The position numbers and the translations under genes were made by a program. DNA of 38,400 nt from Minisyncoccota bacterium (GTDB taxonomy: Bacteria; Patescibacteriota; Microgenomatia; UBA1400; PJMF01): contig JAOUMD010000009.1 of assembly GCA_029881675.1 (NCBI GenBank), forward strand, positions 1-38,400, in the 5' to 3' direction. Positions 1 to 38,400 of this stretch are shown in pieces. Every line of letters starts with the position of its first letter. Positions within the stretch are counted from its first letter, which is position 1. Below the pieces are notes generated by a model. That model did no database searches. It saw nothing but the letters and a program-made list of their open reading frames with translations, and was not told the DNA's origin.

Positions 1-786
1 TGGGGTATTGATAGAAAGTTTATGAGTGTTGTTGGTAACTTGGTAATTATGACCGTTTTAACAGATTTTCGTATCAGAGATTGGACCGGAGGATATAGAG
101 CCATTACAAAAGAAGTTTATGAGAATGTCTACAAAGAATTAGATAGTGAGCGCTTCTCTGGATATACTTTCCAAATTGGTTTCTTGCACAAAGCAGTCCG
201 TAAAGGATTCAAAATTGGTGAAGTACCTTTTAAATTTCTTGACAGAACTGAAGGAGAATCTAAATTAGGAGGAGAATACGTGAAAAACACATTAATATAT
301 ATTTTTAAGGTACGAATTGATGAAATAATTAAACATCGTTTTTTTAAATTTCTTTTTGTCGGCGGGCTAGGAACCCTTATCCAGCTGACAGTCCTTAGTA
401 TTTTAAGAGCAATTTTACCAGAGTTTAATGTCCTCTTTTTAACAAAATTTTTAACAGCTACATTAATTGCTATTGAGGCTGCCATTATTTCTAATTTTAT
501 TTTAAATAATCTTTGGACTTTTGCCGATAAGAAGCTTGATCCAAAGAGTATCCCAAGTAAGTTTGTTCAATTTAACTTGGCTTCAATGGGTTCTGTTGTT
601 ATCCAATTTATTGTTAACTTCCTTGGAGAAAACTTGATAGGATTAAAACCACTCTTTGCTCTGCCTGTGATTGGATTTATGATAGATACAGGCCTTATCT
701 TTGCTATGACTGGAATTGTCATTGGTCTGTTCTGGAACTTCTTTGCATACAACAAGTTCATCTGGAATAGCAAGAAAAAAAAGTAA
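1..786 (+). CDS. GT2 polyprenyl-phosphate sugar transferase with C-terminal GtrA domain (5' partial)
   Basis: The reading frame is open from the first base, so the gene starts upstream; the first internal ATG is at 22. The N-terminal part (WTGGYRAITKEVY, FQIGFLHKAVRKG, EVPFKFLDRTEGESK) matches the C-terminal half of GT2 dolichyl/polyprenyl-phosphate mannose synthases, which move a sugar from a nucleotide donor to a lipid phosphate. The remainder, from about codon 110, is a GtrA-like domain with four hydrophobic segments, a family linked to flipping or handling lipid-linked sugars. The fusion of GT2 and GtrA is a known bacterial arrangement. Three further glycosyltransferases follow on the same strand, so the product probably makes the lipid-sugar donor they use. 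The GT2 catalytic motifs lie outside the window. The sugar is unknown. Confidence 0.85.
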   Translation, partial: WGIDRKFMSVVGNLVIMTVLTDFRIRDWTGGYRAITKEVYENVYKELDSERFSGYTFQIGFLHKAVRKGFKIGEVPFKFLDRTEGESKLGGEYVKNTLIYIFKVRIDEIIKHRFFKFLFVGGLGTLIQLTVLSILRAILPEFNVLFLTKFLTATLIAIEAAIISNFILNNLWTFADKKLDPKSIPSKFVQFNLASMGSVVIQFIVNFLGENLIGLKPLFALPVIGFMIDTGLIFAMTGIVIGLFWNFFAYNKFIWNSKKKK

Positions 787-797
787 ATAATAAATGA

Positions 798-2330
798 ATG
801 TTTAAATTCTTTTCAAAATTAAAACCAATTCACTGGTTGTTAATAGCTATTATTGCTATTGGTTCATTTTTGAGACTTTATAATCTTCCTGGGAGTATGA
901 TGTTTCTTGGTGACCAAGGACGAGATGCTCTAATTGTCAAAAGAATTTTTACAGATTTTGATCCAGTCTTTATCGGGCCTGTCACTAGTGTTGGGAACAT
1001 GTATTTAGGTCCACTCTACTACTACTTTATGCTTCCATGGCTTAGACTAACTTATCCTTCTCCTGTTGGACCTGCTTATGCTGTTGCTGTACTCGGAATT
1101 ATTACAATATTTTTAATGTACCATCTAGGCAAAAAACTGGTTGGAGAAAAAGCAGCTATCATTGGGACTGCATTCTTTGCTTTCTCCAGTACTGTTGTTA
1201 ATAATACTCGTTTTAGTTGGAACCCCAATCCTGCCCCATTTGCATCTTTATGCATGATCTATTTTACATATATGGCCTGGAAGAAAAATCCAAAATATTG
1301 GATCTTGGTCTCATTATTTTTTAGTATTTTAATTCAGTTACATTACCTAACCCTTCTCTCTGCTGCTGGGGCTGGTGTGATTTGGCTTTTTAACCTTTAT
1401 GATGTTAAAAATCATAAGGCTAAGTTAAAAAAACTTCTAATCTCTACCTTAATCGCCTTTATTTTATTTGTAGGATCATTAACTCCAATCATTCTATTTG
1501 ATTTAAAACATGAGAATCTTAATGCAAAAGGATTTGCACAAATGATTACTGGAGAAGATAACTTTACCCAAAATGAAAAAGTACCCTTACTTGATAAAGC
1601 GACCACTATCATAAAAGAAACTCATGGCAGGGGTATGCATATTCTATTTGAGATTAGCATAGGAAAAAATAGACAGCTTAATACTTGGCTCTTGGTTTTC
1701 GCCATGATTATCCTAGCTGCTTTAGCTATTAATCATAAGAAGTTTCATCTGAAGAATGATGATTTTTATGGAGAGACCGTTATCATAGTTTACCTACTGA
1801 CTGGGATAGTTGGTACTTCGTTTTATGGGCATACAATTTTTGATCATTATATCTCTTACCTTTTCCCTGTTACTTTCCTAACATTTGGAATTGTAATTGC
1901 TGCTATTAGTACCAGAAGCTTTCTTGCTAAAGTATTATCAATGATCTTCTTCTTCTATTTTGTATTTTTAAATTTAGATAAATACAGTTTAGAAACTCAA
2001 AACTGGTCAGTTGATGATGTCAAAAGAACTGCAGCGACTATTATAGAAAAGGTTAAAGAGGGAGAAAAATATAATATTGTATTATTGTCTGGAACTGGAG
2101 ACATTGATGGACAAAGTTATAGATACTTTTTAGAAACTAGTAATAAACCACCTGTAAGAACAGAAAACAGAGGTGAAGTAGAAACATTATTCATTATCAA
2201 CGAAGATCAAAAAATTAGCAAAGTAACTGATTCTCCGATATATGAGATTGTTGTATTTCCAGACAAAGAGATTAAAGAAGTATATAATATTGATAATGGT
2301 CCTGAGATAACAATTCTAAGAAAAAACTAA
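798..2330 (+). CDS. Integral membrane glycosyltransferase, GT39/PMT (ArnT-like) family
   Basis: 510 residues, with an N-terminal membrane helix (about 13-30) followed at once by an external loop carrying FLGDQGRDALIV (about 37-48), the acidic first-loop motif typical of PMT/ArnT-type GT-C enzymes. About ten hydrophobic segments follow, and the last ~110 residues are a soluble domain. GT-C enzymes transfer a sugar from a polyprenyl-phosphate donor to an acceptor on the outer face of the membrane. The gene begins 11 nt after the GT2-GtrA gene and ends 2 nt before the next GT2 gene, so an operon is likely. The ATG at 794 was rejected because it runs into a stop after three codons. The acceptor (protein or glycan) is unknown. 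Confidence 0.8.
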   Translation: MFKFFSKLKPIHWLLIAIIAIGSFLRLYNLPGSMMFLGDQGRDALIVKRIFTDFDPVFIGPVTSVGNMYLGPLYYYFMLPWLRLTYPSPVGPAYAVAVLGIITIFLMYHLGKKLVGEKAAIIGTAFFAFSSTVVNNTRFSWNPNPAPFASLCMIYFTYMAWKKNPKYWILVSLFFSILIQLHYLTLLSAAGAGVIWLFNLYDVKNHKAKLKKLLISTLIAFILFVGSLTPIILFDLKHENLNAKGFAQMITGEDNFTQNEKVPLLDKATTIIKETHGRGMHILFEISIGKNRQLNTWLLVFAMIILAALAINHKKFHLKNDDFYGETVIIVYLLTGIVGTSFYGHTIFDHYISYLFPVTFLTFGIVIAAISTRSFLAKVLSMIFFFYFVFLNLDKYSLETQNWSVDDVKRTAATIIEKVKEGEKYNIVLLSGTGDIDGQSYRYFLETSNKPPVRTENRGEVETLFIINEDQKISKVTDSPIYEIVVFPDKEIKEVYNIDNGPEITILRKN

Positions 2331-2332
2331 TT

Positions 2333-3085
2333 ATGAAACCATATTTATCCGTAATTATCCCTTCCTATAATGAAATGAAGAACATCAAAAGAAATGTTCT
2401 AGATGAAGTTTTAACATATCTAAAAAAACAAGATTATGCTTGGGAAGTTTTACTCAGTGATGATGGTTCTACAGATGGAACTACAGCAGAATTAGAAGCA
2501 TTTGCTAAAAAAGATAAAGGAGTTAAAGTCATAAAAAACATTCATGCTGGTAAAGGTCCAACCGTACAATCAGGAATGCTTAAAGCAGAAGGAGAATGGG
2601 TTCTCTTTACAGATTTTGATCAATCAACACCTATCAGTGAAATTGAAAAACTTTTTAAATATAAAAAGTCCCACCAAGTAATAATTGGGTCTAGAGAGAT
2701 TTCTGGAGCCCAAAGAGATAAAGAGCCTTTACATCGTCATATCATGGGAAAAGGCTTTAATTTTCTTGTTCAAACTTTAGCCATTCCAGGTATTCATGAT
2801 ACTCAATGTGGATTTAAGTTATTTCAAAACCATGCCTGTGCTGATATATTTTCAAACTTAGTAGTTTATGGCCGCAGCGAAGAAAGACATGATGCATTTA
2901 CTGGGGCTTTTGATGTTGAAGCTCTATATTTGGCAAATAAAAAAGGCTACAAAGTAAAAGAAGTTCCAATTATTTGGCACCATAATGAAACTGACCGTGT
3001 TAGTCCCCTTAAAGACTCTGTTAGAATGTTAAGAGACATAATTAAAGTCAGAATAACAGACTTACTTGGTAAATATTCAAAATAA
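2333..3085 (+). CDS. GT2 glycosyltransferase, dolichyl-phosphate glucosyltransferase (ALG5)-like
   Basis: 250 residues of a GT-A fold. Visible motifs are VIIPSYNE near the N-terminus (nucleotide binding), LSDDGSTDGT (about 42-51), a DFDQSTP metal-binding stretch (about 98-104, the D-x-D-like site of the ALG5 type) and a DTQCGFKLF motif near 150. No membrane helix is evident, so it probably works at the inner face of the membrane. It most resembles enzymes that load glucose or another hexose onto polyprenyl phosphate. Its stop shares a base with the next start (TAATG), which suggests translational coupling. The exact donor sugar cannot be read from sequence. Confidence 0.82.
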   Translation: MKPYLSVIIPSYNEMKNIKRNVLDEVLTYLKKQDYAWEVLLSDDGSTDGTTAELEAFAKKDKGVKVIKNIHAGKGPTVQSGMLKAEGEWVLFTDFDQSTPISEIEKLFKYKKSHQVIIGSREISGAQRDKEPLHRHIMGKGFNFLVQTLAIPGIHDTQCGFKLFQNHACADIFSNLVVYGRSEERHDAFTGAFDVEALYLANKKGYKVKEVPIIWHHNETDRVSPLKDSVRMLRDIIKVRITDLLGKYSK

Positions 3086-4320
3086 TGGCAAAAAAAACTT
3101 CAAATCGCATACTTTGGTATAGCTTTGCTTTGTATTTCCTATCTCTTGTGGCCTATGCCATTTTTTCTTACTCTTTAACTGCACCCAATTTAGTCCTATC
3201 TACAAATTCTACATTTTGGAAATTTCAAACTTATATGTGGAAAACTTTCTTTAATAATAGAGAACTACTTACTCAAACATATTTTGGTTTAATTGGAATT
3301 ATATTTTTTAACTATTTATTCTTTGTTTCACAGGCTATTAAACAAAAAATTAATAATTTTAAACTGATCTTAATATTATTCTTTGCACTCGTAATTCCTC
3401 TTTTAATAAGTAATAATGCTCTCTCTTATGATGCATTTAACTATATTTTTAATGCAAAAATGGTCAGTGTCTATCACGTGGATCCACATACCCAAGTTGC
3501 ACTAGACTTCCCAGATGATTCTTGGACTAAATTCATGCATAACACTCATACCACAGCTCCTTATGGTAGGGCATGGACATATCTGTCATTAGTTCCTTTC
3601 TCACTTGGTATGGGGAAATTTGTAATCACTTGGTTAAGTTTTAGATTATTTAGTTTGTTACCTCTAGCAACATTATTATTTATCTTTTGGAAATATCATA
3701 AAAAAATAAATTACACTTGGCTCATTTTTTTAGTCTTTAATCCCTTAGTCTTAATTGAAGTTATCTCAAACGTTCATAATGATTTTTGGATGATTACTCC
3801 AGCAATATTATCATTGCTATTGATAGACTCACAAAGAAGTAAAAAAACTAATTTCTCCTCTATTATTAAGGTTTTATTTTCAATTGTACTGTTAGGTCTT
3901 TCCATCTGGATTAAACTAGCTACTATCTTACTAATTCCAATTTGGCTTTTGATATTAATTAAAGACAAACTGAAGGATATTCCTCACTTTTACTCTTTAG
4001 CTAATAGCTGGCCTGTATTAGCCTCTCTTGCGATGTTTGCTCCATTACTTACTAGTAGATCTCAATGGTTCCATCCTTGGTACCTTGCTTGGTCTATTTC
4101 TTTTATTCCATTATTTTCTAAGAGAAATAAGTTTGGGGCTGCTTGGGCTGTTTCTCTACTAGTTCTATCTATTAGCTCAATGTATCGTTATCTGCCCTTT
4201 TTGTGGCATAACAATTACGATGGAGACGTCTTATCCTGGCAAAGAATGATTACATTTATTCCCTTTGGCATTATCTTAATTCTGTCATTTAAAAAAGTCT
4301 TATTTAATAAAAAAAGATAA
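3085..4320 (+). CDS. Polytopic membrane glycosyltransferase, GT87/MptB-like GT-C family
   Basis: 411 residues, almost entirely hydrophobic, with about ten membrane segments. After the second or third segment comes LSYDAFNYIFNAKMV followed by HVDPHT and a proline-rich loop. This matches the Y-D/F-x-Y and D-P-h pattern of polyprenyl-phosphomannose-dependent alpha-mannosyltransferases and DUF2029/GT87 enzymes. These extend glycans outside the membrane from lipid-linked donors. The start overlaps the upstream GT2 stop by one base, and a terminator follows 60 nt after the gene, making it the last gene of the glycosyltransferase unit. Family assignment is by motif and topology only, and the sugar is unknown. 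Confidence 0.6.
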   Translation: MAKKTSNRILWYSFALYFLSLVAYAIFSYSLTAPNLVLSTNSTFWKFQTYMWKTFFNNRELLTQTYFGLIGIIFFNYLFFVSQAIKQKINNFKLILILFFALVIPLLISNNALSYDAFNYIFNAKMVSVYHVDPHTQVALDFPDDSWTKFMHNTHTTAPYGRAWTYLSLVPFSLGMGKFVITWLSFRLFSLLPLATLLFIFWKYHKKINYTWLIFLVFNPLVLIEVISNVHNDFWMITPAILSLLLIDSQRSKKTNFSSIIKVLFSIVLLGLSIWIKLATILLIPIWLLILIKDKLKDIPHFYSLANSWPVLASLAMFAPLLTSRSQWFHPWYLAWSISFIPLFSKRNKFGAAWAVSLLVLSISSMYRYLPFLWHNNYDGDVLSWQRMITFIPFGIILILSFKKVLFNKKR

Positions 4321-4377
4321 TACTTTTTTCTCCTCTACTCTTTTTTTAAACAGTCACTAATTTCACTATATTTACTC

Positions 4378-4403
4378 AAAACTATGCTCCCATAGTTTTT
4401 TTT
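4378..4403 (+). terminator. Intrinsic terminator after the glycosyltransferase operon
   Basis: A 9-bp stem (AAAACTATG with CATAGTTTT) around a CTCC loop runs into a T-tract on the + strand. It separates the glycosyltransferase genes from the mraZ cluster. Confidence 0.85.
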
Positions 4404-4445
4404 GTATTGCTTTCTATCTTTGCTAAATTAAAAACCCGAAACAAG

Positions 4446-4510
4446 TTCAGGGTTTACCTGCAATGCTTGGTATAATACTATATTATTAATAAGTGGTAAA
4501 AAGTGGTAGA
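4446..4510 (+). promoter_or_regulatory. mraZ promoter with two MraZ-type operator boxes
   Basis: A consensus -10 TATAAT (4471-4476) is preceded by TGG, giving an extended -10; the -35 is poor. Just downstream lie two copies of AAGTGGTA at 4491-4498 and 4501-4508, exactly one helical turn (10 bp) apart. Known MraZ operators are direct TGG-containing repeats with a 10-bp period upstream of mraZ, so these are the likely autoregulatory sites. They sit in the start of the transcript, where bound MraZ would block transcription. Only two copies are seen. The Shine-Dalgarno sequence before the mraZ ATG is weak. An imperfect hairpin (AAACCC/GGGTTT, around 4432-4455) lies upstream. Confidence 0.7.
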
Positions 4511-4524
4511 TAGATAAAAGAACA

Positions 4525-4950
4525 ATGTTTATAGGTCGATACTATCACAAGCTAGAAGACAAAGGGAGAGTCTCTTTACCAAAAAAGTTTAGAGAAATTG
4601 AAAAAAATTGGGTTATCACTAGAGGTTTAGACGGTGGACTGTTCATCTTTAAACAGAGCGATTTTATCGAGAAAGTCGAAGAAATAGCTCAACGCACATT
4701 TACAAAAAAGAAAAATCGAGACTTTGTTAGATTAATGGTCAACGAAGCTTCACAAGTAACTGCTGATAATAATGGTCGAGTACCTCTGCCCGAATACTTG
4801 ATTAAATCAGCTGGTCTTAAAAAAGAACTAGTCATTGTGGGTAGCTACAGCTACCTCGAAGTCTGGGATATGGATAAATACCACCAATATTTAGACATGT
4901 TAGAAGACCAAGCCGAGAATATTGCAGAAAGCATAGAAAATGAAAACTAG
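4525..4950 (+). CDS. mraZ: Transcriptional regulator MraZ
   Basis: 141 residues, the usual MraZ length, with two AbrB-like/SpoVT DNA-binding repeats: GRYYHKLEDKGRVSLPKKFRE at the N-terminus and NNGRVPLPEYLIKSAGL in the second half. MraZ forms ring oligomers and binds TGG-containing repeats upstream of the division and cell-wall (dcw) cluster. The two AAGTGGTA boxes just upstream fit autoregulation. It is the first gene of mraZ-rsmH-ftsL-ftsI, the classical dcw order, and its 3' end overlaps rsmH by 11 nt. Confidence 0.96.
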   Translation: MFIGRYYHKLEDKGRVSLPKKFREIEKNWVITRGLDGGLFIFKQSDFIEKVEEIAQRTFTKKKNRDFVRLMVNEASQVTADNNGRVPLPEYLIKSAGLKKELVIVGSYSYLEVWDMDKYHQYLDMLEDQAENIAESIENEN

Positions 4951-5833
4951 TCATATAACAGTTTTACTTAACGAAGCCATAGAGTATCTAAAAGTTGAAA
5001 AGAATTGTTGGTATGTAGATACAACCTTTGGAGGTGGTGGACATACCGAACAAATCTTAAAAAGAGGTGGGAAAGTTATCGCATTTGATTTTGATCAAAA
5101 TGCAATTAAAGCTGGAGAAGAAAGATTCAAAAATGAAATTGAGTCGAATCAACTAGTTTTAGTAAATAAAAACTTTACTGAACTTGAAGAAACTTTAAAC
5201 TCTCTAAAAAAAGAACACTCCATTGATGAAATATCTGGAATTCTATTTGACTTTGGGACAAGCACTGATCAACTCATGAACACTGATCGTGGTTTCTCCT
5301 TCCTTGGTGAAGGCGAACTAGACATGAGAATGGATCAAACTCTTGGAGTAAAGGCCAAAGACCTACTAACACTTCTGTCAGAAAAACAACTAATGGAAAT
5401 TTTCTTCCAGCATGGTGGAGAAAGTGAAGCAAAGAAAATTGCCAAAGCCATTGTTAGTAACAGAAAAAATGGAGTCTATATCAAAACAAATAAAGACTTG
5501 GCTCAACTTGTTGAATCAGTTAAAAAATCTCGAAATAAAACTCATCCTGCTACTAAAGTTTTTCAAGCTTTAAGAATTGTAGTGAATGATGAGTTAAACA
5601 ATATCGAAACTAGCTTACCACAAGCTTTCAACTCTCTCAAAAAGGGTGGAAGACTTATCACAATCAGCTTTCATGAAGGTGAAGACAGAATTGCCAAGAC
5701 TACATTTAAAACATGGCAAGAAGAAAACTTAGCTACTTTGATTACAAAAAAACCGGTTGTCCCTACTGATGAGGCGATCAAAGAAAATCCAAGATGCCGC
5801 AGCGCAAAAATGAGAATTATAGAAAAAACATAA
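4940..5833 (+). CDS. rsmH: 16S rRNA (cytosine-1402 N4)-methyltransferase RsmH
   Basis: 297 residues. Family motifs in order: HITVLLNEAIEYL at the N-terminus, the SAM-binding DTTFGGGGHTEQIL (about 28-41), ILFDFGTSTDQL (about 108-119), GFSFLGEGELDMRMD, ATKVFQALRIVVNDEL and the C-terminal NPRCRSAKMRIIEK. The enzyme methylates N4 of C1402 in the decoding centre of 16S rRNA. The usual LGVSS form of the third motif reads FGTST here, a mild variation. The start lies inside mraZ and the stop is one base from the ftsL-like gene, so translation is probably coupled across the operon. Confidence 0.96.
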   Translation: MKTSHITVLLNEAIEYLKVEKNCWYVDTTFGGGGHTEQILKRGGKVIAFDFDQNAIKAGEERFKNEIESNQLVLVNKNFTELEETLNSLKKEHSIDEISGILFDFGTSTDQLMNTDRGFSFLGEGELDMRMDQTLGVKAKDLLTLLSEKQLMEIFFQHGGESEAKKIAKAIVSNRKNGVYIKTNKDLAQLVESVKKSRNKTHPATKVFQALRIVVNDELNNIETSLPQAFNSLKKGGRLITISFHEGEDRIAKTTFKTWQEENLATLITKKPVVPTDEAIKENPRCRSAKMRIIEKT

Positions 5834-5834
5834 A

Positions 5835-6131
5835 ATGAAAAACAAAAAAAATTACCTTTACATAGCATACTACGCAATTTTATTTACTATTCTTGCGACA
5901 AAAGTAGTTCAAACTGTTTATACAGGTAGCCTTTTTGTTCATCGTTCACATCAGCTTAAATCATTAAATACACAAAATGAAATTATTGCAGAAGTTAACT
6001 ATGAGTTAACTACTAAGCTCTCCGAGGCAAACTCTCTACACAGTTTGATAAGTTCTGCTACACTTGATGGGTATAGAGAAATCAAAAACCCAATTGTCAT
6101 TACTGACAAGGCCATGGTTGCTTTGAAATGA
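5835..6131 (+). CDS. ftsL: FtsL-like small bitopic division protein
   Basis: 98 residues: a short basic N-terminus, one membrane helix (about 8-28), then a segment (about 40-70) suited to a coiled coil. This is the layout of FtsL/DivIC-type proteins, which bridge the division machinery and activate the septal synthase. Sequence conservation in this family is very low, so the call rests on topology, size and its position between rsmH and ftsI, where ftsL normally lies. Its TGA stop overlaps the ftsI start (ATGA). Confidence 0.72.
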   Translation: MKNKKNYLYIAYYAILFTILATKVVQTVYTGSLFVHRSHQLKSLNTQNEIIAEVNYELTTKLSEANSLHSLISSATLDGYREIKNPIVITDKAMVALK

Positions 6132-7882
6132 GAACCGATTTTAATTCTAGAAAAAAACCTAAACCAGCCCAATCATTACTAAGAGCCCACATCGTAATTG
6201 GGATAATTTTTTTATCTTTCTTAATTGTTGAATTCAGACTTTTTTATTGGCAAATAATCAAAGGCAATAGCCTTGAAGCTGAAGCTACAAAACAATACCA
6301 AAAATTAATCATCAATACTGGCAAAAGAGGCTCAATATATACAAGCGATGGTCATCTGCTTGTAGGAAATGAAAAGGTTTATCGACTCTTTGCAGAACCT
6401 CATTTATACACAGAATCAAAAGAAAAAATTCATAAACAAATCTTTGACTTATTACTTGAACTAGATACAGATTTTAAAGAAGCTACTGAGGAAGCAGCTA
6501 AAAAAGAAATTGAAGAAAATTTTTCACTGTTCTTAGAAAATAAACTTGCAATCAGAGATAAAAAATGGGTAGGAATCATAAGTGGGGTGACAGAAAAAAC
6601 AAAAGATGAAATTGAAAATCTTAAAATAGAAGGTTTTGGTTTTGACCCATATTTCCAACGACTATATCCAGAAGCATCTATGGCAGCACATGTAACAGGA
6701 TTTGTGGGTAAAGATGAAGAAGGAGAAACTCTGGGTTACTTTGGAATAGAAGGTTCTCTAAACAAAGAACTTAGTGCAAAAATAAATAAGGAAATTACAT
6801 CTAACTTTTCATTTGGTGAAGATCTCAGTAAAAAAATTAATGGAAGAGACGTTACCCTAACTATTAGAAGAGATATTCAGTTTCTTATTGAAAATGAATT
6901 AAAAAAATCTATAGAAAAATATGGTGCGAGTTCAGGTGAAGTAATAGTAATGGAACCAGACACTGGAAAAATACTTGGTTTAGCAGCATACCCAAATTAT
7001 GACCAAAAAAACTTTTATGAATTTCCGACTGACTTTTACAAAAATCCCAGCGTCAGTAATTTCTATGAGCCAGGCTCAACATTTAAGGTATTAACTGTGT
7101 CAATTGGTATAGATAGTGGAGCTATAACCCCAGAAACAAAATGTGATAACTGTTCTGAATCTAGAAAAATAAGCAAATATACAATTAAAAATTGGAATGA
7201 TGTTTATCATCCAGATATCAATATGACTGAAGCATTAGCCAAATCTGACAACACAGCTATGATTTTTGTTAGAGAGAAGATTGGAGATAAAACTTTTATT
7301 GACTATATTAAAAAATTTGGTTTTGGCCAAAAAATAACAAATGATATTCAGGAAGATACCAGCCCTTCATTTCCAGAAAAATGGGGTGAAGTAGAGCTGG
7401 CCACACGTTCATTTGGACAAGGAATTAGTGCTACTAGTCTTCAAGTCATTAGAGCCATCAATACCATCGCTAATCAAGGCTTAATGGTCCAACCACAGTT
7501 TATTCAAAAAGTTTCAGATAGAGAGACTCATCAAGAAATTATTACCGAAACAATTGAACTTGACCAAATTATCAGTAAAGAAACTGCAGAAGAAGTGACA
7601 AAGATGATGATTGAATCAGCTAGTCATGGTGAAGCACAATGGATTGCAAGTAAAGATTACTTAGTGGCTGGTAAAACTGGAACATCTCAAGTTAATAATG
7701 AAGATGGTGGTTATGATGATGAAAAAACTATTGCAAGTTTTATCGGATTTGCTCCAGCAGATAATCCTCAGTTTATTATGTTAACAAAATTAAATGAGCC
7801 AACTACTTCTCCTTGGGCTGCAGAAACTGCAGCTCCTCTTTGGTATAAAATTGCAGATAAGCTAATTTTAATGTTTGAGTAA
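6128..7882 (+). CDS. ftsI: Septal peptidoglycan transpeptidase, class B PBP (FtsI/PBP2-like)
   Basis: 584 residues: a cytoplasmic start, one membrane anchor (about 20-38), a dimerisation or pedestal domain, then the penicillin-binding transpeptidase domain. All three active-site motifs are present: STFK with Ser317 as nucleophile, SDN at 373-375 and KTGT at 516-519. It cross-links peptide stems during division and is the target of beta-lactams. There is no transglycosylase domain, as expected for class B. A CDNC pair at about 339-342 sits in the transpeptidase domain. It overlaps the ftsL-like gene by 4 nt and meets a convergent gene 6 nt after its stop, with no clear terminator between. Confidence 0.94.
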   Translation: MRTDFNSRKKPKPAQSLLRAHIVIGIIFLSFLIVEFRLFYWQIIKGNSLEAEATKQYQKLIINTGKRGSIYTSDGHLLVGNEKVYRLFAEPHLYTESKEKIHKQIFDLLLELDTDFKEATEEAAKKEIEENFSLFLENKLAIRDKKWVGIISGVTEKTKDEIENLKIEGFGFDPYFQRLYPEASMAAHVTGFVGKDEEGETLGYFGIEGSLNKELSAKINKEITSNFSFGEDLSKKINGRDVTLTIRRDIQFLIENELKKSIEKYGASSGEVIVMEPDTGKILGLAAYPNYDQKNFYEFPTDFYKNPSVSNFYEPGSTFKVLTVSIGIDSGAITPETKCDNCSESRKISKYTIKNWNDVYHPDINMTEALAKSDNTAMIFVREKIGDKTFIDYIKKFGFGQKITNDIQEDTSPSFPEKWGEVELATRSFGQGISATSLQVIRAINTIANQGLMVQPQFIQKVSDRETHQEIITETIELDQIISKETAEEVTKMMIESASHGEAQWIASKDYLVAGKTGTSQVNNEDGGYDDEKTIASFIGFAPADNPQFIMLTKLNEPTTSPWAAETAAPLWYKIADKLILMFE

Positions 7883-7888
7883 CCTAAA

Positions 7889-8353
7889 TTATTTCTTAAT
7901 AGCTAAAACAGATCCAATCTTCATCAAACTTTCAAAAAGTAAAATACTTAATATTAAAATGCTGAGTAAAATTCCGTCAAAAACAACATTTTGAATCTTA
8001 AAAAAAATAATTAATAAAATAAATAAACTATAAATAAATCCTCTAATTGAGTTCAAAAAAATAAAACTAAATAAGAAAAAGTTTGCTATAAAAAAAATAA
8101 GTAAAACTGCTAAATATGAGTTAGGTAATATTATATTTTTTAATAGATCTGGATCAAAATTATTAAATATAAAAAACAAAATAATATAAAAAAATATGCC
8201 TAATATTAATGTGGGTAGATGCTGAAGATACTTCACTAACCTACCAGAAGTCTCTTTCTTTTTAGCTTGAGTAAAATCTTTAAAAGGTTCTACTGCTATT
8301 TTATTGGTTAACTCAACTGGTTGTTGTTTTAACCTGGATTTACCTTTTATCAC
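7889..8353 (-). CDS. Small integral membrane protein of unknown function
   Basis: 154 residues. The first ~45 are polar and lysine-rich, followed by about four hydrophobic segments separated by very short loops. No family motif is recognised. The start is a GTG at 8353, supported by GAGGA seven bases upstream; there is no ATG nearby. The gene converges on ftsI and is divergent from rmuC, sharing a short promoter region with it. Confidence 0.6.
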   Translation of the reverse strand: MIKGKSRLKQQPVELTNKIAVEPFKDFTQAKKKETSGRLVKYLQHLPTLILGIFFYIILFFIFNNFDPDLLKNIILPNSYLAVLLIFFIANFFLFSFIFLNSIRGFIYSLFILLIIFFKIQNVVFDGILLSILILSILLFESLMKIGSVLAIKK

Positions 8354-8388
8354 TTTGTCTTCCTCTAGATACTTAACTATTTCTATTC

Positions 8389-8394
8389 TATACT
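8389..8394 (+). promoter_or_regulatory. -10 box positioned for leaderless rmuC mRNA
   Basis: TATACT ends seven bases before the rmuC ATG, so transcription would start at or next to the A of the start codon. No Shine-Dalgarno sequence is present. The -35 is not recognisable. Confidence 0.5.
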
Positions 8395-8401
8395 ATTTTT
8401 C

Positions 8402-9517
8402 ATGCCCACAGATCTTATTTTTATCATCTTACTAATTATCATAGGTTTTATTTCTCTCTATTTTCTAATCAAAAGGTTAATAGAAAAGAGCCAAACTCCT
8501 GATCAAATTGAAGATATAGTAAATCAAGTCTTTGGTAAGAGTGCTGCAAAAATAGCAGAACAATCAAAACAAATCTTAGCTAGTGAAAAGGAGACAATTC
8601 AAACTGATTTAGCAAATAAGCAAAATGCAATTGAAAAATTAGTTATTAATCTTCAAGATGATATTAAGATAAGGCAAGACGAAATCAGAAATCTAGAAAA
8701 AGATCGCACCCAAAAATTCAGTGAAATAAATAAGACTTTAGAACAACATAAAGAACTAACCCAGGACCTTAAAATTTCTACAGAACAATTGTCTAAAGTC
8801 TTATCAAATAACCAATCTCGTGGAGCTTGGGGCGAAAGAATTATTGAAGACCTACTACTGGCTAATGGTTTAGTAGAAGGTATTCACTATCTAAAACAAA
8901 CTAAGCAAAGCTCTACAACTCTTAAACCTGATATCACACTTCTGTTACCAAATGATAGGAATGTTCCAATTGATGTTAAATTCCCCTACTCTGAAATTCA
9001 AAAACTCTCTGAAGCTCAAACAAAGTCAGCAAAGTTAGCTCATCTAAAACAATTTTCACAGGACTTAAAAACAAAAATTGATAAAGTTGCAACTTATATT
9101 GATCCGACCCAAAATACACTAGACTACGCAATTATGTTTGTTCCAAATGAGATGGTCTTTTCATTCATCAACCAAAAAATGCCAGAACTTGTCGACAGAG
9201 CGATCAGTAAAAAAGTTCTAATCGTTTCACCATTTACTTTTTTAATTGTCGCTAGAACTGTCATGGAAAGTTATCGAAACTTCATGATTGGAGATAAGTT
9301 AAAAGAAGTTGTTAGCTATGTTGATGATTTTGTAAGTGAATGGTCAAAATTCAGGGATAAATTTGATAAATATGGTAGATCATTAGCTACGCTGCAGAAA
9401 GATTATGAAGAAATTACTGGGACTAGAGTAAAACAAATGGAAAGAAAAATTAGTAAGATTGAGGATGTCAGACAAGGTAATTTATTAGAACAAAATAAAG
9501 ATCAGTTACTTAAATAG
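8402..9517 (+). CDS. rmuC: RmuC-family DNA recombination-limiting protein
   Basis: 371 residues: an N-terminal membrane anchor (about 5-23), a long charged coiled coil (about 35-140), then the RmuC nuclease-like core. This starts at SRGAWGERIIEDLLLANGL (about 139-157) and carries DITLLLPNDRNVPIDVKFP, where D..DVK resembles a restriction-endonuclease-fold active site. RmuC proteins limit inversions at short repeats, and biochemical activity is inferred from the fold. The gene ends by overlapping the convergent hydrolase gene by 8 nt. Translation appears leaderless. Confidence 0.93.
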   Translation: MPTDLIFIILLIIIGFISLYFLIKRLIEKSQTPDQIEDIVNQVFGKSAAKIAEQSKQILASEKETIQTDLANKQNAIEKLVINLQDDIKIRQDEIRNLEKDRTQKFSEINKTLEQHKELTQDLKISTEQLSKVLSNNQSRGAWGERIIEDLLLANGLVEGIHYLKQTKQSSTTLKPDITLLLPNDRNVPIDVKFPYSEIQKLSEAQTKSAKLAHLKQFSQDLKTKIDKVATYIDPTQNTLDYAIMFVPNEMVFSFINQKMPELVDRAISKKVLIVSPFTFLIVARTVMESYRNFMIGDKLKEVVSYVDDFVSEWSKFRDKFDKYGRSLATLQKDYEEITGTRVKQMERKISKIEDVRQGNLLEQNKDQLLK

Positions 9518-10676
9518 ATAATCCTTTATTAAAGAACTCTAAATCTCTGTTAATTACATTGTTCCAAACTGGTCTCATGTTATGATCTGCACCTGGGTAA
9601 GAATAAAAAGTTAAATCAATCCTATCTTTAACAGATAAATTAGTTGAGCCTGTCGCTTCTTTAATTATTATATTATTCTCTTCTCTTATTTTGTTTTCAG
9701 CCTCAACTTTTTCAATAAACTCTAGGCTCCATTGTTGAAGAGCTGCCTCATCTTCAGTACCATGATGTAACATAATTGGGCCCTCTAACCTATCCAAATG
9801 TTGAGAAATAGAAAAGTCAAACACATCATAATCTTCTTCAAACTGTGAAAGCCACTTTCTGGTAGCTTTTCCCTCGTCCTTATACTCATCACTAAAAAAT
9901 AGAATAGAGTATGGAAATGGAGCTGTTACTGGAGCCCAAAGGGTAGTCGGAATTGATTCACCTAATGCTTCTAAGGTAGTCAAGGCTACTTGTCCTCCAT
10001 TGCTATGCGCCCAAATTCCTAATAAATAATTTTTAAGATTATCTTTTTGACAACTTGATTTTGGAGTTAGATCATTTTCTTCAATTTCTAAGTTATTAAA
10101 CTGACAGTATTGGTAATTAAAATCACTCTTTTTTATATTATTTATTAGCTCAATTGTATTAACTGACTTTATAAATCTAGTCTCCCAGGAATTCTCTGAT
10201 TCTGGGTCAGAGATACCATAACCTAAAAAATCAGGAGCTAAGGTAATATATCCATTTTGAGCAAATATACCTGCAGCTGACTTTGTACCTACACCAGTTT
10301 GATAACTTTCTAGAGGGACATATCCTCTCAATAAAATGATAATCTTGTCTGAAGATTTAAAATTAGTCGGTAAATTTAATTGACCACTTATCAGTCCCCC
10401 AGTTGCTTGATAAGTAAAAAGATAAGAAGAATAACCATTAAAGTCAGCAATCTTCTCTTTAATCTCTATCTGACTATCAATAAACTGAAAGTCATTTAGC
10501 TTTTCTATCTGGTAAACATTGAGAGGGAGTTCCTTTTCTTCTTTGACCTCAATCTTGACAAATGGACTAATCAAATCACTGTTTGAATAATAAAGTTTAA
10601 AAACAATTCCTACTCCTATAGACAATGCGACCACAATCATAAGCCAAAAAGCAATCAATGATTTTGTTATTTTCAT
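9510..10676 (-). CDS. Membrane-anchored or secreted alpha/beta hydrolase (S9/esterase-like)
   Basis: 388 residues from the chosen start. An N-terminal hydrophobic helix (about 6-28) serves as signal or anchor, and the rest is an alpha/beta hydrolase. The nucleophile elbow is AHSNGG (a G/A-x-S-x-G motif), the probable acid is in HHGTEDEA and the catalytic His in GADHNM near the C-terminus, in the right order. Substrate is unknown; esterase or dipeptidyl-peptidase-like activity is possible. The frame extends 18 codons further upstream, but the ATG at 10676 lies six bases after a TACAAT with TTGTAT 17 bp upstream. It is therefore the likely leaderless start, and the extension was left out. Divergent from the next gene. 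Confidence 0.75.
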   Translation of the reverse strand: MKITKSLIAFWLMIVVALSIGVGIVFKLYYSNSDLISPFVKIEVKEEKELPLNVYQIEKLNDFQFIDSQIEIKEKIADFNGYSSYLFTYQATGGLISGQLNLPTNFKSSDKIIILLRGYVPLESYQTGVGTKSAAGIFAQNGYITLAPDFLGYGISDPESENSWETRFIKSVNTIELINNIKKSDFNYQYCQFNNLEIEENDLTPKSSCQKDNLKNYLLGIWAHSNGGQVALTTLEALGESIPTTLWAPVTAPFPYSILFFSDEYKDEGKATRKWLSQFEEDYDVFDFSISQHLDRLEGPIMLHHGTEDEAALQQWSLEFIEKVEAENKIREENNIIIKEATGSTNLSVKDRIDLTFYSYPGADHNMRPVWNNVINRDLEFFNKGLSI

Positions 10677-10728
10677 ACTAATATTGTAAAGGAATTTATT
10701 CCCCAATACAAAGTGATATAATCTGATC
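10677..10728. promoter_or_regulatory. Compact divergent promoter pair with predicted leaderless starts
   Basis: On the minus strand TTGTAT (-35), a 17-bp spacer and TACAAT end six bases before the hydrolase ATG. On the plus strand TGA-TATAAT (extended -10, 10717-10722) ends six bases before the ATG at 10729. The -35 of the minus promoter falls close to the plus -10, so the two polymerases would compete for the same ~50 bp. Neither start has a Shine-Dalgarno sequence. Confidence 0.6.
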
Positions 10729-11325
10729 ATGTTTAGAATAAAAAGAAATAGATATGGCGATTTAATATTAGATATTAATCTTAGTCCATTTGATTTTTTA
10801 CTAAAGTTGTTATCTTCCTTAGATATTATTTTTAACTCAAAAATATTTTACTCAATCCCGATGGGACTCGGAATTGGATTTGGGATAGGTATTGTAGTAT
10901 TTTCAAACCCTAGTAGCACTATTGCTACTACACCAAAAGTCAAATATGACATTATTACTTTAACCCCACATAAAATAACTCTAGATAAACAAAACTATAC
11001 TAGTCTTGTTAAAGATCAATCATCTTATAGTCTTATTCCATTAAAATGGACAGATGAAGTAATAAACTTTCTTAATTTTCCAGGAAAAGTTGAAGGTCAA
11101 GTAGTTATTGGAACTAAAGATAAGTTAATAGAAAATGTTAGTTTAGGTGAAAAAATAAAATTAGAAGCAACAAATAATGGAATATATTCTTATTCAATTT
11201 TTCACATAAGAGAAATTGCTAGCAAAGATATAAACTCTCTAATGAACGATAATGATGCAAAATTAATCATTATTAATCCAACTAATGTTCTGGGTTCTAA
11301 TTATCTAATTGCTTTAGCAAAATAA
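10729..11325 (+). CDS. Membrane-anchored protein with degenerate sortase-like C-terminal domain
   Basis: 198 residues: a cytoplasmic stretch, one membrane helix (about 42-62), then an extracellular beta-rich region. The last ~80 residues (GQVVIG...LGEKIKL...YSYSIFHIREI...LIIIN...YLIALAK) follow the strand pattern of sortase E/F-type domains. However, the position where sortases carry the catalytic Cys reads LIIINPTN, and no catalytic His is evident. It is therefore either an inactive sortase-like domain or an unrelated beta protein; I favour the former only weakly. The ATG at 10729 sits six bases after an extended -10, suggesting leaderless translation. It converges on mutL. Confidence 0.5.
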   Translation: MFRIKRNRYGDLILDINLSPFDFLLKLLSSLDIIFNSKIFYSIPMGLGIGFGIGIVVFSNPSSTIATTPKVKYDIITLTPHKITLDKQNYTSLVKDQSSYSLIPLKWTDEVINFLNFPGKVEGQVVIGTKDKLIENVSLGEKIKLEATNNGIYSYSIFHIREIASKDINSLMNDNDAKLIIINPTNVLGSNYLIALAK

Positions 11326-11352
11326 TTATAAAATATAAGTTTATTACTAAAC

Positions 11353-13038
11353 CTACTTCCTCAAAAACATTTTTTCTAATTCATAAACTGACATGACAAC
11401 TCTAACTGGTCTTCCATGAGGACATGTGTAGGCACCAGTTGTATTATCTAGTTTTTCTATTAAATTCTTCCTCTCTGCCATAGTCAAATATTCACCGGCC
11501 ATAATAGCATTTCTACATGATAAGAAGTTTAGTACTCTGATTGTTTGAGAGTCAATTAATCCTTCATTAAATCCGATTTCATAACTATCAATTATCTCAC
11601 TAAGCAGAGATAAATAATCATGTTCTAACATTAATAAAGGAACGTGAGTTAAATATAGATCACTTTCTGACTTATCTAACCTAAACCCCATCTTTGATAA
11701 AAATTGTTCTAAGTCCTTTACTTTTTGTAAATCAGAAATACTCAAGTCGATAGTCACTTTTTTACTAAGTAATGTTGAGTTTTTATCAGAAATCAAAAAT
11801 TCCTCTCTAAATTGTTCAAACAAAATTCTTTCATGAGCAGCATGTTGATCAACTAAAACCATACCTTGAGCACTAGGATAAATTAGATATGTGTTATCAA
11901 TCTGAATAATTTCTTCTTCAATTGGTTTTTCTTTGACATTAAAAAACTCTGTCTTCTCTTTTAGTATATCTCTAGTGTGACCAATTGTTTGTCTATCTCT
12001 TAAAGTTAATTCTTGCCTTGAAGGTTGATTGAAATTATATGTTAAATCATTTTCCTGCAATGCTATCTCTATAGCATTTTGTACAAAATATAATATTTGC
12101 CCAATGTCTACAAATTCTACTTTCCTTTTATGGGGATGAATATTTACATCTAACTGATTTGGCTCAAGTTCTATATTCAAGACAAAGACTGGATATGCAT
12201 GAGGTTCTAAAAGTGGACCATAAGTCTTTTTAATAATTTTACTTATTTTATGATCAGAGACTGGTCTTGAGTTAATATATAAAAATTGTTTTGAATTATT
12301 TTTTCTTGATAATTGAGGTTTAGAAATAAGACCCGATATTTTAAGTTTATCTATTGATGATTCTAATGATACTAATTGATCTGAAATTCTTGAGCCAAGG
12401 AGATATTTTACTCTCTGACTTAAGTCACTCTGACCTAAACCAGTATGTAATAAACTCTTACCATTATTAAATAAAACAAATGATACGGTGTGATTAACCA
12501 AGGCAAACTCAGTCACAACTTCTAACACTTTTCTTAACTCTAATGCTGAATTTTTAAGAAATTTTTTTCTAGCTGGAACACCTGCAAATAATTGTTCTAC
12601 TCTGATAGTGGTTCCAACAGGCATGCCCAAGGGAGACTGACCGATTAGCTCTCCTTTCTCTAAAAGAACTTTAAAACCACTATCTTGTCCTTTTTGCCTA
12701 CTTTGAATTTGTAATTTACTCACTCCAGCAATACTAGATAAAGCTTCTCCACGAAAGCCAAATGACCCAACCCTTGCTAAATCTTCTTTTGTAATAATCT
12801 TACTTGTTGTATGTTTTAGAAAACATTTTTTTAAATCACTCTCACTCATTCCCATTCCATCATCTGTAATTGAAATTAGATCAAGACCAGAGTTTTCTAA
12901 TCTAATTTCTATATTTTTTGAGTTAGCATCTAGAGAATTTTCAATCAATTCTTTAAGTATTTGAGATGGTCTTTCTGCAACCTCACCAGCAGCAATAATT
13001 GCTATTACTTCATTGGTGAGTTGTTTAATATTTCCCAT
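11353..13038 (-). CDS. mutL: DNA mismatch repair protein MutL (endonuclease type)
   Basis: 561 residues. The N-terminal GHKL ATPase has IAAGEVAERP, ELIENSLDA (about 30-38), ITDDGMGM (about 57-64) and GFRGEALSSI (about 94-103). The C-terminal dimerisation domain carries the metal-dependent nicking motif DQHAAHERILFEQ (397-409), the SCRNAIMAGE element and CPHGRPV near 541. MutL with this site cuts the new strand itself, as expected where no MutH exists. The linker (about 335-380) is short. The gene follows mutS with one base between them, so the two are almost certainly co-transcribed. Confidence 0.97.
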   Translation of the reverse strand: MGNIKQLTNEVIAIIAAGEVAERPSQILKELIENSLDANSKNIEIRLENSGLDLISITDDGMGMSESDLKKCFLKHTTSKIITKEDLARVGSFGFRGEALSSIAGVSKLQIQSRQKGQDSGFKVLLEKGELIGQSPLGMPVGTTIRVEQLFAGVPARKKFLKNSALELRKVLEVVTEFALVNHTVSFVLFNNGKSLLHTGLGQSDLSQRVKYLLGSRISDQLVSLESSIDKLKISGLISKPQLSRKNNSKQFLYINSRPVSDHKISKIIKKTYGPLLEPHAYPVFVLNIELEPNQLDVNIHPHKRKVEFVDIGQILYFVQNAIEIALQENDLTYNFNQPSRQELTLRDRQTIGHTRDILKEKTEFFNVKEKPIEEEIIQIDNTYLIYPSAQGMVLVDQHAAHERILFEQFREEFLISDKNSTLLSKKVTIDLSISDLQKVKDLEQFLSKMGFRLDKSESDLYLTHVPLLMLEHDYLSLLSEIIDSYEIGFNEGLIDSQTIRVLNFLSCRNAIMAGEYLTMAERKNLIEKLDNTTGAYTCPHGRPVRVVMSVYELEKMFLRK

Positions 13039-13039
13039 A

Positions 13040-15673
13040 CTACTTAACGTATTTTGTTAATAACATATCAAGCTTTGATAGAGCTTCAACAGGAGTTATT
13101 TTATTTATTGAAATGTCACTTAAATCTTTTTTGAATTGAGCATAATCTAAGCTAGAATTGACTTGTTCTAAATTATTAGAAGCAACCGTATTAGTTTCTA
13201 TATCAGGAGCCAATTTATCAAACTCTTTCATTAATACTTTAGCTCTTTTAATTACACTTTCAGGAATACCCGCCAACCTCGCAACTTGAATCCCAAAACT
13301 ATGAGAAGCAACTCCTTTAGTAAATAGGTATAAGAACACAGGAGCCTGTTTATGATTTTTAATTGACATATAGAAATTAGAAATTTTGTCTGGAAATTTT
13401 GTCTCTAATTCTTGTAATTCATGGTAATGAGTTGCAAAAAGTGTTTTTGGAGTCCTAGATGAGTTTGTGACTAATCTTTCTGCAACTGACCAAGCGATAC
13501 TTATCCCATCATAGGTACTAGTACCACGACCAATTTCATCCATAATCACCAAACTTTTATCTGTCGCATTATTTAAAATTCTAGCTGTTTCTATCATCTC
13601 TACCATAAATGTAGATAAACCTTCTGTAATTGCATCACTGGCTCCACTTCTAACAAAAATTTTATCTGTTAAACTAATTCTTGCTTCTCTGGCGGGAACA
13701 AATGAACCAATATGTGCTAATAAAACTATTAAAGCTGTTTGCCTCATCAAAACTGATTTACCGGCCATGTTAGGACCTGTAATAACAGTAAGCTGCCTAT
13801 CATTCTGATCTAAATAAGTATCATTGGGGACAAAGTTATGTTTTTCTATTATCTTCTCAATAACTGGATGGCGGCCACTTCTTATATCTATTATGTTTTC
13901 TAATATAATACTTGGCTTTGTAAAATTATGCTCTAGACTAACTAATGCAAATGACACTAAACAGTCTAACTGAGCAATCTTATTAGCAAGCTTTTGAATT
14001 GGGCTAACAAAAGTTAAAAGCTTACTAACAGTCTTTAAAAACAACCGATACTCTATCTCAAAGATCTGATCTTCAGCCTCTAATACGATTTGCTCATGAT
14101 GTTTTAACTCTTTGGTGATGTATCTTTCTGCATTTACTAAAGTTTGTTTACGTTGATATGTTTTTGGAGCAAGATGTAAATTAGCTCTGCTGATTTCAAT
14201 ATAGAAACCAAACACTTTATTGTATTTAACTTTTAATGAACTAATACCTGTCTTCTCTCTTTCTTTAGTTTCAAATTTATCCATCCAATCTCTACTCTTT
14301 AAGGTGACAGATCTTAACTCATCTAACTTTTTATCTATACCAGATTTAATAAACCCACCATTTTTGGGATTAATAGGCGGATTTTCATCAATTGTGGATC
14401 CAATTAATTCAATTACTTTCTCAATTTGTTTATCATTTTTAATTAAGCTACTAATATTTCCCTTAGACAGTTTTAAAAGTTGCTCCACCAACAACGATTC
14501 TTTCAAAGAATCTTTTAAACTAATTAAATCCCTAGGAGTACCAAAATTTAGGCTAAGTCTAGAAAGTGTTCTTTCTATGTCATTAATCTTTTTTAATGAA
14601 GAAGTTAGATCTTCTCTTAGTTCCCTATTAGTAACTATTTCTTCAACTACATTTAATCTGCCCTCAATTCTTTTTTTATCAAAGAGTGGTTTCACTAACC
14701 ATTTCTTGAGTAATCTTCCTCCCATAGCAGTACTAGTAAAGTCAATCAGATCCAATAGAGAATTTTTCTTATTACCGCTTAATGTCTGTAAAAGTTCTAA
14801 ATTATTAATTGTTGAACGATCCATCTCTAAATAATTACCATCAGAAAACTGAGTAATCTTTTGTAAATGTTTTAAATCAACTTTCTGAGTATATTGAAGA
14901 TAGCCAAGAAGGACATTACAGACTTTACCAGTAACTATTCTATCTTCCAAATTAAGACTCTTTAAACTTTTTACTTTAAAAATGTCTAATAAGTTGTTTT
15001 TATAATTTTTTGTAAACTTATTCCAGTCTTCAAAACTATAAATAAAAAAATCAGGATAATTTACAAATAAATTCATTCTATCTTTATCAAAATAGAATTC
15101 TTCCTTAACAATTGCTTCAACCGGTTTTATCTTAGAAAAGAGATCATCAATGACTTGTTTAGCTTTAATTAAATTAATTTTTTCTTCTTCTATAAATGAA
15201 ATCTCTCCTGTTCCTAAATCACAAATAACAATTGATAAAGTGGAACTAATATAATCTAAGGCTAAAATATAATTATTCTTCTTTTTTTCTAATCCCCTAT
15301 TATTTAAATTTGTTCCTGGGGTAACAACTCTAATAACTTCTCTCTTTACTATCCCTTTTCCATTAGGAAGACTGACTTGATCACAAATGGCCACTTTATA
15401 CCCAGCACTAACTAACTTAGCTAAATATGAATCAACAGCATGAAATGGAACTCCACACATTGGAATTTCGCCATCTTTCCCCCTATTCTTGGCAGTTAGT
15501 GTAATATCAAGGATATTAGACGAAATCTTGGCATCTTCAAGAAACATTTCATAGAAATCACCGAGCCGAAAAAATAAAATACAGTCTGAATACTGTTTTT
15601 TTATCTCCAAGTACTGGAGCATCATTGGGGTTTTAAATTGGCTAATATCTGTTTGTTTGTCCACAAGACTCAA
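13040..15673 (-). CDS. mutS: DNA mismatch repair protein MutS
   Basis: 877 residues, normal MutS size. The mismatch-binding wedge is GDFYEMF (Phe40, Glu42), preceded by TPMMLQYLEIK. The ATPase has Walker A GPNMAGKS (633-640), MDEIGRGTSTYDG (Walker B and signature) and FATHYHEL. It recognises mispairs and recruits MutL, encoded next. No ATG is available at the N-terminus: the listed start is TTG at 15673, and a GTG three codons on (15664) is an alternative. A TATGAT lies just upstream, but its spacing fits the GTG rather than the TTG, so the exact start is unsettled. The upstream RelA/SpoT-like gene ends 35 nt away. Confidence 0.95.
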   Translation of the reverse strand: MSLVDKQTDISQFKTPMMLQYLEIKKQYSDCILFFRLGDFYEMFLEDAKISSNILDITLTAKNRGKDGEIPMCGVPFHAVDSYLAKLVSAGYKVAICDQVSLPNGKGIVKREVIRVVTPGTNLNNRGLEKKKNNYILALDYISSTLSIVICDLGTGEISFIEEEKINLIKAKQVIDDLFSKIKPVEAIVKEEFYFDKDRMNLFVNYPDFFIYSFEDWNKFTKNYKNNLLDIFKVKSLKSLNLEDRIVTGKVCNVLLGYLQYTQKVDLKHLQKITQFSDGNYLEMDRSTINNLELLQTLSGNKKNSLLDLIDFTSTAMGGRLLKKWLVKPLFDKKRIEGRLNVVEEIVTNRELREDLTSSLKKINDIERTLSRLSLNFGTPRDLISLKDSLKESLLVEQLLKLSKGNISSLIKNDKQIEKVIELIGSTIDENPPINPKNGGFIKSGIDKKLDELRSVTLKSRDWMDKFETKEREKTGISSLKVKYNKVFGFYIEISRANLHLAPKTYQRKQTLVNAERYITKELKHHEQIVLEAEDQIFEIEYRLFLKTVSKLLTFVSPIQKLANKIAQLDCLVSFALVSLEHNFTKPSIILENIIDIRSGRHPVIEKIIEKHNFVPNDTYLDQNDRQLTVITGPNMAGKSVLMRQTALIVLLAHIGSFVPAREARISLTDKIFVRSGASDAITEGLSTFMVEMIETARILNNATDKSLVIMDEIGRGTSTYDGISIAWSVAERLVTNSSRTPKTLFATHYHELQELETKFPDKISNFYMSIKNHKQAPVFLYLFTKGVASHSFGIQVARLAGIPESVIKRAKVLMKEFDKLAPDIETNTVASNNLEQVNSSLDYAQFKKDLSDISINKITPVEALSKLDMLLTKYVK

Positions 15674-15708
15674 GATATCATAATTAGATAAATATTTTCA
15701 GTAATAAA

Positions 15709-16980
15709 CTAGATATTAGTTAGTCTACCGTGATTCAATAACTTAGATCTGATAGCAGAAACATCTTTATCTCTATTTTCTCCAACTATATCTTGATCAT
15801 AACCATAAATTTCTTGTGGGAAAAGTTTTTGAGCACTTACCCTGCTTTTTCTTAAACCAAACAACTCATGAGCCTGCTCAAGCTCATAGCGATAATTCAT
15901 ATACTCAACTTGATCCATTACCATTATTTCAACAGGAGTATCATCTTCTGATAAATATACTAAAGTTCTAATAAAACTAACTTTATTTGATTGACCCCGC
16001 CCAGATTTAACTCTACTCTTACCAATAAATTTTGCATCTGGATATTGATCTCCAATCATCATTAAGACTCTATTCATCATAATACTTCTATTTCCCGTAG
16101 GCACAACAAACATAAAACCAGTTGTATCCAAAAGGTCAACATCCTGACCAATTCTAATTTTAGGTCTATCCTCAATATCTAATGTAGAGTTATAAATCAT
16201 TTTTCTAATAATTGAAAAATCAGATTTTGTTCTCATGTTTGCAAGAACATCTCCAACAGTATCAACCTGTCTAACACTCCATTTATGAGACTTTATATGT
16301 ACTTGCTCTTGTAATGAGTTTAACTTAATAAAATCATTAGCTTCATCTTGAGAGTAAAAGGTACCAAGACATTCATTGCTTTCTTCATCATGAATTGAGA
16401 ATAAATCCTTTGGTTGAGTATCACCAATTAAGCCTTCGTATAAACTATGTTCAAAAATTTGTTGGAGTGAATGAAGACTTTCTGAATTTGGGACCGTATG
16501 ATTATATTTAGAAAGTTCCATAAGCATGATTGCTAAAACATCCTGTCTCAATATTTCATATTTAAATCTTGAAGTACTTCTACCATTGCTCATCATTAAG
16601 TGAATTCTTCTAGCCAGATTTACTGTGGGTACGCTTGTAGTATTTAGCAAACCCACTTCATATTCCATATCAGGATATGAAGTATTAATTAATCCTTCTA
16701 CGATCTCATTAGATTTATGGTACATTTCCAGAATAATCATTTCTATTTGGACCTGATCTAAATTTCTAAAGTAAGGAAATAAAATTCTAATCTGTTCAAA
16801 TATTAGATCACTTGCTAACTGCAGTTTTTCAAGATCTGGATCATCTGAAAGTAGTTCTAAAATCTCTCTTGCTCTTTCTTGACCAAATAATTCTACAAAA
16901 AAACGCAATAAAGCAAACTCATTTTCTTCTGGAGCTTTTTCTAAAACTGATGCTGGTATATATATTTCTCTTTTTGGCAC
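15709..16980 (-). CDS. Probable RelA/SpoT-like nucleotidyltransferase-fold protein (divergent)
   Basis: 423 residues. The first ~230 are helical and not recognised. The C-terminal ~170 show the order of a RelA/SpoT synthetase domain: RTKSDFSIIRKMIYN, then DLLDTTGFMFVV where the family has D-x-R-A/G-x-R-I, then NKVSFIRTLVYL at the YQSIHT position. Last comes PVEIMVMDQVEYMNYRYELEQ, where the family has VEIQIRT followed by a helix. The Glu of VEI is kept, but the Arg and His residues expected for catalysis mostly differ. It may therefore be inactive or specialised. The only plausible start is the GTG at 16980, which follows a terminator-like hairpin whose 3' arm (GAGGGG) doubles as Shine-Dalgarno. 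Located upstream of mutS. No other function is suggested. Confidence 0.4.
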   Translation of the reverse strand: MPKREIYIPASVLEKAPEENEFALLRFFVELFGQERAREILELLSDDPDLEKLQLASDLIFEQIRILFPYFRNLDQVQIEMIILEMYHKSNEIVEGLINTSYPDMEYEVGLLNTTSVPTVNLARRIHLMMSNGRSTSRFKYEILRQDVLAIMLMELSKYNHTVPNSESLHSLQQIFEHSLYEGLIGDTQPKDLFSIHDEESNECLGTFYSQDEANDFIKLNSLQEQVHIKSHKWSVRQVDTVGDVLANMRTKSDFSIIRKMIYNSTLDIEDRPKIRIGQDVDLLDTTGFMFVVPTGNRSIMMNRVLMMIGDQYPDAKFIGKSRVKSGRGQSNKVSFIRTLVYLSEDDTPVEIMVMDQVEYMNYRYELEQAHELFGLRKSRVSAQKLFPQEIYGYDQDIVGENRDKDVSAIRSKLLNHGRLTNI

Positions 16981-17035
16981 AAATAAAAAGCCCCTCAGGA
17001 GAGGGGTATCTATTAATTTTTATAATAACCCCTCA
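16981..17035 (-). promoter_or_regulatory. Attenuator-like leader with mutually exclusive hairpins
   Basis: On the minus strand, GAGGGGT (17028-17034) can pair with ACCCCTC (17001-17007), a 7-bp stem. The same CCCCTC (17001-17006) can instead pair with a second GAGGGG (16991-16996) around a 4-base loop, followed by CTTTTTATTT, which is an intrinsic terminator. The two structures cannot coexist. The terminator ends directly at the GTG start of the next gene, and its 3' arm also looks like the ribosome-binding site, so control of transcription, translation or both is possible. Confidence 0.65.
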
Positions 17036-17089
17036 GCCTATATTGGCAAAAATAATGAGTTGCTTGGTTACTATTAAAATATTTTTCAT
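17033..17089 (-). CDS. Putative 18-residue leader peptide (upstream ORF)
   Basis: The frame encodes MKNILIVTKQLIIFANIG and stops with a TGA that overlaps the 5' arm of the first hairpin of the leader described at 16981-17035. Five of 18 codons are Ile (two are ATA). The ATG lies seven bases after a TAGAAT (17097-17102), the same leaderless spacing seen at other starts in the window. A ribosome finishing this ORF would cover the antiterminator arm and favour the terminator; one stalled earlier would leave it free. Expression is not proven. Confidence 0.45.
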   Translation of the reverse strand: MKNILIVTKQLIIFANIG

Positions 17090-17096
17090 CTCAAGC

Positions 17097-17102
17097 ATTC
17101 TA
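17097..17102 (-). promoter_or_regulatory. -10 box for the leader of the RelA/SpoT-like gene
   Basis: TAGAAT on the minus strand, seven bases before the leader ORF ATG. The -35 at the 17-bp position (TTCATT) is weak. Confidence 0.4.
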
Positions 17103-17134
17103 TCATCAAATAAAATAAAAATGAAGCTAACTTA

Positions 17135-17989
17135 TCAATAAATAATGCCATATTGAGATACTTTGTCCTCTATTTTTTGTATATCTGGAAGAACTAAGTC
17201 CAAATCAGCTTTTGGGGAAATAACAAAATCTTTAATATTAGCCCAGCTAGGAAACTTGCTATCTCCTTGGTTTCCAGAGTAAAATCTAACTTTAAGATAT
17301 TGTGTAGAAAACTCAGACAGGTTTAGTTTAACTTCGTGCCAATTATCTTGAACACTATTTTCTAAATAAATTATTTGATCATTAACTGATACTACTAATT
17401 TTGTCTGATCAAAACCCTGTAAAATTTCATTGCTTGCTGTTAGATATTTAAAATTTAGTTGTTCAATTCCTAAGGGTAAATTAAGTTCCAGATAATTATC
17501 TTGCCAAAAACCAGAAGAATATTGATTACTGATTTGATATTGATTATCTGATTCCGTGACCTCACCATTAAAAAATGGTTTTACAATATCTAGCACACCT
17601 TGTTCAGACCATTCACTACAATTGTTCAACTGATCACAAGCTCTAACCTTATAATAATATTGACTATCTACTAGTCCCTGTAGATTTAAATTATAGTAAT
17701 TTTGATCAACTTTATATTCTTTTCCTGCAAATGATAATCTGTAATAAACAGGTTCAGAAAGACTTTGATAATCTACAACTTTTTGCCATTTTATTTGTGA
17801 ATTATCACGGATTGTCACTATATGATTTTTATCTAAAATAACACTTGGTGGAGAAACAAAATCACCAACTGTCAACTTGATTCCTTTAAAAAAAGCAGTT
17901 GGATAAAAAAAACTTTCTACTAGACTAAAACTCATAAAAAGTAAACCAATTATTATTAATAAAATTGAGATAAGTCTTTTTATATTCAT
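17135..17989 (-). CDS. Exported protein with Fn3-like domain
   Basis: 284 residues. A lysine/arginine start and a hydrophobic helix (about 5-24) make a signal peptide or anchor; no lipobox is seen. Residues about 60-130 look like a fibronectin type III domain (SQIKWQKV, YYRLSF, LQGLVDSQYYYKVRACD, CSEWSEQG), and the rest is a beta-rich, jelly-roll-like region (LELNLPLGIEQLNFKYL, WHEVKLNLSEF, YLKVRFYSG). It is probably a cell-surface binding or structural protein. It lies downstream of the TasA-like gene, separated by a long hairpin, and may be expressed with it at a different level. Function unknown. Confidence 0.6.
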   Translation of the reverse strand: MNIKRLISILLIIIGLLFMSFSLVESFFYPTAFFKGIKLTVGDFVSPPSVILDKNHIVTIRDNSQIKWQKVVDYQSLSEPVYYRLSFAGKEYKVDQNYYNLNLQGLVDSQYYYKVRACDQLNNCSEWSEQGVLDIVKPFFNGEVTESDNQYQISNQYSSGFWQDNYLELNLPLGIEQLNFKYLTASNEILQGFDQTKLVVSVNDQIIYLENSVQDNWHEVKLNLSEFSTQYLKVRFYSGNQGDSKFPSWANIKDFVISPKADLDLVLPDIQKIEDKVSQYGIIY

Positions 17990-18003
17990 ATTGTTCAGAG
18001 TTA

Positions 18004-18062
18004 AATAGAGAGCAAGTAGGTGTAGCGAATTCTTGTGGGGACGCTTTTACCTGCTCTCTATT
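18004..18062. repeat. Long imperfect inverted repeat between two exported-protein genes
   Basis: AATAGAGAGCA (18004-18014) pairs perfectly with TGCTCTCTATT (18052-18062), with further partial pairing inward (GTA/TAC, AGCG/CGCT). No T-tract follows on either strand, so it is not a standard terminator. It lies after the TasA-like stop and before the next start on the minus strand, where a stable hairpin could set mRNA decay and unequal expression. Confidence 0.6.
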
Positions 18063-18072
18063 AACCCTTAAC

Positions 18073-18603
18073 TTATTGAACTTGTGTCCCGGTGAGGAGC
18101 ACACTTAAATCTACTACGCTACTTTGGATATCATCACTAGACTCGGTAGGAAGCTTGAAAAGTAAGTTGTAGCTTCTTTCTTCTCCTTGTACTAGATTCC
18201 CTCCACTTAAAACCTTCCCAGTCTCAGACCACCATGTTAATGTTTGAAAATCTGGTGCCTCTAAGCTACCAACTTCCTCAATAGCCATTAACATTGTGCC
18301 TGCTAATAATTGGAAATCTGTTCCTGTAAACAAAATCTTAGCTTTTAACTGCAAAGGCACAGATCCATCACTAACATTCTGTACGACAGTTAATATAGGA
18401 TCAGATGTCCATCCTGGAACGATGTTATTAAAACTAACTCCAGCTGTCCATTCATTGACACCATTAATTAACAGTCCAGAACTCCCAACACTGACCCCAA
18501 TCCCACGAACTTTTCCCTGTGAACTAAACCAGGCATAAGCAGCACTAGCAGACATAGCAATTATCATCATTAAAGCGATGAATGTTATCAATGATTTTTT
18601 CAT
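18073..18603 (-). CDS. TasA/camelysin (CalY)-like secreted fibre protein
   Basis: 176 residues: signal peptide with cleavage likely after AYA (residue 24), then WFSSQGKVRGIGVSVG. The family pattern AYAWF then a long beta-sandwich (LLINGVNEWTAGVSF, LQLKAKILFTG, NLLFKLPTES, VVDLSVLLTG) matches TasA/camelysin-type proteins, which in Bacillus form biofilm fibres. A perfect Shine-Dalgarno sequence (AAAGGAGGTGA, 7-base spacing) precedes the ATG, the strongest in the window, which implies high expression. No SipW-type peptidase gene is in the window. Terminator-bounded from the giant surface gene upstream. Similarity is by pattern, so the fibre role is inferred. Confidence 0.65.
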   Translation of the reverse strand: MKKSLITFIALMMIIAMSASAAYAWFSSQGKVRGIGVSVGSSGLLINGVNEWTAGVSFNNIVPGWTSDPILTVVQNVSDGSVPLQLKAKILFTGTDFQLLAGTMLMAIEEVGSLEAPDFQTLTWWSETGKVLSGGNLVQGEERSYNLLFKLPTESSDDIQSSVVDLSVLLTGTQVQ

Positions 18604-18606
18604 AAA

Positions 18607-18617
18607 AAATCACCTCC
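18607..18617 (-). promoter_or_regulatory. Perfect Shine-Dalgarno sequence of the TasA-like gene
   Basis: AAAGGAGGTGA is fully complementary to the usual 16S 3' tail, with seven bases to the ATG. It stands out because several other starts in the window have no ribosome-binding site. A small inverted repeat, TTCTT-AC-AAGAA (18659-18670), sits upstream near a TATAGT and could be an operator; this is weak. Confidence 0.75.
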
Positions 18618-18704
18618 TTTCAAATAAATATTAATTAAAGGTGAGTTTATTACTATATTCTTACAAGAAGATTACATCGAATATACCAATTGGTTTGCAT
18701 ATAT

Positions 18705-18733
18705 AAAAAGCACCCATTAATTGGGTGCTTTTT
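18705..18733 (-). terminator. Intrinsic terminator after the giant surface-protein gene
   Basis: A stem of about 11-12 bp (AAAAAGCACCCA with TGGGTGCTTTTT) is flanked by A- and T-tracts, so it can act on both strands. On the minus strand it follows the stop at 18755. Confidence 0.9.
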
Positions 18734-18754
18734 TAATATCTATATTAAAGCTTA

Positions 18755-21700
18755 TTACTCTTCGATAAACATATGAGCAATCATTTTTGCAGAAATTCCA
18801 ACTCCTATGGAAAGCAGTGCAAACCATTGAGCAACAGTATTTATAAATGTTTCTTGAGTGTAACATTCGCTATTTTTCATGAAATAGAATAATCCAATTG
18901 TAACTAGAGTAATTCCGACAAGAGCTACAAATCTAAATGAGCCAGAATCTTTCTTCATTATTTCAAGACCAATGATGACTGCTAGTTGAAGCACTAAGAG
19001 AATCAAAGGAAGATAGCTTGCCCAAGGGCTACAGGTAGTATCACCTAAAACCTCACCATCTTCTGATAAAACTACAGTTTCTTCTTTTGTTGTTGAGTCA
19101 TCTTTCTTACCACCATCAGCATCAACTATAGTAGTAGTTCCAGCTGTGTAGACTCCTCCAACACCAGTTCCTGTAGTAACACCCAAGACAGTTCCTTCAT
19201 CATTCTCAGGAGCTGGACCAGGGCCTACTCTGAAGTCAAGTTTCTTTTCTGTAAAGTTACCAGCATCATCTACAGCTTTGACACTAACAGTCCATACCCC
19301 ATCGTATAGATTATCTAATTGATGGAAGAAATCATCTCTACCAGTATCTACACCGTAAGAAGTACCATCTTCATGTTTCCATGACACTTTATAGTGTGTG
19401 ACATCGCTATCATCTGATGGAGCTTTCCAAGAGGCATCAGCTGTGTCAGATGTAATCTTTTCAACCTTTACTTCAAGTGGTTCTCCAGCAGGATTAGTTG
19501 CATCATATTTGACTTCTTTAATACCTAAGCTTGAGATATTCCCAATGGTATCAATAGATCTGTAGTAAAGGATATTTTGTCCTTCACCTGGAGGATTGAT
19601 TGGAGAACTATAAGTTGTCCAAGTTTCTGTAGTGCTATTCCATTGGTACTCAATTCTCTCAAGGCTATAGTTATCGCTAGCAGTTAAAGTAATAGTTGGA
19701 TTATTATATCTATACCAACCTCTTTCTCCACCAGGAGTTGTAGGGTCAATTGCTAATAATACTTCAGGAATTGTTTTATCAAAAACAATCTTGATTGTAT
19801 ATGTATCTTCAACATTACCAGCAACATCTATTGCATGAGATGTAACAGTATAGAAACCTTCTGGAACATCACTCAATTGATAATCCCATGAAGTAGTTCC
19901 ATTAGCTCTGAAAAGTGAGTCTGTGGCTACCCAAGCGGATCCAGTTGCATCCCAGTATGTTCTAGAACTTTCTTCTTCACCAAAGCCTAAGTGGGAGATT
20001 GAAAGAAGGACATGATCAACTCCAGAGAAATCATCAGTTGCACTACCTTCAATTAAACCTGAAAAAGTACTTGTTTGGACTTCTCCACCATCTTCTAGAC
20101 CGAAGCTAGAGATGATTGAAGAAGGATCTATATGATCAACAGACACTTCAATCCAGTGAGCAGAGCCTCCATCTTTATTATTAGCACTGTCTCTTGCTTC
20201 TAATTTTATTGTATAAGTTCCATCGGCTACTAAAGTTGTATCCCAACTTAATAGTAATTTATCTGTAAATGAATTTGTATCATTTACAACTCCTGGACCA
20301 GCAACTGTGGTACCACTAGAGTTTTGAATTACAAACCAGTAATGATGAGGATTATCATCTTCAACAGTTCCTCTGATATCTATAGTTCCTGTAACTAAAC
20401 CAGTAGTTGGGTTAGTAATTTCTACGTTTGGTGCTTCTTGATCAAGAGTTAAACCACATTGATCTGAAAGATTACTTTCATTACCAGCATTATCTACAGC
20501 TATGAGTGTGTAATGATATGGATTATTTCCAGCAGTCATATTTGCTGTCTTTATAGTTGATCCTGCATCAAACCATTGATGTTTTTCTTTGAATTTTGTA
20601 CCAAACCAGTAACCTTTTAAGTCACTATCTGAATTAGCATTCCATTCAAAAGTAACTTTAGTGTCATTGGTATATCCTTCACAACCAATTTCATTAGCAG
20701 CACTTGTACCGTGCCCTTTGTAGATTGTTCCCCATGTTGGGATACTTGGAGAGGTTACATCATAAACAACGCCGTAAGCATATGCGCTACTTTCAACATT
20801 TCCTGCTACATCTGTACCAGCTACTTTAATGTCGTAAGTACCCTCAACACTAGGAGTCCAGTCATAACTAAAGTTAAATGGCTCATCATTTGATCCATTA
20901 CTTAAAGTTGTAATTAACTGCCAATTGTTTTGACCAGCTTCACTGTAGTAAAGGTTTACTTCATCTACACCATTAGTGTCAGTTGAAGAACCTTCAATCA
21001 AAATTGATTGGTTAGTCTCAGTATTATCAGTTGGTGAAGTTAGGGTTGTAACTGGAGCAGTCCAGTCTGTAGTAATACTACAAGTGTTAGACCAGTCTGA
21101 GTAATTACCTAAGACATCCATAGCTCTGACTTTTACATTATGTGTTCCTTCATTAAGTGAACCACCATATTGAGAAGTTGTTCTAGTAGTTGTCCACTGA
21201 CCTCTTGTTCCATTTGGTTTTGGATAATCAATGAAGTATTCATAACTAGAAAAACCACTTCCTGAATCAGTTGAGTCAGTCCAGTCTACTGTTGTGTTAT
21301 GAATATTAGTAATACTTCCACAATCTAGGTCTGGATTTAAGAATCCAAGAACTTCTGGAGTTGTAGGAGCCTCACTGTCATAATTAATTTGACAGCTACC
21401 ACCTAAGCTTTCTTCACTAAGTGCCCAGTCAGATTTATTACCAGCTTGATCTACTGCTCTAACTGCAAAACCATAAGTACCATCTACTGGGGCAACCCAA
21501 GTATTAGGTAGAGAAGCTTGATATAAAACTTTTTCATTTAATCCTTGTGCACCACTTGGATGGAAAGATGAATATTCATAGTGAGAGAAATCATCTTCAA
21601 TACTATCGTCCCATTTAGGGACCATGTTTTGTCTTAAAGAGAAGTCACTACATTGATATTCATTACCATCTCCACCAAGTCTTCTTAGACCAGTTGGCAT

Positions 21701-23872
21701 AGTTGGATTTGTATTATCATAGGTGAAATCTCCTTTTATTCCATGATTATAGTTACCAACATTATCAGTAGCCCTTGCCCAGAAAGTATGATCATTTAAT
21801 ACTTCTGACATTAGTCCATGAGTATTAATATATTTTCCATCTGCAGGAACTTGATATTCGAAACGATATATATTTCCAGACACAGGAGTTGCAATCCATT
21901 CTCTTGGAGCTACATATGCATTAGATTTACTAGTAATTCTAAACTCAACATCTCTAATTCCAGATTCTGCATCATCTGCAACAACTTCAATTCTTACAAA
22001 GTCTCCTGGTTTTACAAAGCTCTTTTCTGTGTAGCTTGAGCCATCTTCAGAAACATACATCTTAATATCACTCATAGAAGGGATACCTTTGTCATATGTA
22101 AAAGTAGTGGCTGGAGAATTAGTATAATTTCCAGCTTGATCAAATGCTTTAATATAGAATCTCAAGCCATCAACAACTGTTGTGATTGGAGTATGAAGAT
22201 CAATATATTTTCCATCAGCTGGGAAAGTAAACTCTCTTACAAACTTATATCCAGTAGTATTTACAAAATATCCTGAATCAATATATCCACCTCCAGAAGC
22301 ATTTTTAGCCAACAGTCTAACTGAACCCATTCCAGAACCAGTATCTGTAATATCAGCTTCAACTCTTACTAAGTCTCCTGCTCTCATGAAAGTAGATTCA
22401 ACCCCATTTACAAACATTTTTATGTTTGTTAAGACTGGGTTAGTTGTATCCTTAAACGTATAAACCCTGGTATTCCCATAATCTGTATAACTATATTGAC
22501 CAACAGTATCATCAACAGAAACAGTTTTTGTAATATCATCAAGCCAAATATGAGTAGACTCATCATGTGAACTACTTCCAGTTACAATTAATTTAGCTTC
22601 AGTAGTTACTCCTCCACCTTGATCAACATTAATACCACCCCATCCATTTCCTGATGTTGTAACATTATTAACAGTGACAGTTGACCCATTCACAGTAATT
22701 CCTGAAGCATCATTATTTAATACAGTTAAATTATCAAATAAAACGTTATCCGCTACATATGCTTGAATACCATGTAAGTTTGTTCCATTTGTACCATCAA
22801 TAATTAAGTTCTTAACTGTAGTGTTATCACTAAAGATTACTAAAGATGAATTGTTTGAATTATTTGTTTTCGTAAATGTTGGAGAAATTGTATTACTGTG
22901 ACCATCAATAGTAATTTCTTTATTTACATCTACTCTATGTCCAATGGTAATATCACTTAAAATATCAATTGTGTCACCATTACTTGAGCCATCAACTGCA
23001 TCTTGTAAACTGGAATAGCAAACACCTACGGCATATACGCCACTGACACAATCTGCTCCTGGATTAATTGTCACCACAAACACAGTAAAGTGATCTACAC
23101 CCACTGCTTTAATCTCATTACCTGTAATAGTATTTGTTAATTCTTCACCAGTTGATAAACCATCTAGATTCTCTGCATATACAACCTTAGCTGTACCATC
23201 TGCTCCCTCTGGAAGAGGAAGAGTTAAATCATATTCAAAGGTACCATCTTCCATAGAAGAGGTAATGTCATAAGCAACATTAGATAATGCACCTAGAGAC
23301 TCTACTTGCTCATCACTTAAGATAATTTCTTCAATATTTAAGTTCCCTGCATTTTCAGGTAGTGAAGTAAAAGTAACACTTACTTGATCATTTTGAGGTG
23401 CTACGTAAGTCTTGTTTAACTCAACTTGAGCAACACTTGAGACATTATCTTTTGTTAACCAAAGAACTCCATCAGTAAGATGATAATCTGCTTTATAATT
23501 AGCCTCTGTAAACTCTAAGCTGCCATGATTAAATTCATCTTCAACACATTCTTCACTAGAACAAGTTCCAACAAAAATATTTTCTTCAAAGTTTGCACCA
23601 TTAACACTACCAGTGATAGCTTCTTGTGGAGTCTCTTCATCATTATCATCATATGTAAGAAGATACTGGGTATCTGTATTTACAGATCCTTTAAGAGTTA
23701 ACTGATGTTCTTCACTAGCAAAATCCAATGAAACATCACTGACTACTGGAGTCTCTGCAGCGTAAGCTGGAGTAGCTAAAATTGAAAGAGGAGCAATGTT
23801 TTGAAATAACAATAAAGATATTGTAAATATCGAATGAATCTTCCTAATGTTTTTTTTGATGTGTTTTAACAT
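18755..23872 (-). CDS. Giant multidomain surface protein (beta-helix, Ig/Fn3-like repeats, C-terminal membrane anchor)
   Basis: 1705 residues. Signal peptide with a likely cut after TPAYA (about 37). Residues about 40-270 form a beta-rich N-terminal domain, and about 285-430 a parallel beta-helix (SLQDAVDGSSNGDTIDI, then repeated DNVLFDNLTV-type turns). Two duplicated ~120-residue modules follow, each with a PADGKYI-H and A-D/T-x-GNY signature (about 478-720). A long run of Ig/Fn3-like modules comes next, most ending in D-x-AGN. A linker rich in Thr, Asp and Lys leads to three membrane helices at the C-terminus, an unusual end compared with a single-helix or LPXTG anchor. It probably forms a cell-surface stalk, adhesin or S-layer-like structure. 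The translation signal before the ATG is weak. A specific ligand cannot be inferred. Confidence 0.85.
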   Translation of the reverse strand: MLKHIKKNIRKIHSIFTISLLLFQNIAPLSILATPAYAAETPVVSDVSLDFASEEHQLTLKGSVNTDTQYLLTYDDNDEETPQEAITGSVNGANFEENIFVGTCSSEECVEDEFNHGSLEFTEANYKADYHLTDGVLWLTKDNVSSVAQVELNKTYVAPQNDQVSVTFTSLPENAGNLNIEEIILSDEQVESLGALSNVAYDITSSMEDGTFEYDLTLPLPEGADGTAKVVYAENLDGLSTGEELTNTITGNEIKAVGVDHFTVFVVTINPGADCVSGVYAVGVCYSSLQDAVDGSSNGDTIDILSDITIGHRVDVNKEITIDGHSNTISPTFTKTNNSNNSSLVIFSDNTTVKNLIIDGTNGTNLHGIQAYVADNVLFDNLTVLNNDASGITVNGSTVTVNNVTTSGNGWGGINVDQGGGVTTEAKLIVTGSSSHDESTHIWLDDITKTVSVDDTVGQYSYTDYGNTRVYTFKDTTNPVLTNIKMFVNGVESTFMRAGDLVRVEADITDTGSGMGSVRLLAKNASGGGYIDSGYFVNTTGYKFVREFTFPADGKYIDLHTPITTVVDGLRFYIKAFDQAGNYTNSPATTFTYDKGIPSMSDIKMYVSEDGSSYTEKSFVKPGDFVRIEVVADDAESGIRDVEFRITSKSNAYVAPREWIATPVSGNIYRFEYQVPADGKYINTHGLMSEVLNDHTFWARATDNVGNYNHGIKGDFTYDNTNPTMPTGLRRLGGDGNEYQCSDFSLRQNMVPKWDDSIEDDFSHYEYSSFHPSGAQGLNEKVLYQASLPNTWVAPVDGTYGFAVRAVDQAGNKSDWALSEESLGGSCQINYDSEAPTTPEVLGFLNPDLDCGSITNIHNTTVDWTDSTDSGSGFSSYEYFIDYPKPNGTRGQWTTTRTTSQYGGSLNEGTHNVKVRAMDVLGNYSDWSNTCSITTDWTAPVTTLTSPTDNTETNQSILIEGSSTDTNGVDEVNLYYSEAGQNNWQLITTLSNGSNDEPFNFSYDWTPSVEGTYDIKVAGTDVAGNVESSAYAYGVVYDVTSPSIPTWGTIYKGHGTSAANEIGCEGYTNDTKVTFEWNANSDSDLKGYWFGTKFKEKHQWFDAGSTIKTANMTAGNNPYHYTLIAVDNAGNESNLSDQCGLTLDQEAPNVEITNPTTGLVTGTIDIRGTVEDDNPHHYWFVIQNSSGTTVAGPGVVNDTNSFTDKLLLSWDTTLVADGTYTIKLEARDSANNKDGGSAHWIEVSVDHIDPSSIISSFGLEDGGEVQTSTFSGLIEGSATDDFSGVDHVLLSISHLGFGEEESSRTYWDATGSAWVATDSLFRANGTTSWDYQLSDVPEGFYTVTSHAIDVAGNVEDTYTIKIVFDKTIPEVLLAIDPTTPGGERGWYRYNNPTITLTASDNYSLERIEYQWNSTTETWTTYSSPINPPGEGQNILYYRSIDTIGNISSLGIKEVKYDATNPAGEPLEVKVEKITSDTADASWKAPSDDSDVTHYKVSWKHEDGTSYGVDTGRDDFFHQLDNLYDGVWTVSVKAVDDAGNFTEKKLDFRVGPGPAPENDEGTVLGVTTGTGVGGVYTAGTTTIVDADGGKKDDSTTKEETVVLSEDGEVLGDTTCSPWASYLPLILLVLQLAVIIGLEIMKKDSGSFRFVALVGITLVTIGLFYFMKNSECYTQETFINTVAQWFALLSIGVGISAKMIAHMFIEE

Positions 23873-23938
23873 TTTTATTTTCTAAAGATAAATCTTTGTT
23901 AATTCTAAATAATTTACTATATAAATGATATATCAAAT

Positions 23939-23966
23939 AAAAAAAACCAACTCCCAAGAGCTGGTT
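23939..23966 (-). terminator. Intrinsic terminator of the mur operon
   Basis: On the minus strand AACCAGCTC pairs with GAGTTGGTT (one G-U) around TTGG and runs into a T-tract. It lies downstream of mraY and upstream of the giant surface-protein gene. Confidence 0.88.
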
Positions 23967-24006
23967 ATATTAACTACAAAATAGTAATTGTGTATTATTT
24001 GACATA

Positions 24007-24038
24007 GATAGTTTCTAACTCAAAAGTTATAAACTATC
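24007..24038. repeat. Near-perfect inverted repeat downstream of mraY
   Basis: GATAGTTT, one mismatch, TAACT, loop CAAA, AGTTA, AAACTATC: 13 of 14 positions pair. No T-tract follows in either direction, so it is not a standard terminator. It lies between mraY and the operon terminator, where it might protect the mRNA 3' end or bind a protein. Confidence 0.7.
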
Positions 24039-24091
24039 GTTTATCATATCATATTATTATGAAAATATTACAAGAACCTGACAAAATAAAA

Positions 24092-25138
24092 CTAAATGAC
24101 TGCCAGCCAAACACCAAAGATTGTTAACATAACTTGGACCAACCAAATTCTTTGCACAATCTTAGGTTCTTCCCAACCCTTTTGTTGTAGGGTCAAGTGA
24201 AATGGCGCAGCTGGGAATACTTTTTTCTTCCTAATTTTTTTAGAAAGAAGCTGAACAAATGAGCTGAAGATTTCAAAAACAAAGACTGCCCCAATGATAA
24301 CAAGAGCTAATACTTTACCAAGTAATAAACCTACTACTGCTAAAGTTGCGCCAAAAGCTAATGCTCCAACATCTCCCATGAACATACGAGCTGGAAAAAC
24401 ATTAAAGTATAAAAAGGAAATTAATGATCCAATCCAGAGTGCTAAGAAAATTGAAAGTGGCACGTCAAGAATTGAAGCAGATAAGAACCATAAACCAAAC
24501 AAACTGATCATTAAAGTTCCTGCCGCCAAACCATCTAGCCCATCAGTGATATTAACTGCGTTAGCAAATGCCACAATAGTAAATGTTGCAAAAGGAATAT
24601 ATACCCACCCTAGATGTAAACTATGTGAAACAAACGGAACATGAACAAAATCTATACCTAAGTTCTGATAAAGCATTACAGAAATAATAGTTGCCAAGAT
24701 AATTTGCAAAATTAATTTATGCTTCATTCTAAGACCAAAAAACTTTTCCTTTTCGAATTGAAAAAATTTCTTAACATCATCATAAAGACCTAATATGCCA
24801 AATGACAGGAAAGTAAAAAATAAAATGTTAACATTGGACTGAAGATCAGCATGTAAACTCGTTACCTCAATACCTAGGTACTTAATCATTGGAAAAACCA
24901 TTGCAAAGAGAAGAGAAACTACAATAATAACTAACAATCCTCCCCCGACTGGCTTACCAGCTTTTTGTTTGTGAAACTTATCAAAAATTGGTGTTAGTTT
25001 ACCAAAGGCATCTCTAGTCTCTTGATTAGCCCGTTGGAATTTCAATGCATATAGCATATTAATAAACGGCACAATCAATATGCTGGTGATAATGAATGAA
25101 AAAAGTAATAAACCTAAAAGTAGGGCAAGTGAAGCCAT
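24092..25138 (-). CDS. mraY: Phospho-MurNAc-pentapeptide translocase MraY
   Basis: 348 residues with about ten membrane helices. Catalytic acidic sites are kept: GLYDDVKKF, NITDGLDGLA and FMGDVGALAFG. The enzyme joins phospho-MurNAc-pentapeptide to undecaprenyl phosphate, giving lipid I at the inner membrane face. In the last loop, E. coli has three consecutive His before KGW; here the aligned stretch is HLTLQQKGW, so only the first His remains. Start chosen by AGGAG eight bases upstream. Last gene of the mur operon, 3 nt after murA. Confidence 0.94.
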   Translation of the reverse strand: MASLALLLGLLLFSFIITSILIVPFINMLYALKFQRANQETRDAFGKLTPIFDKFHKQKAGKPVGGGLLVIIVVSLLFAMVFPMIKYLGIEVTSLHADLQSNVNILFFTFLSFGILGLYDDVKKFFQFEKEKFFGLRMKHKLILQIILATIISVMLYQNLGIDFVHVPFVSHSLHLGWVYIPFATFTIVAFANAVNITDGLDGLAAGTLMISLFGLWFLSASILDVPLSIFLALWIGSLISFLYFNVFPARMFMGDVGALAFGATLAVVGLLLGKVLALVIIGAVFVFEIFSSFVQLLSKKIRKKKVFPAAPFHLTLQQKGWEEPKIVQRIWLVQVMLTIFGVWLAVI

Positions 25139-25141
25139 ATG

Positions 25142-26464
25142 TTATTCTCCTATTCTCTCTATCTTAGCACCCATTGATCTGAGTCTTCCATCTAAGTTTT
25201 CATATCCTCGATCAACATGTTCAATTCCTTCAATAGTACTGACTCCATTGGCTGTCATGGCCGCCATAATTAATGTAGCTCCATGCCTTAAATCTTTAAC
25301 CCAAAACTCACCTGGTTTAAGCTCAGCTTTACCATAAATTCTAATGGCATGCTTATTACTTGAATCATCATTTTCTAAATCAAAATTATATACTTTTTCT
25401 GGATGAGCCACTTCAGGATTATATTTTTCAATTTTCACACCCATTTTTACTAATTCATCAACATATTGAAAACGATTTGCCATGATTGTTTCATGAATCA
25501 CACTAACTCCTTCACATTGAGTCATTAAAGTTGCCCAGAGTGGTTGCCAATCTGTCATAAATCCAGGCTCAATTTCTGTAGTTACATCAGTTGCCCTCAA
25601 AGGTCCTTTATAGAAAAATCTAATTCCATAATCACCAATTTCATAACCAGCCCCAATCTCGTCAAGCTTTTCTAAAAATGAAGTTAAGTGATCATGACGG
25701 GCATTCTCAATAATAACATCGCCTTTTGTACAAATAGCTGCACAAGCATAACTTACAGTCTCATTACGATCAGGAATAATTTTATGAATCGCACCAGTCA
25801 TCTCCTTTACACCTGTAATTTCAATGACACGATGTGCTCTGCGTCTAATATTCGCGCCCATCTTATTTAGATAATCAATTAGATCATCTATCTCTGGTTC
25901 TAAAGCTGCATTCTCTAAAATAGTAGTTCCTTTTGCTAAGGCTGCTGCCATAATTAAAGTTTCAGTACCTGTATGAGAATTTTTCTTAAATTTATAAGTA
26001 GTTCCTACCAATTCTTTTGCTTCAGCTTTATACATCCCATCTTCAAACCAGACTTTAGCTCCAAGTGCTCTCAGACCATTAAAATGTCTATCCAATGGTC
26101 TCTTGCCAATCTTATCTCCTCCGGGAGCAGGCACTTCTGCTTTACCAAATTTATGTAAAAGTACTGGGATAAACATTGTCGAAAATCTCCCTTGTTCTCC
26201 ATGTTCTCTATCAATTTTATGATCTTTGATTGTACTAGGGTCGATTGAAATTGCTCTTTCACCATCTTTGTTAACTTGACAGCCTAAATATTCAATAATC
26301 TTTGAAACTAATTCAACATCACTAATTCTAGAAAAATTTAAAAGTCTTGATTCTGAATTACCTAAAAGAGCAGCAATCATCAACTTATATGATGCGTTTT
26401 TTGCTCCACCAACTCTTACTGAACCATGAAGAGGAGTCCCCCCTGTAATGACAAATTTCGACAT
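25142..26464 (-). CDS. murA: UDP-GlcNAc 1-carboxyvinyltransferase MurA (Cys-to-Asp active site)
   Basis: 440 residues, typical EPSP-synthase-like fold with GGAKNASYKLMIAALL at the start (the K-N pair that binds substrate). The active-site loop reads PGGDKIGKRPLDRH (114-127), where most MurA proteins have GGCxIGxRPxDxH. Asp117 thus replaces the catalytic Cys targeted by fosfomycin. The same change is known in mycobacteria, Chlamydia and Borrelia, and makes the enzyme naturally insensitive to the drug. It adds enolpyruvate to UDP-GlcNAc, the first committed step. One base separates it from murB. Confidence 0.95.
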   Translation of the reverse strand: MSKFVITGGTPLHGSVRVGGAKNASYKLMIAALLGNSESRLLNFSRISDVELVSKIIEYLGCQVNKDGERAISIDPSTIKDHKIDREHGEQGRFSTMFIPVLLHKFGKAEVPAPGGDKIGKRPLDRHFNGLRALGAKVWFEDGMYKAEAKELVGTTYKFKKNSHTGTETLIMAAALAKGTTILENAALEPEIDDLIDYLNKMGANIRRRAHRVIEITGVKEMTGAIHKIIPDRNETVSYACAAICTKGDVIIENARHDHLTSFLEKLDEIGAGYEIGDYGIRFFYKGPLRATDVTTEIEPGFMTDWQPLWATLMTQCEGVSVIHETIMANRFQYVDELVKMGVKIEKYNPEVAHPEKVYNFDLENDDSSNKHAIRIYGKAELKPGEFWVKDLRHGATLIMAAMTANGVSTIEGIEHVDRGYENLDGRLRSMGAKIERIGE

Positions 26465-26465
26465 A

Positions 26466-27572
26466 TTATGACACTATACCCTCAAGTTCTGATTTATCAA
26501 ATCCCAAAAAGAAAATTTCTGGAACAATGACTAAACCAGTCTTAAGCTTGGCTTCCTTGATAATTGTTTTTATTACATTTAAATAATCTTCTGCAGTAGC
26601 CTGTCCTTTATTTTCAATAAAAGCACAGTGATACTCAGAAACAGTTGCTTCTCCAATCTTAAATCCCTTCATACCTAAAACATGTTCAACAATATATCCA
26701 ACACTAGTGGTTGGATAACCCAATTTTTCTTTTTCTTCGTTTGAAATATTTTTAAAGGTACAACCTAAGGAATTAGAAGGTTGGATACTCTTTCTTTTGC
26801 TCCACTCTTTAACAACGTACTTCGCTTTATCAGTATCACCCTTAAACAGATTAAACTTTGCACTAAGAATTGTTTCATTAGAATGATGAAAACGAGACTG
26901 ATCATAGCCAAGGTTAATCTCATCTTTACTTAACTCTCTGACTTCACCATTTTCATCCATGACAGTGACTGATTCAATCACTTCACTAAGGAAATGTGTT
27001 CCACCATGAATATTGTTATATACTGCTCCTCCAATTGTAGAAGGGATACGTGCATACCATTGAAGGCCAGTAATCCCTTGATTTATTAACATAACAATTG
27101 CTTGATTAAGAGAAACTCCAGCATCAATCTCAACTAAGACTCTATCTTTATCTGTCTCGTCATAATTAAGATCTTTAAAATCATATTTGAAAGTTCCCAT
27201 ACTAGAATCTGCATTCCAACGGGACTCAATCTCACTTGCTTGTTCATTATCTAATTTAGTTAAATTAGCTTCACCTTTATCAGGATTATTATCATCTAAG
27301 ACTTTAATCTCGCCAGCAACATTTCTAATCACTAATCCCTTAACTCCCTTGTCTGAAATTAAAATATTAGCTCCCCAACCAATCATAGTTAGAGGAAGTT
27401 TGTTTTTCTTGACAAAAGAAAGTAGTTTAATTAGCTTATCTTGGTCTTTAGCCTCATAGAAAGCCTCAGCAGGACCACCAATTTTGACGGTCGTATATGG
27501 AGCTAACAAATGATTTTCTTTGAAGTTATATTCAGGGAACTCATTTTGTAGCTGAGTTAAAAGTTCTGACAT
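26466..27572 (-). CDS. murB: UDP-N-acetylenolpyruvoylglucosamine reductase MurB
   Basis: 368 residues. The FAD-binding domain has APYTTVKIGGPAEAF and GWGANILISDKGVKGLVI; the substrate part has IPSTIGGAVYNN. Reduces the enolpyruvyl product of MurA to UDP-MurNAc with NADPH. Two oddities: an insertion of about 55 polar residues (about 91-145) after the GLVIRN strand, and SLGCTFKN (Cys271) where most MurB proteins have the GS-x-FKNP serine that donates a proton. Cys could still serve that role, but this is untested. No Shine-Dalgarno sequence is evident, which fits translational coupling to murC 4 nt upstream. Confidence 0.93.
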   Translation of the reverse strand: MSELLTQLQNEFPEYNFKENHLLAPYTTVKIGGPAEAFYEAKDQDKLIKLLSFVKKNKLPLTMIGWGANILISDKGVKGLVIRNVAGEIKVLDDNNPDKGEANLTKLDNEQASEIESRWNADSSMGTFKYDFKDLNYDETDKDRVLVEIDAGVSLNQAIVMLINQGITGLQWYARIPSTIGGAVYNNIHGGTHFLSEVIESVTVMDENGEVRELSKDEINLGYDQSRFHHSNETILSAKFNLFKGDTDKAKYVVKEWSKRKSIQPSNSLGCTFKNISNEEKEKLGYPTTSVGYIVEHVLGMKGFKIGEATVSEYHCAFIENKGQATAEDYLNVIKTIIKEAKLKTGLVIVPEIFFLGFDKSELEGIVS

Positions 27573-27576
27573 ATAT

Positions 27577-28992
27577 TTATTCTACAAGATCATGGACTTG
27601 GTAGATATCACCAGCTCCGATGGTAAGGACTACGTCTCCTGGTTCTAATTCTTGATTAAAATAATTTGACAAATTATGAATAGTTCCTAAATTTTGTGCT
27701 TTAATATTTGCATTAATTTTATTTATCTCTGCACAAAGTAAATCACTTGAAACACTATCATCAAATGGCTCTCTAGCAGAAGCAAAGATATCTATCATTA
27801 CTAGCTTATCTGCTTCATCGAAGCTTTTGATAAAGTCACCAAAAAGTTGTTTAGTTCTAGAATAAGTATGTGATTGAAAAGCAATTATCTTGCGACTATT
27901 TGGATACCATTCACTAAATGCCTTAATCACTTTTTTAATTTCATGAGGATGGTGAGCATAATCGTCATAGTATTTAACTCCATTTTTCTCCCCGATGAAT
28001 TCAAAACGACGCATAGTTGAATTAAAAGATTCTAAAGCAGTTAAAACTTCATTAATTTCTAGACCTGCTTCCAGACAAGCTAAAATAGCAGCCATAGCGT
28101 TATAGACATTATAAATACCTGGCACAACAAGTTTTAATAAATAATCATTACCTTGATATAGTAGCTTTGCTCCAACTGATCCTTCGACTGCATGATACTC
28201 AACAAGTCTTAAATCAGCTTCCTGTTTTTTGCCAAAGGTAAACTTTCTAACTGAGACTCCCTCAGCGAGTTCAACAAGGTCATCATCATCAATATTGATA
28301 ATCAATGATCCTTCCTTATTTACAGAATTAAAGAATGTTTTGTAAACACTCTTTGTATGCTCAAAATCACGATAAACATCGGGATGATCAAACTCTAAAT
28401 TTGTACAAATAGTAATAAATGGTCTTAAATAAATGAATCTGGGTGTAATTTCAATACCTTTACTCGGAGCGGATGGATCTACAACATATTCATCTGCCTC
28501 AGCAATAAAATAAGTTGAGTCAGGAAGATAACTTCCAGTTTTACCAAGTCCAGATATATTACCGACTCCAACAGAAAAAGATTGTGGATTGATTTGCTCA
28601 AAGATATGAGAAATCATTGCAGAAGTAGAAGACTTTCCTCCGACACCACAAACAGCGATACCTTTCTTAGTATTAAAAAACTCTCCTAATGCTTCGGCTT
28701 GAGAAAATGTTTGAATACCATTCTGTTCTGCTCTAATAACTAAAGGATTATTCGGACCTTGATGAGCAGCAGTAAAAATCACACAATCAGTTCCCTCTGG
28801 AATATCCATTGAGAAATCGTGATAAATTTCTAATTCTAAATTATCTAAGATTTTTTTTGTCACAAAATCTTCTTTAACATCTACCCCAGTGACAGTCTTA
28901 CCAGCATCTATTAAAAGCTGTGCCATGGAAGTCATCGCCACACCCTTAATTCCCATTAGGAAGAACTTTTGATTTGAAAAGAAATCTTTCAT
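27577..28992 (-). CDS. murC: UDP-N-acetylmuramate-L-alanine ligase MurC
   Basis: 471 residues, full three-domain Mur ligase. The N-terminal Rossmann part (GIKGVAMTSMAQLL) binds UDP-MurNAc. The ATP loop is GVGGKSSTS (116-124), a change from the usual GTHGKTTTT but keeping G-K-S/T. YDDYAHHPHEI and QSHTYSRT are diagnostic of MurC against MurD/E/F. Adds the first amino acid, L-Ala, to UDP-MurNAc. It lies between yvcK and murB with 4-nt gaps on both sides. Confidence 0.94.
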   Translation of the reverse strand: MKDFFSNQKFFLMGIKGVAMTSMAQLLIDAGKTVTGVDVKEDFVTKKILDNLELEIYHDFSMDIPEGTDCVIFTAAHQGPNNPLVIRAEQNGIQTFSQAEALGEFFNTKKGIAVCGVGGKSSTSAMISHIFEQINPQSFSVGVGNISGLGKTGSYLPDSTYFIAEADEYVVDPSAPSKGIEITPRFIYLRPFITICTNLEFDHPDVYRDFEHTKSVYKTFFNSVNKEGSLIINIDDDDLVELAEGVSVRKFTFGKKQEADLRLVEYHAVEGSVGAKLLYQGNDYLLKLVVPGIYNVYNAMAAILACLEAGLEINEVLTALESFNSTMRRFEFIGEKNGVKYYDDYAHHPHEIKKVIKAFSEWYPNSRKIIAFQSHTYSRTKQLFGDFIKSFDEADKLVMIDIFASAREPFDDSVSSDLLCAEINKINANIKAQNLGTIHNLSNYFNQELEPGDVVLTIGAGDIYQVHDLVE

Positions 28993-28996
28993 AAGA

Positions 28997-29989
28997 CTAT
29001 TTACCGATTATTTGAGAAAGTACTTTCTGCAACTTCTTTGAATCATGTCTGAGTAGTTCACGGTGGGTACTGTCTTCATAACCCTTGGTAAAAATTTGGT
29101 TACTAATTATTTTTGCTTTAACAAGTCTTGGATCTTTATTCAAATCATTAATCACAGGATTTTCACCAGACTTTGCATAGTGAGAAAGAATATTTTCTGG
29201 GATTGGCTCACTATTTAAGATAACAAAATCAACTTTTTTACCAATCTTTTCTTCTATCTCTTCTAAATGATCTTTGGCAGTCATATCTTTTGTTTGAGTT
29301 AAACGAGTCATAAGATTCATGATGAAAATTATTTTTGCATTAGTTTGTTTAAATGCACCCTTAATTCCTTCTGGAGCAATGGCCGCCATCAAACTAGCAT
29401 AAAAGTCACCAGGACCTATGATAATATAGTCAGCTTTTGCAATGGCTTTTTTTGCATAGGGATTAATCTCTGCTGCTGGAGTTAAACTAACTGTCTCAAT
29501 TTCTTTTGCATTCTTATTATCATCGAGGATATGTTCTCCAACTGCTTTTGTGCCATCCTTATACTCAATCTGTAAATCAACAACTTGTTCTGTAGCAGGG
29601 ATCACTTCACCTTCTAATCTAAAAACTTGCTCTGCTCTACGAAGAGCTTCACTAGTGCTACCTGTCATATCCTGTAGTGCAGTCAAAATTAAATTGCCTA
29701 GATTATGTCCTTTGAGACCTTCTCCTTTTTCAAAACGGTATAAAAGTAATTTTCTAATCCATTCTTCTCCATCACTCTCAGCTAAAGCTGCTAATGATTG
29801 TCGAAGATCTCCGACAGGTTGAAAACCGAACTCATCTCTAATTCTGCCAGTACTTCCGCCTGAATCAGAAACAGAAATAATGGTACTAATATCAACACCA
29901 AGATGTCTTAAACCAGAAGTGACAGGAGCAACTCCAGTTCCTCCGCCAATAACAACTACTTTTAATTTGTCTAAGTTTGTTTTATTCAT
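28997..29989 (-). CDS. yvcK: YvcK/CofD-like protein (gluconeogenesis/cell-wall factor)
   Basis: 330 residues from the chosen start. The N-terminal nucleotide-binding signature VVVIGGGTG is followed by SVSDSGGSTGRIRDEFG and VGDLRQSLAAL, all diagnostic of YvcK. In Bacillus and mycobacteria YvcK/CuvA binds UDP-sugars and is needed for cell-wall synthesis and gluconeogenic growth; sitting between murE and murC fits that role. The frame runs 40 codons further upstream into murE, but the family begins at this point and AAAGGGC lies about nine bases before this ATG, so the shorter form is preferred. Confidence 0.93.
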   Translation of the reverse strand: MNKTNLDKLKVVVIGGGTGVAPVTSGLRHLGVDISTIISVSDSGGSTGRIRDEFGFQPVGDLRQSLAALAESDGEEWIRKLLLYRFEKGEGLKGHNLGNLILTALQDMTGSTSEALRRAEQVFRLEGEVIPATEQVVDLQIEYKDGTKAVGEHILDDNKNAKEIETVSLTPAAEINPYAKKAIAKADYIIIGPGDFYASLMAAIAPEGIKGAFKQTNAKIIFIMNLMTRLTQTKDMTAKDHLEEIEEKIGKKVDFVILNSEPIPENILSHYAKSGENPVINDLNKDPRLVKAKIISNQIFTKGYEDSTHRELLRHDSKKLQKVLSQIIGK

Positions 29990-30002
29990 TTTTTTATGCC
30001 CT

Positions 30003-31214
30003 TTAGGATAAAATTTTTCTAGCTGCCTCCCGGTCATCCCAAGGAGTTTCAACATTACCATAACACATTGTTTGCTCGTGTCCTTTACCCAAAATAGCAA
30101 CAGTATCACCTCTTTTGGCTAACTTTGTTAATGCAAACTCAATTGCTTTTCCTCTGTCTGGAATAGAAATAATCTTTTGATGACCAGTTTTAAGTTGTTC
30201 TTTCATCTGGCGAATAATAGACCAGACATCTTCTGTTCTTGGGTCCTCTGCAGTAAAAATACAGTAATCAGCCAACCTAGAACCAATCTTTCCCATCATT
30301 GGACGTTTAATTGCATCACGTAAACCTGCTGCGCCATAGACTGCAATTAACTTTGATGGGGATTTGGTTTGAGCTTTTAGGGCAGTTAATGCAGACTCTA
30401 ACCCTTGCGGAGTATGTGCAAAATCAACTACAACTCTAATCCCTTTTTTATTCTTTATTTCTTCCATTCTGCCAGGAATGCCCGTAAAACTAAGTATCCC
30501 ATCCGCAATATCCTGATCACTTACATGAAGAAGTTTTGCAAACTTCATTACAAGTAATGAGTTACTAAAATTAAAGTCTTCTTTAAATCTTTTCTTAATG
30601 GCTCTTCTTATCACTCCAGGAATTTGGTGTTCTTTAGAGTAAGTAAGAATCTTACTTTCACTGACACGGAGATGATCCATCAATGGCTGGTATGAAGCAT
30701 CGTCCTTATTCAAGATAATCTTTTCACTATCTCGTAAGATTAATGCTTTAGCTTCTAAATAGTTCTGATAAGTTAGATGATAATCAAAGTGATCTTGAGA
30801 AATGTTTGTAATACCACTAATAAATGGGAAGATACCCCAAGTGCGATATTGATAAATACCTTGAGAAGTAGTTTCTAAAATAAGATATTGATATCCTTCA
30901 TCAACCAACTTTCTCATTAGTTTTTGGAGTTTGTCTGGAGAAGGAGTTGTAACATGAAAACCAGTATTGATTTTCTCATCACCAATATATGCAGCTACTG
31001 TAGAAATAAGAGCTACTTTCTTACCAGCTGTTCTTAAAACATGGTAAAGCATGGTAGAAGAAGTAGTCTTACCATCAGTGCCAGTAATAGCTATAACATG
31101 TATTTTCCTTGACGGAAAGCCATATTTTATTTCTGCTAATAAGCCTCGATATAATCCTGTTTTAAACAAATGATAATATCTTTTAAATTTGTAGATTAAC
31201 TGTTTAAACCACAT
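30003..31214 (-). CDS. murE: MurE-like UDP-MurNAc-tripeptide ligase lacking the N-terminal domain
   Basis: 403 residues. The ATP loop GTDGKTTSS begins at about residue 45, whereas MurE usually has a ~90-residue substrate-binding domain before it, so the protein is truncated or compact. Further motifs: QDHFDYH, FAHTPQGLE, YGAAGLRDAIKRP and AEDPRTED. The last corresponds to the DNPR motif that, in MurE, selects the third amino acid; Arg is kept, Asn is Asp. A GTG 15 nt upstream is possible, but TATAAT (31221-31226) ends six bases before the ATG at 31214, so that ATG is the likely leaderless start. First gene of the six-gene mur operon. Confidence 0.85.
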   Translation of the reverse strand: MWFKQLIYKFKRYYHLFKTGLYRGLLAEIKYGFPSRKIHVIAITGTDGKTTSSTMLYHVLRTAGKKVALISTVAAYIGDEKINTGFHVTTPSPDKLQKLMRKLVDEGYQYLILETTSQGIYQYRTWGIFPFISGITNISQDHFDYHLTYQNYLEAKALILRDSEKIILNKDDASYQPLMDHLRVSESKILTYSKEHQIPGVIRRAIKKRFKEDFNFSNSLLVMKFAKLLHVSDQDIADGILSFTGIPGRMEEIKNKKGIRVVVDFAHTPQGLESALTALKAQTKSPSKLIAVYGAAGLRDAIKRPMMGKIGSRLADYCIFTAEDPRTEDVWSIIRQMKEQLKTGHQKIISIPDRGKAIEFALTKLAKRGDTVAILGKGHEQTMCYGNVETPWDDREAARKILS

Positions 31215-31220
31215 GACTAC

Positions 31221-31226
31221 ATTATA
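31221..31226 (-). promoter_or_regulatory. -10 box of the mur operon, positioned for leaderless murE
   Basis: Perfect TATAAT on the minus strand, six bases from the murE ATG. The -35 is weak. Confidence 0.6.
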
Positions 31227-31304
31227 CACATTTTATGGCTAAATTACCCCAAAAATGGTATATTCCGTTAAATTTATAGCCCATTTAGGCTAGAAAGGAC
31301 CCTT

Positions 31305-31544
31305 ATGGAAAAAGAAAATATATCTAAATTTGAAGCATTCTTAAGAGATCTTTTTAAAGATTTAGGAAATGCAGCTATTGCAGTAATGAGTATGGGAAGA
31401 TTTAAACCTACAAAGGAAGAAACTCCTAAAGAAAATGACGACTCAGATGATAATGAGCCTGTTATAAGTAGAAAACTACGTCCATCGGATTTCAAACAAG
31501 ATTATGGTGAATTTTTCATTCCACCAGGACATAGACAAGACTAA
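31305..31544 (+). CDS. Small acidic/charged hypothetical protein
   Basis: 79 residues with a good ribosome-binding site (AAAGGA, seven bases before ATG). The N-terminal third is amphipathic (FEAFLRDLFKDLGNAAIAVM), the middle is a Glu/Asp/Lys/Pro-rich linker, and the end reads PSDFKQDYGEFFIPPGHRQD. No membrane segment and no recognised family. An extended -10 (TGG-TATATT, 31259-31264) lies upstream. It stands between the mur operon (divergent) and ssrA. It might be a short adaptor with two docking ends, but that is a guess. Confidence 0.6.
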   Translation: MEKENISKFEAFLRDLFKDLGNAAIAVMSMGRFKPTKEETPKENDDSDDNEPVISRKLRPSDFKQDYGEFFIPPGHRQD

Positions 31545-31563
31545 CAAAATTAGGTAATTTCAA

Positions 31564-31592
31564 TTGCTTTTTATACTTAAAAAGCTTATAAT
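31564..31592 (+). promoter_or_regulatory. ssrA promoter
   Basis: TTGCTT, a 17-bp spacer and a perfect TATAAT, 12 bases before the mature 5' end of tmRNA. One of the cleanest promoters in the window, as expected for an abundant RNA. Confidence 0.8.
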
Positions 31593-31604
31593 AGTAGACC
31601 TCAT

Positions 31605-32028
31605 GGGGATGTATTGATTCGATGTGAGAGCTCTTTACCATTTGCAGATCGTCTTTAGCAGGAAGACGCTAAAAATATGCTAAAAATATAACTGCAGAAA
31701 ATAAAGTTCTCAGTCAAGCAAAGAGTGCTATCCTCGACGTTTCTAACGCCGTTGCTGACACATTCAGAGCTCCAAGTTTCGCAACATTAGCTGCTTAACA
31801 AGGTATCTAAATAGCCCGCTCTCACTGATGGTAACTATTAGGTAACAAAACAGTCGGTGTGACACCTTTAACTCGCATTTTGGTTAAAGTACAAGACTAA
31901 AGAAATGAAGGATAAGATGAGGCTTGTTTTGATCTCCTCTCTTATCTCCTTAAGATCAAGACTATTTCTGTAGATAATGGTAGACGTTCGGCTTACAGAC
32001 ACGGGTTCATTACCCGTCATCTCCACCA
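31605..32028 (+). ncRNA. ssrA: tmRNA (SsrA)
   Basis: 424 nt. The ends form a tRNA-like acceptor: GGGGATG pairs with CATCTCC, then ACCA is encoded. The third pair is G-U, the alanine identity element, and the T-arm is ACGGG-TTCATTA-CCCGT. GATTCGA near the 5' end is the tmRNA signature. A pseudoknot (CGTCTT/AAGACG, with loop TTAGC pairing to GCTAA) lies before the tag. By analogy with E. coli (pseudoknot, A-rich 12-nt spacer, GCA) the resume codon is GCA at 31694. The tag then begins AENKVLSQ and ends FATLAA with a TAA at 31796-31798: 34 residues, long for a tag. It rescues stalled ribosomes with SmpB and marks products for proteolysis. Confidence 0.96.
31668..31689 (+). repeat. 11-bp tandem duplication at the tmRNA pseudoknot/tag boundary
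   Basis: GCTAAAAATAT occurs twice in direct succession. Both copies contain GCTAA, complementary to the loop of pseudoknot 1, so two pairing registers are possible. Confidence 0.85.
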
Positions 32029-32038
32029 TGTGATAATT

Positions 32039-32061
32039 AACTGACTTAGGTCAGTTTTTTT
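32039..32061 (+). terminator. Intrinsic terminator of ssrA
   Basis: AACTGAC, loop TTAG, GTCAGTT, then a T-tract, ten bases after the CCA end of tmRNA. Confidence 0.92.
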
Positions 32062-32203
32062 ATTAGGTTTCATAATAATCAGCAAATAGCAGAAAATTAT
32101 TAAAAAAAGACTTAAATATAGGTCTTATCTCAATATTAGACTATTGCTCCTACTTTCATATTTTGTTACGCTGAAAAATGGTAAAAATTATAAAATCCCG
32201 CTT

Positions 32204-33193
32204 ATGCCTAGTGCAGAAAACCCCTATTATAAGAAAAGTCTTATCTCAGTTGATGACATCAAAGAAAGACAAATGCTTGAGCTACTTTTAGAAGAAGCAA
32301 AGAAGATGGGTATCCATCGGCAAGCCAAAGAGGCATTAGAATATTTAAAGGGACACGGGGTGTCCCTTCTTTTTTATCAGCCAAGTACAAGAACTAATAG
32401 TTCATTTCATCAGGCTGCACAATTTCTAGGAGCAAGTGTCTATAACCCGGGCTCAATGCAATATAGCTCTGTCAGTAAAGGTGAAAACCTACCAGATACA
32501 ATTCGCTCTATTGCTAACACCACTGATGCTTCATTGATTGTATTAAGACATCCAGATGATAATTCTAGTAGGACTGCTGATAAATTTGCAAAGATGGTAA
32601 AACCTGAACCTGTCCCAATTATTAATGCTGGAAGTGGAACCTTAGAACATCCAACTCAAGCTTTATTAGATTTAATGACTATTTATTCTAAGATGCAAAC
32701 AATTGATGAGTTAAAAATAGCCTTAGTCGGTGATCTACTTTATGGAAGAACTGTTAAATCATTAGCAATGCTAATGGCCAGATTAACTACTGGCAATGAA
32801 TTTGCTTTTGTTTCTCCTGATCAACAAAAATTTCCTCAAGAGTATTTAGATAAACTACCAGAAGGTACTTCCTATACCGAAACAGAAGATCTTGATTCAA
32901 TTCTAGACTGGGCTGATGTTGTATATATGACTAGAACTCAAAAAGAATGGTTTGAGGCTCATGGACAAATGGATGAATATGAAAAACTTGCTAGTGCAAT
33001 GCAAATGACCACTGAGAGAGCAGATGAAATGCATGATGGTTCAATTGTTATGCATCCACTACCAAGACAAACAGAATTACGTTATGGAGTAGACTCTGAT
33101 CCTAAGGCTGCATACTTTGAACAAATGCGCTTTGGCTTATGGACTAGAATGGCTTTAATGAAACTTATGCTTGTTGAAGATCCAAGTGCATAG
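32204..33193 (+). CDS. pyrB: Aspartate carbamoyltransferase catalytic chain PyrB
   Basis: 329 residues from the chosen start. Carbamoyl-phosphate site PSTRTNSSF, the mobile-loop SVSKGENLPDT (Lys equivalent to E. coli K84), HPTQALLDL, GDLLYGRTVKSLAM, MTRTQKEWF (the Arg/Gln pair that binds aspartate) and HPLPR. These favour aspartate over ornithine carbamoyltransferase. It makes carbamoyl aspartate in pyrimidine synthesis; no pyrI or other pyr gene is nearby. The frame extends to a TTG at 32144, but the ATG at 32204 lies seven bases after TAAAAT and fits the family N-terminus. The start is therefore chosen there, with moderate certainty. Confidence 0.9.
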   Translation: MPSAENPYYKKSLISVDDIKERQMLELLLEEAKKMGIHRQAKEALEYLKGHGVSLLFYQPSTRTNSSFHQAAQFLGASVYNPGSMQYSSVSKGENLPDTIRSIANTTDASLIVLRHPDDNSSRTADKFAKMVKPEPVPIINAGSGTLEHPTQALLDLMTIYSKMQTIDELKIALVGDLLYGRTVKSLAMLMARLTTGNEFAFVSPDQQKFPQEYLDKLPEGTSYTETEDLDSILDWADVVYMTRTQKEWFEAHGQMDEYEKLASAMQMTTERADEMHDGSIVMHPLPRQTELRYGVDSDPKAAYFEQMRFGLWTRMALMKLMLVEDPSA

Positions 33194-33207
33194 AGCATAA
33201 TGAAGCA

Positions 33208-33462
33208 ATGACTGAAGAAAAAAAGAACTGGTTTATTTATATTATTAAGTGTAATGATAATACTCTTTACACTGGTATCACTAATGATTTAGATAAAAGA
33301 ATTGATAAACATAACACTGGCACAGGAGCAAAATACACAAGAAACAGGACCCCTGTTAAACTTGTCTACTCGGAACCAAGTTCTGATAGATCTAGTGCTA
33401 GCAAAAGAGAGGCTCAAATTAAGGGCCTCTCTCGCTTAAAAAAATTAGAATTAATTAAATAA
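33208..33462 (+). CDS. GIY-YIG domain protein, YhbQ/UPF0213 type
   Basis: 84 residues forming a single GIY-YIG domain: FIYIIKC, then LYTGITNDLDKRIDKHN (GIY-YIG pair and catalytic Arg), GAKYTRNRTPVKLVY and SKREAQIKGLSR with the metal-binding Glu. The fold is that of small nucleases, but the cellular role of this stand-alone family is poorly known. It follows pyrB by 14 nt, and its TAA directly abuts the aspS stop on the other strand. Confidence 0.92.
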   Translation: MTEEKKNWFIYIIKCNDNTLYTGITNDLDKRIDKHNTGTGAKYTRNRTPVKLVYSEPSSDRSSASKREAQIKGLSRLKKLELIK

Positions 33463-34878
33463 TTACTTCTTCTTTTCTGCTTTTTTTACTACTTTAATAT
33501 GAAGTTCTTTTAGTTGTTCTTCACTTACTTCACTTGGACCATTCATGACAGCGGTGTGACCACTTGAAGTCATTGGGAAAGCCATTACTTCTTTAAGAGA
33601 TTCTTCTCCAGCCAGAATCATCACTAATCTATCAAGACCTAAAGCAATTCCACCATGTGGAGGAGTTCCTACTTCAAAAGCATCCATCATATGACCAACA
33701 CTATGTTTGATTTCTTCCTGGGAGTAACCCATGATCTCAAATGTTGATTTTAGTAAATCAGCTCTGTGAGCTCTGATAGATCCACCGCCTGCTTCATAGC
33801 CATTACAGACTAAGTCATATTGGGCAGTCACAATCTTGCCAATGTTCTTTTTATCTAAATGATCTTGTTCAAACTCTGGTTCTGGAGCTGAAAAAGGGTT
33901 ATGAGTGAATGTCCATCCAGACTTACCGTCTCTGACTTCTGCAATATCTTCCTTATCTACCTTCTTGAAGAACGGGAATTTAATCACCCATGCAAAAGCT
34001 AACACTCCATCTTCTTTTTCTTGATCAGTTCTCAAGTCAAACTTATCTGCACCAAACTTCTCTATTGCTTCGTCATATGTAAAGACTGGGAAGTCTTCTT
34101 TTTGTAACTTTGCCCCAACTGCCTTAACAGACTTCTTAACTAAGTTTTCAACTGTAGCCATTACTTCTTCTCTATCAACAAAACTCATCTCTAAATCAAG
34201 TTGAGTAAACTCAAAACCACGGTCAGCTCTAAGATCTTCATCTCTAATACATCTGGCAATTTGGAAGTACTTCTCAAACCCTGCAGTCATTAATAACTGT
34301 TTATATTGTTGTGGAGACTGTGGTAGTGCATAGAACTTACCGGGATTAAATCTTGATGGGACGATAAAGTCGCGAGCACCTTCTTTAGTTGATTCAGTCA
34401 GCATTGGAGTTTCTATCTCAACAAAGTCTTGAGAATGTAACTCATCACTAATAGCTTTGAAGAATTTAGATCTCATTCTAAAGATCTTTTGCATTCTTTC
34501 TCTTCTTAAGTCTAGATATCTAAACTTAAGTCTGGCTTCTTCTTTAATCTCAAGACCATCTGTATCAATACCGATTGGAAGTTCTTTAGCTTTGTTAAGA
34601 ATCTTATATTCTTTTACTTCAAACTCGATTTTACCTGTAGCAAGGTTTTCATTGATTAATCTTTCTGGTCTTTCTTTAACAAGACCGACAAGTTCTACTA
34701 CTGACTCAGTAGTAAGGTCTCCCATCATCTTATATCCAACACATTGGATCTTTCCTGATTTGTCTCTTAAGTCGATAAAGGTAATCTTGCCATGGTCACG
34801 TTTGGTATCTACCCAACCCTGAAGTTTTACTTCTTTACCTACTTGTTTAAGAGTTTCTAGAACTAGTGTTCTTTTCAT
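33463..34878 (-). CDS. aspS: Aspartyl-tRNA synthetase, compact form without GAD domain
   Basis: 471 residues against ~590 for usual bacterial AspRS. It has the N-terminal anticodon-binding OB fold (QGWVDTKRDHGKITFIDLRD), class II motif 2 (RDEDLRADRGFEFTQLD), GYEAGGGSIRAH and motif 3 (GLDRLVMILAG). Between FGADKFDLRT and AFAWVIKFPFF only a few residues remain where bacterial enzymes carry the ~120-residue GAD insertion. His29 in RDHG is the residue seen in non-discriminating (Asp/Asn) enzymes, but RPER has a basic residue as in discriminating ones, so tRNA-Asn charging is undecided. An upstream ATG at 34896 is in frame, but AAGGAG lies five bases before the ATG at 34878, which is preferred. 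Controlled by the T-box upstream. Confidence 0.95.
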   Translation of the reverse strand: MKRTLVLETLKQVGKEVKLQGWVDTKRDHGKITFIDLRDKSGKIQCVGYKMMGDLTTESVVELVGLVKERPERLINENLATGKIEFEVKEYKILNKAKELPIGIDTDGLEIKEEARLKFRYLDLRRERMQKIFRMRSKFFKAISDELHSQDFVEIETPMLTESTKEGARDFIVPSRFNPGKFYALPQSPQQYKQLLMTAGFEKYFQIARCIRDEDLRADRGFEFTQLDLEMSFVDREEVMATVENLVKKSVKAVGAKLQKEDFPVFTYDEAIEKFGADKFDLRTDQEKEDGVLAFAWVIKFPFFKKVDKEDIAEVRDGKSGWTFTHNPFSAPEPEFEQDHLDKKNIGKIVTAQYDLVCNGYEAGGGSIRAHRADLLKSTFEIMGYSQEEIKHSVGHMMDAFEVGTPPHGGIALGLDRLVMILAGEESLKEVMAFPMTSSGHTAVMNGPSEVSEEQLKELHIKVVKKAEKKK

Positions 34879-34954
34879 ACTTCTCCTTACTTGCACCCCT
34901 GAGGGTATTTTATGTTTGTTTACTAATAGTTTTACTTATTACTTATTATAAGTA

Positions 34955-35000
34955 ATAAAAAAACCCTTTCTTGACTACAAAATATTTAGTCAAAAAAGGG
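34955..35000 (-). terminator. T-box-controlled terminator of the aspS leader
   Basis: On the minus strand CCCTTTTTTGACTA pairs over 14 positions (one G-U) with TAGTCAAGAAAGGG and runs into TTTTTTT. The first bases of its 5' arm (CCTTT) are shared with the antiterminator. Confidence 0.92.
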
Positions 35001-35122
35001 CCTTCTTGGGGCGGTACCACCTTTATTTTATCTCAGTCCAGCTATCATGGGCTTACCCAGCTAAGTTACTACCCTTAGCAACGCTCTAATTAGATCATCT
35101 TTTGTCAGAAGATTCAGGCGTT
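34987..35122 (-). promoter_or_regulatory. T-box riboswitch controlling aspS
   Basis: Contains the T-box AGGTGGTACCGC (35011-35022). The antiterminator is canonical: AAAGG, a 7-base bulge TGGTACC that binds the uncharged tRNA 3' end, GCC, a loop, GGC, CCTTT. CCTTT is also the start of the terminator stem, so the two exclude each other. The 5' part is very short: AACGC (35118-35122) and GCGTT (35080-35084) enclose a hairpin ATCTT-CTGACAA-AAGAT, with the Asp codon GAC (35104-35106) in its 7-base loop. Known T-boxes read a specifier codon in stem I; here GAC fits aspartate. Uncharged tRNA-Asp would prevent termination and raise AspRS. Confidence 0.93.
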
Positions 35123-35129
35123 TTTGTTA

Positions 35130-35158
35130 TCTATATTCTATCACAACAACTAGTTCAA
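35130..35158 (-). promoter_or_regulatory. Promoter of the aspS T-box leader
   Basis: TTGAAC, 17-bp spacer, TATAGA on the minus strand, overlapping the end of the HD hydrolase gene. Predicted transcription start about 35122-35124, at the first base of the short stem I, which confirms that nothing longer precedes it. Confidence 0.7.
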
Positions 35159-36124
35159 CTAAAATGGAATAACTAACCTAGATAATTGAACTATACCTGT
35201 TATAAATACCATCCTAACCCTTTCATACAATTCAACTCTCTTTTCCTTTGCGGGAGGTTGTTCTTCTTGGTGATTAATAAACTTTTCTACTTCAGGTTCT
35301 AAATCTTGAATTTCTAACTCAAGTTTATCCATCATTGATTGCAATGCTGCTTTCATGTCAGGTAACAAAGGGTGATCTGGCCACCTTGACTCAATAATTT
35401 GAATCATTGCCTGGTATCTTCCCATAACTGCAGTTTTTTGAACCTTAAAGAACTTAGTTGCATCCTCTACTCCAATAAGATCACAATCGCTAGCCAAATC
35501 TCTTAAAAAATGGATAGTATCAGCAGCCTTAACAATAGATGCTTTATGTGACATGACCTTAAGATGAGATACAGATCTCTTTTTTCTTAACCACCACTTT
35601 TCTTGTTTATCTAAAATCTCATCATCTTCTGGTTTTTTTTGTTCTGTCAGTTCAACAATCATCCTAATCACTCTTAAACTAAAACCTTTTTTTCTCAAAT
35701 CTTCTGGAGTTATTGGTGGTATAGAATCTTCTAGAACATCATGTAATACAGCAGCTGTTACAACATCCACGTCTGTCTCTACCTCTCCAACAGCATATGA
35801 AACAGAGATAATATGACTGAGAACTGATATTTTTTTAACCTTTCTTTGTTGATCTGCATGTACTTGAACAGCTAATTCAATAGCTTTTTGCAAAGGTTTT
35901 AATTTAATAAACTGGTTAAATATATCAACTAAATAATTAAGTTTGGTAAGCAATGATTCAGGATTATTTCTCGCGTCAGTCTTGAGAAGAATATCAATAA
36001 ATATACGTTCAAATTCTAAATATCTTTCTTCTATTGGCGTTGCTTCAACTTCTCTTACTTTTTCAATTACTTCATCTAAGTTCTCTGGTGGGAATACTAA
36101 TCCTTCTGACCTTTGGTGTAACAT
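35159..36124 (-). CDS. HD-only RelA/SpoT-type (p)ppGpp hydrolase-like protein
   Basis: 321 residues. After ~80 helical residues comes the RelA/SpoT HD domain: VQVHADQQRK (about 87-95), LSHIISVSYAV, VLHDVLED (127-133, the HD and ED pairs) and KAADTIHFLRDL (199-210, Asp202). Metal ligands are therefore kept, but the Asn of the usual LADRLHNMR is Phe. No synthetase, TGS or ACT domain follows, and the tail is helical with a hydrophobic end. This suggests a (p)ppGpp hydrolase or related pyrophosphohydrolase (MESH1-like architecture with extra N-terminus). No Shine-Dalgarno sequence is visible. Its own leader holds a terminator-like hairpin, and the aspS promoter lies at its 3' end. Confidence 0.75.
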   Translation of the reverse strand: MLHQRSEGLVFPPENLDEVIEKVREVEATPIEERYLEFERIFIDILLKTDARNNPESLLTKLNYLVDIFNQFIKLKPLQKAIELAVQVHADQQRKVKKISVLSHIISVSYAVGEVETDVDVVTAAVLHDVLEDSIPPITPEDLRKKGFSLRVIRMIVELTEQKKPEDDEILDKQEKWWLRKKRSVSHLKVMSHKASIVKAADTIHFLRDLASDCDLIGVEDATKFFKVQKTAVMGRYQAMIQIIESRWPDHPLLPDMKAALQSMMDKLELEIQDLEPEVEKFINHQEEQPPAKEKRVELYERVRMVFITGIVQLSRLVIPF

Positions 36125-36150
36125 AATTATATTGTTACATAGAAAGAGAA

Positions 36151-36183
36151 TAAAAAAAAGAAAACTGCACCATCACGGTACAG
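36151..36183 (-). terminator. Terminator-like hairpin in the leader of the HD hydrolase gene
   Basis: On the minus strand CTGTACC pairs with GGTGCAG (one G-U) around GTGAT and runs into TTTTCTTTTTTTT. It lies only ~30-60 nt upstream of the ATG. An extended -10 (TGC-TATAGT, 36201-36206) sits just before it, so transcripts from that site would meet it at once: an attenuator, or the end of read-through from upstream. Confidence 0.75.
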
Positions 36184-36200
36184 CTTCCTTAAGTAATATT

Positions 36201-36209
36201 ACTATAGCA
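36201..36209 (-). promoter_or_regulatory. Extended -10 upstream of the HD hydrolase gene
   Basis: TGC-TATAGT on the minus strand; start predicted near 36194. The -35 is weak. Confidence 0.4.
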
Positions 36210-36286
36210 TATACATATCCATTATTTACTTAGTAAAATCAGCATAGTATTAGAAAAAGTGCATTCCATCCATTTTTATCTAGTTA

Positions 36287-36315
36287 TTTACTTGATAAGG
36301 GTTATAGCTTATAAT
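36287..36315 (+). promoter_or_regulatory. Promoter of the small 36.3-kb transcription unit
   Basis: TTTACT, a 17-bp spacer and a perfect TATAAT (36310-36315). Start predicted near 36322, giving an RNA of about 145 nt up to the terminator. Confidence 0.7.
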
Positions 36316-36353
36316 AAAATCTCTAACCGTCAACCAATCTGGGAGGTTATATT

Positions 36354-36416
36354 ATGATTAAATCATTTTTCTTTATAAACAAGAAAGGTGGTGATCCTAC
36401 TTCTCCCACTAGCTGA
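36354..36416 (+). CDS. 20-residue peptide (MIKSFFFINKK...TSPTS) in its own transcription unit
   Basis: ATG to TGA, 20 codons, preceded by GGGAGG with seven-base spacing, among the best ribosome-binding sites in the window. It has three consecutive Phe codons (5-7), then a basic NKKGGDP stretch. The unit has its own promoter and a strong terminator, and no same-strand gene follows before 38058. It may be a true small protein, a leader-type peptide of an attenuator RNA, or a small RNA with a coding part. The frame after TGA stays open for 13 codons (starting TGG) to a TAG in the terminator stem. No family recognised. Confidence 0.55.
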   Translation: MIKSFFFINKKGGDPTSPTS

Positions 36417-36433
36417 TGGGTGACTTCAGCATT

Positions 36434-36466
36434 AAGACCTACCACGCACCATCGGTAGGTCTTTTT
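36434..36466 (+). terminator. Strong terminator ending the small transcription unit
   Basis: AAGACCTACC pairs perfectly with GGTAGGTCTT (10 bp) around a 10-base loop, then a T-tract. It ends 8 nt before the stop of the convergent helicase gene and may also help end that transcript. Confidence 0.93.
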
Positions 36467-36473
36467 CATTCCC

Positions 36474-38024
36474 TTAGTTAATACCTTCAATCTCTTCTAG
36501 TTCTAGGATACTATCTAAGTTAAGTAATACTTCTTCTCCTAAGATATGACAATATGACTTGATAGTGGTGTCTTTAAGCACTTCTAGAGGGTTAATCATG
36601 TATTTGAGAGGATCTTCATCTTGAATATAGTACTTAACTTTGAGTAGTTGGCCAGTTGCTTGTGCTCGTTCAATTATTTTAATCTTCTCTGTATTATCAA
36701 ATTCCCATGGATTTTTACTAAATTCATAATCAGTAAAAAACTTACCTATTTTTATATCAGTAATAATATCTTTTTGTTTAAATGGCTTAATTAAAGTCAT
36801 CCCTTCAAGACTCTTACAACGAGATAATGCTACATAAGCTTGACCATGAGCAAATGTCCCCCAACCAAAATCAATGATAGCTTTGTTAAATGTTTTACCC
36901 TGACTCTTATGAATAGTAATAGCCCAGGAAAGAATTAATGGGTACTGAGTATATGAACCAACACTTTCTGACTGAAGTTGATCTGTCCCTGGGTTATATA
37001 CAAACTTAAATACTTCCCATGTATGAGGCATCACTTCGATAGTACTACCATCATCAAGCTCTACTACAATAATATCTTTGCCAGAACCTAGCTCAATAAT
37101 CTCACTAATTTTACCGATACTTCCATTAACCCATCTCCCCGCCCGATCATTATTAATCAACATTACTTGAGCATTAGCCTTCAATTCTAAATTTTCATTT
37201 ACAGGAGTAACTTTTTTATCAAACTTACCACTTCTAGAACCTTTAAAAATATGTCTTTTACCATTAAGTTTTCCTAAAAAGTTTTGATTTACCTCATCTG
37301 CTTTTCTATTGGTAGTGGTTAAATATATTGCCAAATCTTCACTATTAAAGGTAAAGTCTTCTTTATAACTACTATTTAAAAGTTTTAACTGCTCAGCCTG
37401 TAAGTTATTTTTTCTTATCCCATCCAAAACTTCAATAAAGTCCTTATCATCCTGTCTATATATTTTATTTAATTCTAATAACTCTAAATCAAAATCTTTC
37501 ATTACTTGTGCGGAAAAAAAGTAAGGGCTTTCATAGAAACTATTAAATAATTCCTTTTCATAGGTTGTAACCACCGGTGGAAGTTGATAAAGATCACCAA
37601 TGAAAATCATTCTCACACCTCCAAATGGCAACATTGGATCAGGGCCATGAAGTTTAAGGAATTCATTGACACAATCAAGTAAGTCAGCTCTTACCATTGA
37701 AATTTCATCTATCACAATTGAATCAATCATTTTATAAAAGCCTTGTTTACCCCTATTTCGATAAGTTTTTTTTATATCCTGAGGAGTAGTTCCTGGTCTA
37801 AATCCAAAAAATGAATGAATAGTTTGTCCTTTGACATTGAGAGCTGCTACTCCAGTAGGAGCTAAAATTACGATTTTCTTTTTGGTGGTATTACGAAAGT
37901 GATCTAAAAGAGTTGATTTACCTGTACCCGCATGACCAGTAATAAAAAGGGATCGATGTCCACTTTCTAGTAACTCTAAAGCTCTGGTAAATTGTTTAGA
38001 AAAATCTATATCTTTTACATGCAT
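36474..38024 (-). CDS. PIF1-like (RecD/UvrD superfamily 1B) DNA helicase
   Basis: 516 residues. Walker A GHAGTGKS (30-37), motif Ia LAPTGVAALNVKGQTIHSFF, Walker B VIDEISMVRADLLD (DEIS at 106-109), GGVRMIFIGDLYQLPPV (motif III), LSWAITIHKSQGKTF (motif V) and YVALSRCKSLEGM (motif VI). These are diagnostic of PIF1-family 5'-3' helicases, which unwind G-quadruplexes and displaced strands. No N-terminal nuclease domain; a short C-terminal tail (~75 residues) follows motif VI and is not recognised. Divergent from the deacetylase gene with a shared palindromic -10. Confidence 0.93.
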   Translation of the reverse strand: MHVKDIDFSKQFTRALELLESGHRSLFITGHAGTGKSTLLDHFRNTTKKKIVILAPTGVAALNVKGQTIHSFFGFRPGTTPQDIKKTYRNRGKQGFYKMIDSIVIDEISMVRADLLDCVNEFLKLHGPDPMLPFGGVRMIFIGDLYQLPPVVTTYEKELFNSFYESPYFFSAQVMKDFDLELLELNKIYRQDDKDFIEVLDGIRKNNLQAEQLKLLNSSYKEDFTFNSEDLAIYLTTTNRKADEVNQNFLGKLNGKRHIFKGSRSGKFDKKVTPVNENLELKANAQVMLINNDRAGRWVNGSIGKISEIIELGSGKDIIVVELDDGSTIEVMPHTWEVFKFVYNPGTDQLQSESVGSYTQYPLILSWAITIHKSQGKTFNKAIIDFGWGTFAHGQAYVALSRCKSLEGMTLIKPFKQKDIITDIKIGKFFTDYEFSKNPWEFDNTEKIKIIERAQATGQLLKVKYYIQDEDPLKYMINPLEVLKDTTIKSYCHILGEEVLLNLDSILELEEIEGIN

Positions 38025-38034
38025 AAAACTATTT

Positions 38035-38042
38035 ATTATAAT
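38035..38042. promoter_or_regulatory. Symmetric bidirectional -10 element
   Basis: ATTATAAT reads as TATAAT on both strands (38037-38042 plus; 38035-38040 minus), serving the helicase (minus) and deacetylase (plus) genes. A further TAGAAT (38044-38049) lies eight bases before the deacetylase ATG and is an alternative -10 on that strand. Confidence 0.5.
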
Positions 38043-38057
38043 GTAGAATTAATTCAA

Positions 38058-38400
38058 ATGAAAAAGGGTTTAATTTTCATCTTCTCTTCAATCCTTATAT
38101 TAGGTACCGTTGTTTCTGTTAATTATTTCTTCTTCTCAACTAATAAAGTTCTTGGTGCTAATAATCAAAACTTGATCATCAGAAGAGTAGAACCTAATGA
38201 TGATAATAAACTAGTTGCACTCACTTTTGATGATGGACCTGCTCCTATTACCTTAGACATTCTGAAAGTTCTTGATGAGAATGATGTTCTAGCAACTTTT
38301 TTTGTTACAGGTCAAAATATTGACTTATATAAAGAAGTTCTGTCTGAAACATACCAGAAAGGTCATGAAATAGGCAATCATACAAATACTCATCCATTTA
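38058..38400 (+). CDS. Polysaccharide deacetylase (NodB homology), 3' partial
   Basis: 114 codons to the window edge, with no stop. An N-terminal hydrophobic segment (about 4-25) acts as signal or anchor. LVALTFDDGPAP is NodB motif 1, with the catalytic Asp and metal-binding Asp, and KGHEIGNHTNTHP is motif 2, with both metal-binding His residues. Such enzymes remove acetyl groups from peptidoglycan or other surface glycans outside the cell. The remaining motifs lie beyond the window, so substrate class is open. Confidence 0.92.
   Translation, partial: MKKGLIFIFSSILILGTVVSVNYFFFSTNKVLGANNQNLIIRRVEPNDDNKLVALTFDDGPAPITLDILKVLDENDVLATFFVTGQNIDLYKEVLSETYQKGHEIGNHTNTHPF

Follow-up and report, generated by a model that had tools for sequence, protein, structure and literature searches.

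The RelA/SpoT-like gene in the window, that is, the whole 38,400-nt stretch of DNA analysed here, which is an entire contig of the 1.08-Mb, about 95% complete genome of a Minisyncoccota bacterium, is very probably controlled by a ribosome-mediated transcription attenuator. Upstream of the gene lie an antiterminator and an intrinsic terminator that are mutually exclusive, and the end of a short leader ORF overlaps the antiterminator arm (Table 1). The preliminary description of this DNA had proposed this mode of control, and the proposal is supported by the same anatomy before aminoacyl-tRNA synthetase and amino acid genes and before homologs of the controlled gene; every coordinate that it gave is exact, base for base, on the minus strand.

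Table 1. Features of the locus and of the leaders with the same design elsewhere in the home genome (leader peptides before other genes are given up to their stop codons; gene names of these targets are readings of the protein sequences)
Feature	Position	Strand	Remarks
284-aa upstream gene	17989-17135	-	
Extended -10 TGATAGAAT	17105-17097	-	includes the hexamer TAGAAT, 17102-17097
-10 element TAGAAT	17097..17102	-	7 nt 5' of the leader ATG; from sequence
Leader ORF MKNILIVTKQLIIFANIG	17033..17089	-	18 codons, 17089-17036; TGA, 17035-17033; predicted leaderless
Arm 2, GAGGGGT	17028..17034	-	5' arm of antiterminator; overlaps the leader TGA
Arm 3, ACCCCTC	17001..17007	-	common to antiterminator and terminator
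Terminator CCCCTC-tcct-GAGGGG	17006-16991	-	followed by CTTTTTATTT and the GTG start at 16980
Arm 4, GAGGGG (16996-16991), and U-tract CTTTTTATTT	16981..16996	-	intrinsic terminator; reaches the start codon
Controlled gene, 423-aa RelA/SpoT-like putative nucleotidyltransferase	15709..16980	-	GTG start
mutS	13040..15673	-	35 nt 3' of the RelA/SpoT-like gene; TTG start
mutL	11353..13038	-	last gene of the block
Leader MLLKKFLLPTTTTTTMKR			TTTTTT (Thr6); before thrS
Leader MNTNITAQLVAHHNSHI			HH; before hisS
Leader MKLNTQLTTAWWNSLK			WW; before trpB-trpS
Leader MKKTKLFTNCCINPLK	L072:14346-15305		CC; before PIG-L deacetylase and cysS operon
Leader VKLTLLINQQNQQAN			NQQNQQ; before gatCAB
Leader MIKTKLHFKLAFSTTSSL	L087:9018-9151		contains Ser; before serB-like gene
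Leader MLINIALYQNNHHHHAISEVI	L027:813-1829, contig C1		leaderless, His4; before DapF-like epimerase gene

Taken by itself, the leader ORF is unremarkable in AT-rich DNA, and its significance lies in the combination of elements. None of 4000 dinucleotide shuffles of the 220-nt region combines a -10 element and a terminator with a short ORF at whose end a competing arm lies. The folding energies are -13.1 kcal/mol (z -3.0) for the terminator and -16.9 for the antiterminator region; the full leader, when folded in isolation, also permits other structures, and the window copy has no strong 1:2 hairpin. The genome contains 150 intergenic sites with a hairpin followed by a T-run, among which the terminator in the window is the one nearest to a downstream start (10 nt), and a terminator is located within 30 nt of the start in only 11 of the 1007 predicted genes. 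Because the U-tract runs into the GTG codon, a promoter cannot fit between the terminator and the RelA/SpoT-like gene, so that transcripts of this gene that start in the intergenic region all have to cross the terminator.

The preliminary description had also taken the leader ORF to be leaderless, an assumption that is borne out by the strong enrichment of TANAAT 5-9 nt upstream of start codons across the genome: among 761 genes of at least 150 codons each, this motif occurs 113 times in that interval versus about 18 times per 5-nt bin further upstream. Given this enrichment and the presence of a Shine-Dalgarno (SD)-like motif in only 13% of the genes (background 6%), this organism probably has many leaderless transcripts, and TAGAAT at its distance from the leader ATG would be a normal start for this genome.

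The same design recurs in the home genome, where, for nine terminators, a stretch of 6 nt or more of the 3' arm is repeated upstream, compared to 1.9 expected. The leaders listed in Table 1 precede genes to many of which their codons are cognate, and most of the home-genome attenuator leaders begin 6-8 nt downstream of a -10 element and end with a stop codon at arm 2. Downstream of the DapF-like gene, there are genes for GNAT, VanX/VanY-like, HAD and nucleoside hydrolase proteins, and the His4 leader suggests a histidine-related substrate for this locus. Several other units were observed in the same genome: an attenuator-like tandem pair (leaders MLHSVLSTNLYFMFLK and MKIKINNFYTSMFNLMYLRGGCYL) that precedes a GNAT gene and an aminotransferase (L055:3990-4250); a leader rich in aromatic codons, beginning with MQIRNTFYYMWLFNLTG, which has both antiterminator and terminator and lies in front of a low-molecular-weight phosphatase-like gene (L035:18930-19090); and an attenuator-like unit with the leader MKNIYFTHPMKNTCLQIIWVQRGVS, located 5' of the thrS attenuator and lacking a clear gene of its own (L056:12800-12920), a similar unit being present in a genome of the same genus (L111).

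We then compared upstream regions of thrS, hisS and trpS from relatives. Candidates with all the required features precede 14 of the 30 thrS genes and 12 of the 27 hisS genes; tandem Thr codons are present in all 14 of the former (three or more in 13), and tandem His codons in 11 of the latter, with no other amino acid coming close to the cognate one, whereas shuffled upstream regions yield no candidates (0/174). The distance from the end of the cognate run to arm 2 is mostly 5-16 nt (Thr, 5-14; His, mostly 9-16); in the home genome, it is 15 nt for Trp and 19 nt for Cys, and the tandem Ile codons 12-13 (AUU AUU) of the window leader end 16 nt upstream of arm 2. Sequence comparison thus establishes, as firmly as it can, that this lineage uses ribosome-mediated attenuation, largely with leaderless leaders; the element in the window shares the anatomy of these cognate-codon attenuators.

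The RelA/SpoT-like gene itself is rare, being found in 3 of the 88 genomes of the order and, across the class, in 16 of 374 sampled genomes. Roughly half of the homolog loci have it flanked by a divergent aspS and a convergent recJ; at others, trpS or what looks like a PRPP synthetase gene is nearby, and the pairing with mutSL is limited to the window. An intrinsic terminator is located 7-25 nt before the start in 10 of the 15 homologs (families f95, f96 and f99), against a base rate of 1.1% in the home genome (binomial 7e-17, relatedness ignored), and in the same 10, a leader ORF and an antiterminator that competes with the terminator also lie immediately upstream of the gene; no terminator was found before the gene in the other five. 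The simple terminator scan misses terminators with a 1x1 mismatch, and those of L205, L206 and L210 come from sequence reading and RNAfold. These 10 leaders were chosen by the terminator alone, and in all 10, the leader folds onto the 5' arm of the terminator better than in shuffles (p from 0/300 to 0.033; Fisher 4e-12), compared to 11 of 149 ordinary terminators used as a control. Three structures, namely an upstream hairpin, the antiterminator and the terminator, appear in the aligned f96 leaders, and each consensus fold has five pairs with compensatory changes on both sides; several of these leaders are not leaderless, with candidate promoters further upstream. Homolog leaders have no match in Rfam.

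The window leader cannot be aligned with those of close relatives because the gene is absent from the genome of the same genus and the two nearest homologs (L013 and L014), which belong to the same family as the window gene, have no attenuator; a search of the contigs of relatives for homologs of this family returned only the two known ones. The conservation check in relatives that was proposed at the outset succeeded through other genera and families. The tree requires three gains or losses: the association of attenuator and gene is recurrent, but it is unproven that the window copy descends from the same ancestor as the others.

Additional features were observed around these loci. In five f96 loci (L202, L203, L205, L207 and L210), a small hairpin with a U-run lies about 150-190 nt before the start of the relA-like gene, between promoter-like sequence and the leader ORF, and could be a second, promoter-proximal terminator. 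The aspS gene divergent from the relA-like homolog has a T-box-like AGGTGGCACCGC (L012, about 3200-3480; L011, about 3560-3860; minus strand), followed in L012 by a terminator, without a match in Rfam; this leader is a possible divergent T-box. A T-box reading of the window leader itself was dropped for lack of a T-box motif and of an Rfam match. At the site syntenic to the window positions 11353-17134, the genome of the same genus (L026:8907-8908) lacks the relA-like/mutS/mutL block, a difference that reflects either gain by insertion or clean loss. The mutS gene is missing from most of the sampled relatives, and no attenuator is present 5' of mutS in relatives, where it was sought as a possible common home of the element. 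With a -10-like TATGAT 10 nt upstream of its TTG, mutS in the window may be expressed from its own promoter or co-transcribed with the RelA/SpoT-like gene.

The anatomy of the window leader and the recurrence of the design are read directly from the DNA; from these, we infer its transcription start, translation, termination and dependence on stalling. RNA polymerase would start at or beside the AUG of the 18-codon leaderless ORF, with a ribosome following. When translation is brisk, the ribosome would reach the UGA and mask arm 2, so that arms 3 and 4 pair and terminate transcription before the GTG. A ribosome stalled upstream of arm 2, for which the codons around Ile12-Ile13 are the best candidates, would instead let arms 2 and 3 pair and block the terminator, and the RelA/SpoT-like gene would be transcribed, perhaps together with mutS and mutL.

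As to what is sensed, the attenuator could be narrowed to an isoleucine-specific device, in which AUU AUU at codons 12-13 is the control site and only uncharged tRNA-Ile triggers expression, to the exclusion of a general sensor; we regard this as a tentative possibility. The preliminary description had stressed an Ile-rich ORF, and this much stands: 5 of the 18 codons are for Ile, and the Ile12-13 pair lies at a distance from arm 2 that is within the range of the cognate runs. The homologs, however, do not support specificity for Ile; AT-rich DNA is expected to yield such Ile richness (and easily does, for which reason Ile content alone was rejected as evidence), the operon lacks an Ile-related enzyme and the homolog leaders share no Ile run. 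Unlike those of thrS and hisS, the latter have no codon run at all, but are mixed in codons (MKNNFVRIMKLYTRYKRR, MIIRRLQQFIHPYIRNCLKWQCV, MRREKHISTLRVFALIWDGLTCR, MNTKLNIIFKPCRLFVTEEWFE, MKTTQYNLLLKLHSFTEEWFE, MKLTCLSKKIWHYRSFIWESGGSGGDPDKQG and MKSLFVSKLIICYRPLMWGSGGGGDNPGQRE), as is MKNILIVTKQLIIFANIG in the window. These mixed-codon leaders lead us to lean toward a general sensor of slow or stalled translation, which is at least as plausible as a sensor of Ile and is the simplest reading, with an Ile sensor being possible for the window copy.

Three explanations that dispense with the stalled ribosome fare far worse. It is very unlikely that the hairpin is an ordinary terminator of the 284-aa upstream gene, with a third arm that is a chance or duplicated repeat and with the operon fed by read-through: terminators commonly separate tandem genes, and the upstream gene is followed by no other terminator, but the hairpin is 128 nt past the stop codon of that gene, whereas 78 of 115 terminators are within 50 nt of theirs, the arrangement never appeared in the shuffles, and the design repeats with cognate codons and before homologs in unrelated neighborhoods. 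We assign hardly any probability to a switch between terminator and antiterminator that is driven by a protein or a small molecule (an RNA-binding protein or riboswitch), with the ORF left untranslated. Two competing hairpins would suffice for such a switch, and Rfam at relaxed thresholds gives the window leader sub-threshold matches only, such as that to Phe_leader (RF01859; 21.7 bits versus a gathering threshold of 55); yet no Rfam family is found in the window or the homolog leaders, there is no conserved core resembling an aptamer, the ORFs finish at arm 2 both in the window and in the paralogous leaders, and the sister leaders carry cognate codons. Equally improbable is a translational switch, in which the arm 3/arm 4 hairpin would mask the ribosome-binding site of the GTG gene without stopping transcription, because, although GAGG inside arm 4 lies about 12 nt upstream of the GTG, this spacing is long for an SD sequence in a genome where few genes have one, the hairpin is followed by a U-tract, and the SD-like GAAAGGAG or GGAAAGGA of the homologs falls outside the hairpin.

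The assignment of the 423-aa protein, which had been described as RelA/SpoT-like, is borne out in part. No match to Pfam, PDB sequences or PF04607 (at E up to 10) was detected; PF04607 is present in 100 of the 145 sampled genomes of the phylum, and the home genome, about 95% complete, has none. The pattern of catalytic motifs is nevertheless in favor of the assignment: R237, K252, K260, D285 and E351 are invariant across 16 homologs, R250 and G288 are nearly so, and the spacing R250-x-K252-x3-S256-x3-K260 is that of Rel synthetases (aligned Patescibacteria Rel). In a profile-profile alignment with the Patescibacteria Rel, which is not significant, the catalytic columns are superimposed. The fold match is weak: for a low-confidence structure model (pLDDT of 46), too poor to be relied on, 8 of the 10 best Foldseek matches are RelA/SAS structures with E of 0.015-0.1, and the ten best PDB matches include RelSeq, FaRel2, SAS1, SAS2 and RelP. 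The protein thus resembles the RelA/SpoT enzymes (Rel, SAS) in having R-x-K...S...K, D..G and E in the same order, and differs from them in the lack of a profile match, in a long N-terminal half of its own and in the G-loop. The tyrosine in the G-loop of RelA/SpoT synthetases stacks GDP/GTP, and no invariant Tyr is found between D285 and E351 among the homologs. On this motif pattern and model, 'RelA/SpoT-like nucleotidyltransferase' is a fair working name, and the function of an alarmone enzyme is plausible, if unproven.

The element resembles the classical ribosome-mediated attenuators, namely the trp, his, ilv and pheA leaders modelled previously (PMC1183508), in the short leader ORF, the competing antiterminator and terminator, and the stop codon at the antiterminator arm, which would cause a fast ribosome to favor termination. 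Unlike these, the window leader has a leaderless start, mixed codons and a target other than an amino acid biosynthesis operon. Leaders with the ORF at the 5' end of the RNA, where stalling controls downstream genes, have precedents in Sinorhizobium meliloti, in which rnTrpL RNA begins with the trpL ATG (PMC7298713), and in the polycysteine leaderless ORFs of mycobacteria (Canestrari 2020, in the passages of PMC13236596 that cite it). Those are single cases in Alphaproteobacteria and Actinobacteria, whereas here there are at least eight in one Patescibacteria genome, one of them before a RelA/SpoT-like gene; no homology with these leaders is claimed.

A further parallel involves whiB7, which encodes a transcription activator of drug-resistance genes. 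In general translation-stress attenuators such as that of whiB7/wblC, as would be the case in the window, a leader ORF that lacks a codon run signals impaired translation to a stress gene; the differences are that the target here is an alarmone-synthetase-like enzyme, that the phylum is another one and that no sequence relation is shown. The whiB7/wblC upstream ORF is among those cited in PMC13236596. The preliminary description knew of no such attenuator for a gene of this kind, in keeping with our search of the PMC literature, outside which most subscription papers lie: no attenuator of an alarmone synthetase gene was described there, and no paper treats attenuation or leader peptides, taken in this sense, in Patescibacteria or CPR. 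A Corynebacterium paper (PMC6892785) deals with how ppGpp affects amino acid attenuators and not with an attenuator of an alarmone gene.

Since few Patescibacteria (CPR) are culturable, little work has been done on how they regulate their genes. Judging from the leaders described here, ribosome-mediated attenuators placed before tRNA synthetase and amino acid genes, and largely equipped with leaderless decoy ORFs, may be the means by which such small genomes monitor amino acids and translation. The leader peptides also predict functions, as with the link to histidine that the His4 leader indicates for the DapF-like gene, and make regulatory links legible, as with the CC leader before the cysS operon and the Ser leader before the serB-like gene. 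As a speculative reading that we offer with reserve, the ribosome sensing of the stringent response might have moved into RNA in these Patescibacteria: in the home genome, which yielded no canonical Rel, a divergent alarmone-synthetase-like enzyme would be made only when the ribosome falters on a mixed-codon leader, so that the ribosome would be read at the gene and not by the enzyme, and this attenuator would be one of a broad, unrecognized and largely leaderless set. If the attenuator guards an alarmone-synthetase-like gene, its effect would be to make transcription the step that couples translation stress to a stress enzyme.
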